Positions 1 through 64,000 of a DNA stretch of 64,000 nucleotides are shown one piece after another. Both the position numbers and the translations under genes were made by a program. The stretch is from positions 28,696 to 92,695 of IMG/VR virus record IMGVR_UViG_3300020125_000159; one strand, written 5' to 3'. Within the stretch, counting starts at the first letter, position 1; each line of letters opens with the position of its first letter. Origin of the DNA: a virus. The notes beneath the pieces were generated by a model, which saw only the letters and a program-made list of their open reading frames with translations, had not been told where the DNA came from and did not search any database.

Positions 1-1
1 T

Positions 2-538
2 ACTGTAGGAAATGACTCTAGTAAATCAATAACATTTAGAAACATTGCAGTAACATTCGTGTCTACTGCAGGATACACACAATGCTCAGTTGGTGATTCT
101 ATAGGCCTTGTTCCTATCGTTACAGTAGCCAGATTTATACCAATATCTGGACGATATTATAACTCTGGTACAACCGAGTCACAAGTTCAAATGAAAGCAG
201 GAGAAACTAAAAAGTTTACTAATTTAACCATAGTTTTATCTGCACAGTCAGGTACAGGAACTGTAAACTTTAGAAAGAATGCTGGTAATGGTGTCCAAAC
301 TGTTTCAGTAACAGGTACAGGTGCATTCACAGATACGACTAACGTCGATTATGTAATATCTACAGACGAAGTTAATTATGCCTTTAGTGCTGGTGCCACT
401 ACAGGTAATACAGTTAACTCTTTGTCTTCCTGGGCCTTTGGCAAGGCCTTCGGCCTTGCAGAAACCACCACGATATCAGAGGTAATACCGAAAAGAAAAA
501 TAGGTAGACTATCAAAGCCAGTGTTTACCCATACTTAG
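2..538 (+). CDS. Structural/fibre-associated protein, 5' end cut by window
   Basis: The reading frame is open from the window edge, so the gene is partial. A GTG at 59 is probably internal because coding continues upstream of it. The product is rich in Ser, Thr, Gly and beta-branched residues, lacks Cys-rich or catalytic motifs, and looks like an all-beta virion domain. Its C-terminus (TTTISEVIPKRK) matches the isoleucine-rich repeats of the fibre gene at 1731, which suggests membership of the same fibre apparatus. Function is inferred from composition and position only. Confidence 0.6.
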   Translation, partial: TVGNDSSKSITFRNIAVTFVSTAGYTQCSVGDSIGLVPIVTVARFIPISGRYYNSGTTESQVQMKAGETKKFTNLTIVLSAQSGTGTVNFRKNAGNGVQTVSVTGTGAFTDTTNVDYVISTDEVNYAFSAGATTGNTVNSLSSWAFGKAFGLAETTTISEVIPKRKIGRLSKPVFTHT

Positions 539-541
539 TTG

Positions 542-556
542 TTTAGTTCTTTACTT
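542..556 (+). promoter_or_regulatory. Late-type promoter element (TTTAGTTCTTTACTT)
   Basis: This plus-strand copy of the recurring TTAGTTC element lies just after the stop of the previous gene and about 33 nt before the TTG start at 583. It faces the plus-strand gene, whereas most copies are on the minus strand, showing that orientation follows gene direction. Confidence 0.6.
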
Positions 557-582
557 TAGTCTTTAAGTAAAGATATAGTGAT

Positions 583-1062
583 TTGGGCGAATTTGTAACT
601 ACAGTTAATGCTACTAGTAATAGTTCAGCAAATACTGCTGACACATTTATAGAGTTATCTGGGGTAATTTTAGGAGTTAAACGTATTAGGGTAAGGCTTG
701 GAGATGGCACTGCTACTGCAGGTCTAGATAATGATTATATAGTTAGTATAGCCCGAAAGACAGCTGGCGGTGCCACTGGAACTAGTGGAACGATTACAAA
801 AATGAATATAATGGGTGCTGCTTCTGGCGCTACGGTTAACGTTAAGAACGGTACTGGTGCTTTCACAACAGCCACACAACAAGCAGTATTAGACTCGGCA
901 GTGATAAATGGGCGTGCAATTTTTGAATGGGTAGCTAGAGACGAAGACGATATAATAAGAAATCATTTCACAACTGGTAGTGGGGGAATTATAGCAGTAA
1001 ATATAGCGAGTTCAGTAGTATCACAAAAGTTTCAAGTATCGGTTTTCTGGATCGAATACTAG
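583..1062 (+). CDS. Probable virion structural protein, 159 aa
   Basis: The start is TTG, chosen because it is the first start codon in the open frame and sits at the usual distance from the TTAGTTC element. The protein is Gly/Thr/Ala/Val-rich with alternating hydrophobic residues and no signal peptide or catalytic motif, consistent with a beta-sandwich fibre or baseplate subunit. It lies between two other probable fibre genes. I do not recognise a named family. Confidence 0.6.
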   Translation: MGEFVTTVNATSNSSANTADTFIELSGVILGVKRIRVRLGDGTATAGLDNDYIVSIARKTAGGATGTSGTITKMNIMGAASGATVNVKNGTGAFTTATQQAVLDSAVINGRAIFEWVARDEDDIIRNHFTTGSGGIIAVNIASSVVSQKFQVSVFWIEY

Positions 1063-1074
1063 TGATAAAGTAAT

Positions 1075-1731
1075 GTGGCTTTACCTCTTGATGCTATAGT
1101 CCCGATATATTATTCAGCTAGTGTAAACATAGCATCAACTAACAGTCAATCGCTTCAGCCAGCGATGGCTCCCCTTCTTCTTATACAACAAGGGGCTTAC
1201 TTAAAAAATATAGATAAAAGATTATTTCAGAAACTAGACACAATATTCCAAACAGTTCCAGGCACTAATGAGGTCATAGCGATATACGAGTCTTTATTAC
1301 ACAAAGTCATTCCCAAAATTGCGGCAGATAATGTTTCTATTGGAGCAGGGTCTATTCTGCGTAAAGCGCTTCCAAAGATAACAACAGGTAACGTCGTAAT
1401 ATCGGAAGCCATAAGAGTGTTGAGAAGTTTAAGTAGAGCGCTCTCAGAGACTGCCATCGTAATACAGGGTAATGTAGTAGAAACCCCTGCAAAGGTCGTT
1501 AGTGAAGTAGCAGTTGCAATATCTGATTTGATAACCATGAAAGCGATTCCTTACATAGCAGAGACGATAGGCATTTCAGACATGATTGGTGCGATCAAAG
1601 CTAGACTTTTCTTACACTTTAACGAGCCTGCTATCACAGTATCAGATGGGGTAAACAGAGTTCTTAAGGCGGTCAGAACAATGATTGAGGGTAAATGCAG
1701 TATATTATTTAGTGGGTTGGGGCCTGAATAA
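1075..1731 (+). CDS. Short paralogue of the repeat fibre protein, 218 aa
   Basis: The start is GTG. The N-terminus (LPLDAIVPIYYSASVNIAST) is closely similar to that of the next gene, so the two are paralogues. The remainder holds a few copies of a degenerate repeat around IPKI-TxxxxIS. The stop overlaps the start of the next gene (AATAATGA), suggesting co-translation. It is probably a short fibre or an attachment subunit for the longer one. No catalytic motif is seen. Confidence 0.65.
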   Translation: MALPLDAIVPIYYSASVNIASTNSQSLQPAMAPLLLIQQGAYLKNIDKRLFQKLDTIFQTVPGTNEVIAIYESLLHKVIPKIAADNVSIGAGSILRKALPKITTGNVVISEAIRVLRSLSRALSETAIVIQGNVVETPAKVVSEVAVAISDLITMKAIPYIAETIGISDMIGAIKARLFLHFNEPAITVSDGVNRVLKAVRTMIEGKCSILFSGLGPE

Positions 1732-4700
1732 TGACATTACCTATAGATTGTATTGTTCCAGTATATTACAGCGCGTGTGTTAACGTCGCGTCAACAAACA
1801 GTCAGTCTTTAGTTGTAAACTCCCCTCCAATTCTGCCGCCTAGACAATCAACACCCCCGCAGGTCAGAGTCGATAACGTATTTAACGCTAGTGGATTTTC
1901 TGGACTTGCTGAAGCTGTATCAATATATGATAACCTTTTTGCTGCTAGGCAGAAAATCTCAACGATTACAGATAGTGTTTCTGTGTCGGATTCAATTAAG
2001 AGATCGATATGGAGAGGTATTTTAGAAAATATATCTCTAGGAGCTTTAGTTTTTAATGGAGCAACGAAGATAGGTACTGGTAACTATGTTCAGCTAGACA
2101 GTACAGCGCCGTTTACGAACGCACTCACTGTGGTTGCATGGGTGAAATTTATCAACGCTGATAATAGAGGATTTGGAGGGGTTATATCGTTCATAAATGG
2201 CTATTTTGGTAACAGATTACTACTAGACGAGGACGCGCAAACCATATTATTTGAGACCGCTACAGTGTCGAATGCTATAGTTGACTGTTCGTATACTCTT
2301 CCAGGCACGGTATTTTCAAACACATGGCATCATTTCGGAGTTGTTTATGACGGCTCGCAGATGCAGATTTATTTTGACGGTTCACCAGTAGGTACTCCAG
2401 TTAGTCAGTCTGGCACCCTTCTATCAGGAGGTGGAAAACCGCTTATTGGTCTAGGCTCTTCAAACGCATACTTCTTACATGGAAATGTGGCAGAGCTAGC
2501 CCTATATAATAGTGCATTAAGTGCGTCTGATATTTCGAATGTATATAATAACGGCGCTAACACTGTAACTACAAACCAGATTAGCTACTACAAATTCAAC
2601 GAAGGTAGCGGACATATTATACATGATTCCACTGGTTCAATTAACGGACAGATAATCAATGACCAGTTATGGAGTACTGACGTACATAGTCCACTTCCGA
2701 ACCCATCAATATATCAAGGACGTTTTGGATTAGAAACTATAACTCGTCGTATATCACCATTTATAGCTGAAACCATATCTATAGTTCAACAGTTCCTTAG
2801 AAAGCCTATTCCATTCATACGCGAAAATATAGTCATTGAGGACATGCTGAATAACATATCTAAAATTATTGCCTTATTTGAGCGAGTATTAGTAGGGGAT
2901 GGTAGCGGATATACATCAGGATTTAATAGCGGATTTACCAATTTTCCATCTATACTTATAAAAGTCATTCCGAAAATAACGACTGAAGTTGAGACCATAT
3001 CTGCAGTTTTATCGAGAAAGGTCGTTCCTAAAATCTTATCACAAATTATAACCATTTCGGATTTATTGAAAATTACTACATTAATCAGAATGATATTCGA
3101 GACTGTTAATGTAGGAGACGGTAGTGGATTCGAAATAGATTCATTCACCAGTGCATTTATTAATATTCCGTCAATACTCATAAAAGTTATTCCAAAGATC
3201 ACTACTGAAACTATTTCAATAGCGGAAGTACAACTAAGGAAGGCTATACCCAAACTCACATCACAAACTGTTACTGTCTCAGGATTAGTCAAGGGAATCA
3301 GAGCTATAATATTATTACAGACAGTCACAATACTAGATTCGAGAATCAGAAAGGCGTTGCCGAAAGTTACCACTCAAACAACTAATATATCAGACTCGTT
3401 ACTGCGTAAACCAATACCAAAGATTACTGCAGAAATAACTTCGATATCTCAACAGTTATTACGAAAGGTCGTTCCAAAGATCGTAACCCAGACGGCGACA
3501 ATAATAGAAAGTCAATTAAGAAGAGTCATACCCAAAATAGCGTCAGAGACGACCACCATACTAGGTGTAGTGGTTGGAATTAAAGCCAAATTCTTCACTC
3601 TCTTGGAGACAGTAACTCTAGGAGCTGGAGCAGTAAGTAAGATAGCAAAGCATCTTATAGCCGAAAGCGATAGCGCAACAATATCAGAGTCGTTATTGAG
3701 GAAGGCCATTCCAAAGATTACAGCCCAGCTTACTACGATAACAGAAGGGACAATTAGACGTGTTATACCAAAGATACTTACCCAGACTGTCACAATAGTC
3801 CAAACACTACTAAGAAGGATTCCAATATCTCTATCAAATACTACTTCGATACTAGACGCTTTAACTAAGATAGGAATTCATTTGAGATCCATGTCAGATG
3901 CTATAACCATATCTGAATCTAGATTAAGAAAGGCTATACCCAGTATAGTTACAGCAGCCATAACAATATCAGACTCTAGACTTAGGAAAGTTATTCCAAA
4001 GATATCTACAAGCGTTATATCTGTATTGGATTCTCTCCTTGGACCTGGAGGACATCTTGCTAATCTAATAGGTATAGTTGCAATATCGGAACAACTTAAA
4101 GGAATAGCAAAGCATGTTAGAGCAACTACAGATACGACTACAATATCAGAGTCATTATTAAGGAAATCATTAATGCGACTATCTGAAAGCATTGCAATAG
4201 TAGACTCTAGACTTAGGAAGGTTATTCGACCTATCTCAACTCAGACTATTACAATATCAGACTCTAAAGTTAGAAAGTTCATACCAAAGATATCTACGCA
4301 GACTATTACACTACTGGGCACTGTCGTTGGTCCTATAAGACGTGTAATGTCTATACTACAGACTATTACAATATCCGAGTCCAGAGTCAGAAAAGTAATA
4401 CCTAGGATTGCAACTCAGACGGCGACGATATCTGACGCGATTAAGATTCCAATAATAATAAAGATCATCGAGGCGATATCGATTGTAGAGTCACGACTGC
4501 TAAAGATATTCAGAGGAATTATTCAGACAATCACGGTATCAGATAGTGTATCAAGACAAGGACAGGTACAGTCTACTAGGACTGTAGTCTATACGTTATA
4601 CAGAGACGTGTCGAAGACCTCTGGAATGCCTAGCGGTGGTGCTGGCTTTGGTGAAATGACTCATCGCCCAATACCTATCGATCCCTATATTGTAAATTAT

Positions 4701-4739
4701 GAGATGGAGTATCGCAAACGCTGGAAAGGTGAATATTAA
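1731..4739 (+). CDS. Repeat-rich fibre/adhesin with LamG-like domain, 1002 aa
   Basis: The N-terminus is shared with the preceding gene. Residues of about 105-315 form a concanavalin/LamG-like module, recognised from the pattern of AWVKF, WHHFGVVYDGSQMQIYFDG and a final alpha-helical segment. The rest consists of about twenty degenerate 20-27 residue repeats with the core LRKxIPKIxTQTxTISDS. Such repeats plus a carbohydrate-binding fold suggest a long receptor-binding fibre. The same repeat core recurs in the minus-strand gene at 26782. Receptor and ligand are unknown. Confidence 0.7.
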   Translation: MTLPIDCIVPVYYSACVNVASTNSQSLVVNSPPILPPRQSTPPQVRVDNVFNASGFSGLAEAVSIYDNLFAARQKISTITDSVSVSDSIKRSIWRGILENISLGALVFNGATKIGTGNYVQLDSTAPFTNALTVVAWVKFINADNRGFGGVISFINGYFGNRLLLDEDAQTILFETATVSNAIVDCSYTLPGTVFSNTWHHFGVVYDGSQMQIYFDGSPVGTPVSQSGTLLSGGGKPLIGLGSSNAYFLHGNVAELALYNSALSASDISNVYNNGANTVTTNQISYYKFNEGSGHIIHDSTGSINGQIINDQLWSTDVHSPLPNPSIYQGRFGLETITRRISPFIAETISIVQQFLRKPIPFIRENIVIEDMLNNISKIIALFERVLVGDGSGYTSGFNSGFTNFPSILIKVIPKITTEVETISAVLSRKVVPKILSQIITISDLLKITTLIRMIFETVNVGDGSGFEIDSFTSAFINIPSILIKVIPKITTETISIAEVQLRKAIPKLTSQTVTVSGLVKGIRAIILLQTVTILDSRIRKALPKVTTQTTNISDSLLRKPIPKITAEITSISQQLLRKVVPKIVTQTATIIESQLRRVIPKIASETTTILGVVVGIKAKFFTLLETVTLGAGAVSKIAKHLIAESDSATISESLLRKAIPKITAQLTTITEGTIRRVIPKILTQTVTIVQTLLRRIPISLSNTTSILDALTKIGIHLRSMSDAITISESRLRKAIPSIVTAAITISDSRLRKVIPKISTSVISVLDSLLGPGGHLANLIGIVAISEQLKGIAKHVRATTDTTTISESLLRKSLMRLSESIAIVDSRLRKVIRPISTQTITISDSKVRKFIPKISTQTITLLGTVVGPIRRVMSILQTITISESRVRKVIPRIATQTATISDAIKIPIIIKIIEAISIVESRLLKIFRGIIQTITVSDSVSRQGQVQSTRTVVYTLYRDVSKTSGMPSGGAGFGEMTHRPIPIDPYIVNYEMEYRKRWKGEY
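1975..4560 (+). repeat. Degenerate protein-coding tandem repeats of the fibre gene
   Basis: Units of roughly 60-80 bp encode variations on RKxIPKIxTQTITISDS, interrupted by the LamG-like domain near 2045-2680. Units differ at synonymous and non-synonymous sites, so the array is old rather than freshly duplicated. Long antisense open frames here are by-products of the repeat composition. Confidence 0.6.
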
Positions 4740-4744
4740 TTTAG

Positions 4745-4912
4745 TTGACAAATAACGAATCAAATAATCTTAATCAGTTGAGCGAGGAAGAGGCAGAAGA
4801 ACAGGAATTTTATCAGGCACTTATCGAATGCTGGACTGACACTAACGAGCAGTTAGCACAATTTAATGAAACTTTCAAGCGATATGTTGATTTCAAAGTA
4901 GGCACAACATGA
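4745..4912 (+). CDS. Small acidic protein, 55 aa
   Basis: This frame starts at TTG directly after the fibre stop and ends with TGA overlapping the ATG of the next gene (ATGA at 4909-4912). The product is Glu/Asn/Gln-rich with the run EEEAEEQ and reads as a helical protein. Pairing an acidic microprotein with a strongly basic protein downstream suggests a charge-compensating partner or chaperone, which is inference. Confidence 0.6.
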   Translation: MTNNESNNLNQLSEEEAEEQEFYQALIECWTDTNEQLAQFNETFKRYVDFKVGTT

Positions 4913-5262
4913 GCCATTTTCCTCCAGCCCAGGTAGTTCATAACCCAACACAATCTAAGGTAAAGAAGCAGAAGAAGATCAAGGCACCAAAAAGACCAAA
5001 GCTCGTACATGTCAGGAAGCTTAGGGTTAGGAAGCCAAAGAAGCTGAAGGTTAAGAAGCTAAGGAAACCAAAGAAGCTTAAAATTAAAAAGATTAAACTT
5101 AGAAGTGTTAGAGTCAGACATCCGAGAGTTAGGAAAGGAAGAAAACCAAGAGTCTACCATCCTAGAAAGCCGAGGAAGGCCAGAAAACCTAAAAAGGCTA
5201 AATTTGTGTATAGAGGGCCTTCAGTTGGTCAGATCTATAACGCTTTATTCCCGAATGGTTAG
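4909..5262 (+). CDS. Very basic, protamine/H1-like Lys-Arg-rich protein, 117 aa
   Basis: About half of the residues are Lys or Arg, arranged in short repeats such as KPKKLKVKK and RKPRKARKPKK separated by Pro. There is no hydrophobic core. Only the last 20 residues (FVYRGPSVGQIYNALFPNG) look ordered and could be an anchoring or packaging tag. The composition resembles histone H1 tails and protamines, so binding of DNA or polyanionic cell-surface material is the likely role. The 3' end overlaps the convergent adhesin gene by 4 nt. Confidence 0.7.
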   Translation: MSHFPPAQVVHNPTQSKVKKQKKIKAPKRPKLVHVRKLRVRKPKKLKVKKLRKPKKLKIKKIKLRSVRVRHPRVRKGRKPRVYHPRKPRKARKPKKAKFVYRGPSVGQIYNALFPNG

Positions 5263-8200
5263 AAGTAGAATGTACCTGCGATATCTTGTCCTGTGTAAGG
5301 CGTCCACTGACCACTATAGCCCATAAAGACATTAACTTTACCGCCTGTTCCATAACTAGGATATTGTCCTGTAGGAGCGAACTCAATTAAAAGGCTATGG
5401 TTTCCGTCAAAGGCATCATAAGCATTGCTTGCTACAAGTATATAATTAAGTCTAGGATCAATGTCTGGTTGTTGTTTCATCCATAACATTATTCTGTCTC
5501 CCGCTTTCAAAGTGTAGCCTGTGGGAAGAGATATAAGGAATCTATAGTTGGTTGCGAATGTTGATATACTACTTGCATCAGTTTGTGGACCTGATGCTAT
5601 GAGCGCCCCAGCTGAGTTAAATATAACGATTTGTAGAGTACCAACAGGATCACCAACCCTATATAACGTAAGATCCACTTCGCTTATGGTAGTACCTATC
5701 AGTTTACTCTGGTTATCGTTAAGTATCTCACCCACCATAGCGGTAGTCCAGAATTGTCCGTATAGATAGTGCACTCCGACTCCAGCTCCCGATCCAGCTG
5801 CTCTGACATTATAGCTAACTGTGCTGACAGGGGGAAGTGTTCCAGGTGGTGGGGTAGCTGACGTCCACGCTATACCAGACAAATCCACTGCATTGATATT
5901 AGGAAGTCCTGCATCTGACCAACTACTACCATTAGATTTATACATGGAGCTATTTGGACCGTCGTATGAATTACCACCTACAATCAATCTTCCTATTACC
6001 TGAACGCTATTATTAATATCCCCTCCACTGTATTCAACGACTATGTATGTGTTAACTGTGTTAATGTGTGTGTTACCATAATTGAAGAAATTAAATTGTT
6101 GTGGACCTGCTGATACAGTAGGTATGTTAGATGTACTAATACTACCGAATGAATATGTTACAAGTCCTGTAGTATTTTCCAAAAGATACACGGAGACATT
6201 ACCTGTAGGATTACCATTCTTCATTAACCAAACGTCTATCTCATATATCGTCTTACCTATCAGAAGGCTTGCACCGTTTACTGGAATCTCAGCCACTTTT
6301 GTTGGGCCTCCATTATATATTGGATATCCGCCTACAGTCGCCCCACCACTACCAGGAGGGATACCACTTACATTGTATATCTGAGTAGGCTGTACTCCTG
6401 TTTGACCTGTAGACCAAAATCCGCCTGCTATATCTGTTCCAGTAAGAGTAGCTGCAACTCCGTTTACTACATCCATAGCATTACCGTTAGCGCCATCATA
6501 CAGAGAGGTAGTGTCGGTTTGCACTTGAACGTAATTATTAATGTCGCCGCCTGTAAATTCTAATGTGACTATATCACCTACTGCTAATGTATAATTAGAC
6601 AATGAAGGGGTCTTGAAAGATACAGATTGATATGCGCTACTTAGAACATTAGCGTTTATTGTTCCATACGTAGCTACAATGCTGTCGTCAACTCCTCTTC
6701 TAATGGTACATGTTATTGGAGCAGGGACACCAGCAATTGTTGGAAATCCAACTATTCGTAAGTTAAACATTGCTTCGGCTAGGATTTTATTATAGAGCAA
6801 AGACGAAGTGTTAATTACTTTCTGTCCTGCTCTTTGTGCTAATGTTGTAGCACCACTCATATTAATTTGGCTGGCAGTACCTGGAATTAATGGGCCTAGT
6901 TGTGTCTCACCTTTATGAGCATTAGGATCTATTCCAATATTACATCCCCCACTATCATCTACTATTACGCTATAAACGAACTTACAGACGTTGTATGCGT
7001 TTGGTCCTATTGTTACTGCTGGTGGTAAAGGTGGTGGGCCAGACGGAGGTGAAGGGGACGGGGGGCCGCCAGTAATAGAAGTATCAATTTCGCGAATTGA
7101 CATCCATTTATAATTGACCCAAGGACTAAAATCGTCCCAATAAAACGCGATTAAAGGGCCTCCCCAAATAATTATTTCATCGGGATTGCCACCGCATAAA
7201 TTATCTAAAAATCCCCAACCTCCTATATCTGTAGTCGAGTTCACTTTTTTCCATGTGACTCCGTCGCCTGAGTCATTCCACCAGTGCTCCATGCGGACTC
7301 CAGTAACTCTACCAGTATTCTTATCCACGACATTGAATAGGATAAATTTCTCTCCAACCCACCTCTTCAGTACGCTAGAAAAACTGAAAGTAGCTTTTCT
7401 GTCATCCGCATGTGCTTCGTGGAAGTGCTCCTTTCTATGTCTGTGTTCTTCATGTCCTGGATCGCAACGTGTCTCAATTGAGTAACAAGAACCTTGACAA
7501 TTACCTTGTAGATTGTGTGAACCTGTTCTGCATTTAATTCCAAAATGGAATAGACCTTTTGGTTTAACAGATTTTATACCATCTATGTTGTGGAAGACTG
7601 TTACCTCCACGTTCTTCCAGTCTTTAGGACCTTGTATAAATTGACGTGCCCTACAGGTTTTGTGATCCAAGTCCTTTCCACCTGAGGCCTGAAAGCTATA
7701 GCCAGATAGAGTAGAAACGTAAAATAAGACATCGTCATTATTGGATAAATGAAATGACCCATCTCCGTTTACAATTTCCTTAATCGACCGAGGTATACCT
7801 AATACTCTCGAATCTCCTTTGAGTCCATTTTGAGAGAGATACCATGATTGTCCAGCCGCTAATGATGGATATATTTCAGTCACCCCAAACTTATCTCGTG
7901 TTCCAGTAGCTACAGTTGTAGGAGGCTGTGTGTTGGCAGCGGGTGGTATGGGTGATAGATTATTAGCTGGATTAGAAGTAGGAGGTATTGTAGGAGTTGT
8001 GTTAGAAGGTGGGCTAGGGAGTATAGGGTTTTGACTAAAAACGTCTATTTCTCTACATGATGCATATTTGATATCTACATCTGTTATATTATTTAGGACA
8101 AACTTACACAGCGGCCCACCCCAAGTAATGACTGTATTATTCGAACCACCACAAGCTGGATTACCACCACCCCAATTACCCTGATCAGTATATGACAGAG

Positions 8201-9683
8201 CTTTTGTCCATATGTTTGAATTGTTACTATCTATCCAATGCTCTGTTATTGCAGAGGCTCCATCCTGTAAATTATATACTACTGTTTTTATTCCTATCCA
8301 TTTCCCAATCCATGCAGAGAGTCCAGTAGGAATAGTGGTTGTAGTTACTGGATTAGCAGCGCTTGGGGTAACGCCTGCAGTATGTTGTAAGTCTTTTAGA
8401 ATGGTGCATTTGCCTGATGTTGGTGTAACTACGTGGTGATAATCAGACGCTTCGCATGATTTTGGAAATCCATTCAGTATCGTAGCATCATTTAAATTTC
8501 TTGCACCTCTCATATGGTGACTGATACTTGGTTCTCCATTATGTGAAGACGAAGAGACAGCATTAATCCTATAATAACATGTTTGTTCTACATTGGTCCA
8601 GTCCATCGCGTCCTGCATGAACTTTTGGGTTTTAAGAGTAGCCTGATTTAATGTGATCGAAGCCTCTGTAAATCCATTATTTGCTGCTATATGATAGGTT
8701 ATATTTCCACTACCTGTTATCTTAAAGCTGCCGTCTGCATTAGTGGTACAAGTAGTGCCGTCTATAACGTGACGAGGGTCAGTATTTGGAGTTGCAGACA
8801 GGAACCAACTACTACCTCCTATCTTATCCAGATATAGTTTTACGATTTTAAATATATCACATTGTGTCGCAGGCGGTGGTGCAGGGGTACCTGAAACTCC
8901 TGAGCTTGGCGGATTGGTAGTTGGTACTGAAGTTGGTGGTGCAGTGACAAATTGATATGTTCCATGTCCTCCAATCTGATTATTTATTGTATAATGTGCA
9001 GTACTTGGAAGTATCACGAAATATAGAATTGGGTCTGCATTTGCCTGAGGATTAGGTAAGGTTCCAGCATTAATCGCCTTAGATATAACTCCCTGTATAT
9101 CTGACGCCTGAAATGTTGTTGGCGGCGTGGTAGTATCTATAGCTGCGAAATTGAATATTGGAGTGTTGCAACCATACTCTCTAAGATTATTATAAAATGC
9201 GGTGTTAGTTAGAAGTGTCTGTACGCCTCTCTTTATTTCATCTGCTGTTCCAAGAGTAGGATTAGCTGAATTTGTAAATGTCCAGGCTGGACCCCAGAAC
9301 AACATTGCAATAGTACACTTACTAAGAAGTGTACCACCAGAATACGTAAACGTAGTATTAGCAGTATTAGTTGACGAGGCAATTCCTGGAATAACACATC
9401 CACCACCTGCGTTTGAATAATAGCTAGTTGACCAGCAATTAACTCCTACAGTATTTGTGTAGTTGCCGACTCCCTTTGTAACCTCGCAATTATCAGCTAT
9501 TTCACAAGGCGGACTACCTGGACAGAATGTGTTTGAAATCCACCCAGGTACACCCGCATTTGCGTTAGGGTCTGTAATTGCTTCTAATATCTCATGAGAA
9601 ATGTAAATCTGAACGTCTGTACCAGTGCCAGGTGTAGAATTCCACGTAGCCGCCCACGCGTAATATACACTATTACTGGTCAT
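5259..9683 (-). CDS. Giant modular adhesin with permuted metalloprotease-like domain, 1474 aa
   Basis: The start ATG lies about 30 nt after the late promoter element. Residues 1-100 contain SHEILEAITDP (H30-E31) and a Cys-rich tail, the C-terminal half of a HExxE-type metalloprotease-like family. Residues of about 110-230 contain the N-terminal half of the same family, so the halves are swapped. Two copies of a roughly 250 residue lectin/lyase-like module follow, each ending in a WGGP and REID signature. Pro/Thr linkers join them, then three beta-rich repeats that share a GTDIAG motif near their ends. It is likely a virion receptor-binding protein. The domain assignments are from memory of families. 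Confidence 0.7.
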   Translation of the reverse strand: MTSNSVYYAWAATWNSTPGTGTDVQIYISHEILEAITDPNANAGVPGWISNTFCPGSPPCEIADNCEVTKGVGNYTNTVGVNCWSTSYYSNAGGGCVIPGIASSTNTANTTFTYSGGTLLSKCTIAMLFWGPAWTFTNSANPTLGTADEIKRGVQTLLTNTAFYNNLREYGCNTPIFNFAAIDTTTPPTTFQASDIQGVISKAINAGTLPNPQANADPILYFVILPSTAHYTINNQIGGHGTYQFVTAPPTSVPTTNPPSSGVSGTPAPPPATQCDIFKIVKLYLDKIGGSSWFLSATPNTDPRHVIDGTTCTTNADGSFKITGSGNITYHIAANNGFTEASITLNQATLKTQKFMQDAMDWTNVEQTCYYRINAVSSSSHNGEPSISHHMRGARNLNDATILNGFPKSCEASDYHHVVTPTSGKCTILKDLQHTAGVTPSAANPVTTTTIPTGLSAWIGKWIGIKTVVYNLQDGASAITEHWIDSNNSNIWTKALSYTDQGNWGGGNPACGGSNNTVITWGGPLCKFVLNNITDVDIKYASCREIDVFSQNPILPSPPSNTTPTIPPTSNPANNLSPIPPAANTQPPTTVATGTRDKFGVTEIYPSLAAGQSWYLSQNGLKGDSRVLGIPRSIKEIVNGDGSFHLSNNDDVLFYVSTLSGYSFQASGGKDLDHKTCRARQFIQGPKDWKNVEVTVFHNIDGIKSVKPKGLFHFGIKCRTGSHNLQGNCQGSCYSIETRCDPGHEEHRHRKEHFHEAHADDRKATFSFSSVLKRWVGEKFILFNVVDKNTGRVTGVRMEHWWNDSGDGVTWKKVNSTTDIGGWGFLDNLCGGNPDEIIIWGGPLIAFYWDDFSPWVNYKWMSIREIDTSITGGPPSPSPPSGPPPLPPAVTIGPNAYNVCKFVYSVIVDDSGGCNIGIDPNAHKGETQLGPLIPGTASQINMSGATTLAQRAGQKVINTSSLLYNKILAEAMFNLRIVGFPTIAGVPAPITCTIRRGVDDSIVATYGTINANVLSSAYQSVSFKTPSLSNYTLAVGDIVTLEFTGGDINNYVQVQTDTTSLYDGANGNAMDVVNGVAATLTGTDIAGGFWSTGQTGVQPTQIYNVSGIPPGSGGATVGGYPIYNGGPTKVAEIPVNGASLLIGKTIYEIDVWLMKNGNPTGNVSVYLLENTTGLVTYSFGSISTSNIPTVSAGPQQFNFFNYGNTHINTVNTYIVVEYSGGDINNSVQVIGRLIVGGNSYDGPNSSMYKSNGSSWSDAGLPNINAVDLSGIAWTSATPPPGTLPPVSTVSYNVRAAGSGAGVGVHYLYGQFWTTAMVGEILNDNQSKLIGTTISEVDLTLYRVGDPVGTLQIVIFNSAGALIASGPQTDASSISTFATNYRFLISLPTGYTLKAGDRIMLWMKQQPDIDPRLNYILVASNAYDAFDGNHSLLIEFAPTGQYPSYGTGGKVNVFMGYSGQWTPYTGQDIAGTFYF

Positions 9684-9710
9684 TAATTAAATAAAAAGTT
9701 AAAAAGATAA

Positions 9711-9722
9711 AGAGAGAACTAA
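9711..9722 (-). promoter_or_regulatory. Late-type promoter element
   Basis: ATTAGTTCTCTC lies about 30 nt upstream of the ATG at 9683 and overlaps the TAG stop of the upstream gene. Confidence 0.6.
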
Positions 9723-10978
9723 TCCTCTAGGTTCTGATATATTTCGTCGTCTTTGAATACATCGTCGTTTACGTTTGTGCTTGCCCGATGCTCCTCACCC
9801 ATCAACTTCTTTGTTGGATCAATACTTCGGATTGATTGGAATTTCACGTCATAGTCCTGTAGGTTATCTGATCTGAACACCGTCAAAGGACCGCCGAAGA
9901 CTATCGGAGGACTACCTGATTTGCTTGGAGGAATGTTGCAGTTACCAATAGAGCCTCGCGGTCCCCATTGGTCATGGTCTACCATCGAATGTGTTTTCTT
10001 CCATACATTGTTTCCATTCTCATCTGTCCAATGCTCCAGTTGCACTGAGCCGTCTGGTAAGTTGTATACGATTGTCTTGATTCCGAACCAAGACCCTAAC
10101 TTGAAGTTATATGCGCTGTTGTTGTTGACACCTGAGATATCTGTACTGTATCCTGTGGTATGATATAAGTCTTTTTCATATTTCTGACGCGCTAAACCAT
10201 TAGAACCTTTATTGCAGTAGATATTCGCATGATAATTGTCCGAACAACCTAATGCGCATCCACATGGTCCGACACTAGTACTACTTGTTGTGCTTCTCTG
10301 TCCACGCATGACATGTTCTATATGCGCCTCTCCATTTGATGAGCCACTTCCTACTTGATTGATTCTGTAGTAACTAGTCATTTCGATATTCTTCCAGTCC
10401 ATTGAATCTTGCATGAATCCTTGTTGTGCACATTTTGTAAAGTCGGTGCAAAGCTTGCTCTGATTGAATCCCCCATCTTGTGTGATTGCACCTCTAATCT
10501 CAATCTGTCCTTTGATCTTGAACGAACCGTCTCCGTTGGCAATGTATTTTGGTTTGTAACTATTGCTTGCCTCTGGATTATTGCCACGTGGGTCAGAGGA
10601 TGGGTCGTTGGTCATGAAGTAATTAGAGCCTGGTCCATCTCCGTAGATTTTGGTAACACCGAATTGGTCTACATTACCTGGAGTCGGGGTAGGAGTTGGT
10701 GTTGGAGTAGGAGTAGGAACTGGCGTAGGAGTCGGCACTGGAGTTGGTGTCGGAGTAGGGGTAGGGGTTGGCGCGGGTACTGGAGTCGGACTAGTTTTTA
10801 AAATTTGTAAAATTTGATTTGCAATATCTGTTAACTTAGATATGGCTGCTAAAACTGCTGCCTCATCAGGTTTTTTTGGTGGCTTTGGTTTTGGCTTGCC
10901 GTGCTTAGCGAGAAATTCGTCGTCGGTGAGGTTTACTAAATCGTTTTCCTCACTTATTAATTGATCATCTATTGACAT
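9719..10978 (-). CDS. Adhesin with Pro-Thr linker and lectin-like module, about 419 aa
   Basis: A TTG at 10981 or ATG at 10978 could start; ATG is preferred. The N-terminal 60 residues are acidic then Lys-Pro-rich, followed by a helical stretch, a long PTPTPVPT linker, and one complete copy (from QFGVTKIYGDG to SIRSIDP) of the lectin/lyase-like module found twice in the downstream gene. The module has conserved Cys pairs and a WFGIKTIVYNLPDG strand. It probably binds a surface polysaccharide. The acidic C-terminal tail is unique to this copy. Confidence 0.65.
   Translation of the reverse strand: MSIDDQLISEENDLVNLTDDEFLAKHGKPKPKPPKKPDEAAVLAAISKLTDIANQILQILKTSPTPVPAPTPTPTPTPTPVPTPTPVPTPTPTPTPTPTPGNVDQFGVTKIYGDGPGSNYFMTNDPSSDPRGNNPEASNSYKPKYIANGDGSFKIKGQIEIRGAITQDGGFNQSKLCTDFTKCAQQGFMQDSMDWKNIEMTSYYRINQVGSGSSNGEAHIEHVMRGQRSTTSSTSVGPCGCALGCSDNYHANIYCNKGSNGLARQKYEKDLYHTTGYSTDISGVNNNSAYNFKLGSWFGIKTIVYNLPDGSVQLEHWTDENGNNVWKKTHSMVDHDQWGPRGSIGNCNIPPSKSGSPPIVFGGPLTVFRSDNLQDYDVKFQSIRSIDPTKKLMGEEHRASTNVNDDVFKDDEIYQNLED
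10681..10795 (-). repeat. Pro-Thr linker repeat (hexanucleotide-like)
   Basis: Alternating Pro/Thr/Val codons give a near-tandem GGAGT(A/T)GG(T/A/C) pattern on the plus strand. It encodes a stiff extended spacer in the adhesin. Confidence 0.7.
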
Positions 10979-11001
10979 CAATAACTAAAGTGTCAAAAAT
11001 G

Positions 11002-11015
11002 ATAAAGGGAACTAA
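11002..11015 (-). promoter_or_regulatory. Late-type promoter element
   Basis: TTTAGTTCCCTTTAT sits about 25-38 nt upstream of the adhesin start at 10978 and just past the stop of the upstream gene at 11021. Confidence 0.55.
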
Positions 11016-11020
11016 AATCC

Positions 11021-13204
11021 CTATTTCTTCAGTCTAACGTCCCATGTGGTATCTACTTCGAAAGTAGAATTTTTACGTTGTTCGCTTCTCTTCTTATACA
11101 ATGCATGGCGTGAATGTTCGCTCTGATGTAACGCTGTTCTTTTACTGGCCCTATCTATCTCAGTCCATGTTTGCCCATTGTCGTAACTGACTTCTTCATA
11201 CCCGCCACTTGCGAGTTGGTATTGTTTTGGTATTACTTTTAATTGATCCATATCTGCCGTTTTTGGTAACTCATTGAACCAGTTTGGAAATACGAAGTCT
11301 GATAAAATCACTCCATCTATTTCATAGAAGCTACTCTCACATGGGTCACATAACTCCTGATACATTAGACATGGTTTGCCTGAAGGATCTAATCCCTTTA
11401 AGGTGACGTTTGCTGATGGGTCACCTATACATTCAATTATTTCATGACTGAATCCTATGCTTGGTGATTCTCCCGCTTGTTTTTCTGTCTTTGTGAAAAT
11501 CTTGGAAAGTGGTTCTCCGTTTGGACCCACATCATGATAAGCTAAGGCGCCTGGCGAATCTGACGTGTCTAGGAATACACAATACCAATCGGCTATGGGT
11601 GGTTTTTGTGACTTTGGTATGAATACGAAATCTACTGAACTTCCCCATACTGGAGCCACATCTCTATCACACTGTTTCTTTAGAGCAGCCATCCATTTCT
11701 GTACGTCTGCATCTGTTGTATCGGTGCTCAGATTTTGTACTGCTATGACACCCATAATCTTTACTGGTGTAGGCGTAGGTACTGGAGTAGGCGTCGGGGT
11801 AGGTATTGGTGTTGGGGTTGGAATGGGGGTGGGTGTAGGTACTGGCGTTGGTGTGGGTGTTGGAATTGGTGTAGGAGTTGGGGTAGGGGCAGGTGCTCCT
11901 GGAATTGAGACTATGGCTGAAGTATGATCTGCGACATTGTTTTTGTCTGTTACATATAGAACGAATGTGAGATGATGGTCTATTTCATGACCTCCAGACT
12001 TGTTACTTGGAGCAGTAAAGCTAATCTTTGGACTATTTTTATCGGCAATTGTTGCAGTTGTTCCACCTGGTTGTGTCCATGTGAATTTCAATCCATCTCC
12101 TGAACTAGAAGATGCGTCCAATGTGACTGTATCTCCTGCATTCGCAACTGATGAAGCTGGACTAATTATTGCTTTAACTGTCAATGGTGTAGGAGTTGGC
12201 GTTGGAGTAGATTGTAGAGAAGTAAGTATTTCATTGAATGTCGGAGTCAAAGCGTTTAACGCATTAAGAATAGGATCAGGGCCTGGTGTGGGTGTCGGAA
12301 CAGGGGTTGGCGTTGGCACAGGTGTTGGGGTAGGAGTGGGCGTAGGTACAGGAGTTGGTGTTGGGGTGGGTGAAGGAGTACCACTAAAATCTATCTCTCT
12401 ATCTGACATTAATGTAAAGTCTACATTCTCCCATCCGTCTACTCGTATCTTGTCAGCCTGACATTTCCATGTACACTTTATACCATATTTTGGACTACCT
12501 GTATCTTCCCAAGTCGCGGCTAATTGCCATGTGTTATTTGGTTTGCCTGTAGAATCGAAAGGAGTTAAATCAACATAATATTCAAATTGACTTGTAGATT
12601 TATCGGCTGATACTTTGTGAACTGATTTAATACCTACCCAAGTATTGTTTGCCATTACTGGCACATGTATAATTTGTTTTACGTTTGGAACATGTTCATA
12701 TGCTAGATGAGTATAATTCCAGTTTGCATATACGCCGCTACTATTACTAGGTGTAGGATAATTAGTTTCGACAAGTGATCTAATAGTGTCGTCGTCTCCC
12801 CCATTCACTTTACAAGCAAGTGAGGTATGAACGCCTAAATTGTTATGACCTCTGATATATCCAGTGAGTTCATGGCATTGAATGCCTTGTGTGTCATATA
12901 AATATCCAGGGTTGTTTGCATATGAGTATTTTTGTTTCTGTCTTTTGCCTCCTCCTGGAATCATACATAAACGAATAGTTCTACCAGATGGAGAACCAGA
13001 CGCATAATTAACTACGTTTCCTGGAGTATTATAATAAACAAGACTACCTTCTGCGTTCCTTGTAACAGGAGCGCTACTGTTTATATTATCGAAATCGAAA
13101 TGTGAGTCCGTTCGTGGGTCTTTAAGTGATAAATCAAGATATACTGCCGAACCACCAGAGGCAGTCGGATAAATTTCTGCAACGCCGTCTTTTCCTATGT
13201 TCAT
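11021..13204 (-). CDS. Adhesin with lectin-like, PKD-like and metalloprotease-like domains, 727 aa
   Basis: Residues of about 1-275 are a divergent lectin-like module starting [12 protein letters not shown] and ending MSDREIDF. A Pro-Thr linker is followed by a PKD/Ig-like domain at about 345-440 ([20 protein letters not shown]), a second linker, and a C-terminal metalloprotease-like domain with [11 protein letters not shown] (H587) in normal order plus conserved Cys. The basic C-terminal tail is probably an anchor. HExxE without the usual third ligand leaves catalytic activity uncertain. The gene is the third member of the adjacent adhesin family. Confidence 0.7.
11762..11895 (-). repeat. 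Pro-Thr linker repeat
   Basis: A GT-rich near-tandem array on the plus strand encodes alternating Pro-Thr dipeptides between the PKD-like and metalloprotease-like domains. Confidence 0.7.
12188..12381 (-). repeat. Pro-Thr linker repeats flanking a helical spacer
   Basis: Two short Pro-Thr arrays surround a segment encoding [19 protein letters not shown] and connect the lectin-like and PKD-like domains. Confidence 0.6.
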
Positions 13205-13226
13205 ATAAGAAAGAGACTGTGAAAAT

Positions 13227-13241
13227 GATATAGAGAAGTAA
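13227..13241 (-). promoter_or_regulatory. Variant late promoter element (TTACTTCTCTATATC)
   Basis: The TTACTTC form lies about 25-38 nt upstream of the ATG at 13204, the same geometry as the TTAGTTC copies. Confidence 0.45.
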
Positions 13242-13273
13242 GGATTATATCACTTGATACATAATATAACCGT

Positions 13274-13627
13274 ATGCGTAAATGTTCCATTTGTAACTCA
13301 TCGTATACGTTTAAGGATAGTCGAGGACGTGAGCACTGGTATAATGTTAAAATCGCTCCTACATGTGAGAAATGTAATAATATATACAATAAAAATCCTA
13401 ACCGTATAAAATTCATGGGTAAGTATATTGTTATCAAAAATCCAAGAATAGGAGTTTGTAATTTATGTCGTGCAGTTAAAGGATTTGATTGTAAAAGGAC
13501 ACAGATGCATCATGATAATGATATTTACAATATAAATAATCCTATTAAAAATACTATAGAGTTATGTGTTATATGTCATAATAAAACAAAGAATGTATTC
13601 GGTCACAACAAAAAGAGTGTGGATTAA
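13274..13627 (+). CDS. Free-standing HNH endonuclease, 117 aa
   Basis: The protein has two zinc-ribbon CxxC pairs near the N-terminus (CSICNSSY, CEKCNNIY) and a third pair (CNLCRAVKG) leading into QMHHDND and a late ELCVICHNK, the typical HNH core. It is encoded on the plus strand between two minus-strand structural genes and overlaps the 3' end of the next by 4 nt. This placement is typical of a homing endonuclease inserted between late genes. The target site is unknown. Its AT-rich codon use differs from the flanking adhesins. Confidence 0.75.
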   Translation: MRKCSICNSSYTFKDSRGREHWYNVKIAPTCEKCNNIYNKNPNRIKFMGKYIVIKNPRIGVCNLCRAVKGFDCKRTQMHHDNDIYNINNPIKNTIELCVICHNKTKNVFGHNKKSVD

Positions 13628-15087
13628 CTCTTTGTAATAGTGAATGTGTCTAGCGCGACATTGCCTATATTGAAAAACGTTCCAGTGCAGAGTGTGGCCG
13701 CATTCGTGAAGGCAAGATAAAGATATCCAAAGTCGGCATTATCTGTATATGCTATCCAATTCGGTGTAGGTGTTGTGAATGCAAGAGTAGAATCGAGTGG
13801 TTGTCCTCCTGTTCCCACATTGATCATGATAGGCGCTAATGGATTGATATAAGCATTGGTTCCTGTTACTGTAGCGGTGGGAGTGGTTGGGTTATTATAG
13901 AGTATAGGATATGTTCTTTGATAATTGTAAGGGTGACCTGACAATACTAAATCTACACCATATTGATCAAATAGTGGATGGTATGCTGCACTAAACGAAG
14001 TAGGTACATAAGCTCCGACTGGACCAGTACCGCCGTCGTTGTACATGGGTTGGTGATAGCAAACTATTGTCCAGAAGATATTTCCATTCTTAGACGCTGC
14101 TGCCAAATCACTAGCCACGAAGTTATATTGGGGACTGGGATTAACATAAAGAATCTCTGTATTCATTACAAGAAAATGAATAGGTCCGTAATTGAAGCTA
14201 TAATATGGGGTAGTTAGGTGATAATGATTCAGGTAATTGTTCAGTAATGCGGGCTGTGCTGATCCTGGAACCGTTGTATATATTTCCTGATCTCCTAATA
14301 CCACATGAGTTATGGAATCAATAGCACTAGTCATACTGAACCAACATGCGGGATCAGTAGTTAATGCTAAATCTCCTAGTCCTATGAATCGTTGTAAAGG
14401 TGGTACACTTGTAAGCTTTCCTGCCAAATCATTGATATTTTGTTGTGCTGTGACACTCGCACATGAGAAGCTTCCTGCTGCACCTACACCAAAATCAGGG
14501 ACTGACGACGGTGTTGGTTGGGACGCGCCCTCGACTCTGACGACTACTGAATCTTGAAGATATGGAACTGGGGTTGCGTTAGCCGCGACTATACGATCTA
14601 ACCATATGGGGTAATAATCACCTGCGTTTAATTTACCTATATATAACGCATTAAATATCGAAGTTGGTTGACTAAAGACTACACCCGCGGGCGGAGTAGT
14701 ATGATCATCTGCTAATAATGCTGGAGTTGAATTAACACCGCCAGCGCCTAAACCCATTTTAAAGCTAACGTCCTGATCGCTGTTAAGAGTCTCGAACCAG
14801 ATATAATTATTCCTTAACGTCGTCCCAACAGCAGTATTCTGAACATAAAAGCAGCGATACTCATGTGTTTGACCTGCTGTTGCCTGTGTAATACTCACAA
14901 AATCATATAGATTAGAAGGTGCTCCAGAGGTTATTGCCCCTAATGTTATCAAAGAGATTGCTCCTCCTATACTTGAACCACCAAAAGGATTATTCACACC
15001 ACCTGAAAGAAAGAATTGTATGTTACCAGATTGTATTGGTGCTGGAGGTAAGGGAGGGCTTGTTGGTGGTGGTGGTGAAGTACTCAT
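13624..15087 (-). CDS. Baseplate-domain protein fused to degenerate purple-acid-phosphatase-like domain, 487 aa
   Basis: A Pro-rich N-terminus leads to a domain (about 20-185) related to the protein at 29120 (IQFFLSGG and IWLDRIV signatures). The C-terminal part resembles calcineurin-like/purple acid phosphatases: IGLGDLALTTD, VLGDQEIYT, CYHQPMY and SGHPYNYQRTYP. In active enzymes these would read GNHE and GHxH; here they are GDQE and GHPY, so several metal ligands are lost. It is likely a binding domain rather than an active phosphatase. Its start overlaps the upstream stop (ATGA). Confidence 0.7.
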   Translation of the reverse strand: MSTSPPPPTSPPLPPAPIQSGNIQFFLSGGVNNPFGGSSIGGAISLITLGAITSGAPSNLYDFVSITQATAGQTHEYRCFYVQNTAVGTTLRNNYIWFETLNSDQDVSFKMGLGAGGVNSTPALLADDHTTPPAGVVFSQPTSIFNALYIGKLNAGDYYPIWLDRIVAANATPVPYLQDSVVVRVEGASQPTPSSVPDFGVGAAGSFSCASVTAQQNINDLAGKLTSVPPLQRFIGLGDLALTTDPACWFSMTSAIDSITHVVLGDQEIYTTVPGSAQPALLNNYLNHYHLTTPYYSFNYGPIHFLVMNTEILYVNPSPQYNFVASDLAAASKNGNIFWTIVCYHQPMYNDGGTGPVGAYVPTSFSAAYHPLFDQYGVDLVLSGHPYNYQRTYPILYNNPTTPTATVTGTNAYINPLAPIMINVGTGGQPLDSTLAFTTPTPNWIAYTDNADFGYLYLAFTNAATLCTGTFFNIGNVALDTFTITKS

Positions 15088-15392
15088 CCTTTATCTTCAA
15101 CCATCCTATTTCCATCGTCATGAAGTGTTATTCTCTTTGGTCCCAATGGGACTACTTTCTTATAAGTTTTATAGTCTTTTATTGTGTCCTGGATTACCTT
15201 TAACTTGGATAACTCGTTATTGATATCATGTTTCTCACTTAGATTAGCCTCATTATTGATATTTCCAGCTGTGAAAGTCCCGTATATATCTCCATTATCA
15301 TATCCCCATGTGACATCAATACCCCGTTTTGATGGTATATAGGTAGAAGGATTGATATCACGTAACTTAACGGTCTTACTAAATATGGTCAT
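15084..15392 (-). CDS. Unknown small virion-region protein, 102 aa
   Basis: The product begins with a beta-rich segment (ITWGY-like, DNGDIYGTFTAGN) and continues as a charged helix. It is coupled to both neighbours by a 4 nt overlap downstream and 2 nt spacing upstream, so it belongs to the tail-fibre operon. I see no recognisable family. Confidence 0.55.
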   Translation of the reverse strand: MTIFSKTVKLRDINPSTYIPSKRGIDVTWGYDNGDIYGTFTAGNINNEANLSEKHDINNELSKLKVIQDTIKDYKTYKKVVPLGPKRITLHDDGNRMVEDKG

Positions 15393-15394
15393 AA

Positions 15395-16306
15395 TCAGAA
15401 CCAGACGTCGTTATCCACGCCGACTAACACAGCACCATAAATATACAGATTCTTTGGAGTAGTATTAGTTGTAGTAATCCCAAATCTCATAGTCTTATCT
15501 GCGTCAGCCGCTCCGCTGTTGGGAAGATTTGTGGTCTTCGTGGTTGCCACTGTCTGATCTACGGTACCAATTATATTAGTGGATGGAGTATATGCAAATT
15601 TGATACCATGAACACCATTGAAAGGTTGAGTTGTATTTGTTACAGTTCTAGTCGTTCCGTCACAACTGACCAACTGGTAAGTTGTACCAGTGCTATCACA
15701 GAACTCGAATCCTAGAGATTTGGTGATTCCAGCAGCGGAACCAGCGCTTTCTATATTTATTCCAATTCTTCCTTGAAGAAAAGTTGTTACTGTCTGCTGT
15801 TCAACTTTTGCCTGAAACTTTATCTTACTTCCAAAGTCTACTGTTATTCCTCCAATATCTGCTTGTGCTACAGCACTCGTAGTAACACCAGTACTAAGAT
15901 TGACACGCCATCGGTTAGCTGAGATGTTATCTGTGATTGTTCCTGAACTTACAATTGAAGTGAAAAAGTTTGCTACTCTTGGTGATATATAATTTAGATA
16001 TATCAACTGTCCAGTGTTTGATGCAAGGATATCTGAAAATAAGCCTCCTGTTGAAGCTAGATTAGTGCTATGATCATGTGTTGTCATAGGAAGCATCGCT
16101 ACCCACGCATTGTTGGCAGCATTCCTTTGATACATTGTGTTAGCAGTAAAAGCACCTGCACTATCTGTTGAAAATACTAATTGTCCAGGATATGTGGAAG
16201 ACATAGCACTAAGATTAGCGGAAGTATCAATTGTTACAGTTTTTTGGTTTAATCGAGCTGCGCTGTCCGAATCCGAACCTGCAGTCCACACGCCTCCTGC
16301 TGACAT
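15395..16306 (-). CDS. Probable tail fibre/baseplate protein, 303 aa
   Basis: The protein is Ser/Thr/Ala-rich with repeated beta-strand patterns. The N-terminus (residues 1-80) includes PGQLVFSTDSAGAFTANTM, typical of the fibre N-terminal region that displays a repeated short blade. The C-terminal 150 residues resemble a jelly-roll with one Cys pair. No enzyme motif is visible. A late promoter element precedes it. Confidence 0.6.
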   Translation of the reverse strand: MSAGGVWTAGSDSDSAARLNQKTVTIDTSANLSAMSSTYPGQLVFSTDSAGAFTANTMYQRNAANNAWVAMLPMTTHDHSTNLASTGGLFSDILASNTGQLIYLNYISPRVANFFTSIVSSGTITDNISANRWRVNLSTGVTTSAVAQADIGGITVDFGSKIKFQAKVEQQTVTTFLQGRIGINIESAGSAAGITKSLGFEFCDSTGTTYQLVSCDGTTRTVTNTTQPFNGVHGIKFAYTPSTNIIGTVDQTVATTKTTNLPNSGAADADKTMRFGITTTNTTPKNLYIYGAVLVGVDNDVWF

Positions 16307-16330
16307 TAATAATTTATTGTCTGTTTTTTA

Positions 16331-16346
16331 TAAAGATAGGAACTAA
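16331..16346 (-). promoter_or_regulatory. Late-type promoter element
   Basis: TTAGTTCCTATCTTTA lies about 25-40 nt upstream of the ATG at 16306 and overlaps the TAG stop of the upstream LamG gene. Confidence 0.6.
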
Positions 16347-17335
16347 GCGCTAATCAATGAAGCGCCTGCTGTTGCAACTGCTCCAAAAGCTATACTGCTA
16401 GTAGTAATCATATTTGTATTAAGATTAGTAACTTCTGCCTGTGTCAGAACTTTCTCTCTGTAGTAACGAAAGTCAGCCATATTTCCCATAAAGAATCCGT
16501 CATTAACTGCATTGCTTCCGACATACATATTCGTCCTAACATTTGGAAAAGTCGAATCAGTTGGAGTATCAACTATAAGTTTGCCATTAGCGAACATGTC
16601 TAATGCATTAACATATGTCGGATGGACACCATTACTTACATTATAAGTCATGACTACCCAATTCCATGTATTTAATATGAGTGGTGTTGTAGTAGTTACA
16701 GAGCTATGACTAACTCCTCCACGATAAATCCATGAATGAATAAAGCCGTTAGTATCTATAAATAAAGCCCACATATCGTTAGGGCCATCAATCTTCTCAG
16801 CTATGAATCTTTTTGCTCCTGTGGGAGTGGCAGCAAATGTGGTCGGATAGATAAGTGCAGCTACTGAGAATCCAGTTGTGGTTCCTAGCATCTGAATATT
16901 TGTATGATCAGCGATTTCAATAGCCTGACTTGTGCCGTCGAAATTCATTGCTATAGTACCAGCAGCTCCGTAGCCTTTGTCTGGACCAATTGCAGCTGTA
17001 GGCGTCTGCCCCAGAATAGTTCCTGAATTGCCTTGAAATGATGCATCTCTTACCACTTTTCCCCATGCGTCGAACCTATACCAGCATGTCAATGTTTTCA
17101 GGTCAGGTTCAAAAGGTATTTTAAATACTGTAGTTTTTGGTTTAGAGCTAGCGAAGCCTTGTTCCTTATACTGATTTATTGAGTTTGTAACCTTGATATA
17201 ATTCTTGGTATCTCCAGTTTGTAGTTGTAGTGTTTGAGCTTCGAATTGTGCTAGTCTCTCAGATAGAAGTTTGTAACGCGCAGCTAGTGGGTCTAACGAG
17301 TACTTCCTAATTTGATAAATAAAATTTGAACTCAA
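16343..17335 (-). CDS. LamG/concanavalin-like tail protein, 330 aa
   Basis: Residues 1-75 are a helical, charged stalk. Residues of about 85-310 form a LamG-like jelly-roll: LTCWYRFDAWGKVVRDASFQG, a GTSQAIEIADH strand, a TTGFSVAALIYP strand and a closing MGNMADFRYYREKVLTQAEV. The start is TTG close to the upstream stop, so the exact start is less certain. It is probably a baseplate-proximal sugar-binding protein. It resembles the LamG insert of the fibre at 1731 only at the fold level. Confidence 0.7.
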   Translation of the reverse strand: MSSNFIYQIRKYSLDPLAARYKLLSERLAQFEAQTLQLQTGDTKNYIKVTNSINQYKEQGFASSKPKTTVFKIPFEPDLKTLTCWYRFDAWGKVVRDASFQGNSGTILGQTPTAAIGPDKGYGAAGTIAMNFDGTSQAIEIADHTNIQMLGTTTGFSVAALIYPTTFAATPTGAKRFIAEKIDGPNDMWALFIDTNGFIHSWIYRGGVSHSSVTTTTPLILNTWNWVVMTYNVSNGVHPTYVNALDMFANGKLIVDTPTDSTFPNVRTNMYVGSNAVNDGFFMGNMADFRYYREKVLTQAEVTNLNTNMITTSSIAFGAVATAGASLISA

Positions 17336-17338
17336 AAA

Positions 17339-17977
17339 CTAAACACTATATTGATAGAGGGCATGTGACAAAGTAAAGAAGTCAACATTGACTGTATGCG
17401 TAACCCCTTGTCCAGTTGGATAAACAGTTCTAAATAACATAACGCCAGAGTTCGGATCATCAAATACAGCGCCTTCATTTACGGTGCAAGAAGCAATAGA
17501 GGGTGCGAAGAATCCTCCAAATCTCATAATCGCGCCTGCTGCGGTTTGAAAACCGTCTGAAGCTAAACCTACTCTTGCAACTTCGGACTGTAATTGATAG
17601 TCTGAAGCAGAGACAGGATTACTACCAGAACCAGCAGCGAAGTGTGTAAAGTATCCGTTAGCTGCCCCGAATCCAGAGTTTAATCCTACAGAGTTGGTGA
17701 CAAGTTCGGCTATCCTAACAAGGCCATCATTTACGACCTTGTTGGTTGATTTGCCGACATGTGTCGGTTCAAACTCCGTGTCGTCTACTGTTTGGTCATT
17801 CCATAATCTATCCAATTTGTCTGAAAATGAATCACTATAAAGTTTAACTTCCCAATAATTTTTGTTAACTGTAGCATGTCTTATTTTAGTAAATATTTTT
17901 GAAATATAACTGAGACTATCAAGATCCCAACTGGCACAATATCCTATACCATGGCGTTCTAGTTTAGAATCTTGCAT
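17339..17977 (-). CDS. Tail/baseplate protein, about 212 aa
   Basis: The open frame extends to 18025, but ATG at 17977 is preferred because it sits at the normal distance from the late promoter element and avoids overlap with the upstream gene. The product has an N-terminal helical half and a Gly/Ala/Phe-rich C-terminal half (GAIMRFGGFFAPSI). It lies between the hub and the LamG protein in the tail operon, consistent with a baseplate component. The family is not recognised. Confidence 0.6.
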   Translation of the reverse strand: MQDSKLERHGIGYCASWDLDSLSYISKIFTKIRHATVNKNYWEVKLYSDSFSDKLDRLWNDQTVDDTEFEPTHVGKSTNKVVNDGLVRIAELVTNSVGLNSGFGAANGYFTHFAAGSGSNPVSASDYQLQSEVARVGLASDGFQTAAGAIMRFGGFFAPSIASCTVNEGAVFDDPNSGVMLFRTVYPTGQGVTHTVNVDFFTLSHALYQYSV

Positions 17978-17997
17978 GACATTAGGATTTAAAAATA

Positions 17998-18012
17998 AGA
18001 AAAGGGAACTAA
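17998..18012 (-). promoter_or_regulatory. Late-type promoter element
   Basis: TTAGTTCCCTTTTCT lies about 22-35 nt upstream of the chosen ATG at 17977 and overlaps the end of the hub gene. Confidence 0.55.
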
Positions 18013-19844
18013 CTAATAGAATCAACTAAAAAGTCGACATACTGCACACATAGCAACGACACATACGAAGCGCCATGTGGGTGAGATGGTCTAATTCCTC
18101 CACCACTTGGCAGGGAGCTTCCCATCTGCCCACTAGATGTACCAACAGCGGTAAAATTATAATCCACCTGCTGTATCTCTACTGCAATTGATTTAGGCGG
18201 TGCTATTCCTGATAGTGTGTCAACTAGATCAACTAACTGACCTGGTAACCATACAAAATTATTTGGAATAGTAACATATGACATTCCGAACTGTCGTATA
18301 GGTTTAGCAAGAGATGCAAGTATACTAGAAGCATATGTCTGCATAGTCTGATTATCGGTGATAAAACTCACATCATGTACTGCTTCTACCAGTCCGTATT
18401 TGTTTATGGATAGGGGGTCGCTTGCCTCTGTTAATAGTCTCAAGTTTTCAAAGAATCCATGGGTATAGACTGGACCAGTGCTAGATACGGACCAGCCACC
18501 TGTGTCAGTCTTAAGTGGAAACTGATTTCTGGCCTCAGTGCTTGGATCTAGGACAGCTTGTCTTGTTGCGCTAAATCTGTTTTGAGTTGTAGTGTCCCCG
18601 TCATTATGCCAGCGCACAGTATTAGATTCGTCAGTGCCCTTTGCGTAAAGGACGATCCAATAAGCTACATTAGGCTGTAAGTTCTGGACATACCACTTAT
18701 AATTAAAATCGAATACTGACGTAGGAGTAGGCGGTATACTAGATAATGGAATCTGGAAGTTCATCAGGATAGCACCTGTTGGAAATCCTGTACCTCTATC
18801 TTGTACAAGTGCGCCTGTTACGGCTTGCACCCCAGCAGCACCCCCAGTTCCAACTGTGGATAAAGTTAGCGCTAGATTCTTTAGCTGTGCACTACCAGGG
18901 ATTATTTGTTGTGCAATGTCCTTATTGAATAAAGAGGTATAGCCAAGGTTTGTACTACCAGCGACATTTGCCTTTGGTGCGATTGTACCACCTTTTAACC
19001 ATAAACGATTAGCGAATCCATCAGCCTGGTCACATGAGTCAACATATGAATACGGACCAGTCCAATATGCCGTCTTGTCGGCTAGGTCATTATCGCCCAT
19101 CCCATTCTTAATAGTAATTCCTGAATGTATTGCTGTGGGATATCTGAAAAATATATCATCGTTTTCTATTCCCCATATCGCGCCACTATAATCTGCTATC
19201 TTGTTTAGAGCTGCAGAGGCTTCAACTAATGGTTGTTGTATTCCAGGAATAAAATTATTCACTCGTGGGTCTATACCATTCTCTGTGAACTGTCCTTGAG
19301 AGATTAGAGTAGGACTTGCACCGAGTGGTAACTGTGACGTGCCTTCAAAAACAGTCTTAAATAAATTATATGCTACCATAGACTGGTCAGTAGTTGCACT
19401 GGCTGAATTATCTACTGAGCTGCGAGTAGCAAACTTTTGAAAATCAATTATGCGTTCATTACAAACAATCTGGCTTCCATATCCTTGAAATATATAATAT
19501 AGTATTCCAGTATCATCTCGATTAACCGTAACCTTCTTACAATATCCATGCAGAATATCTTGATAACTTGTTGCTGTCTTGCCTGCCGATATTATTACAC
19601 GATTGCCTAGCCCTACCTGCGTCCTATCTATCTCTTGCTCATTGTCCTCAACGAATATCGAAAATGTTCCAGCTTGGTTGAGTGCCACTGACACTATTAC
19701 CTGAATTACCTTTATGCTATTCGCAGTAGGATTGAATGAGTCATAAGTAAGTAATGTAGTGGTGTTATCATTTGATAACATGGTAACTTTGACTCTGAGT
19801 TGTTGTATGTATGAGGGGTCAGAGGTAGTAAGTCCTGCACTCAT
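18009..19844 (-). CDS. Baseplate hub/tail tip protein, 611 aa
   Basis: The first 150 residues have the layout of hub proteins of the gpD/gp44 type: an N-terminal beta-barrel with GTFSIFVEDNEQEID and a second barrel with HGYCKKVTVNRDD. A helical segment then a C-terminal barrel (MSYVTIPNNFVWLPGQLVDLVD) follow, with a jelly-roll insertion in the middle. It is placed immediately downstream of the tape measure gene, overlapping its stop, the expected position of a hub. The assignment rests on domain pattern and synteny. Confidence 0.65.
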   Translation of the reverse strand: MSAGLTTSDPSYIQQLRVKVTMLSNDNTTTLLTYDSFNPTANSIKVIQVIVSVALNQAGTFSIFVEDNEQEIDRTQVGLGNRVIISAGKTATSYQDILHGYCKKVTVNRDDTGILYYIFQGYGSQIVCNERIIDFQKFATRSSVDNSASATTDQSMVAYNLFKTVFEGTSQLPLGASPTLISQGQFTENGIDPRVNNFIPGIQQPLVEASAALNKIADYSGAIWGIENDDIFFRYPTAIHSGITIKNGMGDNDLADKTAYWTGPYSYVDSCDQADGFANRLWLKGGTIAPKANVAGSTNLGYTSLFNKDIAQQIIPGSAQLKNLALTLSTVGTGGAAGVQAVTGALVQDRGTGFPTGAILMNFQIPLSSIPPTPTSVFDFNYKWYVQNLQPNVAYWIVLYAKGTDESNTVRWHNDGDTTTQNRFSATRQAVLDPSTEARNQFPLKTDTGGWSVSSTGPVYTHGFFENLRLLTEASDPLSINKYGLVEAVHDVSFITDNQTMQTYASSILASLAKPIRQFGMSYVTIPNNFVWLPGQLVDLVDTLSGIAPPKSIAVEIQQVDYNFTAVGTSSGQMGSSLPSGGGIRPSHPHGASYVSLLCVQYVDFLVDSIS

Positions 19845-22800
19845 TACGTGAAACCACTATTTGCGAATGCATACTTGTTAGTAATCTGCGCCATCTGTTT
19901 ACCATCTACCATAAGGTTTACAACTATAGGCTGACCATATAGAGATGAGCCTGTATTTATTGTAGTAACTCCAGGATTAATTGTGGCTCCGAATGGAGAA
20001 CCTGGAGCAAAGCTACTCGGAGCGTTTTGTCCTGTAAATGCTTGTCCTGTCTGAGGATTGGTTAATGATCCTCCTGTCGTAGGCGAAAACCCTTGTTGTT
20101 GACCTGTTGCTCCACCTCCTAAACCTAGCGCACCCTTAACTTGATTTACTAGGTTCGTTATGAAACTCTGAACTGCAGTAGTTAATGCGTTCACAAATGC
20201 GTCTGCGGCTGCTTTCCAAGCATTAGGATCTACTAATACCTTGAGTATCTTTTCTGCGTCTTTTTCTGCAAGAGTTAACGCCGTGTCTATTGCTTGGTTT
20301 GCCTTATCGTTCAATGATTTCCAATTATTAAGGTCGAATAATGGTGCTATGATTTGTGTTACATCCTTAGCTGCAAGCTTAAGTGCCGCGTCTATCGCCT
20401 TGTTAGCACTATCATTCAGCGTCTTCCAATTGTTAACATCGAAAAGCGCTTGTAACATCTTTGTAACATCCTTACCTGCTATAGTTAGCGCCGCATCTAT
20501 TGCTTTGTTAGCACTATCATTTAGTGTCTTCCAGTTATTGATGTCGAATAGCGCTTTCAATATATTTGTAACATCTTTACCTGCAATCGTTAACGCTGTA
20601 TCTATCGCCTTGTTAGCGTTATCGTTTAACGTCTTCCAGTTATTAAGGTCAAACAACGGCGTGAATATTGTTGTTACGTCCTTAGCCACAATTTTAAGTG
20701 CTGCGTCTATTGCTTGATTAGCCTTATCGTTTAATGATTTCCAACTGCTAAGGTCAAACAATGGTCCAAAGATAGCAGTAACTGCGGCTGAAATATTTTT
20801 AAATGTGAGTGCACTTTGTAGAGTAGCAATAGCCTTAGGAATTATCGGACCCCAACCTTCTGCGGTAAACAGCGGTCCGAATATAGAGGTGACGGCCTCT
20901 GAGATATTTTTAAATGTGAGTGCACTTTTTAAGGCAGCGGCTGCTTTGGGGATTAATGTTGCCCAATTGTTTATATCGAATAATGGAGCGAATAATTTAC
21001 CAATATCTTGAACATTAGGAGCAAAAGATCCAAATAAGAAATCCACAAGTAATTTACCCATCTTGCCCTTATTCTTGTCGAACTGATCTCTTAGGTAGTT
21101 AAGAAATGAATCAACTGCACCGCCTATTGCCCTCTGTGCTGCATCTCCTGCAGCTGCTCCTGTAATTGCTTGAGCAACCATATTCCAGAAAGCACTACTA
21201 ACTTTAGTCTGCGCTTGCTTTCCAGTCAGATAACTATCTAGAGCATCAATTATAGCGGCTCCAGCATTATCCATTGAACCAGTTTTAAATAATGCCTGTA
21301 GAGCCGAGTTTATAGCGTTACCAACTTTCGTGATTACTACTGGTATATTCGTTATAACAAATTTAAATGCATCCTCTATTGTTTTCATTATTGCCTGACC
21401 AAGTATCTGGGCGTTACTAGTATCCTGAGTAGTGCCGATCTGAGCAATTTGACCAACAATACCGACATCCTTAGTGCCTGTCGAAAGTCCTCCGAGAGTC
21501 GTTGGGGCGAATGGACTGCCCATTGCACCTGCATTCCGAAGAACACCTTTTACTGCACTCCCTGAAGTACCAAAAGGATCTTTAAGGAATGTCTGAAGTT
21601 TATCTATAATATCTTGTATATCTTTTCCAATAGGTGTCTTAATAATCTGGTCGTGTATTTCCTTGATTGCCTTTGGAATCTCACCTGTGTTATTGAAGAA
21701 GCCCTTTCCAGTAAGTCCCAAGTTGTCTGCTAAAGCACCGATTAAGTCGACGAATGGTTTTAACGCAGGAACCTGCTGTACCAAACCAGCGGCGAATTTG
21801 TCTATTGAGTCTCTAACTCCATTAAAATTCGTGGCTATTGCAATCAAAGCCGCAGCCACAGCTGTAATAGCTATTCCAATTAGTCCGAACTTTAGTGGAA
21901 AACTCGCACCTGTACTTGCTAATGAATTCACCCCTTTCTCTGCATCTCCTGTTCCACGTGCTAACACACCTATAGCTGTAGAAAATGCACCTACGGCCTG
22001 AAGACCTGTTGAGAGAAGTGTCGCTGCGAATCTTTCATGGGCTATTCGTGCTGCCTCGATCCTTACAGTTTGTTGTTCTGTTGATGCATTATATTTGGCT
22101 ATTTTATCATTTATACTCGTTATATCCTCCCCTAGTTTAGTGGTGGTACCGCTGGCCTTACCCTGAGACGTACTAATTTTATCTACAGCCGTGGCCCCAG
22201 CCTCTGTATCCTTAGTCAACATTTGTTGTGCCTTCTGATACCTTTCGACAGCTGATGCATATTGTGTACTGTTTCTACCAAATTTTTCAAGTGCTACGTT
22301 TACTTTTTCTTGGTCTATTGCTATTGTTTCCTTGTCCGTCTTTACCTTACCCTCTATTTGTCCTACCTTTTCATAGGACGTCCCAAGCTTCTCATTAGCA
22401 TCTGATCCAGACGCGACGTCCTTGTTATACTTATCCATTGCTTTTTGTATACCTAATAACTGAGTATTTAAGCTGGCAGCTCCCGTGTCTACTCTGGCTT
22501 GTGTCCTTTGCATAGCTTCATAACCTGAGGCAACCCCTACAGAGCCACTTGCTACCGTAGATAATGACCCTCCTAATATGAGCATATTACTGCCAAGATT
22601 ACTAGTGCCTGTCGATAAAGTTTGAACAGAGCCGCCAGCCGTACTAGCATTGGTTCCTAGAGTACTTATGTTGGAACCTGCAGTATCAGCATTAGTTCCA
22701 ATACTACCTATATTAGTAGCAGCGGTACCAGCGTCTGTTCCTAGAGTTTCTATACTAGTAGCAGCTGTATTAGCATCGGTGCCGAGAGTATCTACCGAAG

Positions 22801-23422
22801 TAGCAGCGGTACCAGCATCGGTGCCCAAAGTGTCTATATTTGTAGCGGCAGTACCAGAATCTGTTCCGAGAGTATCGATACTCGTACTAGCAGTACCACT
22901 ATTAGTGCCAAGAGTATCTAAAGCCGTGTTAGCAGTATCAGAACTTGTGCCTAGACTATCCAGACCCGTATTAGCGGTATCAGCACTTGTTCCTAATGAA
23001 TCTAAACCAGTATTTGCCGTGTCAGCATTCGTTCCTAATGTATCTAAGGAGGTATTAGCAGTATCAGCGCTAGTCCCCAACGAACCTAAATTAGTATTAG
23101 CAGTATCAGCATTAGTACCTAGAGTATCTAATCCAGTGCCAGCAGTATCAGAGTTAGTTCCAAGAGTATCTAGACCTGTTCCAGCAGTATCTGCGTTAGT
23201 CCCTAGTGTACCTAAAGCAGTATTAGCAGTATCGATATTCGTTCCTAACGTACTAAGATTAGTTTCAGCAGTACTAGAACCAGATCCCAAACTGTCTAGA
23301 CTTTGGCCCGCCGTATCTGCCGCTGACTGTAATGACTGTAGTTTTTGAGAAAGGTCATCTAGGGCGCTACTAAATTCGTCTGCTCCCGTCAGGGCTACCT
23401 CTACCGATAACTGGTTACTCAA
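19844..23422 (-). CDS. Tail tape measure protein, 1192 aa
   Basis: This is the longest protein of the tail module. Residues of about 60-260 are about 20 copies of a 7/14-residue repeat around LDTLGTNADTANT. A coiled-coil region follows (about 330-430), then a membrane-like segment (FPLKFGLIGIAITAVAAALI) and five regular plus two or three divergent 35-residue repeats around FDLNNWKTLND, with a Gly/Gln-rich C-terminus. The start is TTG, about 40 nt after a late promoter element. Length would set tail length; about 1200 residues suggests a tail near 170-180 nm by the usual rule. Confidence 0.85.
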   Translation of the reverse strand: MSNQLSVEVALTGADEFSSALDDLSQKLQSLQSAADTAGQSLDSLGSGSSTAETNLSTLGTNIDTANTALGTLGTNADTAGTGLDTLGTNSDTAGTGLDTLGTNADTANTNLGSLGTSADTANTSLDTLGTNADTANTGLDSLGTSADTANTGLDSLGTSSDTANTALDTLGTNSGTASTSIDTLGTDSGTAATNIDTLGTDAGTAATSVDTLGTDANTAATSIETLGTDAGTAATNIGSIGTNADTAGSNISTLGTNASTAGGSVQTLSTGTSNLGSNMLILGGSLSTVASGSVGVASGYEAMQRTQARVDTGAASLNTQLLGIQKAMDKYNKDVASGSDANEKLGTSYEKVGQIEGKVKTDKETIAIDQEKVNVALEKFGRNSTQYASAVERYQKAQQMLTKDTEAGATAVDKISTSQGKASGTTTKLGEDITSINDKIAKYNASTEQQTVRIEAARIAHERFAATLLSTGLQAVGAFSTAIGVLARGTGDAEKGVNSLASTGASFPLKFGLIGIAITAVAAALIAIATNFNGVRDSIDKFAAGLVQQVPALKPFVDLIGALADNLGLTGKGFFNNTGEIPKAIKEIHDQIIKTPIGKDIQDIIDKLQTFLKDPFGTSGSAVKGVLRNAGAMGSPFAPTTLGGLSTGTKDVGIVGQIAQIGTTQDTSNAQILGQAIMKTIEDAFKFVITNIPVVITKVGNAINSALQALFKTGSMDNAGAAIIDALDSYLTGKQAQTKVSSAFWNMVAQAITGAAAGDAAQRAIGGAVDSFLNYLRDQFDKNKGKMGKLLVDFLFGSFAPNVQDIGKLFAPLFDINNWATLIPKAAAALKSALTFKNISEAVTSIFGPLFTAEGWGPIIPKAIATLQSALTFKNISAAVTAIFGPLFDLSSWKSLNDKANQAIDAALKIVAKDVTTIFTPLFDLNNWKTLNDNANKAIDTALTIAGKDVTNILKALFDINNWKTLNDSANKAIDAALTIAGKDVTKMLQALFDVNNWKTLNDSANKAIDAALKLAAKDVTQIIAPLFDLNNWKSLNDKANQAIDTALTLAEKDAEKILKVLVDPNAWKAAADAFVNALTTAVQSFITNLVNQVKGALGLGGGATGQQQGFSPTTGGSLTNPQTGQAFTGQNAPSSFAPGSPFGATINPGVTTINTGSSLYGQPIVVNLMVDGKQMAQITNKYAFANSGFT
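20240..20960 (-). repeat. 105-bp coding repeats in tape measure gene
   Basis: Five regular copies of a 35-codon unit (NNWKTLNDxANKAIDxALxxAxKDV) recur at 105 bp steps, with more divergent 36-37-codon relatives upstream. They are likely helical-hairpin units that extend the tape measure. Confidence 0.7.
22640..23250 (-). repeat. 42-bp coding repeats in tape measure gene
   Basis: About fourteen to sixteen units of roughly 42 bp encode LGTNADTANTGLDT variants. Synonymous drift is high, indicating long-standing selection on the peptide period rather than a recent expansion. Confidence 0.7.
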
Positions 23423-23451
23423 ATCGCGATATAGTTCTACCCCTTAGTTAT

Positions 23452-23466
23452 ATGATAGGAACTAAA
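23452..23466 (-). promoter_or_regulatory. Late-type promoter element
   Basis: TTTAGTTCCTATCAT lies about 30-44 nt upstream of the tape measure TTG start and just after the preceding gene's coding end. Confidence 0.6.
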
Positions 23467-23474
23467 TTCCTACC

Positions 23475-23822
23475 CTACAATAATACAGTCGAATTAAAGT
23501 CGTCGATTATATCCTGTGCAGTATACTCGTCGAAGACAACGAAAAAGAACGGTTGTGCTGTCTGAAAGCGAGTCCCCATCTCTACATAAATCGAATAATC
23601 AGCAGTAGAAGATACCTGTGCTGTTGTATCGTCCGAGTTTGTAACACTAATATGGTCTCTTAAAAACCCAGTATCAACTGGTGCTCTCTCCTGCATTTTT
23701 TGTACCATTTCATCTGCTATTTTCTTTGGTTCTGAAGATTGAAAGTCTTTGACCTTTTGCGCTACGTCTTTAAAATGAGAAGCTATATCTTCTGCTCCTG
23801 TGACTGTAAATGTAACGTCCAT
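23475..23822 (-). CDS. HK97 gp10-like tail/neck completion protein, 115 aa
   Basis: The sequence has the family signature RAPVDTGFLRDHI followed by a beta region ending YSIYVEMGTRFQTAQPFF. In this family the protein caps the tail or acts at the neck. Here it is unusually placed between the tail chaperones and the tape measure gene; it usually precedes the tail tube gene. The start overlaps the stop of the gpT-like frame. Confidence 0.8.
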   Translation of the reverse strand: MDVTFTVTGAEDIASHFKDVAQKVKDFQSSEPKKIADEMVQKMQERAPVDTGFLRDHISVTNSDDTTAQVSSTADYSIYVEMGTRFQTAQPFFFVVFDEYTAQDIIDDFNSTVLL

Positions 23823-24079
23823 TACCAGGACTGCCTCTTTGCCTTCACTTCAGATTTCCAGCGTTCCTTCTCCATGTTATATCTCTCTGCTTCATTTTGT
23901 ATATGTTTCATTGATATCATATTAGCTATATCTTCTTTGTAAACTTCATGATCTTCTGAGTATTCCCATGGCCTAACGTGGAATTGGTCGAGCATTATGA
24001 ATTGTTTGTATATTTCCATTTCTTGTGAATTAAGTTTGTAGCTACCTTCACGAAAGAGGATTGTAAATGAGTCTACGAA
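23822..24079 (-). CDS. gpT-like tail chaperone extension, made by -1 frameshift
   Basis: This frame is open upstream to 24115 and overlaps the end of the gpG-like gene in the -1 frame. It includes FHVRPWEYSEDHE, typical of gpT-like C-terminal parts. An internal ATG at 24019 could give a 65 aa protein, but the frame continues upstream without interruption into the slippery site at 24079-24085, so a fused G-T product of about 233 residues is more likely. G-T fusions load onto the tape measure during tail assembly. Confidence 0.7.
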   Translation of the reverse strand, partial: FVDSFTILFREGSYKLNSQEMEIYKQFIMLDQFHVRPWEYSEDHEVYKEDIANMISMKHIQNEAERYNMEKERWKSEVKAKRQSW

Positions 24080-24522
24080 TTTGGGATACCGTATATGGTC
24101 CTGATATTTTGACTTTCAAGTATTCTTTTAACTATTTCAAAGTCTGATACCTCAAACTCTTCTGCAGTCATACCAAGATAATAGAGTGCTGCCTTTTGTA
24201 ACACTTCCATATTCTTTGCTGATCTCTCTGGTGAGGGACGCATCTTTGCAGCTTCAGCCCTCAATCTTTCAAGCTCTGAATAGTCTTTTGTTTTTATTTT
24301 CTTTCTAGTATAGGTTTTTGGTGTACCATCAACTTCTATGGTAAACTCGTTCATAGGAGTATATTTTTTGACATCTCTTAATTGAGCATCATTAAGTTGT
24401 GATAGTAATGGCTTCCATTCCTTTCCTTCTGTTATAACTGGGTCTATTGTAGTTGTTTCAGCAGGAGGATTGAAAGTATCTGATTCTTTAGACTTTTCCT
24501 TTTCTTGGTCTTCTTGCGACAA
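24073..24522 (-). CDS. gpG-like tail assembly chaperone, 149 aa
   Basis: This acidic and helical protein lies between the tail tube gene and the tape measure gene, the normal place of gpG. It starts with a Glu/Lys-rich tail and contains TPKTYTRKKIKTKDYSELE, similar in style to phage tail chaperones. Its last codons are ATC CCA AAT TCG TAG, containing CCCAAAT. The stop is therefore just past a slippery heptamer that would let some ribosomes enter the gpT frame. Confidence 0.7.
   Translation of the reverse strand: MSQEDQEKEKSKESDTFNPPAETTTIDPVITEGKEWKPLLSQLNDAQLRDVKKYTPMNEFTIEVDGTPKTYTRKKIKTKDYSELERLRAEAAKMRPSPERSAKNMEVLQKAALYYLGMTAEEFEVSDFEIVKRILESQNIRTIYGIPNS
24079..24085 (-). promoter_or_regulatory. 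Programmed -1 frameshift slippery heptamer CCCAAAT
   Basis: In the gpG frame it reads C CCA AAT, the X XXY YYZ form. A -1 slip continues TTC GTA GAC into the gpT-like frame, open for 85 codons. The site is 4 nt before the gpG stop, matching the layout of lambda-type G/GT genes. Confidence 0.65.
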
Positions 24523-24560
24523 TAGTTTAAAGGTATGTTTGCTTACTATTAACTAACTAA

Positions 24561-25505
24561 TTAGCCGCTAACAGCGACCTGTTGTGCAACTCCCGAAAAT
24601 GTTATAGTCTTGATTTTGTTTGCAGTTGGTGAGTCTGGGGTGTTGAATTTATCTAGGTATAGATTGGTGAAGTTTAGGGTGACTGGACCAACTGAATTGA
24701 GTTGGTATGACGCGGTTCTTGCAGTTAGCGCAATTGCGTCTGAGATAGTGTCGAATGGTCCGCCTGTTCCATCAGCTGACACATCAGTGTATATAATATC
24801 AAAGTCTACTGTGATATCTCTATTAGTCGGTTCGAGGTATTTAATTACAGATTCGCCGAGTGGTTTTATTTTGTCGAGGTTATGAGTTACACCAGCCTTG
24901 AATGTTATAGTATCATATGACTTTCCATTAATTGTAAGTGGATGTGAGCCTCCTGTTAATCCTGACCACGGTGGTACAGTGGTAGAGTTTGGAGCACAAT
25001 ACGATGGAGTACCTGCACCGCCTGCACCTACGAATGTAGTAGCTGGAGTATTCAGCACAGAAGCAACCATAGTTTGAGTTACTTCTACTTTTGTCTCTGT
25101 AACTGAAATCTCTATTTTTTCTGTACGAGCGCCTTTTACAAGATAGAAGTATTCAGTAGCGTTAACAGTCTGAGACCAGAGAATAGATAATGATCTGTAT
25201 ATGTTGCCGACACCTGTCGCGCCAGTGCTGCTAAAGTATTCTGTCCCATATTTCATGAACAAACTGTTGAAAGGCTGATACTTTAGGACGATGTTATAAA
25301 GTTGGCCTGATTTTACTTCTTGGTAAATATCCCTGGAGCCTAACTGTCTATTTTTAATCGATTGAATATCTATGCTGAGTGCAAGATCAGTGATAGCTCC
25401 ACAGCTTGTAAAAACTGGTGAAGTTGGTGTGGTTGCGTATGTTGCCTCTTCCACGAACTGTGGGATTCTCGTAAATTTATAAGCACCAGTTGGTTGATAC
25501 GACAT
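24561..25505 (-). CDS. Major tail tube protein, 314 aa
   Basis: The protein is beta-rich, with an N-terminal segment FVEEATYATTPTSPVFTSCG typical of tube proteins of the phage tail tube superfamily, and a later ITVDFDIIYTD strand. It directly precedes the tail chaperones. The leader from the late promoter element is about 70-80 nt, longer than for other genes, which may reflect strong or regulated expression. Confidence 0.75.
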   Translation of the reverse strand: MSYQPTGAYKFTRIPQFVEEATYATTPTSPVFTSCGAITDLALSIDIQSIKNRQLGSRDIYQEVKSGQLYNIVLKYQPFNSLFMKYGTEYFSSTGATGVGNIYRSLSILWSQTVNATEYFYLVKGARTEKIEISVTETKVEVTQTMVASVLNTPATTFVGAGGAGTPSYCAPNSTTVPPWSGLTGGSHPLTINGKSYDTITFKAGVTHNLDKIKPLGESVIKYLEPTNRDITVDFDIIYTDVSADGTGGPFDTISDAIALTARTASYQLNSVGPVTLNFTNLYLDKFNTPDSPTANKIKTITFSGVAQQVAVSG

Positions 25506-25573
25506 AACTAGTTAGTCTCCGATTTGATTGTAAACACTTTAAATTACTCGATATGTAAGTTAGAGGTAACGAA

Positions 25574-25586
25574 AATAGAGAACTAA
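25574..25586 (-). promoter_or_regulatory. Late-type promoter element
   Basis: TTAGTTCTCTATT faces the tail tube gene and abuts the ATG of the divergent plus-strand gene at 25586. Confidence 0.55.
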
Positions 25587-25780
25587 TGACTTGGGAAAAG
25601 AAGAATGTTACAGCACCGATAGTCGATATACCTAAATACCTCGTCTACCTTATCTACCTTAGGTATAAAGAAATGACAAAATCGGTAAAGGTAGACGACG
25701 AGGATTACTCTTACGTCGTTAAACAAGCGAAATATGGCGAATCATTTGCCAAAGTCCTAAAGAGGCTGTTAAAGCGATGA
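25586..25780 (+). CDS. Small antitoxin-like/regulatory protein, 64 aa
   Basis: The C-terminal half (VKVDDEDYSYVVKQAKYGESF) is homologous to the 35-residue protein at 56847. This pattern resembles small archaeal VapB/ribbon-type proteins of unknown specificity. The N-terminus has IVDIPKYLVYLIYLRYKEM, an extension absent from the paralogue. The stop overlaps the next start (ATGA). The function as DNA-binding protein is inference. Confidence 0.6.
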   Translation: MTWEKKNVTAPIVDIPKYLVYLIYLRYKEMTKSVKVDDEDYSYVVKQAKYGESFAKVLKRLLKR

Positions 25781-26091
25781 ATAGGGGATTAATCATATTT
25801 GGAATGATATGTACTATAATTGGTACGATGATTGGATTCTATTTGATATTCAGTTCGCCCATGCCTAGATTCATATTGTTTGGAGAAGCTCATGCGCAGA
25901 CATCCAATCTCGACGAATTATCGGGTTATATGAACACATTATCTGCATTTACTAGCGCTTGTAATAATGCCCTTGATAATCAGGCAGTTCAGGCCGCATG
26001 TGCACAGATATTCAATGAAGAACATGATTTACTAAAACCATTCATGGATCAGAATAGAGATCTGATGTCTAGGGTGATACTTGGACCTTAG
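25777..26091 (+). CDS. Secreted or membrane-anchored small protein, 104 aa
   Basis: The N-terminus is a signal-anchor (LIIFGMICTIIGTMIGFYLIF) followed by a possible cleavage region near EAHAQ. The remainder is helical with two Cys (SACNNAL, AACAQIF) that could pair. It is translationally coupled to the upstream small gene. It resembles small secreted proteins of Nitrososphaeria in style only. Confidence 0.55.
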   Translation: MNRGLIIFGMICTIIGTMIGFYLIFSSPMPRFILFGEAHAQTSNLDELSGYMNTLSAFTSACNNALDNQAVQAACAQIFNEEHDLLKPFMDQNRDLMSRVILGP

Positions 26092-26093
26092 AA

Positions 26094-26264
26094 TTGTTCG
26101 ACAAGAAGCCTCAAGCGGTTCAGGTAAAGTGTGGAAGTTGTAGAAAGAAATTTCTACCTGAAGCCATTAAGGTTATGACTACCATTAGAGGCTTCATGGT
26201 CTACGCATGTCCCAATTGCCATACTGTGTTCAACGTACAGTCTAACTCAGTGATTGCTAAGTAG
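26094..26264 (+). CDS. Zinc-ribbon microprotein, 56 aa
   Basis: A TTG start 2 nt after the previous stop opens a frame with CGSCRKKF and CPNCHTVF, a complete four-Cys zinc ribbon. The 3' end overlaps the convergent tail gene by 8 nt. It is one of more than thirty such microproteins in the window. Confidence 0.6.
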   Translation: MFDKKPQAVQVKCGSCRKKFLPEAIKVMTTIRGFMVYACPNCHTVFNVQSNSVIAK

Positions 26265-26745
26265 TCGTCGCTATGAAGTAGAGAATCTCTATTTGCACAA
26301 CTGCCATCCAAAGGTCTGTAACTGCATCCCTAACAGGAACATCAACAGTTCGAATGACACGCATATAGCCACCATTCGGACCTATCGTTGGCACATTCCT
26401 TCTATTTATTTGAATTATTGACTCTAATGAACGTTTTATATCGTCAAGTTCTATAGGTCTAGTTCTAGTATTTTTGCGAACAAAGATATGAGCGTCTACA
26501 AAGTCTGTTGCCGTTTCATACTGCCATCCTATAACTAAAGGACTCCTATCTATCGATCTATCTAGAAAGTGAATCTGATATGAACCGTAACCATCCCACC
26601 ATAAATTTCTAAATTTAATTTGTGTTGATTTTACTAGTGCGGTAGCATCAGGCCAGTTAGCCATTGCCCAATTCTTTAACGTTAATGACATGGGCTCTGT
26701 TAGGTTGCCCCCTCCTGACTTGCCTGGGACGACTACACTACTCAT
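26257..26745 (-). CDS. Probable tail terminator/neck protein, 162 aa
   Basis: The mixed alpha/beta sequence, with YQIHFLDRSIDRSPLVIGWQ and a strand-rich C-terminus ending VQIEILYFI, fits tail-terminator or completion proteins. It lies between the adaptor region and the tail tube gene. A variant late promoter precedes it. The family assignment is by position and fold impression. Confidence 0.5.
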   Translation of the reverse strand: MSSVVVPGKSGGGNLTEPMSLTLKNWAMANWPDATALVKSTQIKFRNLWWDGYGSYQIHFLDRSIDRSPLVIGWQYETATDFVDAHIFVRKNTRTRPIELDDIKRSLESIIQINRRNVPTIGPNGGYMRVIRTVDVPVRDAVTDLWMAVVQIEILYFIATTT

Positions 26746-26766
26746 ATTCTATATAAGACGAAGAAA

Positions 26767-26781
26767 GAAGTAAAGAAGTAA
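26767..26781 (-). promoter_or_regulatory. Variant late promoter element (TTACTTCTTTACTTC)
   Basis: It lies about 22-36 nt upstream of the ATG at 26745, directly after the stop of the preceding gene. Confidence 0.45.
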
Positions 26782-28995
26782 TTAACGAAGACGTCTTGAA
26801 AGTCCTAACATTTTACTGACTATTGAATTTACATTATTCAATCGTGCAGTATGTCGTCCTGGAGGCCTAATCCTTCTATGGTCAGAGATTATTCCTTCTA
26901 TTTGTACTGTATCATTCATAGAGAATCTGAATGTCATTTGTCCACGACCTACAGAGTCTGAGATACGGATTTGGGCTAATACCTTTTGTGCATGACGGAA
27001 CTCTAACGGTTCAATCATGTTTATACTTGGTCTAGGTAATCTATGTTGTGATTCAGTAATACCTACAGTATCGCCTATGAAACGTCTAACTCGTCTACTT
27101 ATAGATTCGGTAATATTCATTTTTGTCGTAGTGTAAATCTTTGTTGTGGGAGTAAGGTCAGTCCAAATACTTCTAAATATTTTCTTTATTCGTGTGGCAA
27201 TGTCAGATATTGATATACCTGTTTCTATTATGATTCTGGGTATAATCCTTGTTTTTGATAAAGCACTAGATATTGATATAGTCTGTGTTGATAGTGTTAT
27301 TTTGTATAGTTTTCGTGTTAGTATTGACTCTAATGACGCAATGGTTTCTGTCAGACGTCTATTATACTTACCTAGTTTTGTTAATAATTCAGATATCGTT
27401 ATAGTCTGCGTAGAGAGTTTTGGTTTAGCATTTCTTAATTGAGAATCCGTTATCGATATAGTGTCCGAGATTGACCTGGTTTTTAGTGGTCCACTACCAG
27501 CTAATGCGTATAGGAGAGTCCGTATTGATGTTATTCTAGCTTTTAGTCCATACTTCAGAGTTCTGACTGTGGATAATAATCTCTTTCTTAGATAATATTT
27601 GAGTGTCCTTTGTGTCCCAGCAATTCTTTTTCTAAGATAATATTGTAACGTTCTTTGTGCTACAATCCTAGATTTTAAAGAATATTTTACAGTTCGCTGT
27701 GTTGATAGTAACCTAGCTTTTAATCCATATTTGACGGTTCTAGCAGTAGAGGCTAGTCTTTTCTTTAATGAATATTGTAATGTGCGTGCAGTACTTGCTA
27801 ATCTCTTCTTTAGACTATATTGTAACGTTCTTTGTGTTGTTAAAAGTCTTAATTTTAATGCATATTTGACTGTCCTCTGCGTTGTAAGTAGTCTCTTTTT
27901 TAATGCGTATTTTATTGTTCTCTGTGTTGATAACAGTCTAGCCTTTAAACCATATTTGATTGTTCTAAGTCCTACTCTTCTAGCTTTGAGTCCGTAGATT
28001 AGAGTTCTTTGGGTACTTGCTATTCTTTTCTTTAGGGCATATTGTATTGTGCGCTGTGTTGATAACAGCCTTTTATGTAGATAGTATTTTACTGTTCTAA
28101 CTCCTGCAATTCTTGATTTTAAAGCATAGTTTACGGTTCGTGTGGTACTAGCCAGTCGTTTTTTTAATGCATAATTTACAGTCCGCGCAGTACTGGCTAA
28201 TCTCTTATGAAGAAAATATTTTACCGTTCTAGCAGTACTGGCTAATCTGGTTTTTAATCCATAATTTATAGTTCTAGCAGTAGATAAAAGTCTCTTCTTT
28301 AACCCATATTTTATAGTTCTTGCAGTACTGTTTAGGTTTGAAACTGTAGTGAATACTAATGTATCTGTTGCTGCGCTAATGAATGAAGCACATGTTGTTG
28401 CACTTGCTTCGGTAGTACCGTCAAAATAGAATGTATCAGTGAATGCAGTTGAGGCTCCCTGAGTTGTCTTAAATATTATCTCAAATACTATTACGTCACC
28501 GACCTGAGTTGTTACTGCGGAACCTGAAAATGTCCCGCTTAGTGCTACCTCTGAAGTACTAGCCTCTGAGAGTGTTATTCCAGTTGCACTATTAAGTATA
28601 TTTCCAACTTTTGAACCGCCAGCACTTGGACGCCACACATAACATGTTACGTTAGCGGTTGCACTTGTAGTTGTAGGAAAGTTTGCACTTGCAGAACTTT
28701 CCTTCGCGGCAAAAGAAAAAGTCCATGTCTGTGCGCTTATAGACGTAGAAGATAAGGGAGGACTTACAAACTTAGTAAAGTAATAATTATTTGCACTAGT
28801 ATTTGCGAGAGAGGTGACTGCTATACTTGTCTGTAATGTACCAATAGTGCTATTCATCAGACGGTTTACTGTTTGGGCATCACCGCCAGTACTAGTAACT
28901 ATAGTTAGTGCAGACTGTGTGGCTTGAGGAAGTGTTCCGTGTCCTACTAATGTGTTACTTGAGGCATGAAGATATAATTTTGTCGCTATGTCTGC
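26782..28995 (-). CDS. Repeat-rich fibre protein with missing canonical start, about 735 aa
   Basis: The first ATG in frame is at 28857 (691 aa), but clear domain sequence continues upstream to 28995 (TKLYLHASSNTLVGHGTLP, DAQTVNRLM) with no ATG, GTG or TTG. The N-terminal 200 residues form a beta-sandwich domain. About twenty 15-18 residue basic repeats (STARTVKYGLKKRL) follow, then TISxSxLRK repeats shared with the fibre at 1731. The start may be non-standard, mutated or a sequence error. It is likely a long fibre or whisker. Confidence 0.65.
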   Translation of the reverse strand, partial: ADIATKLYLHASSNTLVGHGTLPQATQSALTIVTSTGGDAQTVNRLMNSTIGTLQTSIAVTSLANTSANNYYFTKFVSPPLSSTSISAQTWTFSFAAKESSASANFPTTTSATANVTCYVWRPSAGGSKVGNILNSATGITLSEASTSEVALSGTFSGSAVTTQVGDVIVFEIIFKTTQGASTAFTDTFYFDGTTEASATTCASFISAATDTLVFTTVSNLNSTARTIKYGLKKRLLSTARTINYGLKTRLASTARTVKYFLHKRLASTARTVNYALKKRLASTTRTVNYALKSRIAGVRTVKYYLHKRLLSTQRTIQYALKKRIASTQRTLIYGLKARRVGLRTIKYGLKARLLSTQRTIKYALKKRLLTTQRTVKYALKLRLLTTQRTLQYSLKKRLASTARTLQYSLKKRLASTARTVKYGLKARLLSTQRTVKYSLKSRIVAQRTLQYYLRKRIAGTQRTLKYYLRKRLLSTVRTLKYGLKARITSIRTLLYALAGSGPLKTRSISDTISITDSQLRNAKPKLSTQTITISELLTKLGKYNRRLTETIASLESILTRKLYKITLSTQTISISSALSKTRIIPRIIIETGISISDIATRIKKIFRSIWTDLTPTTKIYTTTKMNITESISRRVRRFIGDTVGITESQHRLPRPSINMIEPLEFRHAQKVLAQIRISDSVGRGQMTFRFSMNDTVQIEGIISDHRRIRPPGRHTARLNNVNSIVSKMLGLSRRLR
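27540..28340 (-). repeat. 45-54 bp coding repeats (RTxxYxLKxRL units)
   Basis: Consecutive short units encode LLSTQRTIKYALKKR and variants with alternating Ala/Gln at one position. They are strongly basic and likely form a regular beta or helical rod. Antisense open frames arise as by-products. Confidence 0.65.
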
Positions 28996-29119
28996 TCAGC
29001 CTAAAAATAGAGAAAGAAGTAGAGACTTAGGAAGTAACTAGTTTATTCCAAGGTGCTTGCCCTTTTTTATGTCCCATTACATAGGATAGAGGTATTGCGA
29101 ATATATAAATTATGCGGAC

Positions 29120-29632
29120 TCAGGCAGCTGTGTCTCCATCCGTTTCAAACTTAAAGGTATTCGCATCAACTGGAGTAGCTAATGATGCATTAATCACCCT
29201 TTTGAACCATACTGCTTTTGTTGCGCTTGCTACCATATCACCTATAACTAGACCAGTAGCGTAGGTAGTTGGCGCTGAAAATGCTGACAAGCCTGTCGGT
29301 GCAGTCGTAATGTTTGTTATAGTTTGTTCAGTAGCATTGATTGCTGACGAACCCAAAGCCATAGTAATCTCATCTTCTGTTGACGTAGTTATCTGAGTAA
29401 CATAAATCTGAGCTGAAAAGAATGTTTGTGCTGAAGTATTTTTTACATAGAGACAAAGATAGTCTGTAGAACCTGCCAATGTTTCTGTCCCTGCTGCATT
29501 TGGGAAAAGATTTGCCGCACTGTTATCCACTAACTCTGTTGTGCTAATTGCACCACCTAGAGCTAATGCGGGGTTTGTGTTAGCTGCACCACCACTTAAA
29601 TAATATTTTATATCCGCTGCTAAAACTGCCAT
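29120..29632 (-). CDS. Virion protein with baseplate-like domain, 170 aa
   Basis: The protein is a single beta-domain (IKYYLSGGAANTNPALALGG to AVWFKRVINASLATPVD) related to the N-terminal domain of the pseudophosphatase at 13624. It lies between the adaptor and the repeat fibre. A stand-alone and a fused copy suggest a reusable attachment domain for virion proteins. Confidence 0.65.
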   Translation of the reverse strand: MAVLAADIKYYLSGGAANTNPALALGGAISTTELVDNSAANLFPNAAGTETLAGSTDYLCLYVKNTSAQTFFSAQIYVTQITTSTEDEITMALGSSAINATEQTITNITTAPTGLSAFSAPTTYATGLVIGDMVASATKAVWFKRVINASLATPVDANTFKFETDGDTAA

Positions 29633-29660
29633 TTATTACAGGGAATAAAAAGTCTGAAGA

Positions 29661-29675
29661 AAAGTAGAGAACTAA
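29661..29675 (-). promoter_or_regulatory. Late-type promoter element
   Basis: TTAGTTCTCTACTTT lies about 29-43 nt upstream of the ATG at 29632 and overlaps the TAG stop of the adaptor gene. Confidence 0.6.
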
Positions 29676-30109
29676 CCTATTACATCTTCATCCGAACCAA
29701 ACGCCGCGTCTCTATTGCTAGAGTCAGCAGCACCAGGTAGACTACGGTATATAGGGGCGTTAGGATTCAACGGATATGTTCTATAAGGTGCTGAAAGAAC
29801 GAATAACGACTCTGGGCTTGATTCGCGTATCGAGAAGCAGATATCCATCGCCTTACTGTAATGAGCATCACCCTTTCCATTCTCATCTTCGAAATGATCC
29901 CTGATCCATGATGAAGCGAAATATTCACTACTCTCTTTGATAAGCGGATAGATAGGATCGGTTATTTGATAGCCTGAATGACCAGTCTCTGATTCTACTC
30001 TAGCATCACCATACTGAACGGCTTGTTGAAAGTCGGCATCACTAATATCTGCGGTATCAATATTTCCAGCTAATTTTCTTGCTACAACATAATCTCCATA
30101 AGGTGGCAT
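29672..30109 (-). CDS. Head-tail adaptor (gp6-like), 145 aa
   Basis: The helical N-terminal part (VARKLAGNIDTADISDADFQQAVQ) followed by YPLIKESSEYFASSWIRD matches the four-helix style of gp6/gp15-like connector proteins. The Pro/Asp-rich C-terminal tail is typical. Its location between capsid and tail genes supports this. Confidence 0.6.
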   Translation of the reverse strand: MPPYGDYVVARKLAGNIDTADISDADFQQAVQYGDARVESETGHSGYQITDPIYPLIKESSEYFASSWIRDHFEDENGKGDAHYSKAMDICFSIRESSPESLFVLSAPYRTYPLNPNAPIYRSLPGAADSSNRDAAFGSDEDVIG

Positions 30110-30112
30110 ATT

Positions 30113-30286
30113 TTATATCAGTGTTTCTAATAGTGCGTCGTTATAATATGAATTAAAACCAGTCGGGTATATCTTGGTCGTTATCTCCTTACCACAAACA
30201 ACACAGTAAAAGATGATTTTGGTTTCTGATACCTTGACTGCGTCACAGACTCTGCCACATTTATGAACAAAACTATTTGGTATCAT
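30113..30286 (-). CDS. Zinc-ribbon microprotein, 57 aa
   Basis: The frame contains CGRVC and CVVCG, a plausible zinc site, and ends just before the adaptor gene. The start overlaps the stop of the upstream small gene (ATGA). Confidence 0.6.
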   Translation of the reverse strand: MIPNSFVHKCGRVCDAVKVSETKIIFYCVVCGKEITTKIYPTGFNSYYNDALLETLI

Positions 30287-30486
30287 ATCATTTTCTTTTT
30301 TTGTTCGGTCGTGAACTTTGCGTTATCGTTCTCAGGAAATATTTTATTGGTAGGAGTATAATCGCATGTACCAGTTACGGTACGACACCATGAACAAAGT
30401 ATCTTGTATTGAGTATTAGACGTGCGCACCCATGTCTTTGTGCTAGATGCGCAGTCGTGAGGAAATTCTACTCGCTTAGATACCAA
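30283..30486 (-). CDS. Small Cys-containing protein, 67 aa
   Basis: TTG start. Four Cys are present (HDCASST, LCSWCRT, TCDY), likely a zinc knuckle. It sits between the membrane protein at 30520 and the zinc ribbon at 30113 with a weak late element upstream. Function unknown. Confidence 0.55.
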   Translation of the reverse strand: MVSKRVEFPHDCASSTKTWVRTSNTQYKILCSWCRTVTGTCDYTPTNKIFPENDNAKFTTEQKKKMI

Positions 30487-30505
30487 TAAAACATTAAAAA
30501 TGAAA

Positions 30506-30524
30506 GAAGGGGAAGGGAACTATT
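30506..30524 (-). promoter_or_regulatory. Weak late-type promoter element
   Basis: AATAGTTCCCTTCCCCTTC keeps only part of the consensus but has the usual spacing to the TTG at 30486. Confidence 0.3.
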
Positions 30525-30888
30525 TCTTTGATGGTACTCCAACATTTCCTGTTAGAGCGTTAAGTTCATCTAATATCTTTTTCAATGCGGCTTTGTCTGC
30601 TTCTGTATTTGCCACAACGAGGTTGATATCGGTTCCGCTTGCTTCTAGCTTAGCCTTTAGTTCAGGTGATAAGTCAGTTGCTGCTTGTACCAATCCGATA
30701 AACTTGTCATGGTTCGCTACAATAGCGTCATGTGCTTCATTAAGGTATTTTGTAATCGTGTCTATCTTAGCTGTATTCCATCCGTGATTTCGCATCTGTT
30801 TGGCTATTACGCCGATAATCGCGCCTCCGAATGCTGCTATAATTCCAATATTGTCATATAATATCGTAAGTGAGTCTGCTACTACCAT
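30520..30888 (-). CDS. Single-pass membrane protein, holin candidate, 122 aa
   Basis: A transmembrane segment near the N-terminus (IGIIAAFGGAIIGVIAKQM) is followed by a long amphipathic helical region. Size and topology resemble several small holins, but no defining motif exists and no endolysin is recognised nearby. It is one of five similar membrane-coiled-coil genes here. Confidence 0.5.
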   Translation of the reverse strand: MVVADSLTILYDNIGIIAAFGGAIIGVIAKQMRNHGWNTAKIDTITKYLNEAHDAIVANHDKFIGLVQAATDLSPELKAKLEASGTDINLVVANTEADKAALKKILDELNALTGNVGVPSKK

Positions 30889-30913
30889 TATAAAACAAGA
30901 AGATATGAAGAAA

Positions 30914-30927
30914 GAATTAGGAACTAA
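30914..30927 (-). promoter_or_regulatory. Late-type promoter element
   Basis: TTAGTTCCTAATTC lies about 26-39 nt upstream of the ATG at 30888. Confidence 0.55.
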
Positions 30928-30948
30928 TGTTTGGTAAGGTTGCCCAGA

Positions 30949-31269
30949 TCATTTGGTCTCATGGGTTTCGTTGCCTAGAACCTCTTTCAGTAAGTGTTGG
31001 GTATTTAATTGTACTCCTGGCAAGTCTTGAAGCTCTTTGATTAATGTCTGCCGTTGATTGTTTGATAGATTGCCTTGTGCGTTTAGTTGTTCTTGACTGA
31101 GACTGTGTAGTGAATCTAGTTTATCATTTATCTGTTTGACTACTATCTGTCCTTGTTGTTGAGCTAGTTGTTGTTGTTGAATACTGGTATAAGTCTGATA
31201 CGCGTATATAGTGCCCACCATGACTATAAGAACGGATAATAATGTAATGATAAAATGCGTTGGTTCCAA
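30949..31269 (-). CDS. Membrane-anchored Gln-rich coiled-coil protein, 106 aa
   Basis: TTG start. A transmembrane segment (FIITLLSVLIVMVGTIYAY) is followed by a Gln-rich coiled coil (IQQQQLAQQQGQIVVKQ). A divergent partner with the same architecture starts at 31318 within 50 bp. Possibly a lysis or membrane-complex subunit. Confidence 0.55.
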   Translation of the reverse strand: MEPTHFIITLLSVLIVMVGTIYAYQTYTSIQQQQLAQQQGQIVVKQINDKLDSLHSLSQEQLNAQGNLSNNQRQTLIKELQDLPGVQLNTQHLLKEVLGNETHETK

Positions 31270-31275
31270 TTTTAA

Positions 31276-31288
31276 TTACTTCTTGTAA
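31276..31288 (+). promoter_or_regulatory. Variant late promoter element, plus strand
   Basis: TTACTTCTTGTAA lies about 30-42 nt before the TTG at 31318. The minus-strand partner element at 31301 lies in the same short divergent region. Confidence 0.45.
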
Positions 31289-31300
31289 ACTAAATTAATG

Positions 31301-31314
31301 AATAAAGAAGTAAT
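31301..31314 (-). promoter_or_regulatory. Variant late promoter element, minus strand
   Basis: ATTACTTCTTTATT faces the gene starting at 31269 with the usual 32-45 nt spacing. Confidence 0.45.
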
Positions 31315-31317
31315 ATA

Positions 31318-31863
31318 TTGACTGAAGATTTCATTGTAGCCGCTTATCCTGTTATCTCAATTCTAATAGGAGTAGGGACTTTAGGTGGTTTTATTTATAA
31401 AATGGGCGCTTGGATTAATAAGAAGGCTGAAACTAAAGCTGCTATTCTTAAAGAGGTTACTGAGAAGAAAGCAGATGAACTTAGAAAATATGCTGAAGAA
31501 GTGGCTAAAGAAGTCAGAGATATTAATGAAAAACAGATAGCGGATCTTCAGAAAAGATTAGATGGTTTAGAAGACAAGATAGACAAAGTTTTCCAGAGGG
31601 CTGACCTTGTAAATGGTAATGTTTCGAACATCAGAACAGACATAGCAGACCTACAAGAGGATTTGCTTGAACTATATTCTGCGGATGATATAGAGTATGA
31701 ACAGAATGAAGATAGTGGTAGACATATAGAAGTCGACAAAGGCAGAGGACGTGATTCAGTATCTTCAAGAAAGAACAGAAAGCGTGTTGACCTGAATAGA
31801 AGATTAAAAAGGAGAAAGATAGAATCGGATAGAATTGAACAGTCTGAAAGGGAGAAACGATAG
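31318..31863 (+). CDS. Membrane-anchored coiled-coil protein with basic tail, 181 aa
   Basis: TTG start. A transmembrane segment (PVISILIGVGTLGGFIYKM) precedes a long charged coiled coil (about 35-115) and a very basic C-terminal tail (RKNRKRVDLNRRLKRRK) that could bind nucleic acid. Topology recalls membrane-tethered scaffolds. No family recognised. Confidence 0.6.
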   Translation: MTEDFIVAAYPVISILIGVGTLGGFIYKMGAWINKKAETKAAILKEVTEKKADELRKYAEEVAKEVRDINEKQIADLQKRLDGLEDKIDKVFQRADLVNGNVSNIRTDIADLQEDLLELYSADDIEYEQNEDSGRHIEVDKGRGRDSVSSRKNRKRVDLNRRLKRRKIESDRIEQSEREKR

Positions 31864-31866
31864 GTT

Positions 31867-32070
31867 TTATCCTACCTCAATATGTAGTTCTACTCGTTGA
31901 TACCCATTAGTCAAAATAATTCTGTCTAGGTCACGCGATCCAGTCCGACCTACTCCCATTCTTTCTTTCAGTCCTTCTCGGAACACATTATTAAGCGAAT
32001 CATATTCTGCTTGTGACATCTTTATGACGTCAATCTGCTCTTTTATCTCCTTTATTTTATACTCGGTCAT
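31867..32070 (-). CDS. Small helical protein, 67 aa
   Basis: The protein has a charged helix (YKIKEIKEQIDVIKMSQAEY) and a short beta end. It is preceded by a late promoter element and ends 3 nt from the convergent plus-strand gene. Function unknown. Confidence 0.5.
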   Translation of the reverse strand: MTEYKIKEIKEQIDVIKMSQAEYDSLNNVFREGLKERMGVGRTGSRDLDRIILTNGYQRVELHIEVG

Positions 32071-32098
32071 GTATAATGATATAGAATAACAAAAAGTG

Positions 32099-32112
32099 AA
32101 GGTAAGAACTAA
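32099..32112 (-). promoter_or_regulatory. Late-type promoter element
   Basis: TTAGTTCTTACCTT lies about 29-42 nt upstream of the ATG at 32070 and adjoins the stop of the upstream gene. Confidence 0.55.
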
Positions 32113-32439
32113 TTACTTGCTCATATGTGTTAGGTTGTTCAGTATGTCTAACTGAATTTGGCGGTTTATGAGTATATCTTTGTAGTTCTGCGCTATCAAT
32201 TTATCAGTGTGATCTGTCTGGTTGTCTATATGCAATGATTGATTTCCTATTATATTCAGTAGGTGGTGATTGTCAAGGGCAACTTCTTGTAGATTTGTTA
32301 CCTGATCTTTAACTTCAGTATCTATTTTTGAGACTGTGTTATTAATACTGAACATAGTGAGAGATAGTAATCCTGCTAGCATACCCAGAATTATGAAATC
32401 AAGTATGTATAATCTCCACATATCATTCAGTCCTCGCAT
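32113..32439 (-). CDS. Membrane-anchored coiled-coil protein, 108 aa
   Basis: A transmembrane helix (LYILDFIILGMLAGLLSLTMF) precedes a heptad-like region. The start lies inside the 3' end of the upstream gene by 17 nt, indicating coupled expression with 32423. Confidence 0.55.
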   Translation of the reverse strand: MRGLNDMWRLYILDFIILGMLAGLLSLTMFSINNTVSKIDTEVKDQVTNLQEVALDNHHLLNIIGNQSLHIDNQTDHTDKLIAQNYKDILINRQIQLDILNNLTHMSK

Positions 32440-32707
32440 ATCTATGGTCTAACTCTACATTTTTTAGTCTTAAGTCAAGTATGTCGCATAGTCTTAATGC
32501 ATCATTTGATTTTTGATACAAATCCTTAACATCAGCTCTAATCTCCTTTATATCTTCTTTTACCTCCTTAACCTCATATCCAGTGAGTCCTTGCTTAGCA
32601 TCATTCCTTCCTTCCTTCTTTAGAAAGAATACTAATGCAGTGAGGGCAGGAACTATAAACGTCAATAAATAAGGCCAATATTCAATCTGCATGATAAAAT
32701 CAAACAA
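32423..32707 (-). CDS. Membrane-anchored coiled-coil protein, 94 aa
   Basis: TTG start. A single transmembrane helix (YLLTFIVPALTALVFFLKK) is followed by an EVKEDIKEIRADVKDL coiled coil. It is the upstream member of a coupled pair with 32113. Small paired membrane proteins of this form can act as holin/antiholin or spanin-like parts, which is inference. Confidence 0.55.
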   Translation of the reverse strand: MFDFIMQIEYWPYLLTFIVPALTALVFFLKKEGRNDAKQGLTGYEVKEVKEDIKEIRADVKDLYQKSNDALRLCDILDLRLKNVELDHRYARTE

Positions 32708-32737
32708 CTCACTAGAGATATAGTGGAAAAAAAGTTA

Positions 32738-32750
32738 GGATAAGAACTAA
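32738..32750 (-). promoter_or_regulatory. Late-type promoter element
   Basis: TTAGTTCTTATCC lies about 31-43 nt upstream of the TTG at 32707. Confidence 0.55.
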
Positions 32751-32843
32751 TTATTTTGTCCTTCTAAGGTAACGAATCTCCTGTAAGATTATCGAGCCTG
32801 TAATTATGGACATCCACACAACCCACGCCCAGTCTGGCAGCAA
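32751..32843 (-). CDS. Membrane microprotein, 30 aa
   Basis: The TTG-started frame encodes a hydrophobic helix (WVVWMSIITGSIILQ) with a basic C-terminus. It begins 2 nt after the RHH gene stop and ends at a late promoter element. Too short for family recognition. Confidence 0.45.
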   Translation of the reverse strand: MLPDWAWVVWMSIITGSIILQEIRYLRRTK

Positions 32844-32844
32844 T

Positions 32845-33027
32845 TTATTTTATATTTAGTTTTTCTTTAAGTATTTTCTCTATGACTCTTGAACGTGCAC
32901 CAGTAGTTAGTCCGAATTCCTTGAATGCACGTTCGTCTACTGCGTCTAAAAGTCTTAGAGACATTGACACATTGACAGGAGTCTTCCGATCGCTAGGGTT
33001 CACTAGTTCCTTCTGTTTGCTAACCAT
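32845..33027 (-). CDS. Ribbon-helix-helix DNA-binding protein, 60 aa
   Basis: The sequence VNVSMSLRLLDAVDERAFKEFG followed by RSRVIEKILKEKL is a standard ribbon-helix-helix fold: a beta strand and two helices. Such proteins repress promoters as dimers on short inverted repeats. It is the best regulator candidate in the window and could bind the TACCT/AGGTA elements, which is speculative. It overlaps the end of the upstream small gene. Confidence 0.7.
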   Translation of the reverse strand: MVSKQKELVNPSDRKTPVNVSMSLRLLDAVDERAFKEFGLTTGARSRVIEKILKEKLNIK

Positions 33028-33178
33028 CTAGTAATTTCACCTCTGTAATCTTATCTATCATTGACCTCAATCTCACCATCTCTTCAGTTGCAATGTCTAA
33101 CTTAATTTTGGAAATTATAGACTGCACCACTATCTGGGATTTAGGGTCAAGGCCAATTAGGTCGTCAGCCAATTCCAT
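33020..33178 (-). CDS. Small helical protein, 52 aa
   Basis: The protein is a charged helix-rich microprotein (LIGLDPKSQIVVQSIISK). It overlaps both neighbours (start inside the 33165 gene, stop inside the RHH gene start ATGGTTAG), which shows a tight operon and suggests a partner for the RHH regulator. Confidence 0.5.
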   Translation of the reverse strand: MELADDLIGLDPKSQIVVQSIISKIKLDIATEEMVRLRSMIDKITEVKLLDG

Positions 33179-33389
33179 TATTTCCCTTTTTCTCTGGTTC
33201 TTTTGATTCTATTGGTGTCTGTGATGATTCGGGGTAAGGTGGTATAAGTCCACGAATTATTTTTGTAGCGTCTTCTGGATCTCGGAATTCTATCATATGA
33301 CTGCCCTTTTCATAATAAACGGTTCCGATTGCAAAAGGTTTCTTGGTCCTTTCTAGCTTAATTGTGAATCCTAAATGATATTCAGTCAT
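33165..33389 (-). CDS. Small protein, 74 aa
   Basis: The N-terminal half is beta-rich (YHLGFTIKLERTKKPFAIGT) and the C-terminal tail is Pro/Glu/Lys-rich and disordered. It belongs to the 33532-32845 operon. No family recognised. Confidence 0.5.
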   Translation of the reverse strand: MTEYHLGFTIKLERTKKPFAIGTVYYEKGSHMIEFRDPEDATKIIRGLIPPYPESSQTPIESKEPEKKGNNGIG

Positions 33390-33391
33390 AC

Positions 33392-33532
33392 TTATTCCTC
33401 TTTTATTGCGTCACGCCCACTTCCGCAGTCACAGCCTGCGTTACCCCACATTATACCGCCAGAGCCGTCATGATACGCGACCTTAGGGAGTTCTTTGTAT
33501 TTTTGGCCGCAGTTACTACAAACTAATCCCAA
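33392..33532 (-). CDS. Zinc-ribbon microprotein, 46 aa
   Basis: TTG start immediately after the stop of the upstream gene (TAATTG). CSNCGQKY and CDCGSGRD supply a zinc site; the second pair is CxC rather than CxxC. Confidence 0.55.
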   Translation of the reverse strand: MGLVCSNCGQKYKELPKVAYHDGSGGIMWGNAGCDCGSGRDAIKEE

Positions 33533-34144
33533 TTATTCTTTCACTGGTCGTTTGCCTTTAACTTCAATCTCTGGGTTGGGAGCACCAGGTTTTACACCAG
33601 TCTTACCTAATGTAACTAGTTCGTCGAATGATAGGTTACGAAAGTCTTCATACTCAAAACCAGCATACATTCTCCCACCTGGAGTTTCCACGTAGAAAGT
33701 AGTTGCTGCGTCAATCTTGCCCTCTTCAACTAATTTGTCTAGAAGCTTTGGGTCATATTCTATAGGGTAAATTGTCTCATGTCTTGCTATACCTACACAT
33801 ACAGTCTGACCTGTCAATTCGTCGAACTGGTATTGTCCTATTGGTATGTTATACTTGCCATTCACTACGAACTTTTCTATTTCGTTGTCTCTGTGGTCGT
33901 GGCCGTGATATTCTTCATAGAAGTATACTGCCTCATTTGTATTTCTGAAACTACCTTTTCGTACTCTGTGTATTTGTTGAATGTGGACTTTTGTATTTTC
34001 TCCGTCTACATTCTTCTGGTCAAATATTGCATGGACTTGGTGTTCTGATGGGGGGATATAGTCTAGATTAGGATTGTTGTTATAAAATTGCTGTACTTTT
34101 TCATGTGCCTGCTTAAAGAAAGCAGCGTGTTCTGGTCTTACCAT
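33533..34144 (-). CDS. Unknown protein of the capsid region, 203 aa
   Basis: The sequence is alpha/beta with a His-rich centre (YEEYHGHDHRDNEIEKF) and no signal peptide. It is preceded by a late promoter element and lies downstream of the capsid gene. A virion or head-completion role is possible by context. No family recognised. Confidence 0.5.
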   Translation of the reverse strand: MVRPEHAAFFKQAHEKVQQFYNNNPNLDYIPPSEHQVHAIFDQKNVDGENTKVHIQQIHRVRKGSFRNTNEAVYFYEEYHGHDHRDNEIEKFVVNGKYNIPIGQYQFDELTGQTVCVGIARHETIYPIEYDPKLLDKLVEEGKIDAATTFYVETPGGRMYAGFEYEDFRNLSFDELVTLGKTGVKPGAPNPEIEVKGKRPVKE

Positions 34145-34172
34145 TTATATAACATGTTTGGCAAATAGTACT

Positions 34173-34186
34173 CATAGAGAACTAAA
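34173..34186 (-). promoter_or_regulatory. Late-type promoter element
   Basis: TTTAGTTCTCTATG lies about 29-42 nt upstream of the ATG at 34144. Confidence 0.6.
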
Positions 34187-34198
34187 TTGGAACACTAT

Positions 34199-34315
34199 AT
34201 GTTAAGATGGCGATGCGACGACTGTGGGAAGGTATACAGATTATATCCTCATACTATAATACATGATAAAATTTATTGTGTTGATTGCTTAGAAAAAGAG
34301 AAAGTTATAGGCTAA
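34199..34315 (+). CDS. Zinc-ribbon microprotein, 38 aa
   Basis: A plus-strand ATG frame with CDDCGKVY and CVDCLEK, separated by about 20 residues. It sits alone on the plus strand between two minus-strand genes. Confidence 0.55.
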   Translation: MLRWRCDDCGKVYRLYPHTIIHDKIYCVDCLEKEKVIG

Positions 34316-34340
34316 AAATTGCCTTAGTGTGGTTTGTATT

Positions 34341-35573
34341 CTATGCTGCGCCTGTTAGTTGTCTGATCCGACCTGGTACCAGAATCACGGGTAGAGACCA
34401 GTCACGATAAAGATATCCGTCTACGCCTTCTAGCTCCAAACGATATTGAGCAGTCCTAACGGGGCCCTGTAGCATAGCTACAGCTTTCCTATCGAAGACC
34501 GCCATTATCGTACTTGTCATCTCGTTATCAACATACCAGGTATAACCAGGAAGTCCTGGAACTTGGTTGATGATCTTCGCCATGGACATATCGGGCATTG
34601 GGATGGCCTGGAGCACTCCTTTTATAAATGTGGAACTTGCGTACGACCGCCAAATCTGGTCATGAGATGCAATTACGTTAGGTGCACCATTATTCGCAAA
34701 TATCGTGTCGCTGACTGTGCCTATGTAGACTCTTGGGTCGAATGTGTTGTGATCTGTGGTGAAACCTGTCCATGCTCCGCCTGCTGAAACACCTGTAGCA
34801 GTAGCTAATTTTGTAGCTATCTTATTGCTTTTCAGACGTTTGAAGTCAGTTACAGCCGTGTCAACTTGTTGTTTATACAGATCATGTACCGTTCTCAGCT
34901 GTGCCTCATCAGTGATTTGGATAGTAGCTACATCTTTTGTCAAGTCATAGCTAGTTCTTGACACTGCTGCTCTCGCTGGGATTGGTGCTACACCTTCGGG
35001 AACTCCCTGCTGGGCCGTGAATCTCGTGTATGTGTCTACCTTCAAGTCAAGTTGTGGTGTTCCTATTGTCGTCAACGCTTGCTCTAACACGAAAGTTCTG
35101 AGCTCGGTTCCGACCATTTCCGCCATCACGTTTACGACGTCGATAGCTGAAAAGTCTGCTTCAGTTCCTACACTTGCCTGTCTGGTATGACCATTCTTAC
35201 GAGTCTTAATGTCTGCGTATTCACGAGCGATATTCTGCCATTCACCTTCGTATGGATCTTCTATTGCTTTGAAAACGTCGTTTGTCTTTCCACTCTTTAA
35301 TTGTTCTTTGGCATGAAATAGCTTGCCCATGTCGAGAACTTTCTCGTTCCATGTTGGAGCCATGTTGCCGCCTAGATATACTGAATTTGGATCTACAGAT
35401 ACTCCGTTCGCTGCCTTCTCATATGGGAAGTCTGGATTTTCTGGTGGCGAATACCACAAAACTGTGGCTTTGCCTTTGTTATATGCTCTCAGCTCATCTT
35501 TATAGGACAGCTGGTCTGTTGTTGTTCTATTATTATTTCCTTCTTCGTTAATTTGATTACTCATTTCTATCAT
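34341..35573 (-). CDS. HK97-fold major capsid protein, 410 aa
   Basis: The N-terminal 120 residues are charged and helical, like a delta domain. The core shows an HK97-type pattern: FVLEQALTTIGTP, a TSYDLTKDVATIQITDEAQ strand pair, and a C-terminal GVDGYLYRDWSLPVILVP P-domain strand. It follows scaffold and decoration genes as in siphoviruses. The start may be the ATG at 35573 or 35564. Confidence 0.8.
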   Translation of the reverse strand: MIEMSNQINEEGNNNRTTTDQLSYKDELRAYNKGKATVLWYSPPENPDFPYEKAANGVSVDPNSVYLGGNMAPTWNEKVLDMGKLFHAKEQLKSGKTNDVFKAIEDPYEGEWQNIAREYADIKTRKNGHTRQASVGTEADFSAIDVVNVMAEMVGTELRTFVLEQALTTIGTPQLDLKVDTYTRFTAQQGVPEGVAPIPARAAVSRTSYDLTKDVATIQITDEAQLRTVHDLYKQQVDTAVTDFKRLKSNKIATKLATATGVSAGGAWTGFTTDHNTFDPRVYIGTVSDTIFANNGAPNVIASHDQIWRSYASSTFIKGVLQAIPMPDMSMAKIINQVPGLPGYTWYVDNEMTSTIMAVFDRKAVAMLQGPVRTAQYRLELEGVDGYLYRDWSLPVILVPGRIRQLTGAA

Positions 35574-35582
35574 TCTCCTCTA

Positions 35583-36095
35583 TTAAATTTGTCCTCGGAA
35601 TCGTATCCTGATAATGTCCGCGTCTGCGCTTGCTGTTGCTGGTGCTGCTACACTGCCCTCATTCGCATGTCCTTCATAAACTCCACAGACTAGTTTGAAT
35701 TCGTCTCTAGCTGCTTGGACATCTGCCTGTAAGGGTGTGGTAGCTATTACCGTACTTGTATAAGCCTGAACATGGCCTGCGTTACTTGCAGACGGCATTA
35801 CCAAAGCACCTGGCTGAATTACACCGTCACCAATAACATATACGAAACCATCGACTAGTGCACTAAAGCTAGTATCGGTTGTTTGGATTGTACTTGCACC
35901 TGCTGTCGTGTATCCAGAACCTGAAACTGCGACTCTAAAAGGACCTTTGTTATTTGTACTAGTTCCAGCTGTCTTCCAAACATTGCTCTGGACTGTGCAG
36001 ACATCTCCGATCTTTGTAGTCGAATCGTTATTTGCTTTTGGTTCGGTTGTCAGTTGTGCGCCTGCTAAATAATCGCCTGCTGAAATGTTAACCAT
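35583..36095 (-). CDS. Head decoration-like protein, 170 aa
   Basis: The protein is Gly/Ala/Thr-rich and beta-structured, resembling lambda gpD-like decoration proteins in which a glycine-rich chain contains GDGVIQPGALVMPSAS. It lies between scaffold and capsid genes. Confidence 0.6.
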   Translation of the reverse strand: MVNISAGDYLAGAQLTTEPKANNDSTTKIGDVCTVQSNVWKTAGTSTNNKGPFRVAVSGSGYTTAGASTIQTTDTSFSALVDGFVYVIGDGVIQPGALVMPSASNAGHVQAYTSTVIATTPLQADVQAARDEFKLVCGVYEGHANEGSVAAPATASADADIIRIRFRGQI

Positions 36096-36611
36096 TTAGC
36101 GAACCCCCGCATGAAGTATAGCCCATGGCGGAATTTCGGTAGTCTTCTCTTCCTCTGGAGCTGCTGCATTTTTAATTGCGACCTTTGAAACTGTTGATTT
36201 TAATGACGCATTCTTTGTCTTGGCTATCTCTTCTGCTTTTGTGTTGATCTCTGTTTCTTTTGCTATATTTGCGGCTGCCTTTCTCATTTCGGCTAGTGGG
36301 CCTACTATGCTTTGAATCTCTTCAAATGGCAACGCACTCTTTGCGAAAGTGTCAACTCTTGCATCGAATTCTTCTGGTGTGTATGCGCCTTGTAGAATGT
36401 TAGCGATCTTATCTTTACGCCTTTCCATCTCAATACTTGCAACTCTTTGTCCAAGTTTTTCATTCAGTGATTTTTGTTCACTGCCTGCTTTCTTGTACTC
36501 TTCAATCGCCTTCTTTGCGATCATGAGTTGTTGTTTGAGCTTTTGGTTGTCGGCTAAAACCTGATTTACGTTTGTATCAGATTTAGTATTATTTTGTGTA
36601 TTTTCTGTCAA
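36096..36611 (-). CDS. Scaffolding-like coiled-coil protein, 171 aa
   Basis: TTG start. An Asn/Gln-rich start leads to a long coiled coil (ADNQKLKQQLMIAKKAIEEY), a helical middle and an Ala/Lys-rich tail ending IPPWAILHAGVR. Such proteins act as scaffolds between the protease and capsid genes. The next gene starts directly at its stop. Confidence 0.65.
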   Translation of the reverse strand: MTENTQNNTKSDTNVNQVLADNQKLKQQLMIAKKAIEEYKKAGSEQKSLNEKLGQRVASIEMERRKDKIANILQGAYTPEEFDARVDTFAKSALPFEEIQSIVGPLAEMRKAAANIAKETEINTKAEEIAKTKNASLKSTVSKVAIKNAAAPEEEKTTEIPPWAILHAGVR

Positions 36612-36640
36612 ACTATGACAGAGACATTTACGAGTAAAGG

Positions 36641-36655
36641 AAATAGAGAACTAAT
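36641..36655 (-). promoter_or_regulatory. Late-type promoter element
   Basis: ATTAGTTCTCTATTT lies about 30-44 nt upstream of the TTG at 36611, right after the protease stop. Confidence 0.6.
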
Positions 36656-39235
36656 TTATTGTGTTGAAAGTCGCAAGTCGTCTCGCATATCGTCAATGAA
36701 TTTCTGCATGTTGTCAATGAAACGTCTGTCGTCCTCAATTCTAGCTTCTAGGGTCTTTTCATGTTCGCGATTCTCCTCTACCGTATGAACTTCTTTGTTC
36801 CAAGGAGCATGATGTATTTGTGGTTCTTTTTCATGAAGTGTTGCTCCTGCATGATATGCATCCCCTGGAGGAATCATAAGTTCCTGGTCTTGTGTCTTGA
36901 CCTGTTTCTTTTTCTTTACACCTTTCGATTGTTCTGGAGTTGCTGGATTAGTAGTTACCTGGTCTGGTAGTTCTGTCGTTTCCATTTTCTGAGTAGCGTC
37001 TTTGCTGTCTTCGTCTTGTTTTGGTTTCTTCTTCTTGGTAGTGGGAGTATTGCCAACGTCTATGGCACTTGTGTTGTTAGTAGTTGTGACTTGTGCTTGT
37101 CTTACCGAACTTAGAAGCTTGTAATTACAAAATCCGCATGAACCGTAACCATGCTCGTGGATGATTGCTGCTTTCTTCAAGTAGGTCATACACTTATCGT
37201 GTTCGCCTGTGCATTCGCCGTTGATTGTGGCTAATTTTATTCCATAAGCTGGATCTTTTACTACTGCCAAATGCGTACCAGTCCATCTCGTCATTTGTTT
37301 ATCTGGTTCGTTTGCATCCAATTTATACAACTGCGGACTAACATACAAAGGAAGGTTGCCTTCTTTGAACGCTTGCTGCGCATAATCGTCAGTGATTTCA
37401 GCAATTGCGTCATACCTTGAACCCTTTCTTACGACATCTACTATGTTACCAATCCTGAATAGTTCCTGGTATTCTAACTGATGTTGGAGATTGTCGTCAG
37501 CAGAAACAGGGTGGTCGAAATTCTGTTGTAATACTAGGGGCTTACCAATATACGTCCTAATATTTGCGTCTAATGTTTGTGGTGTTACGCCCCATTGATT
37601 TAAATTGACTGAGGAATCCATGAGAAATGCTTTAACGAATAATTTATTGTTTGATTCAAAGGGCTGAATCTGCATGTCAGCGATATATCTGTCGTAGTTT
37701 CCGCTGTAATGCTTGGCAACATATTCACATACACTCTTGGCGTCTTCGTCATTACCATGATCTGCCTCACACATCTGTGCGGAGTATGTTTTGCCGTTTT
37801 TAATCCATGATATACCAACTGATTTTACTGCTAATGATTCACCTTTCTTTAGTAGCTGTGCGCCTTGTGGCGCCCATGATGGACTTTCTGCGTTAGCTGT
37901 AACCTCATCTGGTTCTTCTTGTGACGCAGGTTCGTCCTCACCTGGAGGAAGAGGAGCGTTAGCATATCCAGTTCCGATTAAACCTCTACCCACAGTTTTT
38001 TGAGCTGGATGCATGTGTTTTCGAATATGATCGTTATTATCTAGATTGCTGTCATTTTGACCAGTGTATGTGTCTGGTTGCATGTTATTTGCTTCATCAA
38101 CTCTATTATCACCAAATTGGTCATAAGCAGGACCATCGTTACTTAGATCATGAGTATGGAAATTATCGTCTATACTATTTGGTCCGTGTCCTGTGACTGG
38201 TGAGCCAATCTCTGGACTATCTTCTAATGGGTCATGTTCAACAGTCTCTGCTGTTGGATAGTAAGCTTGTTTAGTTTGATCGTCGTCTAATCCTAAATCT
38301 TTCTCTACATCTTCTAGAAAACCTTCCATCTCTTCAATGAAATCGCCGTCTGAGGTATTATCGTCTACGGAAGCTGGTTCGCTATCGTCTACTATAGCTG
38401 CAGTGTGGGAACCTGTATCACTTCCTTCGACATATTCTCGGTTCTCATATTTGACTGGCTGAAGTTCGTCTTTTTCTTCAATACCACCGTCACCGTTATA
38501 ATTAGCTAAATTGTTACAGAATGAACGTGCATTTTCTTGAGATAAACCATTCTTAACTTGGTCTTCGACGCATTTGTTAATGTCGTCGTCATAATAACTA
38601 AGATCAATCTCTTTAGTATCTGACTTTTCATTATAGTCGGCTTCTGCATCTGAATGCCAATCGATTGCCTCAGTATCAAGATAATCGTCCAATTTGCCTG
38701 GGTCTGTAAATTGGTTTTGCTGTTGTAAGTTACCTCCCTTAAAAGCATCCTGACATTCTTTCATCGCGTCGTCGTCGGATAACGAATCATCCTTCTTCTG
38801 TTTGGCCTTGACGCAATTTTCAATCATTTTTGAAGCTGCGTTCATATCTGGATTCATCATTGTTTCCTCTTCGGTATCGTCTTCTGGTTTCTTCTTTTTC
38901 TTATCAGCACCTGATTTATACCAACTAGGGTTATCATTACCTTTTAATGCATCCCCTTCCTGACTTTCTTCAGTAGGATTATCTTGTGGCTCCTCTTCGT
39001 CGTCATTTTCGCCTGTGATAGCGTCACATATTTTCTGTGCAGTCTCTTCGTCGTGGCCGTATTGTTGGGCCTGGTCTACACAATCATTATAGTCGATTTG
39101 TGCTTGTAATGTCTTACCACCTAATTTACTTTGTAGTGAGCCACATATCTTATCTGCTGACTCGTTTGATTTGCCTTTACTTTTCTGGTCAGAAATACAG
39201 GCCGAGAAGTCCTTGTACGGTCCAAAAGGTACCAT
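36656..39235 (-). CDS. Prohead protease with long Cys-repeat extension, 859 aa
   Basis: The protease core lies at about 510-665: a Gly-Lys-Pro strand then FDHPV (His575), IGNIVDVVRKGSRYDAIAEI, YVSPQLY (Ser633) and WTGTHLAVVKDPAYG, the pattern of HK97-type capsid proteases with His and Ser catalytic residues. Before it lies an acidic 480-residue extension with about four 30-residue units of the form FxxCVxxxxxxGxSxExAxxIC. A Lys/Gln-rich linker and coiled coil form the C-terminus, likely a fused scaffold. This is several times longer than the usual 200-residue protease. Confidence 0.75.
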   Translation of the reverse strand: MVPFGPYKDFSACISDQKSKGKSNESADKICGSLQSKLGGKTLQAQIDYNDCVDQAQQYGHDEETAQKICDAITGENDDEEEPQDNPTEESQEGDALKGNDNPSWYKSGADKKKKKPEDDTEEETMMNPDMNAASKMIENCVKAKQKKDDSLSDDDAMKECQDAFKGGNLQQQNQFTDPGKLDDYLDTEAIDWHSDAEADYNEKSDTKEIDLSYYDDDINKCVEDQVKNGLSQENARSFCNNLANYNGDGGIEEKDELQPVKYENREYVEGSDTGSHTAAIVDDSEPASVDDNTSDGDFIEEMEGFLEDVEKDLGLDDDQTKQAYYPTAETVEHDPLEDSPEIGSPVTGHGPNSIDDNFHTHDLSNDGPAYDQFGDNRVDEANNMQPDTYTGQNDSNLDNNDHIRKHMHPAQKTVGRGLIGTGYANAPLPPGEDEPASQEEPDEVTANAESPSWAPQGAQLLKKGESLAVKSVGISWIKNGKTYSAQMCEADHGNDEDAKSVCEYVAKHYSGNYDRYIADMQIQPFESNNKLFVKAFLMDSSVNLNQWGVTPQTLDANIRTYIGKPLVLQQNFDHPVSADDNLQHQLEYQELFRIGNIVDVVRKGSRYDAIAEITDDYAQQAFKEGNLPLYVSPQLYKLDANEPDKQMTRWTGTHLAVVKDPAYGIKLATINGECTGEHDKCMTYLKKAAIIHEHGYGSCGFCNYKLLSSVRQAQVTTTNNTSAIDVGNTPTTKKKKPKQDEDSKDATQKMETTELPDQVTTNPATPEQSKGVKKKKQVKTQDQELMIPPGDAYHAGATLHEKEPQIHHAPWNKEVHTVEENREHEKTLEARIEDDRRFIDNMQKFIDDMRDDLRLSTQ

Positions 39236-39262
39236 TTAATGTGAAGTAAAGAGATACGAGAG

Positions 39263-39277
39263 GAATAGAGAACTAAA
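39263..39277 (-). promoter_or_regulatory. Late-type promoter element
   Basis: TTTAGTTCTCTATTC lies about 28-42 nt upstream of the ATG at 39235. Confidence 0.6.
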
Positions 39278-39280
39278 CAA

Positions 39281-39460
39281 TTACCGAGTTATCTTATGAA
39301 TTAGTAGGGCCATTTTCTCTTTTACAGCCGCTTGAAGCCTTGTGCCGTACTTAGTCCTACAACCATTACAAAAATAGTGGTTACACACAGAACAATATAG
39401 GACGTTATTAGTAGTGTCGCCACATAAAAAACATGTGGGAATTTCTACGGTTTTAGACAA
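39281..39460 (-). CDS. Zinc-finger microprotein, 59 aa
   Basis: TTG start. CFLCGDT, CSVCNHY and CNGCRTK give three CxxC pairs, resembling a small treble-clef or double ribbon. The stop adjoins a late promoter element. Confidence 0.6.
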   Translation of the reverse strand: MSKTVEIPTCFLCGDTTNNVLYCSVCNHYFCNGCRTKYGTRLQAAVKEKMALLIHKITR

Positions 39461-39461
39461 A

Positions 39462-39620
39462 CTAAATCCGTATACTAGGCTGCATGTATTGTGTCAGGAA
39501 TTGTACTTCTTGTTGGTGGTCGAATACAAATGGCGCTACTGTGAATACTGCGAATAGGAACTTCAGCAGGATCACGATTATGATTAGTGCCACTATGACG
39601 TAAATTAACCACATTAACAT
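39462..39620 (-). CDS. Small membrane protein, 52 aa
   Basis: The frame begins with a strong hydrophobic helix (WLIYVIVALIIIVILLKFLF). The start overlaps the upstream stop (TAATG). It could be a small membrane anchor or holin-like peptide. Confidence 0.55.
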   Translation of the reverse strand: MLMWLIYVIVALIIIVILLKFLFAVFTVAPFVFDHQQEVQFLTQYMQPSIRI

Positions 39621-40159
39621 TATCTATTATACACCCCTTTCCATTTATTCTGTGCTTCTTGTTCTGCTAACTTTGCAACTCTTGCAGCTTCAGCACGAGT
39701 CCTTTCGTCTTCTGCTAGTTGTGCTACTCTTTCGGCATCTTTCTTTGCCTTTTCTAATTCAGCTTGTCGTTTGATTTCCGACTCTTCTAAATCGTTTCGT
39801 CGCTTGACTTCTAATTGTGGTAGATGTCTATGTTCTCTCCTATCCTTTTGTTCTTTAACCTGTTTTCTTGCTTCTTCGTCGCTTAATGTCGAAACACGGA
39901 CGCCTGCCGATTCAAGTTGAATAGAATACTGTCGTCGACAATGTTTGGCTACATAACTTGTTGCCAAGTTTTTATTATTCTCATCATATAACAACTCCCA
40001 TTCTAGTTTGCGATTACAATCAATACATCCACTATTTGCTATAAAGTCAGATAGGTGGCCCAATAATCCATCATGAAGGACTATTCTACTTTGATGTTCA
40101 CTTAAAATTTCTGCTTCTTCAGAAGTTGGCTTTTCTTCTTCCTTTAATACTGTACTCAA
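39620..40159 (-). CDS. Charged helical protein with Cys pair, 179 aa
   Basis: TTG start at the usual distance from a late promoter element. The first part has an acidic segment then CIDCNRK with a third Cys (HCRRQY). The C-terminal 90 residues are a continuous charged helix (ELEKAKKDAERVAQLAEDE). It may be a coiled-coil scaffold-like protein. No known family. Confidence 0.55.
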   Translation of the reverse strand: MSTVLKEEEKPTSEEAEILSEHQSRIVLHDGLLGHLSDFIANSGCIDCNRKLEWELLYDENNKNLATSYVAKHCRRQYSIQLESAGVRVSTLSDEEARKQVKEQKDRREHRHLPQLEVKRRNDLEESEIKRQAELEKAKKDAERVAQLAEDERTRAEAARVAKLAEQEAQNKWKGVYNR

Positions 40160-40185
40160 TTCTTTAGGTTTAATGTGATATGGAT

Positions 40186-40200
40186 AAATAGAGAACTAAA
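40186..40200 (-). promoter_or_regulatory. Late-type promoter element
   Basis: TTTAGTTCTCTATTT lies about 27-41 nt upstream of the TTG at 40159. Confidence 0.6.
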
Positions 40201-40201
40201 A

Positions 40202-40474
40202 TTACTTACAAACGCTCGAATTATCTATGCCAATTTTTTTCACGTAATTGCAGAGCCCATTTGCTTTAAGTGTTCCTAGAACTCCCATTTTAGAACCATA
40301 TGTTATGGCTGCTTTTACTCTGCCAGGACTGAGTTTACCACCTTCAGTAACGGGATATTTACCCTGTTTTGGCATGAGGCATGTCTCACCTTTATATTTT
40401 GTTCCTTGACATGGACCTGCTGCATTCATAACTTTAGCATTCTTAGTATTAGTTCTCCCGATAACTTGAACCAT
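40202..40474 (-). CDS. Unknown basic small protein, 90 aa
   Basis: The protein is Lys/Gly-rich with four Cys, ending VCK. SPGRVKAAITYGSKMGVLG is a probable amphipathic helix. It is driven by its own late promoter element. Phage homologues are not recognised. Confidence 0.5.
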   Translation of the reverse strand: MVQVIGRTNTKNAKVMNAAGPCQGTKYKGETCLMPKQGKYPVTEGGKLSPGRVKAAITYGSKMGVLGTLKANGLCNYVKKIGIDNSSVCK

Positions 40475-40500
40475 TATGTTTATATAATATATAGGTATAA

Positions 40501-40516
40501 AAAATAGAGAACTAAA
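40501..40516 (-). promoter_or_regulatory. Late-type promoter element
   Basis: TTTAGTTCTCTATTTT lies about 27-42 nt upstream of the ATG at 40474. An AT-rich TATATTATATAA tract lies between it and the gene, and the divergent gene starts 1 nt away. Confidence 0.6.
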
Positions 40517-40771
40517 TTGATAGTAGTTACAGCATCGGCAATTACGGTCACATTGTTATTAGCGACAACGGTATTCGTAGCACACCCAGCATTCGCCTTA
40601 CAGCATTTCTTTAACTGTATTACGGATATAAGCAACAAAGATGGAGGGGATCATAATCTAACGGCTCAACAAGTCTTAGATTGTTTTAAGAAAGAATTCC
40701 CGTCTAACGATCAATCAGTTTCGTCCTCCTCAACTATAATAGAACATACACATAGTCAAATACTCAGGTAA
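40517..40771 (+). CDS. Secreted small protein, 84 aa
   Basis: TTG start. An N-terminal signal sequence (ITVTLLLATTVFVAHPAFA) is followed by a small helical domain with two Cys (FNCITD, LDCFKK). The last codons overlap the convergent prolyl hydroxylase gene by 8 nt. Confidence 0.55.
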   Translation: MIVVTASAITVTLLLATTVFVAHPAFALQHFFNCITDISNKDGGDHNLTAQQVLDCFKKEFPSNDQSVSSSSTIIEHTHSQILR

Positions 40772-41336
40772 ATTTTTTATCGCGAATCCACTTCGTCGCG
40801 ATGTATTTTTTTTCAGATATGAGTGGCTTACCCTCATGGTACGTAGATTCGTCCCTGGTTCCGTCTTCCTTTAAATTCCACCATACTATTGCCCTGCCAG
40901 CCTTTGGCTTAACTGACAAGTTTAGTTTATGAAAATATGTTTCTCCCCCTTCTTCTACGTCGTTTAGATACATTAGGAAGGTAACTATTCTTTGTCCACC
41001 GCGCTGTAGCTGTGTTCGATTTCCCTCAAACTTATCATCAAAGTCGTCCCAATGGGGTTTGAAATAGCCACCTGGTTGATATCGTACTACCTGAAGCCCT
41101 TCCCCACACTCTATAGCAGTATTAGTATGTACTGCGATCCTCTTCTCGATATTGGCTATCAGTGGATTCTCATGTATCCTAAAGAACATTTGATCACTCT
41201 TTCTAAAGTCGTCTACCTGATATGCTCCAGAGACTGGGTTTACAGTAGTCGAGGATTGTAGTCTATCTGTTGCCATATCTATAAGGTCGTCACATTCATT
41301 TTTAGAAAGGAATGAATCGATTATTTCGTACTTCAT
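40764..41336 (-). CDS. Prolyl 4-hydroxylase-like 2OG-Fe(II) oxygenase, 190 aa
   Basis: The protein shows the full iron and cosubstrate set of the family: KPHWDDFD (His95, Asp97), YHEGKP (His167) and Lys177 in SEKKYIATKWIR, plus GGETYF and the start IIDSFLSKNECDDLI. It would hydroxylate proline (or a related residue) using 2-oxoglutarate and oxygen in the cytoplasm. Its ATG overlaps the stop of the MuF gene (ATGA), so it is coupled to head genes. Two collagen-like proteins are encoded at 47486 and 48032. The substrate is inferred, not shown. Confidence 0.85.
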   Translation of the reverse strand: MKYEIIDSFLSKNECDDLIDMATDRLQSSTTVNPVSGAYQVDDFRKSDQMFFRIHENPLIANIEKRIAVHTNTAIECGEGLQVVRYQPGGYFKPHWDDFDDKFEGNRTQLQRGGQRIVTFLMYLNDVEEGGETYFHKLNLSVKPKAGRAIVWWNLKEDGTRDESTYHEGKPLISEKKYIATKWIRDKKFT

Positions 41337-42376
41337 GCTGTCGTGTCATCCACACATGTTTGAGTAGTATCATCCCAATGTTGATTTTCAGGGCAGTTAT
41401 CGTCAACGCATTTACCAGTATCTGGATCTGTATGCTGATCTACTGGACATTCTTGGCATTGCTGTTTCTTTTCAGCCCATATTTGACCTTCAGGACACGG
41501 CTCAGTTTGACCTAATCCTAATCCCACTCCTAAAGCCGAGCCAGCTGTCGTTAATGCTAGTCCAGGTAAGAGTGTGTTTAGGTCTGTTCCTCCTCCTCCC
41601 GCTGTCTCTACTATGTCGGTTACGTCTTCGCCTGTCGATATCTCCAAGCGACACCTACAATTATCATGAGTATCATCTGGAGGGACTAGCATGTTTGGAT
41701 CGTCACTATTCCAAGTCATTCCTTCTAATGACATACACAATTGGCATACTCTATCATCTTGTGCAGTGGCCCATGCTATTACGTCAACAGCTTGGGCAGA
41801 CTTTACTCTGGACGTAGGTAATAATCTTAATGCATTAACTTTAACTATTGTGGCCACAGCAATACTCTTCGTTACAATTTTCGTCGCTAGACTAGTAACA
41901 AGATTTGCTAGTGTAAGTGTTGATCTATGCGTAAATCTAGCTTGTTTTAGTATGTTTTGAACCGTATCTTTTTGATGTAATACTGCAAACATTCTACGCC
42001 AAAAGATATTTGTAAATTCATTGGTTAATGTCTTTATCTTTTCAATATCTGTTAGTGTAAGGAACATATGATGAAGTCTTTGTTTTCTTCCGCCCACATA
42101 ATTGATTCCCACAACATAAGCGCTTGTAACTGCTGACCTAATTACATGCTCTACTTCCATAGAATAGTTGCGCTGGATAACCGATATGTCGTTGCTCTGT
42201 TCTGCTGCGATACTGTTAACTAAGTCATTAAGGTGAGATTTAACCTCATCCTCTATTTGTCTGGCCTGCTGTTCTCGTTGCTTAGATACGACATGTCTTA
42301 CCTGATGTTTCTCTCCAACATTTCTAGCTAATTCCCTGAGTTTCTCTCGTTGTTGTTCGGAATAGCTAGATGGCAT
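41333..42376 (-). CDS. MuF-type minor head protein, 347 aa
   Basis: The helical N-terminal part leads to the diagnostic C-terminal motif WATAQDDRVCQLCMSLEGM then THDNCRCRLE. A hydrophobic Gly-rich segment and a Cys-rich tail with CPEGQIWAEKKQQC, CPVDQHTDPDTGKC and CPENQHWDDTTQTC follow, a fusion resembling repeated EB-type domains. It follows portal with 7 nt spacing and precedes the hydroxylase with 4 nt overlap. The Cys-rich tail is unusual for the family. Confidence 0.8.
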   Translation of the reverse strand: MPSSYSEQQREKLRELARNVGEKHQVRHVVSKQREQQARQIEDEVKSHLNDLVNSIAAEQSNDISVIQRNYSMEVEHVIRSAVTSAYVVGINYVGGRKQRLHHMFLTLTDIEKIKTLTNEFTNIFWRRMFAVLHQKDTVQNILKQARFTHRSTLTLANLVTSLATKIVTKSIAVATIVKVNALRLLPTSRVKSAQAVDVIAWATAQDDRVCQLCMSLEGMTWNSDDPNMLVPPDDTHDNCRCRLEISTGEDVTDIVETAGGGGTDLNTLLPGLALTTAGSALGVGLGLGQTEPCPEGQIWAEKKQQCQECPVDQHTDPDTGKCVDDNCPENQHWDDTTQTCVDDTTA

Positions 42377-42383
42377 AAATCAT

Positions 42384-43925
42384 TCATTGACTATTATTGT
42401 CTTGTGGATTTCCTGTTGGTCGTCCATGAGCTTTCTCTGTTGTTGTCAATAATGATTTAGGACTCATAGCTGGATATTGTACAACTCTAGGAGTCGATTG
42501 ACCTACTCCTAGAACCTGTTGAGCGGCAGGCCTATCCTCAGGAGCAAGTGCGCTTATGAACTCTGCCTGTCCCTGATCTATCTTACCCTGTAACTGTTGC
42601 ATTTGGTCTAATACGTCATCAAAACCCAAGATCTCTAAAACTTTTTCGCCAGGCAATAATCCAGCTTCATACAAAGGCAAAACAGCTAACACCTTATCTT
42701 TTAATGTCTCTAATGAAACATCTTCGAAAGCTAGTTTTAATCTGATTGATAAGTCGTCGAATTCTTCAGGACTCATGTTAAGAGCTATTGCAAATAGAGT
42801 GTCGAACCATTGGGTATCAAGCGTATTATTGATCCACGTTCTTTCTTCTTCTACAACACTTTCTTTCCACGCGAGCATGACTTCCTGAAGCGTGGCGAAG
42901 TTCTGAATATCTTCAAATCCTAGTAATGCGGCTGGTACGTTTAGAGTACGTAGTATGAGCTTCTCATTCTCGTTTCTCTCAGTTAGTAACGACGCTAAAT
43001 CTTTCTGTAGTTCGTGTACTTCACAAATCACATCTTGTGAGATCGCAGTCCATTTTCCAGCTTGGAATTGAGATAAGAATGCGCTTACTTCTGCGATGTT
43101 TCTTGTGGTTGGAACTTTGATTAGACCGAAGCCTGCCCACATGCTTTTATTTGTCTCTTTTAGATCCTCCTCATTCATGATCCTGTTAACCTCAGAAACA
43201 TGCTGAATCGGTTCAATGTCTGATAAACCATACCAAACAGTATAAGGTGAAACATGATAGTCCAAATTTGTGAAATAAACTATATCACTTGCGTCTAAGA
43301 AATTATATGGGTCGTTCAAACCTCGACTGTTAGTATTATATTGGATCTGTTGCAACGCCCAAGTGAATTCGTTGATCCTTACCTGTCCTAATAGTTTGGA
43401 GTTTAAAATCTTAATATTAGTTGGAAATCCGCTATAATCGTCTGACTCTACTAGTAGTGCGGACCTACCATAAACCTTAGATTGAATTACAGCCCCTTTT
43501 AGCTTCTGTTGGAATTTCGTTTTTCTCATGACCTTATCTATCTCACTTTTAGCCTTGAGATACTCCTGGTCTCTCATAAAGATATTAATCGCAGCACGAG
43601 CTTCGTTTGGATGTGCAAATGTTTCTATTAGGTCAAATTGAGTCTTCAATTCCTTACCCAATATGAAACTAACCTTACGGTTGATAGCAGCTCTAACTAC
43701 GGGATCGCAACGATACGATTCTTCAAATCTTATTTTCATAGGGAAATTATAGGGGTCGCGTAACATGGCATATGACCCAGCTCCAATATCAGCAGGATTA
43801 ATTGTAGCCGATTTTAGATTTTTTGGTTTTCCATAATTAGGACCATCTATACCTGAAGGAAATCTCTCACCATATAGTCCCTTAGCGAGAAATTGTCCAT
43901 TTTCATCAACAGCAGAACGTGGCAA
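42384..43925 (-). CDS. Portal protein, 513 aa
   Basis: The length and pattern are typical: an N-terminal strand region, YRCDPVVRAAINRKVSFILG near residue 75, a central DASDIVYFTNLDYH, a RTLNVPAALLGFEDIQNFATLQE helix and a C-terminal Gln/Pro-rich tail. It heads the capsid operon and has a variant late promoter element upstream. TTG start. Confidence 0.8.
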   Translation of the reverse strand: MPRSAVDENGQFLAKGLYGERFPSGIDGPNYGKPKNLKSATINPADIGAGSYAMLRDPYNFPMKIRFEESYRCDPVVRAAINRKVSFILGKELKTQFDLIETFAHPNEARAAINIFMRDQEYLKAKSEIDKVMRKTKFQQKLKGAVIQSKVYGRSALLVESDDYSGFPTNIKILNSKLLGQVRINEFTWALQQIQYNTNSRGLNDPYNFLDASDIVYFTNLDYHVSPYTVWYGLSDIEPIQHVSEVNRIMNEEDLKETNKSMWAGFGLIKVPTTRNIAEVSAFLSQFQAGKWTAISQDVICEVHELQKDLASLLTERNENEKLILRTLNVPAALLGFEDIQNFATLQEVMLAWKESVVEEERTWINNTLDTQWFDTLFAIALNMSPEEFDDLSIRLKLAFEDVSLETLKDKVLAVLPLYEAGLLPGEKVLEILGFDDVLDQMQQLQGKIDQGQAEFISALAPEDRPAAQQVLGVGQSTPRVVQYPAMSPKSLLTTTEKAHGRPTGNPQDNNSQ

Positions 43926-43950
43926 TGTAGAGGTAATGTCTCAGAATACT

Positions 43951-43963
43951 AGAGAGAAGTAAT
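43951..43963 (-). promoter_or_regulatory. Variant late promoter element (ATTACTTCTCTCT)
   Basis: It lies about 26-38 nt upstream of the portal TTG start at 43925, in the divergent region with the plus-strand gene at 44019. Confidence 0.5.
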
Positions 43964-44018
43964 GAAGATCACGAAAACCTTATTAAATAATTAGATAATA
44001 CAGAAGATAGAGGTATTC

Positions 44019-45020
44019 TTGCAGAAAGTAGAACAAATACTATCTGGCTATACCAAGCGAGAGAGGGAGGCCCTGGATGAGTTTTATCGTCAAAAATATA
44101 CATATGCCAAATCAGGGCGCAGTACTAGTAGTAAATCAGTGTTTCTTGTGTCAGATATGCATTGTGGCGCTGTATCCGCTATCATGTGGGAACCAAGAGG
44201 AAATAGAAGACAGAGAAGGAAGCACAGAAAACTTAAAGATTTCTGGATGTCTATGCCTGACCAACTTAAGAATAAGACTCCAACTTGCCTAGTAATAAAT
44301 GGCGAGCCTATTAATGGTCCGTCAAAGAAACAGAATGGCGCTGAGAACTGGACTTCTGATATCAATCTACAATTAGACGACGCTGAACGATTGATAAAAG
44401 CTCTGCCTTACAAAAATATACTACTAACAAGAGGATCTAGCTATCATTCGTCAGATGGTCAGACTAATTGGGAAGAAGATTTAGCTAGAAGACTACCTGA
44501 CGTTATAAAATATGTTGGAATGTTCGGTAATGCATTAGATGAACATCCAGAGGGTAAATCATATTCAAAGATAAATGACAATAATAGACTTGATGGTAAG
44601 GTATACAGCAATCAGCACACAGACTTTTATCTCTGGATTGGTATACAGGATAAAATATTCAGCATAACTCATCATATAGGGTTTAGTCGTTGGCAGCAAT
44701 ATAGGACTACTGGTATCGCATCAGAAATGGCAAACATTGACCATATGAGAGGTAGATATTTTCCTGCGAATATGAATTGCACACAGGTAATTAGGTCTCA
44801 CGTCCACTATCTCGTCCATGTAGAGTATGGATCTCAACATGGAGCAACTACACCCTGCTGGAAGCTACCTGATGGGTTTATGTTCCGTGGTGGAATGGCT
44901 GCTACTAATACACATATCGGAGGATTAGAGATTCTCATAGAGCAGAATGGTAAGGTAGAATACAATAAGATCATGATGGAGAATGAGGATTATCCTAAAT
45001 ACTCAATTGTTTGGCTATGA
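44019..45020 (+). CDS. Calcineurin-like metallophosphoesterase, 333 aa
   Basis: TTG start. Motifs: VSDMHCG (Asp-His), INGEPING in place of GDxxG, RGSSYHS in place of GNHD, THHIG and SHVHYLVH. The two His-containing motifs are good, while the GD and GNHD positions are altered in a way seen in phage members near head genes. It could act on nucleic acid ends; catalytic status is uncertain. Confidence 0.65.
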   Translation: MQKVEQILSGYTKREREALDEFYRQKYTYAKSGRSTSSKSVFLVSDMHCGAVSAIMWEPRGNRRQRRKHRKLKDFWMSMPDQLKNKTPTCLVINGEPINGPSKKQNGAENWTSDINLQLDDAERLIKALPYKNILLTRGSSYHSSDGQTNWEEDLARRLPDVIKYVGMFGNALDEHPEGKSYSKINDNNRLDGKVYSNQHTDFYLWIGIQDKIFSITHHIGFSRWQQYRTTGIASEMANIDHMRGRYFPANMNCTQVIRSHVHYLVHVEYGSQHGATTPCWKLPDGFMFRGGMAATNTHIGGLEILIEQNGKVEYNKIMMENEDYPKYSIVWL

Positions 45021-45316
45021 CTAAGAAACACCAAGACGACGACGAGTTCAGGACGTTCACAGTCGACGATAACCTAGAAAGGAGAGTAAAAGATTGGGTC
45101 AAGTTCGCAGAGTTCCGACACATAGGTCCCGTCTGTCATACCTGTGGCAAAGCAACTTATGCGTTTTTTCCAGAAGATACCACAGGATTTTGTTTGCCCT
45201 GTCATAAGTCAAAGAACCCTGAAGCTAAGCATAAGCGAGGCTGGTATGGTCTAGGGGCGAATGCCAAAAATAAACAGAAAGGTAAGAACGTAGCTGAAGG
45301 CGGAGATAAGGAATGA
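45017..45316 (+). CDS. Zinc-ribbon protein, about 99 aa
   Basis: The frame opens at a TTG (45011), but ATG at 45017 overlaps the upstream TGA (ATGA) and is preferred. CHTCGKA and CLPCHKS form the zinc site; the C-terminus is basic (KHKRGWYGLGANAKNK). It begins a plus-strand run of coupled microproteins ending at 46719. Confidence 0.65.
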   Translation: MTKKHQDDDEFRTFTVDDNLERRVKDWVKFAEFRHIGPVCHTCGKATYAFFPEDTTGFCLPCHKSKNPEAKHKRGWYGLGANAKNKQKGKNVAEGGDKE

Positions 45317-45570
45317 AGAATATTACAAAATACATAAACAAGAAATGTGAAGTTAATCTATTCATTACTTATTGGGACGGTCATGTAAAGGGTGAATCAA
45401 TACCGTTCAAGATTAATGATCAATTAGAAATCAATGATTGTACTTCTGGACCGCATAATGTTTTATTATTTACTACTGATGGAGATGGTATAACTAAGGC
45501 TGAAGAGTTTACTTTTGATGGTTTCGACCAAGTAACTATAACATATGCTGATTCTGGGAGTAGGAAATGA
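45313..45570 (+). CDS. Small beta-rich protein, 85 aa
   Basis: The ATG overlaps the previous stop. The product has alternating hydrophobic residues (VNLFITYWDGHVKGESIPF) and no Cys pair. It could be a small Ig- or SH3-like fold. Function unknown. Confidence 0.5.
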   Translation: MKNITKYINKKCEVNLFITYWDGHVKGESIPFKINDQLEINDCTSGPHNVLLFTTDGDGITKAEEFTFDGFDQVTITYADSGSRK

Positions 45571-45695
45571 CTAGCACAGTTTGTGAAGCATGTGGTAAAG
45601 CTGAATCAACAATATTCAAACAACGTAGATGGTGGTGTGAGGATTGTTATGATGTAATTTATAAGAAGTGGCAGAAGTATGGCGGAACTGAGTAA
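45567..45695 (+). CDS. Zinc-ribbon microprotein, 42 aa
   Basis: CEACGKA and CEDCYDV with about 20 residues between; start overlaps the previous stop. Confidence 0.6.
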   Translation: MTSTVCEACGKAESTIFKQRRWWCEDCYDVIYKKWQKYGGTE

Positions 45696-45819
45696 GAAGT
45701 GTCGCTGTGGTGCAATTGCAGACAGATTTGTTGTTGCAGATCATGGTAAGACAACTAGAAGATATCGTTACTGTAGAAGTTGTTTCAATAAAAGATTTTG
45801 TAAGCAGATATGCCAATAA
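45679..45819 (+). CDS. Cys-rich microprotein, 46 aa
   Basis: CRCGAIA, CRSCFNK and CKQICQ give three Cys pairs. It overlaps both neighbours (17 and 10 nt), so three frames are used in about 30 bp. Confidence 0.55.
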   Translation: MAELSKKCRCGAIADRFVVADHGKTTRRYRYCRSCFNKRFCKQICQ

Positions 45820-45932
45820 AAGAATCCAAACGGTACTCAGCCCTTTGCGACGATTGTCCACATCTCAAAGCACTACATGACGAAGAGATGGGTTGTGTAA
45901 GGGGGTGCAGTTGCAAATTACTATATCCATGA
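45810..45932 (+). CDS. Cys-rich microprotein, 40 aa
   Basis: CDDCPHL and CVRGCSC form a compact zinc site. It overlaps its neighbours by 10 and 4 nt. Confidence 0.5.
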   Translation: MPIKESKRYSALCDDCPHLKALHDEEMGCVRGCSCKLLYP

Positions 45933-46027
45933 AAAAACATATCCATAGATACGTAACAATCACTAAATGTATGATTACTGGTCAGACAGGTAGAATTAGT
46001 ATCTGTATGTGTGGGAAGGTAGAATGA
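45929..46027 (+). CDS. Microprotein with CMCG motif, 32 aa
   Basis: The frame begins with basic His-rich residues and holds KCMITG and ICMCGK. Start and stop overlap neighbours (ATGA). It is very short, so confidence is limited. Confidence 0.4.
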   Translation: MKKHIHRYVTITKCMITGQTGRISICMCGKVE

Positions 46028-46176
46028 TTACGCCCCGATGTGGTAGTTGCGGCAGTTATTGCAGACATATATCTAATGATGCATGTCCATGCTTAATCAT
46101 AGGTTGTCGTTTAGAGACTGAGGTATGGGAATGCCTGAATAAAGACTGTCATGAAAAATGGGAATTAGAGGTATAA
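46024..46176 (+). CDS. Zinc-ribbon microprotein, 50 aa
   Basis: CGSCGSYC, CPCLIIGC and CLNKDCHEKW make a Cys-rich chain with eight Cys, probably two zinc sites. Confidence 0.55.
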   Translation: MITPRCGSCGSYCRHISNDACPCLIIGCRLETEVWECLNKDCHEKWELEV

Positions 46177-46199
46177 TAATTGTATACTAGGAGAAAGAC

Positions 46200-46436
46200 A
46201 TGAGTACCTTCGAAGCCATGAAGAAATTCGTAAACTCCTCGTCAGGACATAAGGAGTATTTTAATGGGCGGACTGCCGCTTGTCTTTCATGTGCACAACG
46301 ATTTGACTTACCAAATTTAATTATACATATCAACGAAGAGCATACTTTTGTAGATATTATCGAGGGGTTTTGTGAGGCTTCGTTCTACATAGACGATTTA
46401 GAGATGAAAAAACAATTGAGGTATCAAAATAAATGA
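46200..46436 (+). CDS. C2H2-like zinc-finger protein, 78 aa
   Basis: CLSCAQRFDLPNLIIHINEEH is a C2H2-type spacing (CxxC, then His-x4-His). The N-terminus is a charged helix. It may bind DNA. Confidence 0.6.
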   Translation: MSTFEAMKKFVNSSSGHKEYFNGRTAACLSCAQRFDLPNLIIHINEEHTFVDIIEGFCEASFYIDDLEMKKQLRYQNK

Positions 46437-46510
46437 CAATTGAACTACAACTATGGTTAATTATTATAATGGTTGGCTTTCTGGTGGGTTGGGAGATAAA
46501 TAAAAAATGA
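46433..46510 (+). CDS. Membrane microprotein, 25 aa
   Basis: One hydrophobic helix (LWLIIIMVGFLVGWEI). Start and stop both overlap neighbours by ATGA, which supports translation. Confidence 0.45.
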   Translation: MTIELQLWLIIIMVGFLVGWEINKK

Positions 46511-46719
46511 CACCTGACGAAGCAGAAGAGATTAGATGTGCCGATTGCTCTGGTCCATTTTTAGAAGGAAAGGTATTCTATCTATTAGGTTCAGTTAGAC
46601 CTAGCCCCACAGTGACGGTAAATGATGAAATAACATATGAGTATGACTCTGGTGATTTATGTCAGGTATGCTATAATTATAAAATGGCTCTACTGAAACA
46701 TCCGACTACCAAAGTCTAA
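46507..46719 (+). CDS. Zinc-ribbon protein, 70 aa
   Basis: CADCSGPF and CQVCYNY flank a beta-rich centre. It ends the plus-strand run and overlaps the convergent gene by 4 nt. Confidence 0.6.
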   Translation: MTPDEAEEIRCADCSGPFLEGKVFYLLGSVRPSPTVTVNDEITYEYDSGDLCQVCYNYKMALLKHPTTKV

Positions 46720-47090
46720 ATATTCAATCCAGCCTGTCTCAAATCATTCAAGTCTTCTTCGTTTAGACTTGAGTTAACGCTATCATAATCCATGAAGTGA
46801 CGGCGCTTCTTGTTAACGAATGATTGTGATAGAATAATAGGCCCAGTTCTTCCAGTCACAGGTGCTCTTGATATCAACTTCTTTTCATGCTTTACTTCGT
46901 CTACAGGTTTTAACATACCGCACGAACGACATTCTAGTTTCAAACCCTCGTCTGTGATCTTGAATTTGAGTTTAGTCCTACAAACAAAACACCATTCTTT
47001 ACTATTGCCTTGCTGACTTTGATCGTCCCAAACGTCTATACGAATCTTATCTCTATCTGCTCTAATCTTATCTGCTTCACTCTGTGACAT
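46716..47090 (-). CDS. Zinc-ribbon protein, 124 aa
   Basis: A charged N-terminal helix (ADKIRADRDKIRIDVW) precedes CFVCRTKL and CRSCGMLK, then a basic tail. Larger than most of its relatives here. It could be a nucleic-acid-binding protein; no family recognised. Confidence 0.6.
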   Translation of the reverse strand: MSQSEADKIRADRDKIRIDVWDDQSQQGNSKEWCFVCRTKLKFKITDEGLKLECRSCGMLKPVDEVKHEKKLISRAPVTGRTGPIILSQSFVNKKRRHFMDYDSVNSSLNEEDLNDLRQAGLNI

Positions 47091-47093
47091 AAC

Positions 47094-47210
47094 CTAAAAC
47101 CTCAACAACGTTCCTGAGTAGAGTTTGGCCCCACAAGTCTTACAAAAGTTATCTCCTGGCCCGACATCTGAACTGCATAACTTACATTGTTCAGTTGTTC
47201 TCCCTGTCAT
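47094..47210 (-). CDS. Zinc-ribbon microprotein, 38 aa
   Basis: CKLCSSDVG and CKTCGAKL form the site, close to generic archaeal zinc ribbons. It begins an operon with 46716. Confidence 0.6.
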   Translation of the reverse strand: MTGRTTEQCKLCSSDVGPGDNFCKTCGAKLYSGTLLRF

Positions 47211-47242
47211 ATTATAAAAAAGAAAGAGGATAAATTAGTTAA

Positions 47243-47464
47243 CTATTTTTGTGGCGCTACAGGGTCACTTGACTTACTACGCTTAATTGGATTTTTATTA
47301 AGTTTTTTATGGTAAGTCCAGCCATGACGTTTGATATAATCAACCAATAATAATATAGAAACACCAACGGAAAACGTGGCCATAACAAGTCCTATTTGTG
47401 CCACTAAAAGTATGAAGCTGTCTACACTGTCTGAGGCAACTTTGATTACTAGATTGTAGACCAA
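47243..47464 (-). CDS. Membrane protein, 73 aa
   Basis: A long hydrophobic region (SFILLVAQIGLVMATFSVGVSILLLV) gives one or two membrane helices, with a basic tail. It begins a group of exported products running to 51184. Confidence 0.55.
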   Translation of the reverse strand: MVYNLVIKVASDSVDSFILLVAQIGLVMATFSVGVSILLLVDYIKRHGWTYHKKLNKNPIKRSKSSDPVAPQK

Positions 47465-47485
47465 TTTATTAAAAAATATGGGAGT

Positions 47486-47941
47486 TTACTTCTTCACACA
47501 ACTGAATGGAAGAAGTGGTGCTGAACTTGTGCAGCTAAAGTGTTTTGTGTCGAAGTGGTTATTTGTGGAGTTGGTTGTATTAGCCGTTATAATGGTTACT
47601 GTTGCGTTCTGACCTGCGGGACCCGTTGCTCCAGTATCACCTTTTGGACCTTGCTCACCTTGCACTCCTGGCAAACCTTGCTCACCTTGTGGACCCTGGA
47701 TTCCTGGGGGTCCTTGCGGACCTACTCCGCCTCCGCCGCCACCGCCGTTACAATTTACTGTAACATGTGTAGTGCCTATATCGGCGTGTTTAACTACACC
47801 GCCATGGGCGTGAGAAGCAGGTGCAGTACCACAATTGATCACAATGTTGTTGCTGTTTATGTCTGATGCTGCCATTGCTGAACCTCCTAACATGCTCAGC
47901 GCAGTAATTACGAGTATCGTTGTTGGTATTATTTTCTGCAT
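47486..47941 (-). CDS. Secreted collagen-like protein, 151 aa
   Basis: A signal peptide ([18 protein letters not shown]) is followed by a short beta region with Cys, a poly-Gly run, and thirteen Gly-X-Y triplets beginning [12 protein letters not shown]. The C-terminus has Asn sequons and two Cys. Pro occurs in the Y position in GPP and GLP triplets, the site used by prolyl 4-hydroxylases. It would trimerise outside the cell or on the virion. Confidence 0.8.
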
Positions 47942-48031
47942 GCAGATTACCTAACTTAGAATATTAGGAGAGAAGTATAAATATCTTACGTATATGTTGG
48001 GTATAATTAAAAAATAAGGAAGTTTGGTCGA

Positions 48032-48544
48032 TTATTTATGTGTGTGGGTTAGGTTACCAGTGCCGTTGGTGACTGGGACTGGAGTCGGTGCTGGACCTGG
48101 TAAGCCACAGGTTTCGTTACCCTGGACTATACAAATCGTTGAAGTTCCATTCTTTCCTGCTGGGCCTTGAGGACCTGCGGGACCTGCTGGACCTTGTATA
48201 CCTTGTGTACCATTGTCACCTTTTGGACCAGGAATTCCTTGCGGACCCTGAGTTCCATTGACACCAGCTGCGCCTGCGGCGCCTGCTGGACCTGTAGCGC
48301 CAGTTGCGCCTGCGGTTCCATTTTCACCCTTGGCTCCTGCTGGACCTGTGTCACCCTTTGGACCTGGTACTGAGTTCACATTTATGATGAACTCTTGTTG
48401 GCCGTTCTTGATGACGATTTGCTTAGCATTATCGACCGTCTGTGTGTCTGCCTTCTTCACTGCTAATGCTGCCGCTCCAAAACCTCCGCCTATAAGGACG
48501 AATACTGTTGCGAACAGTATAGCAATTGCTATTTGTTGTTGCAA
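48032..48544 (-). CDS. Membrane-anchored collagen-like protein, 170 aa
   Basis: An N-terminal membrane helix ([22 protein letters not shown]) precedes a beta segment and 24 Gly-X-Y triplets ([10 protein letters not shown] onward), then a Pro/Thr-rich tail with Asn sequons and two Cys. Only one triplet (GIP) has Pro in the Y position. It differs from the neighbour in anchor type, suggesting an attached and a soluble form. Confidence 0.8.
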
Positions 48545-48551
48545 TGTAGCA

Positions 48552-48590
48552 TGTACCTACGTTATCTGTATAGATAAGAGGTAAATATTA
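48552..48590 (-). promoter_or_regulatory. Putative operator with TACCT/AGGTA arms
   Basis: TACCT and AGGTA arms flank TTATCTGTATAGATAA, itself an inverted repeat, about 10 nt upstream of the collagen-like gene start. Confidence 0.35.
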
Positions 48591-48609
48591 ACTTTTACCT
48601 TTATATTAC

Positions 48610-48840
48610 TTATTTCACTATCGGCGCAGCACAGGTTAATTTGGTATTGTTCGATGTATTATTGCCTTCCGTGTATTGTTTCCCCGTCTGTGCACCCACA
48701 CATTTTGATATACTCAAACTATATATCTTGTGTTTCGATTGGCCAGATTGATGCCATAGGGTAAATACCAAGAATGAGCCTATAGCAGTCATTGCTAATA
48801 TCGCCAATGCAATTATAATGACATGCATTTCCGTAACCAA
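48610..48840 (-). CDS. Single-pass membrane protein, 76 aa
   Basis: The start may be TTG at 48840 or ATG at 48828; ATG gives a cleaner signal-anchor (VIIIALAILAMTAIGSFLVF). The outside part has two Cys and several Asn-x-Ser/Thr sites. Function unknown. Confidence 0.55.
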   Translation of the reverse strand: MVTEMHVIIIALAILAMTAIGSFLVFTLWHQSGQSKHKIYSLSISKCVGAQTGKQYTEGNNTSNNTKLTCAAPIVK

Positions 48841-48896
48841 CTACCACTATATATTGTCAAAGACGTATTAGGAATTAATAAAAAAAGAGAGGAGGG

Positions 48897-49412
48897 TCAT
48901 TTCTTCGTAGTATTGAATGCACTGGCCGCGATTGCATAAGTTGCTGTGAATTTTGTTCCATTCACTGAATGAAGTGCTACTGCTTTTGCGACAAAACTCA
49001 TAGAACCGCTGTTGAAACTGCTGACTATTGGAGGTCCGTTATATGGCTTTATCAATGATATTGCTACTTGTCCTATTGGAGTTGGTGGCTTCTCTGCAGT
49101 ATATCCTAACGCTGTAGTTACTGGTCTTCCATGCTGTGCGTCTGTCGTTATACTAGTATTGTAGTCGTAAAGCAATCTCACTTCGACAGGCTTTGACGAA
49201 GTCCATGAGAGTGTACCCACCCAGAGCTTTCCGTCAGACCTATACGGAAGTATTACAATCGCCTGATGTGCTTGGTGGCCAGGCAACGCGTCCACTGTAG
49301 ACATTGCTGTTCCTTCGGTTGTGATGTTGTTATCTAATGCGTATACCGACATTGCACCAGAGAACATGACTCCGACCATGGCGAATATGACTAGTGTTAA
49401 TATTATTTTCAT
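48897..49412 (-). CDS. Secreted beta-rich protein, about 171 aa
   Basis: ATG at 49412 is chosen because it overlaps the upstream TGA; an upstream TTG (49421) is less likely. A signal peptide (ILTLVIFAMVGVMFSGAMSVYA) is followed by a single domain with HQAHQAIVILPYRSDGKLWVG and Thr-rich strands. It resembles secreted hypothetical proteins of Nitrososphaeria in style. Function unknown. Confidence 0.6.
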   Translation of the reverse strand: MKIILTLVIFAMVGVMFSGAMSVYALDNNITTEGTAMSTVDALPGHQAHQAIVILPYRSDGKLWVGTLSWTSSKPVEVRLLYDYNTSITTDAQHGRPVTTALGYTAEKPPTPIGQVAISLIKPYNGPPIVSSFNSGSMSFVAKAVALHSVNGTKFTATYAIAASAFNTTKK

Positions 49413-49840
49413 GCTACACAACTCGCATTTGCATCGGCATAACTACCGTCAGGACACTGATGTGCCTGTGTTTTTGTTGCGTTTGTCGATGGTTGAGTAG
49501 TGTTAGTCACTGGTGGTGCTGTCATATTCATTGCTGGCATTGTTGCATTTGTCGGTTGAGTTGGCGGCGCAGTGATAGTAGAGTTTGTATTATTGGTGGT
49601 AGGCGCTTTAGTTACGTTAACAGAAGAATTGGTAGGCAATGCGGCTATCTTAGGATTAGTCGGCTGTGGTGTTGTCGCTGTCGAGTTATTATGTGAACAC
49701 GACGGATCTCCTGGGAACAAACTACAATCAACTGGTTCGGTAGTGTTTCTCGATGTGTTCTTTATGAGTGGGGGCGGTATATTATTGGTAGTAGAACTAA
49801 ATGCCATACTACTACTCGAATAGTATAGGCCTACTACCAT
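49409..49840 (-). CDS. Mucin-like Thr/Asn/Pro-rich surface protein, at least 143 aa
   Basis: The sequence is dominated by Thr, Pro and Asn with about ten Asn-x-Ser/Thr sequons and four Cys, so it is probably heavily glycosylated. A membrane helix (GILIAILAITVPIMVVGLYY) lies partly upstream of the first ATG and no normal start precedes it in frame; an ATG is present one base out of frame. The start is therefore unresolved or the sequence has an indel. Confidence 0.55.
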   Translation of the reverse strand: MVVGLYYSSSSMAFSSTTNNIPPPLIKNTSRNTTEPVDCSLFPGDPSCSHNNSTATTPQPTNPKIAALPTNSSVNVTKAPTTNNTNSTITAPPTQPTNATMPAMNMTAPPVTNTTQPSTNATKTQAHQCPDGSYADANASCVA

Positions 49841-49957
49841 AATAGGAACGGTTATTGCTAATATCGCTATTAGTATTCCATTTCACCTTAATCACGATAC
49901 ATTAGTCTTGTATATAATTGCTTGTTAAGTTAGGTAAATATAAATATAGAGGTAAGA

Positions 49958-51184
49958 TCACTGGCCCGATGTTGCGTTGAAAGTGGTGTCTGGCCTAGAG
50001 ACGAGGAAGAATCCAACCCAACCTAAGTCACTGAAGTGATTTATATGCGAGTGAAACATGAATTCACCAGGGTACTTGTAATTAAACTCGAAAATGCCTC
50101 TATCCCCTTGCTGTAAGGCTACAATATCTGTATATACCCTTGCACTATTAGGCGATCCAGATTCTTGGAAATAACCCATCGTGCCGTGTATGTGGAAGCT
50201 ATTCAATGGATCAAATTCCACAATATTTAAAAGATAAATCCGATAAGGCGTCCCTGTCTTTAAGTTTATCATATGTTTACCCTCATATCCAAATGGCATT
50301 CCATTCACCGAGTAGAACTGATTGTCTGGTCCGTTATTCTCGTCTGACGCTTCTTGTACCGCAGTCAGATTATCACGCATCTGTTGCATTGTAGCTGGGA
50401 CTGTCGGAGCTAAATGACCACTGCCGTTTATACCTGAGTAGCTAAATGTATACGAATTCAGAGTCATTACCATTTCAACCGCATGAGGTCTAGGAGTTGG
50501 AGGATCTATTATCAACATTCCATATAGACCGCGTGAGATATGTTCTTCAACTGGGGCCATATGACAATGATAGGGATAATTACCAACAGGTTGTGCGATA
50601 AAATCATAAGTAAAATTGGTTCCAGGAAATACCATACCGCCTAATCCCATAACTCCATCCATTACGCCAGGGTGGATCGAGTGCATATGCATCGAGTGGA
50701 TGAACGCAGATTCGTTAAGATTCACTAATGTAATCTTTACATGATCGCCTTCTGTCACCCTAATTGTCGGACCTGGTACTGTTCCATTAAAAGTCCACGA
50801 AGGAAACATAACTGGGTCCGTCTTATTCAAACTGATTGGAATAGGTTTGCCTGCGCCATGGTAGTCGTCAACGTATAAAGTAAATTGTCTTAGAATTGTG
50901 CCATTCGGATAAACAGTTACATGACCACATGAGAAATGAGTAAGATATGTAAGATAGTTTGTATTGCCGTATGTCTGGTCTACCGAACAATGCTTTAATT
51001 TATCATACTGTAAAGTATTTAGTTTAACGATTTGTTGGTGTGAAAGTGGTGGGGGTGCAGGTCTATAATGAGGAAATAGAAATGGAAATGATAACGCACC
51101 TGTAAACATTTGAGAAAGTATTAACGCGCCGAACGCACCTACCATCACAAACAAAATGATTAATACGCCGTCTATCCTTATCAA
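49958..51184 (-). CDS. Membrane-anchored two-domain multicopper oxidase, 408 aa
   Basis: An N-terminal membrane helix (about 5-27) is followed by two cupredoxin domains. The copper motifs are intact: His166-x-His168 and His206-Cys207-His208 with His215 in domain 1, and His331-x-His333 and His378-x-His380 in domain 2. That is four HxH pairs for a trinuclear site and one type-1 Cys, in domain 1 only, the two-domain laccase type B layout. Ammonia-oxidising archaea encode many such enzymes. In a virus it is likely an auxiliary gene acting outside the membrane on electrons or copper. Confidence 0.85.
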   Translation of the reverse strand: MIRIDGVLIILFVMVGAFGALILSQMFTGALSFPFLFPHYRPAPPPLSHQQIVKLNTLQYDKLKHCSVDQTYGNTNYLTYLTHFSCGHVTVYPNGTILRQFTLYVDDYHGAGKPIPISLNKTDPVMFPSWTFNGTVPGPTIRVTEGDHVKITLVNLNESAFIHSMHMHSIHPGVMDGVMGLGGMVFPGTNFTYDFIAQPVGNYPYHCHMAPVEEHISRGLYGMLIIDPPTPRPHAVEMVMTLNSYTFSYSGINGSGHLAPTVPATMQQMRDNLTAVQEASDENNGPDNQFYSVNGMPFGYEGKHMINLKTGTPYRIYLLNIVEFDPLNSFHIHGTMGYFQESGSPNSARVYTDIVALQQGDRGIFEFNYKYPGEFMFHSHINHFSDLGWVGFFLVSRPDTTFNATSGQ

Positions 51185-51185
51185 A

Positions 51186-51226
51186 CTCTTAATACCTCTA
51201 ATCTAGGTATATGGTATTAGGAGTTA
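51186..51226 (-). promoter_or_regulatory. Putative promoter/operator of the oxidase gene
   Basis: ATACCT and AGGTAT arms separated by 7 nt lie just upstream of the oxidase start, beside a GTATATGG tract that could serve as a TATA box on the minus strand. Confidence 0.35.
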
Positions 51227-51234
51227 ATATATGT

Positions 51235-51435
51235 TTATACATACTTCCAGACTGAGCCATCACGTTTAACTGCCTTCTTCTCTATTAACGTAATGCGTCT
51301 ACACACGACACACATCAACGGTAAAAATTCGACATATTCGTTTGCTACCATAAAAATATTGCCCTGCTTATAACTAGAAACACATACTTCGAATACTTCG
51401 TTACGATCTACTGGACAGGATAAAATTGCTGTCAC
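51235..51435 (-). CDS. Cys-rich small protein, 66 aa
   Basis: CVVCRRIT plus two further Cys make a plausible zinc site. The start overlaps the SWIM gene stop (ATGA). Confidence 0.5.
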   Translation of the reverse strand: MTAILSCPVDRNEVFEVCVSSYKQGNIFMVANEYVEFLPLMCVVCRRITLIEKKAVKRDGSVWKYV

Positions 51436-51650
51436 GCTTTGATTTCCTCTTTCTTTCTCTTCTTGTAATCAGAATTAAGTTTTATCATTACCTGTCGTAT
51501 GTGGTAACAAGGCGTCTGCTTTAATACCCAATGCATACATTCACATTGTAGTTCCTGTTTACGCCTATCGAATCTAACATTATATTTCTTACCAGATGTT
51601 GTCTGTGAAGGGACATTGAATGAGTTGTCCGAGGTATCGAGGGTTATCAT
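51432..51650 (-). CDS. SWIM-type zinc-finger protein, 72 aa
   Basis: The pattern CECMHWVLKQTPCYHI is the CxCx(n)CxH signature of SWIM domains, which bind DNA or proteins. The preceding FDRRKQELQ strand fits the fold. It is paired with 51235. Confidence 0.7.
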   Translation of the reverse strand: MITLDTSDNSFNVPSQTTSGKKYNVRFDRRKQELQCECMHWVLKQTPCYHIRQVMIKLNSDYKKRKKEEIKA

Positions 51651-51791
51651 TTATTTAGCACCCCAAATACTAGGATCTGATAGCGCTTGAAATATCCCCA
51701 TACCTAATATACCCGTAATTAATAACAATATAACTATAAATAAGGTTTTTGCGTCTTCGATGTTCCTTTTCTCGTCGAATCTTGTTGTCAT
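51651..51791 (-). CDS. Small membrane protein, 46 aa
   Basis: A charged N-terminus then one membrane helix (LFIVILLLITGILGMGIF). Its start overlaps the stop of the gene at 51788. Confidence 0.55.
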   Translation of the reverse strand: MTTRFDEKRNIEDAKTLFIVILLLITGILGMGIFQALSDPSIWGAK

Positions 51792-52024
51792 TGCATTGAC
51801 TCCACCGTTGCCTCACTCATCCAACCTACCTTACGTTCCCAATCAAGACGTTTACGACATAACTTCTTAACCTGATCAGCCTCTTTCTTATGATTTTCGA
51901 TGAGATGTTTGGCTGCCTCTTCTGCGATCAAATCTTGGTTACAATACTTACACTGTACAATATCACCTAAAATAGACACAGCTCGGGCGTATGCGATCCA
52001 TTCTTCCTCTTCTTCTTCTCGCAT
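51788..52024 (-). CDS. C2H2-like zinc-finger protein, 78 aa
   Basis: CKYCNQDLIAEEAAKHLIENH has CxxC then His-x4-His spacing, similar to the protein at 46200. An acidic N-terminus and basic C-terminus flank it. Start overlaps upstream stop (TAATG). Confidence 0.6.
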   Translation of the reverse strand: MREEEEEEWIAYARAVSILGDIVQCKYCNQDLIAEEAAKHLIENHKKEADQVKKLCRKRLDWERKVGWMSEATVESMQ

Positions 52025-52215
52025 TACCTATCTCCTAATATCGCATTGTATTGACAGAAGATACAAAGACAGTCTGACTTTCTTTCATCTTCTAACTGTA
52101 CACCACAAGATGAACAATAGAATTTATGTTGTTTGTGGAACTTATAACTACAATTTCTGCACGTGATACCGCTTGTATGATTGTACAAAATCGCGGAGCA
52201 TCTTGGACACGACAT
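52024..52215 (-). CDS. Multi-zinc-ribbon protein, 63 aa
   Basis: CPRCSAI, CRNCSYK, CSSCGVQ and CIFCQYN give four CxxC pairs, two adjacent ribbons. Confidence 0.65.
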   Translation of the reverse strand: MSCPRCSAILYNHTSGITCRNCSYKFHKQHKFYCSSCGVQLEDERKSDCLCIFCQYNAILGDR

Positions 52216-52220
52216 GTTTC

Positions 52221-52340
52221 TTATTCACTTTGACTCTTTACTCGTCTATGCAAGTCACAAGTTATTATTGAACTAATCTCTTCGAATTCGTTTAATGCGA
52301 GTTCGCAATTACACTTATATTTTATTTTTCTTTCTTGCAT
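52221..52340 (-). CDS. Small Cys-containing protein, 39 aa
   Basis: KCNCEL and a later TCDLH are the only metal-type residues. It overlaps the gene at 52315 by 26 nt. Confidence 0.4.
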   Translation of the reverse strand: MQERKIKYKCNCELALNEFEEISSIITCDLHRRVKSQSE

Positions 52341-52617
52341 GGTACCTTTCCAATGTTTGTCGTGCCTCATCGAACTCTTTTTTCTGTTCCATTTTCTTAA
52401 GTTTCTCTAGCGACTTTTGTTTATCGTATATTTGTGTGCGCTGCCACTGTTCGTCTAGTTCTTTGCGAAGTGTCGATATTGTTTGATGTTTGCTAAGTGT
52501 TTGGTGCATTGGATGATTATCATCCCCTAACGCCTTCAGTTTGTCTTCTTCTTGGAGTTCGCGTATTGCTTCCTTGACTAGCTTTTTGAATAAATCTGGG
52601 TGCATCCAGTCAGTCAT
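52315..52617 (-). CDS. Charged coiled-coil protein, 100 aa
   Basis: Nearly the whole product is a charged helix (LVKEAIRELQEEDKLKALG, KSLEKLKKMEQKKEF). No family recognised. Confidence 0.5.
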   Translation of the reverse strand: MTDWMHPDLFKKLVKEAIRELQEEDKLKALGDDNHPMHQTLSKHQTISTLRKELDEQWQRTQIYDKQKSLEKLKKMEQKKEFDEARQTLERYHARKKNKI

Positions 52618-52666
52618 TCCATATCTGGACGTCCCAGTTCCAATCTATGATATAATTCTCGGTCAT
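52610..52666 (-). CDS. Possible Trp-rich microprotein, 18 aa
   Basis: A short ATG frame (YIIDWNWDVQIW) linked to its neighbours by overlaps (start with the 52663 stop, stop with the 52617 start). Translation is suggested only by the overlaps. Confidence 0.25.
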   Translation of the reverse strand: MTENYIIDWNWDVQIWND

Positions 52667-52839
52667 TTCTGTTCCTCTTGATTGAATGATATGTGTGCCT
52701 TGGTAGTCGTAGAATGATATTTGTCCTGAAATTCCAACCATTCACCTTTGAAAAATAATAGCGTATCTTCTATAGATTCTAATGCGTCTGCTATTCTTTG
52801 TAGTGAATATTCTGTATCTGGATAATCAGGTTCACCCAA
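52663..52839 (-). CDS. Small acidic helical protein, 58 aa
   Basis: TTG start overlapping the upstream stop. SLQRIADALESIEDTLLFF is an amphipathic helix. Function unknown. Confidence 0.5.
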   Translation of the reverse strand: MGEPDYPDTEYSLQRIADALESIEDTLLFFKGEWLEFQDKYHSTTTKAHISFNQEEQK

Positions 52840-53098
52840 TCAGTCTCTGCTCTCCGTCTATACGCAGTAACGTTCTAGATTCTAATGGAACTGGTGAGAA
52901 GATTTCGTATATGTTATTGTTCGGATGTGATTTGCCAAAAAAGTGGTCGTGAGCTTCCTTCGTGCCCGATCTTATCTTTCTATGGCAGATATTGCAGTAT
53001 AGTTTTGAGCCTTTCTTGTTGGCGTACTTGAACATTATTTCCCAAAAGTCTTTTTCTGGTTCCGTAAACTTTGGCATTAGTCTTTGTTCAGTACCCAC
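52832..53098 (-). CDS. C2H2-like zinc-finger protein, 88 aa
   Basis: CNICHRKIRSGTKEAHDHF and KSHP give a CxxC plus His site, similar to U1/C2H2 fingers. An N-terminal helix precedes it. Confidence 0.55.
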   Translation of the reverse strand: MGTEQRLMPKFTEPEKDFWEIMFKYANKKGSKLYCNICHRKIRSGTKEAHDHFFGKSHPNNNIYEIFSPVPLESRTLLRIDGEQRLIG

Positions 53099-53271
53099 TG
53101 GAGGATTTCTTTCTGAATGTAACAGATATGATTAAACTTCTTAATGTCCTTATCACTCCTGTCATACTCTCTATTACATTCTCTGACTATCTGTTTATAA
53201 CGTTTAATTATCTGTTCGATTGGTTTTAGTTCGAATTCGGGTTTTTTTGTAGATTCGATTATTGTTGTCAT
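53077..53271 (-). CDS. Small helical protein, 64 aa
   Basis: Charged and helical (IIKRYKQIVRECNREYDRSD), no metal site. Overlaps the start of the next gene by 22 nt. Confidence 0.5.
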   Translation of the reverse strand: MTTIIESTKKPEFELKPIEQIIKRYKQIVRECNREYDRSDKDIKKFNHICYIQKEILQWVLNKD

Positions 53272-53307
53272 AGGAATCTCTCACTTCACACCTAGTTATG
53301 TTAAGAA

Positions 53308-53487
53308 CTACTCCTTTTCCTCATCAAGTACTTGTTCGAGGAGAGGCTCTGGCATATCGAATTGTGGTTGAGGGTCTACTAGTTGTGCAATATCCACTTT
53401 GGCAGTGTGACAGGCGCATATACAATCAGTCGTCTTAATGAGCTTACAAAAGTCGCAGTGTTTAGTCCTAACGTCAGACACATTCAT
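53308..53487 (-). CDS. Zinc-ribbon protein with acidic tail, 59 aa
   Basis: CDFCKLI and CICACH supply the metal site; the C-terminus is acidic (PEPLLEQVLDEEKE). Confidence 0.6.
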   Translation of the reverse strand: MNVSDVRTKHCDFCKLIKTTDCICACHTAKVDIAQLVDPQPQFDMPEPLLEQVLDEEKE

Positions 53488-53520
53488 ACGGTTAAGTTAT
53501 GTAGTCATGTATTTATTAGT

Positions 53521-53670
53521 TTATTCTTCAAATACTAGAGTAATAGTAGAGCCTCGCCAAGTGTCTTCTTCGAATCGTATACAAAAACACCTCTCGTTGT
53601 CAGACGCCCAACCACAACCGACTTTAGTATGAAGGTATTTGCTATGCCAGCATTTTCCACATAGAGTCAT
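53521..53670 (-). CDS. Cys-rich microprotein, 49 aa
   Basis: CGKCWHSKYLH, CGW and CFCIRF form a zinc-knuckle-like chain. The start overlaps the next gene's stop. Confidence 0.55.
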   Translation of the reverse strand: MTLCGKCWHSKYLHTKVGCGWASDNERCFCIRFEEDTWRGSTITLVFEE

Positions 53671-53834
53671 TGGTCAGGTGGCTCTTGTTTGAAACGACGT
53701 AATACTAGATCACCAGTGCAATGCCCACAAAGATCCATAGACTTGGCATTATTATGATTGTATATGGTCATACTTGCATGTAGTTTATTATCATCGACAA
53801 GATCGTTGCATATATCGCAGAGAATTTGTCTCAA
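53667..53834 (-). CDS. Zinc-ribbon microprotein, 55 aa
   Basis: TTG start. CDICNDL and CGHCTGD are separated by about 32 residues. It ends overlapping the gene at 53670. Confidence 0.55.
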   Translation of the reverse strand: MRQILCDICNDLVDDNKLHASMTIYNHNNAKSMDLCGHCTGDLVLRRFKQEPPDQ

Positions 53835-53936
53835 CTACATATCACTACACGTAAGTGCGAACCCACAGTTTGGGCATTCCAACTTGCAGTGATTTTCCTC
53901 CAACTCTTCACCACAACGGTAACAGGTTTCAGTCAT
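53835..53936 (-). CDS. Zinc-ribbon microprotein, 33 aa
   Basis: CYRCGEEL and CPNCGFAL form a compact ribbon of the rubredoxin-knuckle type. Confidence 0.6.
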   Translation of the reverse strand: MTETCYRCGEELEENHCKLECPNCGFALTCSDM

Positions 53937-54045
53937 GTCTAAACTTCCTTATTTCATATCTCATACCCCAAGCACCGTAGATACTACCAATAACAAACCC
54001 AATACTAATACAGAAAATATTGAATAAAACATCTGTAATTGTCAT
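53929..54045 (-). CDS. Small membrane protein, 38 aa
   Basis: One membrane helix (ITDVLFNIFCISIGFVIGSIY) with a basic end (RYEIRKFRHD). Overlaps the downstream gene by 8 nt. Confidence 0.5.
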   Translation of the reverse strand: MTITDVLFNIFCISIGFVIGSIYGAWGMRYEIRKFRHD

Positions 54046-54046
54046 T

Positions 54047-54124
54047 TTAATTTGGGCACCCACATCGACAGTCTTTTGTTCTTGGCCTATTAGAATAGTC
54101 GTGACAAGAACACAGGCACATCAT
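54047..54124 (-). CDS. Cys-rich microprotein, 25 aa
   Basis: CLCSCHDY and CRCGCP give six Cys in 25 residues. Very short; start within reach of the upstream stop. Confidence 0.35.
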   Translation of the reverse strand: MMCLCSCHDYSNRPRTKDCRCGCPN

Positions 54125-54134
54125 AACAACCACA

Positions 54135-54296
54135 TCAATAGCCTGGGTACTTGGCCTTTAAGTAATTAAGATCGCCCTTGTATTTTTTTCTGTTCTCTTC
54201 GCTTTGTGTCTCGCATACAGCACATACGTCCTTATAGACTGTGAATGCTTCGCAAGTTTTGCACCACGTCGCGTCTCCTTCTTGTTTTGTTTTCAT
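54135..54296 (-). CDS. Zinc-ribbon microprotein, 53 aa
   Basis: CKTCEAF and CAVCETQ form the site, followed by a basic helical tail. Start overlaps the coiled-coil gene stop (ATGA). Confidence 0.6.
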   Translation of the reverse strand: MKTKQEGDATWCKTCEAFTVYKDVCAVCETQSEENRKKYKGDLNYLKAKYPGY

Positions 54297-54775
54297 GTTT
54301 CACCACCCTCTGCTTTCTTAAGCAACTCGTTTAGCTTATAAAGTAAACTGCGGGGGTTAGCTAGATTATCCATGCCTGAAACACACTGTTTTATTTCCTC
54401 CCAAACTTTCTTGTCTACGAATTTATATTCAGTTTCTAGATTCTTTACTACGTTCTTAACTGGTGGTGTATGATAATTTAGTTTCCATTCTTCAAGGTCA
54501 TGTGTACGCCCATCGATACTAGCTACTGACCTTTGTAGTTGACCATTCCATTCTTCAAGGTCTTTTATTTTCTCCTTTAACATATCAAACTCTGTTTTCC
54601 ATATACCAGTATTACCTATAGCTGATGCCTTTTGTTCAAGGTCTTTTACTTTATCCTCTAAATCATTTAAATCTTCATTACTTGAATCTCTATATTCTTC
54701 AAGGTCTACTATCCTAGCTGACATACTTGTAGAACGTGATTCAAGGTCTTTTATTCTGTCTTCGATATAGGTCAT
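54293..54775 (-). CDS. Coiled-coil protein with DLE repeats, 160 aa
   Basis: The protein is mainly a coiled coil with a recurring IKDLE or VKDLE core at about 18-28 residue steps, mirrored at DNA level by repeated TTCAAGGTC on the plus strand. The C-terminal 40 residues look globular. Likely an elongated oligomer; function unknown. Confidence 0.55.
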   Translation of the reverse strand: MTYIEDRIKDLESRSTSMSARIVDLEEYRDSSNEDLNDLEDKVKDLEQKASAIGNTGIWKTEFDMLKEKIKDLEEWNGQLQRSVASIDGRTHDLEEWKLNYHTPPVKNVVKNLETEYKFVDKKVWEEIKQCVSGMDNLANPRSLLYKLNELLKKAEGGET

Positions 54776-54794
54776 TTCTTATTCTCCCCCCTAG

Positions 54795-54920
54795 TCATAT
54801 CTTGAACCCTTTATTTCGTATTCTTATTAACTTGCGGTCTATATGTTTAAAAGCCATAGTGCAACAAGTACAATATAGTATAACCTCATCTAAATCATGA
54901 GCGCAATTATCACATTTCAT
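54795..54920 (-). CDS. Zinc-ribbon microprotein, 41 aa
   Basis: CDNCAHDL and CTCCTMA form the site with a basic C-terminus (RKLIRIRNKGF). Confidence 0.55.
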   Translation of the reverse strand: MKCDNCAHDLDEVILYCTCCTMAFKHIDRKLIRIRNKGFKI

Positions 54921-54923
54921 TTC

Positions 54924-55013
54924 TTATTCATATTTCCACAATCGACATGATTTCAGATGGTGTATTCGTTGACAGTCATCACAGGCTTGTAGCCTACAAT
55001 ATTCGCAGGTCAT
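54924..55013 (-). CDS. Cys-rich microprotein, 29 aa
   Basis: CEYCRLQACDDC and a later CRLW. Four Cys in 12 residues. Confidence 0.45.
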   Translation of the reverse strand: MTCEYCRLQACDDCQRIHHLKSCRLWKYE

Positions 55014-55060
55014 TTCTTACCGTCCTTCAACTTCTTACTGCCTTTCTTTTTCTTGGCCAT

Positions 55061-55315
55061 CTACTGCTTCACCTCCATCAATGAATGTATATCCTTAGCG
55101 ATTGAATTAGGTTTATGAAACATTGTGCCCGCTTCAGGTCCAGTTATGAGTTTTAGCCAGTTAGAGTTAACGCCCATCCTCGCTGCTACGTAATTTCGTG
55201 TTGGATGAGTGTCATATCTTACAGTCAACCTATCTCCGTCCTCTAACTCCCATTCATAGACTCTCGTACCGCTTTTTGTTGTAACGAACATATCTATATG
55301 CGCTATGTCGCCCAT
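55061..55315 (-). CDS. Small protein, 84 aa
   Basis: Beta-rich start (MFVTTKSGTRVYEWELEDGD) then a helical end. A short Lys-rich frame (16 aa, ending near 55014) lies between this gene and 54924. No family recognised. Confidence 0.5.
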   Translation of the reverse strand: MGDIAHIDMFVTTKSGTRVYEWELEDGDRLTVRYDTHPTRNYVAARMGVNSNWLKLITGPEAGTMFHKPNSIAKDIHSLMEVKQ

Positions 55316-55317
55316 AG

Positions 55318-55473
55318 TTATACCTCTATGTTTGTAGTAAATATACGTTGCCCCTTGGCTACCATTCCACGCATTATCCTGATTGCTTCCTGGCCATTAT
55401 GATATTCCCCACTAATCCTATATAGTGCTTCTAAGTTAATGATTAGTCTCTGGTAGTCGCTAAGGGTGGTCAT
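55318..55473 (-). CDS. Small helical protein, 51 aa
   Basis: Helical (QRLIINLEALYRISGEY) with no metal site. Start overlaps the stop of the gene at 55470. Confidence 0.5.
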   Translation of the reverse strand: MTTLSDYQRLIINLEALYRISGEYHNGQEAIRIMRGMVAKGQRIFTTNIEV

Positions 55474-55691
55474 GCGTACCAGAATCCTCCCTCTTCTTCT
55501 TTGATTTTTAGATAGGCCTCTCTTATTTCAGGAGGAACGAATTCAACTAATACCTCATCAATATAGATATGCATTACTTCTAAGTCGTCGGTTTGTTCTT
55601 TCTGAATCTGGTAGAGCCTATTTACTCCATCGTCTATTGTCATGTTGCGATTCCGATCTCCATCTTGATCTTGTCGTAACAGCTGTGACAA
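55470..55691 (-). CDS. Small acidic protein, 73 aa
   Basis: Helical and acidic (YIDEVLVEFVPPEIREAYLK). It overlaps the zinc-ribbon gene at 55640 by about 50 nt in another frame, so the true start may be the ATG at 55643. Confidence 0.45.
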   Translation of the reverse strand: MSQLLRQDQDGDRNRNMTIDDGVNRLYQIQKEQTDDLEVMHIYIDEVLVEFVPPEIREAYLKIKEEEGGFWYA

Positions 55692-55843
55692 ATCTTTATG
55701 CCCTGATGTTTTTCCAATACGACGTCAGACGACTCGAACAATATCATGAACAATTCTCCGAATGGTGTGTCTAGCGTTCTACCGCACAACTTACATTTAG
55801 GAGGATTTCTCGTTATCTTAATGTCGGCGTCGGCAGTAATCAT
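55640..55843 (-). CDS. Zinc-ribbon protein, 67 aa
   Basis: CKLCGRTLDTPFGE and CHSCYDKI form a typical phage-type ribbon. Start overlaps the upstream stop (ATGA). Confidence 0.6.
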   Translation of the reverse strand: MITADADIKITRNPPKCKLCGRTLDTPFGELFMILFESSDVVLEKHQGIKICHSCYDKIKMEIGIAT

Positions 55844-56088
55844 GTTTGTTTTAAATCCTTCAAATGATTCTTGGTTAAAATATAGAGAAGTTCTTTGTTT
55901 ACGCGATTCACATTCTTTAAAAGTTCGTCAATCTCAGTTATAGCCTGCTTTAGTTTGGGTAATTCCTCGACTGCCTCTTCTAGGTCGTATACACGGTCGT
56001 CCAGTTCGGCTATCATTTCGTCTTGTCCTTCCATCAATATTTCACGCAGGGCCTCTTTGATTTCATTTCGGAGTTCCACAGATAACAA
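55840..56088 (-). CDS. Coiled-coil protein, 82 aa
   Basis: The product is one long acidic/charged helix (MIAELDDRVYDLEEAVEELP). Possibly oligomeric. No family recognised. Confidence 0.5.
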   Translation of the reverse strand: MLSVELRNEIKEALREILMEGQDEMIAELDDRVYDLEEAVEELPKLKQAITEIDELLKNVNRVNKELLYILTKNHLKDLKQT

Positions 56089-56113
56089 TTAACAATAGAA
56101 TACTTTTAAATAC

Positions 56114-56203
56114 CTATTTGAGGGGTATAGGGAAGATATCACTCTCTGGTTCGTCATCTTCGTCTTCTGGTCGGGGCTTGTCTGCTAATACTAGGCTTTT
56201 CAT
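56114..56203 (-). CDS. Small acidic protein, 29 aa
   Basis: Acidic tail-like sequence (RPEDEDDEPESDIF). It overlaps another possible short frame (56154-56294, 46 aa, Pro-rich) in a different frame; only one of the two may be translated. Confidence 0.35.
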   Translation of the reverse strand: MKSLVLADKPRPEDEDDEPESDIFPIPLK

Positions 56204-56309
56204 GCCAAATCTGGGTATCAGCAAGTGGCGAAGGTTCAACTAAGTCACAGGGTATAGGGGGTTTATCGGATTTAAACGAATTAATACCTAACATGATAGT
56301 AAGAATGTT

Positions 56310-56372
56310 CTAGTGGCAATAGTGGTAAACCCTATATACCTCGTTTACCATACATATAATGAGGTAAAACAA
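56310..56372 (+). promoter_or_regulatory. Promoter/operator upstream of plus-strand microprotein run
   Basis: A CTATATA tract (TATA-like) and TACCTC/GAGGTA inverted arms lie within about 50 nt of the ATG at 56374. The arms resemble those near 48552, 51186 and 61311. Confidence 0.35.
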
Positions 56373-56373
56373 A

Positions 56374-56523
56374 ATGAATAACCAAATAAACGAGGGACAA
56401 AAATGTAGAAACTGTGGTCATGATGTTGATCTACACAATTGCGATCCTCATGGAAATGACGATTGCTGTGGACGAACAACGGAAGGCGGTCAATGTGATT
56501 GCAAGGACTGTGAGAGGAAATGA
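56374..56523 (+). CDS. Cys-rich zinc protein, 49 aa
   Basis: CRNCGHDV, NCDPH, DCCGR and CDCKDCERK give about nine Cys plus His, consistent with two zinc sites. Start of a coupled plus-strand run. Confidence 0.55.
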   Translation: MNNQINEGQKCRNCGHDVDLHNCDPHGNDDCCGRTTEGGQCDCKDCERK

Positions 56524-56699
56524 CTAAGAAATGTGGCAATTGTGATAAAGTTATGACAGAGGAAGAAGTCAAAAAAGACAGATGGATAACAACGTCTCAG
56601 GTTGGCCTACGACTTGTATGTGACTATTGTAATGACCAATGGAGAGTTAGATCGGCAGACGAAATTTGGGCTGGACTGAGAGGAGTTAAGGAGAAATGA
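56520..56699 (+). CDS. Zinc-ribbon protein, 59 aa
   Basis: CGNCDKV and CDYCNDQW about 33 residues apart. ATGA overlaps on both sides. Confidence 0.6.
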   Translation: MTKKCGNCDKVMTEEEVKKDRWITTSQVGLRLVCDYCNDQWRVRSADEIWAGLRGVKEK

Positions 56700-56854
56700 C
56701 CACTCCACAATTCGAACAAAGGTTAGACGTAACAAGAGAGGAATTACAGATTATTTATGTAGCACTAGATATAGCAGTAAAAAGAAATAGAGGATTAGAC
56801 ATATACAAGAATCTACTAAAGAAGGTCAGAGAGGCATTAGACCGCTATGACTAA
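56696..56854 (+). CDS. Small helical protein, 52 aa
   Basis: Amphipathic helices (LDVTREELQIIYVALDIAVK), no metal site. ATGA overlap upstream; the stop overlaps the next start. Confidence 0.5.
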   Translation: MTTPQFEQRLDVTREELQIIYVALDIAVKRNRGLDIYKNLLKKVREALDRYD

Positions 56855-56954
56855 GATAGTAAAGATAGACGACAACACATACGAGTACGTGACTTCGCAA
56901 GCAAAATACAAAGAGTCATTTGCAGACGCACTAACGAGGTTGTTCGGGCATTGA
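56847..56954 (+). CDS. Antitoxin-like microprotein, 35 aa
   Basis: VKIDDNTYEYVTSQAKYKESF is homologous to the C-terminal part of the protein at 25586. Probably a small ribbon-type DNA-binding or partner protein. No cognate toxin is recognised. Confidence 0.5.
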   Translation: MTKIVKIDDNTYEYVTSQAKYKESFADALTRLFGH

Positions 56955-57178
56955 AACCATTACGAGTATATTGCGCCAAATGCAACGTCACTATCAAGGA
57001 CTATCGGGTGCTAGCGGAGCACAATCTAGCGCATATGGACCATGAGGTAGTATCGAAGTATTTTGTTACATGTCGCAAGTGTGGGACAAGCGACAAGGCT
57101 TATGATTATGATACCGCTATGGACTTGGTAATGACACATTCGACGTATTACTGGCACAACACAAGGATCGTGACGTAG
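56951..57178 (+). CDS. Two-site zinc-finger protein, 75 aa
   Basis: TTG start overlapping the upstream stop. CAKCNVTIKDYRVLAEHNLAH is C2H2-like, and CRKCGTSD followed by His residues makes a second site. Confidence 0.6.
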   Translation: MKPLRVYCAKCNVTIKDYRVLAEHNLAHMDHEVVSKYFVTCRKCGTSDKAYDYDTAMDLVMTHSTYYWHNTRIVT

Positions 57179-57180
57179 CA

Positions 57181-57279
57181 ATTAGAGAGGAGGAAAAATG
57201 TCCAAGGTGCGGAGAAAAGGGATATGGCACCACTAAATATTATTTGATATGTGGCTCATGTGGATACGTTGAAAAATAG
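57181..57279 (+). CDS. Zinc-ribbon frame without normal start, about 32 aa
   Basis: The frame contains CPRCGEKG and CGSCGYV, a clear ribbon, but no ATG, GTG or TTG precedes it. It may be a remnant or use a rare start. A GAGAGGAGG tract precedes an out-of-frame ATG. Confidence 0.3.
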   Translation: MREEEKCPRCGEKGYGTTKYYLICGSCGYVEK

Positions 57280-57330
57280 GCGCGCCTGAGCGATAGCGAA
57301 GGCGCCGAAGGGGGGTAGGGAGGGGGGCGA
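57280..57330. other. GC-rich palindromes and G-tract at start of gene-free region
   Basis: AGGCGCGCCT is a perfect palindrome; GGCGCC follows; then AAGGGGGGTAGGGAGGGGGG could form a quadruplex. This marks an abrupt change from the AT-rich gene region and could act as a terminator or boundary. Confidence 0.4.
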
Positions 57331-57364
57331 CTTAACGTTTTAATAAATCTTTATATATAATGTA

Positions 57365-57413
57365 TAGACCTTGGATGGGTATCAATCGCTTTACCGTTGA
57401 GCTACGTGCTCCC
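57365..57413 (-). pseudogene. 5' part of a tRNA-like gene, truncated before the T arm
   Basis: On the minus strand the segment reads as an acceptor strand, then TAGCTCAACGGTAAAGC (a good D arm), then an imperfect anticodon arm around ACCC and AGGTC like a variable region. No T arm or 3' acceptor strand follows. The anticodon loop lacks U33. It looks like a tRNA fragment, possibly a trace of integration or capture. Confidence 0.35.
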
Positions 57414-57430
57414 TCTTTTTTCTCTCAAAG

Positions 57431-57442
57431 TATACGTTTATA
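57431..57442 (-). promoter_or_regulatory. TATA-like box upstream of tRNA-like fragment
   Basis: TATAAACGTATA (minus strand) is centred about 25 nt before the tRNA-like 5' end, the normal archaeal spacing. Confidence 0.35.
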
Positions 57443-57674
57443 CTAGGTACTCCCGCATTCGGTAAGGGGTAAGAAAAACGCATCTCTACCTACCTTCTGT
57501 CAAGGCAAGGGGAATAGGTCAGTCTCCTCTACCCCGACTTACTACCAATTTTTTGTAATATTTTTGGACACCCGAGTTTGTACATACTATGCTGGTGGAA
57601 AAGTGGCACCTTCCCGCCGCGATCAAAAAACAAAAAAGTTTCAATCGAAAATTCTCGCACAGTACTCGCCGACC

Positions 57675-58095
57675 GACCGACCGACCGACCCTCCTTCCCT
57701 CCTTGCCTTGACCCTCCTTGCCTGCCTGCCCGCCTGGCCTAGCCCAAGCCAAGGCCTAGCCTAGCCTAGCCCAATCGAGCCTGTCTATCTATCTATCTAT
57801 CTATCATTATAATAGATAGTAGGTGGGTAGGGGGGTGGTAGAGGGAGGGGTAGGGTGGTAGTGGTAGGGGGTGAGGGGGTAGGGTGGTTAGCCTGCCTGC
57901 CTATACAGACGGATGGACTGACGGCTTGCTTATGCGTCGCCCACACACACACTCACTCACTCACTCACTCACTCACCCTCCTCTGCTTATGTATGCACAG
58001 ACAGACACACGCATAGACGCACGCACACACTCAGTCCTAAGGGCACAGTCCTCTGAACACGCATGCACGCACGCACGCATGCACGCATAGCCTAT
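57675..58095. repeat. Mosaic of short tandem repeats (mainly 4-bp period)
   Basis: The plus strand runs through blocks of CGAC, CCTT, TGCC, CTAGC, TATC, then G-rich GGTAG-like sequence, then TGCC, CA, TCAC, ACGC and ATGC repeats. Each block has a few to six units and gives way to the next. No gene with a start, domain or codon bias is present. This density of microsatellites is unusual for a prokaryotic virus. Confidence 0.75.
57820..57888 (+). other. G-rich tract with quadruplex potential
   Basis: At least eight runs of three to six G occur on the plus strand within 70 bp. A C-rich block (57685-57770) lies on the same strand just upstream across a TATC array, so the two could also pair into a long imperfect hairpin. 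Confidence 0.5.
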
Positions 58096-58136
58096 GAGAG
58101 ACGAGACGACGACCGATTGACGACGACGATTCTATC

Positions 58137-58182
58137 TAATATAATATATACAATATATTGTGTATGTATATATACACATAAT
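58137..58182. other. AT-rich palindromic tract, possible unwinding element
   Basis: ACAATATATTGT (58150-58161) and TGTATATATACA (58165-58176) are perfect 12-bp palindromes within an almost pure AT stretch. It could be a replication unwinding site or a protein-binding site. Confidence 0.4.
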
Positions 58183-58225
58183 AGGCGTATGCGTACACAT
58201 ACCACCCCCCTAACATATAATTAGG

Positions 58226-58285
58226 ATACGCACACCAGGCCAGCATACGCACACCAAAGGGAGGGGGGACACCAGGCATACGCAC
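58226..58285. repeat. Iteron-like repeats ATACGCACACCA
   Basis: Two perfect 12-bp copies lie at 58226 and 58245 (19 bp apart), with a shorter copy ATACGCAC at 58278. The spacing matches the second repeat pair downstream. Confidence 0.5.
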
Positions 58286-58331
58286 TCCCAAGGACGCATG
58301 GACACTGACTGGAGGGAGAGGACATAGAAAG

Positions 58332-58366
58332 CTACTCCCCTTGGCATAGGCTACTCCCCTTGGCAT
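58332..58366. repeat. Tandem direct repeat CTACTCCCCTTGGCAT, 19-bp period
   Basis: Two perfect 16-bp copies lie at 58332 and 58351. Same 19-bp step as the ATACGCACACCA repeats. Candidate terminase or initiator binding sites. Confidence 0.55.
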
Positions 58367-58452
58367 GAGGCGTCCGCCCCGACCCTTACACATCTGCTGC
58401 AAGTCGCCTTCGCAACATATTTAAGACTATCTAACTTAGAAGTAGCTGGCCG

Positions 58453-58510
58453 ATGTGAGGCAGGATATACGTCTAGTCAGCGCCCATAAGACCTCACATT
58501 GACTAGGCGT
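58453..58510. other. Interleaved inverted repeats (pseudoknot or switch)
   Basis: ATGTGAGG (58453) pairs with CCTCACAT (58492), and ACGTCTAGTCA (58469) pairs with TGACTAGGCGT (58500) with one G-T pair. The arms interleave, so as RNA they would form either a pseudoknot or two competing hairpins; as DNA they are two overlapping dyads. GACTAGGCG recurs near 58612. Confidence 0.5.
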
Positions 58511-58638
58511 GGTGAGTACCGCTTTATATATCTTAATGGCTTCTGAACGTCGTTAATACATTATACACGTTTCAGGGGAATGGTGTTCAATATGTTACAC
58601 ACCACACATAAGACTAGGCGCAGGCAGATGACCTCTAG

Positions 58639-58647
58639 TATATAAAT
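58639..58647 (+). promoter_or_regulatory. TATA box upstream of terminase operon
   Basis: TATATAAAT is a good archaeal TATA box. Transcription would begin near 58665-58672, leaving a leader of about 120 nt before the TTG at 58792. Confidence 0.45.
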
Positions 58648-58791
58648 GGAGGGGGAGGGCTATACTCACGGACAGACAGGGGGCCGTTAGTTCTGCAGGC
58701 TTGCACGCTAAATTGGGCGACATAGGTTTTTTAGGGTATATGCGTGCTGCATACTGGTGCATTTGATAATAACGGTATTGGATGGTAACCA

Positions 58792-59265
58792 TTGTCATTA
58801 GATAGACACCCAGTACGCACACAGATTCAGATAGAAGATGAGATGGATGAGATATTCAGATTACAGGTAGCGGGACATACACCTAAGCAGATACAAAAGA
58901 TACGTAACCTGCCTGAGCGTACATATTTTGATTATAACCAAAGACTACAATCCCGTATAGTAGAATCCATGACTGCCAAGCGTACCGAAGAGATACTAGT
59001 TCAGAAGGAATTATGCGCCGAACGCCTAAATAAGGCCATGATGGGTGAGGAAGAACTAGCCACTAAGGAAAACATATCGCCACGCACCAAGATGGACGCA
59101 TGGTATCGCTACGCTGAGATAGTCATGGCCAAGTTCAAACTCGAGGCTGAGACTACTAACTGGCTCGTAGCATATCGCAACCTACAACTTGAAGAACCTA
59201 TTAACCTCACACCCGACCCCGCCACGACGCGCTCGGCTGACGCCTCGCGCGACAAAGAAGAATGA
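58792..59265 (+). CDS. Small terminase subunit-like protein, 157 aa
   Basis: TTG start, the first possible start after an in-frame TAA. The N-terminal half has a helix-turn-helix-like region (DEIFRLQVAGHTPKQIQKIR) followed by a long helical oligomerisation region. Position directly before the large terminase gene supports the call. It would bind the packaging site, probably in the repeat region upstream. Confidence 0.65.
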   Translation: MSLDRHPVRTQIQIEDEMDEIFRLQVAGHTPKQIQKIRNLPERTYFDYNQRLQSRIVESMTAKRTEEILVQKELCAERLNKAMMGEEELATKENISPRTKMDAWYRYAEIVMAKFKLEAETTNWLVAYRNLQLEEPINLTPDPATTRSADASRDKEE

Positions 59266-59351
59266 CTGACAATGATTGGTACAAAAACAACTGCATGTGC
59301 TTCTCGTGTTGGGATAGCCGACAACGTAGAGGTATAAAGGGTGCTCATTAA
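59262..59351 (+). CDS. Cys-containing microprotein between terminase genes, 29 aa
   Basis: The ATG overlaps the TerS stop (ATGA) and the stop overlaps the TerL start (TAATG). CMCFSCWDS gives three Cys in a basic chain. Both overlaps support translation. Confidence 0.45.
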   Translation: MTDNDWYKNNCMCFSCWDSRQRRGIKGAH

Positions 59352-60844
59352 TGCCTTTTGATTTCAGCAAACCAATGTTTTTTGGCCCTACCGATATGCC
59401 AGGTAAAGGTAAGAAGAGTGGTGCATTCAATTCAGGCTTAGGCAATCTTAGCCTTGCCGTTGACCCTGCCCTTAAGTTTAAGAATATACCTTTTGATTGT
59501 GGGCAATTCCCTGGTAATGGTGTGTGCTGTTTTAACTCTATAATTGGTTATCCACAGAAGAATGGACAATCATTACCCATATTTGATTATGAAAAAGATA
59601 TAGTAAATGATTTAGATAGTGGCGTGAAATATCTAGCGATTAAAAAAGCTAGAGGTATTGGCATTACTGAACTCTTTCTTAGGTATATGGCTTGGCTTGC
59701 CCTCTCAAAGAATGATCTATACAAACATACCAAGTTTTTTATTGTATGTGGCCCTGGTGAATCGACTGCAGTTGATCTTATCAAACGTATAAAGTTAATA
59801 CTTTCTCCACTAGGTGTCATAGAGGATACAGAGCAAACAGTCGCTAGATTTGTAAACGTAGAAGTTGTTGCAAAGCCTGGCTCTCACGTTGCCACACTAA
59901 GAGGCTATACCAATATAAAATTCATACTTATAGATGAAGCGAGTTTTTGGACAGGTGAAGGGCAAAGTAATGAGATTCGCCCCGTCGTAGAGGGTTATAT
60001 AGCCAAGACTCATCCTATCATTGCGATGGTAAGTACTCCGCATGTCCCCTCGACGATGTTCGAGAAAGTAATGGAGGAAAAAGATTCGCTATACAAACGC
60101 TACTTCTTGCCCTATACTATCGCTTTAAATAAAATATACAGCGAGAGGGAGATAGAGCTTGCCCGACTCAGTCCTCATTTTGAACGTGAAATGAATTTAA
60201 AATATGGAATTGGTGTAGGCAATATATTTCAGGATAGAGACGTAGATGCAATCGTATTAAGCGAAGAAGAAGAACGCGAATACACACCAGACAAGTTGTT
60301 AGAGGTCTCCATTGGTTGTGACCCTGGCTTTGGTTCGTCTAATTCGTCTTATTGTGTGGTTGCCAAAGTTTCTAATACTAACAAGCTTATTGTGTTAGAA
60401 GCCGAACAGTTCAAGCATGCATCATTTCGTCAGTTTAGTAACCTAATCTTTGACAAGTTTCATGAGGTTCGTGCCCAGAAAATCTTTATAGATGCGTCGG
60501 CGCGTGATGTGGTAGACGATCTCAAGCTTGGTTTTAGGGAAGATACCAACTACATGTATGTTAAAAAACTTGCGAATCATGATTACCCATTTAACAGAGA
60601 AGCATGGATGCAGAGAATGACGGTTGTCCCGATAAGCTTTTCTGAATACAACGACAAGATGTTACACGAATTAATGGGATTGGTTAGCCGCAGAGATATA
60701 CGCATACCTAAAAGATTAGACCAATTGATATTAGATTTTAGAATGGCCAGAGAGAAGGCTGGCAAATTAGATAAAACTGGGGTAAATACTTTCGATTTAT
60801 TGGACGCATGCCGCCTCGCCTGTCTCATGTGGCAATGGCAATAA
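59351..60844 (+). CDS. Large terminase subunit, 497 aa
   Basis: The ATPase half has a degenerate Walker A (IKKARGIGITE), Walker B FILIDEASFW and a downstream coupling motif (MVSTP). The nuclease half has SIGCDPGFGSS and KIFIDASARD with acidic residues for two metal ions, and a final FDLLDACRLA. Length is normal. It cuts and packages DNA into the prohead at the portal. Confidence 0.9.
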   Translation: MPFDFSKPMFFGPTDMPGKGKKSGAFNSGLGNLSLAVDPALKFKNIPFDCGQFPGNGVCCFNSIIGYPQKNGQSLPIFDYEKDIVNDLDSGVKYLAIKKARGIGITELFLRYMAWLALSKNDLYKHTKFFIVCGPGESTAVDLIKRIKLILSPLGVIEDTEQTVARFVNVEVVAKPGSHVATLRGYTNIKFILIDEASFWTGEGQSNEIRPVVEGYIAKTHPIIAMVSTPHVPSTMFEKVMEEKDSLYKRYFLPYTIALNKIYSEREIELARLSPHFEREMNLKYGIGVGNIFQDRDVDAIVLSEEEEREYTPDKLLEVSIGCDPGFGSSNSSYCVVAKVSNTNKLIVLEAEQFKHASFRQFSNLIFDKFHEVRAQKIFIDASARDVVDDLKLGFREDTNYMYVKKLANHDYPFNREAWMQRMTVVPISFSEYNDKMLHELMGLVSRRDIRIPKRLDQLILDFRMAREKAGKLDKTGVNTFDLLDACRLACLMWQWQ

Positions 60845-60878
60845 ACTACATATATTCTCCTTACCTAAATCTGAGGTA

Positions 60879-61052
60879 TTGCAACTCTGTATTTCCACTA
60901 ACAAAAACCTATGCTTAATAAAAGACGAACACACCTACACATTGGCAGTATATGATGCCGAGTCAGAGAGGATTATTATATGGGATATACACCAACACAA
61001 GCAGTTGACAGAGTTTATGGACCAGATGTTTGATGAGAAATGCCCACAATAA
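60879..61052 (+). CDS. Small unknown protein, 57 aa
   Basis: TTG start soon after the terminase. Alpha/beta sequence (EHTYTLAVYDAESERIIIW) with two N-terminal Cys. The stop overlaps the next start region. Confidence 0.45.
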   Translation: MQLCISTNKNLCLIKDEHTYTLAVYDAESERIIIWDIHQHKQLTEFMDQMFDEKCPQ

Positions 61053-61207
61053 GAGTATCTGGATATACTAAGAGTTTATTGGATGGTATAATGCAAGAAC
61101 ATCAGCCTTATCCTAGAACAGCAGATATCAAGACATATGATGATGTTATTGGATATATTTGCACGTATTATATATTAGAGACTGACCGCAAGAGTGGTGA
61201 TGATTGA
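61040..61207 (+). CDS. Small unknown protein, 55 aa
   Basis: The start overlaps the previous gene. The pattern TIRVSGYTKSLLDGIM followed by a helix ending YILETDRK resembles a short ribbon-helix-helix but is not certain. An antisense frame overlaps its end. Confidence 0.45.
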   Translation: MPTIRVSGYTKSLLDGIMQEHQPYPRTADIKTYDDVIGYICTYYILETDRKSGDD

Positions 61208-61311
61208 CTCGAAAGATATAAGACACTTTCTCGTTTAACATTTTGTTTAACTACTTTCCATTCTTTTCCAGTCCAAATCTCTTCTGTGAATCTTGTTAGG
61301 CGTTCAGTCAT
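61168..61311 (-). CDS. Possible small protein antisense to 61040 gene, 47 aa
   Basis: A good start context follows the inverted repeat at 61311, and the first half has a regular pattern (RFTEEIWTGKEWKVVKQ). The 3' end overlaps the convergent gene by 40 nt. Confidence 0.35.
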   Translation of the reverse strand: MTERLTRFTEEIWTGKEWKVVKQNVKRESVLYLSSQSSPLLRSVSNI

Positions 61312-61329
61312 TACCTACATTATAGGTAA
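61311..61329. promoter_or_regulatory. Operator-like inverted repeat TTACCTA-5-TAGGTAA
   Basis: Perfect 7-bp arms with a 5-bp spacer lie at the start of the minus-strand small gene. The same half sites appear at other accessory promoters and upstream of the methyltransferase. Confidence 0.5.
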
Positions 61330-61418
61330 ACTAGGCGTCTTATAAAGGCATTTATACGTTACCTAAATTAGTGTTTAATGACTTGCTGGGGACTCGAAAC
61401 ACCTCTTCTGTCGTGCTT

Positions 61419-63695
61419 CTAGAGTTGGATGGGTTGTTTAATGTTAACTAATCTAGCTTGGGCGATTGCAGCGTACTCGGACGATATTTCTATTCCAATT
61501 CCTTTTCTATTCAGCATGTCGGCAGCTATCATTGTCGTTCCCGAACCACAGAATGGATCTAGAATTGTATCGCCTTCTCTACTGCCTAGCATTATGAGAT
61601 ATGAACACAACTTGATAGGCTTTATTGTTGGATGACTGTTAAATCTTGGCGTTTCTCCTCTCTGGAATGGATTATCAATTGGTGTTTGCCGTCCATCATT
61701 TACTTTCTTTGGTTCAAAATATGAATCGATTAGGCCCATGTTCCGCTCACGTTTCGAAGGCTTAGGTGTGATGATAAAAGGGAATGTTGTTTCGAACCAC
61801 TTATCAAGCGAGAAAAATCTGCTGAAATCATTACCTAATATAGAATCAGATATACAAACATTCGCAGGAAAGCGGCCTTTTTGATCTGGTGAGAATTTGA
61901 ATAATATATCTGATTTCTTAAGAACAGTAGGCTTTCTATCACCTTGCTGTACTTTTAATTGATTCCACGTATGTAGACCGCTTTGTTCACTTTCTGAATA
62001 TCCTGAACTAATCGCATCGTCTTCATTCTGATAGGGAATCCTACAATCATCAAGCCATGTAATGCCTTTACGATTCGCTAATGCTTGGTCAACATAGGAT
62101 TTCTCGCTGAGTGGTCGCATACATACCAAGCAGATTTCTAGAGCTGGTTTAAACTGAGCTCCGCAGTACGCGCCGTCTAGGGCTTTGGCCTGTTCGGTTG
62201 CCGATACTGTTAATCTATGATCTTCTCTGCGTCCTATTTTATACCACGTTGAGCCGCTTCTTTCTTTTCCGTCTGGTGCTTTATACCTTCCAATGATTTC
62301 TCTCTCTGCTTCTTCTCTTTCTATCAATTCGTCAAAGCGGTTATCTAGACCGAACAATGTCTTTAATTTCTTATAAATTTCTAACGATGGTAATAAGAAT
62401 CGGTGATTCAATTTATCGCCTAAGAGATCAGAAGCGAAATTGCCGCCTTTAATGGAATATCCTAAATATTCATTTATGTCCTTAAATGTCAATCCTTTTT
62501 CGGCGCGTTTCTGATTGATATATTCTCTAAATTCAGGATTGTATGTTTTACCGTTTCTTTTGTCGGCAAGCTTTGAGATTGAAGCAGCTTTTGGGAACCC
62601 TGAATTTCCTGTCAGAAATATCTTACCATTTCGGCGCGCCACAAAACAACCCGTCGAAACAGTAGGACAGAATACTAAGCCTTCATAATATTCTCTGCTA
62701 ACAGTGGCCAGAGTGGTTTTATAAGATTTGGGAAATGTTCGTATTTCTTGTGATGTTGGTTGCTCGCAAATAACATAAGATTGTTGAGATTGTTGTTGGT
62801 TGGATCGTGATCCATATGATGAACCACTTCCATTCTTAATAATGGCCTGCCTATCGCCATGGCTACTAATATTCTGTGTTCCATTACATAACCATCCTTC
62901 CTTGCCATGGATTTGTACTCCATGGGGCAGCGAATGTATTTTACGCCAACATAATTTCCCTTTGTTTTGAAATATGTTACGCCACCTTTCCAAGCACGAT
63001 TCTTTTCGCCCATCATTGCTTCTCGTTGTCTCTGTTTCTGTGCTTCGGACATTTTGTGAATATGTTTGCCGCTTGCTAGAAGACCTTTCCAGATATTTAC
63101 CTTCTGTCTGCAACTTGCCGAACAATATATTCCCATGGCTCCTCTGCCCTTTCTTCTTGTCATAGAACGAAACATTAGAAATGGATTCTTGCAATGTTGG
63201 CAAAGCCCCCAAATAAGGCACACTGATCTTTTGTTCGAGTGTTTCTGCGAATTGGAATAATATTCTTCCTTCTGATTCAACAAGGCAACGGTGGTTTCTG
63301 GTGACGATTTGATCTGTGTAATCTGATTTAATTCGGTAAACGGTATCTTTGATTTGATTATATTCTTCCCATTTGGTCGGACTTTCAAAATGATATTCGT
63401 CATTGCTTATAGAATATACAAGTATCTCCTTACCTTTAAATGCTATGGTGTTACGGTAGCGTTCCCACCCATCTTTGGTAAACACTTCTGTATCTTCTGA
63501 CAAACAAGCATACGTCCAATAAATAGAAGAAAATCCTGTTTCAAATCCTGCATCTTGAAGATTGACAATCATTCTCGACAACACGTCCTGACGTGGGGAG
63601 GACATGATAAAGGCGAATGCACCTGGCTTTAGGACTCGTAAACACTCTTTCCATGTCGAAGTAGGAATAACAACTTTATCCCAGTTTTTATTCAT
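61419..63695 (-). CDS. Beta-class DNA methyltransferase interrupted by an intein, 758 aa precursor
   Basis: The extein has RVLKPGAFAFIM near the N-terminus, IYWTYA-SGFPKA at the intein site, a central recognition region, and a C-terminal AdoMet motif DPFCGSGTTMIAADML. Order (catalytic then AdoMet motif) is of the beta class, N6-adenine or N4-cytosine type. Motif IV (DPPY) lies upstream in another frame (see 63696-63834), so the true start or reading frame is disturbed. Intein excision would leave about 457 residues. Likely protects viral DNA or regulates. Confidence 0.8.
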   Translation of the reverse strand: MNKNWDKVVIPTSTWKECLRVLKPGAFAFIMSSPRQDVLSRMIVNLQDAGFETGFSSIYWTYACLSEDTEVFTKDGWERYRNTIAFKGKEILVYSISNDEYHFESPTKWEEYNQIKDTVYRIKSDYTDQIVTRNHRCLVESEGRILFQFAETLEQKISVPYLGALPTLQESISNVSFYDKKKGQRSHGNILFGKLQTEGKYLERSSSKRQTYSQNVRSTETETTRSNDGRKESCLERWRNIFQNKGKLCWRKIHSLPHGVQIHGKEGWLCNGTQNISSHGDRQAIIKNGSGSSYGSRSNQQQSQQSYVICEQPTSQEIRTFPKSYKTTLATVSREYYEGLVFCPTVSTGCFVARRNGKIFLTGNSGFPKAASISKLADKRNGKTYNPEFREYINQKRAEKGLTFKDINEYLGYSIKGGNFASDLLGDKLNHRFLLPSLEIYKKLKTLFGLDNRFDELIEREEAEREIIGRYKAPDGKERSGSTWYKIGRREDHRLTVSATEQAKALDGAYCGAQFKPALEICLVCMRPLSEKSYVDQALANRKGITWLDDCRIPYQNEDDAISSGYSESEQSGLHTWNQLKVQQGDRKPTVLKKSDILFKFSPDQKGRFPANVCISDSILGNDFSRFFSLDKWFETTFPFIITPKPSKRERNMGLIDSYFEPKKVNDGRQTPIDNPFQRGETPRFNSHPTIKPIKLCSYLIMLGSREGDTILDPFCGSGTTMIAADMLNRKGIGIEISSEYAAIAQARLVNIKQPIQL
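62604..63506 (-). other. Intein, 301 codons, in methyltransferase
   Basis: It begins with Cys (CLSEDTEVFTKDGW, block A), has TRNHRCLV (block B, His72), and ends with VARRNGKIFLTGN (blocks F/G) before Ser+1. Penultimate Gly replaces the common His, known in functional inteins. The splicing parts are residues 1 to about 115 and about 270 to 301. The middle is low-complexity in this frame because it overlaps an HNH gene in the +1 frame. Confidence 0.85.
62675..63403 (-). CDS. HNH homing endonuclease nested out of frame in the intein, up to 242 aa
   Basis: In the +1 frame relative to the intein lies a zinc-ribbon (CQHCKNPF, CSASCRQK), a linker and the HNH core VVHHMDHDPTNNNLNNLMLF. An ATG at 63403 opens the frame, but recognisable sequence begins near a GTG at 63223, which is a plausible start. 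The gene ends inside the intein. It would cut an intein-free methyltransferase allele. Both frames are open for about 180 codons. Confidence 0.8.
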   Translation of the reverse strand: MTNIILKVRPNGKNIIKSKIPFTELNQITQIKSSPETTVALLNQKEEYYSNSQKHSNKRSVCLIWGLCQHCKNPFLMFRSMTRRKGRGAMGIYCSASCRQKVNIWKGLLASGKHIHKMSEAQKQRQREAMMGEKNRAWKGGVTYFKTKGNYVGVKYIRCPMEYKSMARKDGYVMEHRILVAMAIGRPLLRMEVVHHMDHDPTNNNLNNLMLFASNQHHKKYEHFPNLIKPLWPLLAENIMKA

Positions 63696-63834
63696 GAAGG
63701 AATAGCCGTACGCGGTAAGGTGGATCAGTCACCATGCAATCTATACTATCGTTTGGCAGTGGTATATGATTTGCATCACCGTGAATGATTCCACCTATTC
63801 CCCCATCACCTCCATATTTAATACGTTAATTCAT
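63696..63834 (-). pseudogene. Out-of-frame N-terminal piece of the methyltransferase
   Basis: The frame encodes IIHGDANHIPLP and MVTDPPY (motif IV). Removing 7 nt (63708-63714, where GTA is duplicated around CGCG) joins DPPY directly to GYSFMNKNWDK of the main frame. An in-frame stop also follows the only ATG (63834) after two codons. The gene may be broken, or the sequence may contain errors. Confidence 0.5.
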
Positions 63835-63840
63835 AAGTTT

Positions 63841-63860
63841 ACCTAATATAAAAATAAATC
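63841..63860 (-). promoter_or_regulatory. TATA box with TTAGGTAA half site, methyltransferase promoter
   Basis: On the minus strand TTTTTATATTAGGTAAAC lies just upstream of the ATG at 63834, combining a TATA-like box and one arm of the recurring inverted repeat. Confidence 0.4.
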
Positions 63861-64000
63861 TGATCGCGTGATTTTGGGGAATCTATCACATGATTATCCG
63901 TTTTCTAAAGTCGAGTGTGCTAGTCGAAAGACTGGGGGATCTGGGGCGCTTATAGATTCGTAATAAATCAGCGGTCATTCTTACGGTTAAAATAAATAAA
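63861..64000. other. Right end of window, no gene seen
   Basis: I see no coding frame or RNA gene here; a short AGTC...GACT inverted repeat lies near 63911-63935. Confidence 0.4.

Follow-up and report, generated by a model that had tools for sequence, protein, structure and literature searches.

An intein in a phage DNA methylase family whose HNH endonuclease is very probably encoded by a separate overlapping gene

Inteins are usually described as single polypeptides with a splicing and an endonuclease domain. In ordinary bifunctional inteins, a Hint splicing domain and a homing endonuclease are combined in one element and the endonuclease is in frame. One such case in a phage DNA methylase is the Dorothy_75 intein of mycobacteriophages, which carries a LAGLIDADG endonuclease (PMC9957025). 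Out-of-frame HNH sequences hidden in phage methylases have also been published. The ShiLan domain is an out-of-frame HNH in mycobacteriophage DNA methylases without detectable splicing motifs (PMC11855218; also PMC9957025), and Pacc40 gp60 is a phage methylase with an out-of-frame HNH-like insert for which no splicing domain was reported (PMC11855218).

The element described here resembles each of these in part. Like the bifunctional inteins, it holds both a Hint splicing domain and a homing endonuclease, but here a second, overlapping gene encodes the endonuclease, in the +1 frame in 64 of 64 members of the family. It shares with the Dorothy_75-type intein the kind of gene, the identical site (G/C ... 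TGN/SGFPKS, slashes marking the junctions) and homologous ends, and differs in that LAGLIDADG is fused in frame there, while an HNH endonuclease occupies a separate overlapping frame here. Both it and the ShiLan domain are out-of-frame, homing-type HNH insertions in phage methylases with the host frame left open and a patchy distribution, and their HNH cores are distantly similar (E 6e-5). However, the ShiLan domain lacks intein motifs, lies at another site (KPYG ... NTAFEPI) and has its HNH in +2 (our own translation) instead of +1; on these three grounds the present layout is new with respect to ShiLan. The Pacc40 gp60 insert differs in HNH family and in site, by the paper's description. The nearest solved intein by profile and fold is the AceL NrdHF intein (PDB 6zgq), which is split and of class 3, whereas the present one has Cys1 and is contiguous. 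Phage methylases with HNH genes hidden out of frame are thus already in the literature; what is new, and widespread, is an intein whose endonuclease is an overlapping gene. No intein with an out-of-frame HNH is described in the literature searched, although an earlier report, for example among the non-canonical inteins of actinophages (Gosselin et al. 2025), is possible.

The window, meaning the whole 64,000-nucleotide stretch that was analysed, is the final 64 kb of a viral record of 92,695 bp. All of its features given below lie on the minus strand. The host gene, comprising extein and intein, is an N4/N6 DNA methylase ORF of 758 stop-free codons (61419..63695; Pfam N6_N4_Mtase 2e-25). It is interrupted between the WxYG and SGFPKS motifs, as in the Dorothy_75 allele (...IYWTYA/C...N/SGFPKAAS), by a 301-aa intein (62604..63506) that runs from Cys1 (63504-63506) to Asn301 (62604-62606) and is followed by Ser+1 (SGFPKA). 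The extein seems to include a repressor-like helix-turn-helix stretch (62250-62560, residues 379-473; PHROG 3, E 0.095), and similar stretches were observed in Dorothy and Atcoo. The DPPY-bearing 5' part of the methylase is upstream of the ORF, in a different frame. In relatives, three residues separate DPPY from the FM motif; the window copy changes frame there, with a break immediately 3' of DPPY and extra bases compared with the spacing in relatives (63700-63830). A stop codon also follows the likely start almost directly, and the contig ends within ~200 bases. This copy of the methylase may therefore be decayed or mis-assembled at the contig end, which concerns the copy and not the family.

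The initial annotation proposed that a complete splicing domain interrupts the methylase, and its four signature residues were all found at 62604-63506. Cys1, the terminal Asn and Ser+1 (Cys1 ... TGN/S) are kept in 42 of 42 non-redundant relatives, and the (T/S)xxH of block B is present, with an invariant His72 and T or S at position 69 (alignment A5). In the same alignment two residues close to the C-terminus, Cys280 and Thr299, never vary, although Cys1 is invariant as well; we take their positions to be reminiscent of the class 3 intein triad. The best structural match of the intein is a class 3 intein. A penultimate His is usual, not universal, in inteins; all members have Gly at this position, as do the Dorothy-type inteins. 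The N-terminal splicing domain (63213..63506; blocks A and B) and the C-terminal one (62604..62726; VFCPTVSTGCFVARRNGKIFLTGN) both show wobble in the intein frame. AlphaFold2 placed residues 1-100 and 261-300 at pLDDT ~90 or more (above 90 in the C-terminal domain) and residues 114-244 below 50, so that the predicted structure is an ordered Hint splicing fold joined by disordered filler (62775..63167). The top Foldseek matches of this model were inteins (6zgq, 7cfv, 9hth; probability 1.0, E 7e-5 to 8e-4), and the intein HMM matched 6zgq among PDB sequences (E 1e-7). The match to TIGR01445 (intein_Nterm) was weak (E 0.07 for the window).

In the +1 frame of the intein lies an HNH endonuclease ORF of 242 aa (62675..63403, stop codon at 62675-62677), which matches Pfam HNH_3 (E 6e-7) and several PHROG HNH families (E to 4.5e-16). 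Its core (62738..62992; WKGGVTY ... EVVHHMDHDPTNNNLNNLMLF ... HKKYE) is predicted at pLDDT above 90. The putative catalytic residues H195, N204 and H218 are invariant in alignment A6, as are the four zinc-ribbon cysteines C68, C71, C94 and C98 (63108..63202). The HNH model gave no useful match in Foldseek, nor did the HNH profile match any PDB chain. The initial annotation had placed the HNH in the +1 frame of exactly the low-complexity filler. The frame and the HNH identity hold, but the overlap extends beyond the filler: the ORF also covers the latter half of the N-terminal splicing domain on one side and runs into the C-terminal domain on the other. What was taken for low-complexity filler is nothing but the HNH gene translated in the wrong frame.

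Relatives in IMG/VR were recovered by profile searches, single-sequence searches having returned none. LR756508.1, an independently assembled huge phage genome of 484 kb, carries an intein at the same site and, in its +1 frame, an HNH with 42% identity to that of the window over the matched part. An HNH profile built from two sequences identified 75 IMG/VR loci and 6 MAG loci. Among the loci with HNH-core matches, 47, counting the window and LR756508.1, carry both the N-terminal and the C-terminal splicing domain in a single open frame, with the HNH in +1. Further elements were added by searches with an intein profile and with a profile of the splicing domains only; the latter is the less biased census of endonuclease types. 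It returned 53 HNH in +1, 14 in-frame LAGLIDADG (two of these first filed under 'other' and assigned by eye), one case with the HNH deleted in frame and 8 unclassified, and no HNH in frame or in +2. All searches pooled gave at least 64 distinct elements from viral contigs and MAGs, all 64 with the HNH in +1 and one open intein frame.

Several individual alleles were observed beside these. The HNH-deleted case of the census (L174) is on the same contig as L144, where the HNH core is deleted in frame, leaving a 199-aa intein with a zinc-ribbon remnant in +1 (L144:2221-2817). A nearly bare mini-intein without endonuclease occupies the same site in L147 (3001-3432), with one stop near its start in that contig. 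Two hidden HNH genes per methylase ORF occur in L009, L014, L031, L034, L039 and L080; in these six, the intein HNH is in +1 and the second is further downstream in +1 or +2.

The initial annotation considered the open intein frame improbable by chance and a sign of selection, and both points were borne out. Expected stops were obtained by shuffling synonymous HNH codons, which keeps the protein and the codon usage. Over the 172 HNH codons of the window downstream of the N-terminal splicing domain, there are 0 stops in the intein frame as compared to 11.5 expected, and none of 20,000 shuffles was stop-free. Frequent stops in the filler frame of relatives, named beforehand as evidence to the contrary, were looked for in the 64 elements: 13,221 codons contained 0 with 627 expected. 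Defining the intein class by one open frame partly conditions this count, but the loci had initially been picked up through their HNH similarity only, and 32 of the other 33 HNH loci have that frame open as well. Before AA, AG or GA, the third position of HNH codons is never T (0/1858), compared with 1584/4589 elsewhere. In five non-nested HNH controls (four annotated free-standing relatives and L040), observed over expected stops were 25/21.4, 33/31.6, 17/18.1, 4/5.3 and 18/16.7. The synonymous shuffles and these five relatives reject chance openness through amino-acid or codon bias. In L040 (2616-4754), the HNH lies antisense to an interrupted methylase; of the related loci, this one alone has a shifted frame full of stops.

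In the intein-embedded members, codon-position variability is highest at the third position of intein codons in 63505-63250 and again in 62719-62604, and at the third position of HNH codons in the stretch that separates them; variation in the filler is mostly at intein codon position 1. The wobble thus switches frames at the predicted borders, and the filler is conserved as HNH protein, its conservation in the intein frame being limited to the absence of stops. In the C-terminal domain the intein frame is under strong constraint (position differences 0.21, 0.11 and 0.64). Where intein block B overlaps the HNH N-terminus (63260..63355), 4-fold third-position diversity in the intein frame drops to 0.29, versus 0.63-0.73 outside the overlap. 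The HNH is thus already constrained there, and its start should be upstream.

The reading that we consider very probable is that this phage DNA methylase carries an intein and that the homing endonuclease of the intein is no in-frame domain but has a separate gene overlapping it. A ribosome in the methylase frame would traverse the whole element and yield a precursor protein, in which residues 1-~100 and ~261-301 would fold as the Hint splicing domain, tethered by a disordered nonsense linker of ~150 residues. The motifs and fold suggest that the intein would then be excised and the methylase joined. A second ribosome would initiate in +1 within the DNA that codes for the intein, to give a free-standing zinc-ribbon HNH endonuclease. 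This enzyme is expected to cut intein-free methylase alleles at or near G/SGFPKS, with repair copying the whole element. Selection maintains coding in the HNH frame and the absence of stops in the intein frame. Splicing, HNH translation and DNA cleavage are in each case what we infer from sequence and predicted structure.

Of the alternatives, the one that survives best, and still an unlikely one, is that programmed +1 ribosomal frameshifting, instead of internal initiation, joins the endonuclease to the N-terminal half of the intein in a fusion protein. It would fit the constraint on the HNH frame already within the N-terminal splicing domain, and the HNH frame opens well upstream in most members. 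However, an in-frame ATG is conserved: 23 of 42 elements have it in the alignment column that holds intein residue 49, and about half of these ATGs (11 of the 23) have a Shine-Dalgarno match at 4-13 nt, versus a background of 15% at other positions. In L039, moreover, the HNH ORF opens just 14 codons before the zinc ribbon. The candidate ATG of the window is earlier (63401..63403), and a Shine-Dalgarno match is absent 4-13 nt upstream of it. From these counts internal initiation is likely for the family, and for the window copy, given its start, it is presumed.

It is considerably less probable that the insert is never spliced and is a tolerated methylase loop like the ShiLan domain, its intein motifs being relics. 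Related HNH genes do lie in methylases that have no splicing motifs and whose frame has stayed open. The same HNH family occurs directly, in +1, in methylases that have no intein (L036, L033, L056, L083, L049, L046 and others), mostly between SGFPKS and GTALKPA. The 33 HNH loci without intein matches were considered as free-standing genes, and this was rejected, as they lie in +1 inside the methylase, where the shifted frame is part of the methylase itself and is open in 32 of 33. These intein-free loci are a second, ShiLan-like class, but with another site and register. Against an unspliced loop in the intein-bearing members stand the catalytic ends (Cys1, His72, Asn and Ser+1), which are kept in all aligned members, the strong intein-frame constraint on the C-terminal domain and the predicted Hint fold.

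Two further explanations are extremely improbable. Two compensating indels, as an assembly or sequencing artefact that shifted an ordinary in-frame HNH domain, might be suspected from the nearby frame break at the DPPY motif; judged from relatives, the paired frameshift is refuted as a general explanation, since 64 distinct elements, assembled separately from different metagenomes, and LR756508.1 all share a single register. The existence of at least 64 distinct relatives with this exact two-in-one layout indicates that selection holds both readings open and that the layout is no sequencing fluke. A group I intron with an HNH ORF would be a familiar arrangement, HNH genes being common in phage group I introns, but no Rfam match at E<=1, and so no conserved ribozyme core, was found in 61300-64000, the host frame is uninterrupted and intein motifs are present.

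The overlapping-gene intein also shows signs of mobility. Identities between L005 and L012 are 46% for the extein, 73% for the intein and 85% for the HNH, and between L078 and L079 they are 73%, 98% and 95%. In many pairs the identity of the element is greater than that of the host gene, and extein and element identity are correlated at r ~0.3, so that the phylogeny of the element is partly decoupled from that of the host gene. Element versus host-gene identity was used likewise as a mobility criterion in PMC9957025. The HNH tree is poorly resolved, and its intein and direct labels need at least 4 changes.

As to origin, we favour an endonuclease gene that invaded an intein over the reverse, because in-frame LAGLIDADG alleles occupy the same site, because a nearly bare mini-intein exists (L147) and because the same HNH family sits directly in intein-free methylases. 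A more tentative idea, to which we give somewhat less than even weight, is that the HNH element is 'frame-transparent', with one stop-free shifted frame as a portable property. Such an element could pass from inteins to bare methylase sites or back, in every case overlapping in +1 and without killing the host ORF. In the intein form, two genes translated independently of each other would share one stretch of DNA in a stable partnership, favoured by selection since splicing does away with the cost of insertion.

In this family, the splicing and endonuclease functions of an intein reside in overlapping genes, and many phage lineages have conserved this layout. The family offers a natural example of strong selection on two frames and brings its own controls, namely the non-nested HNH relatives, the LAGLIDADG allele at the same site and the HNH-deleted allele. 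How an endonuclease gene joins an intein becomes testable, as does why ORF-based annotation misses such genes.
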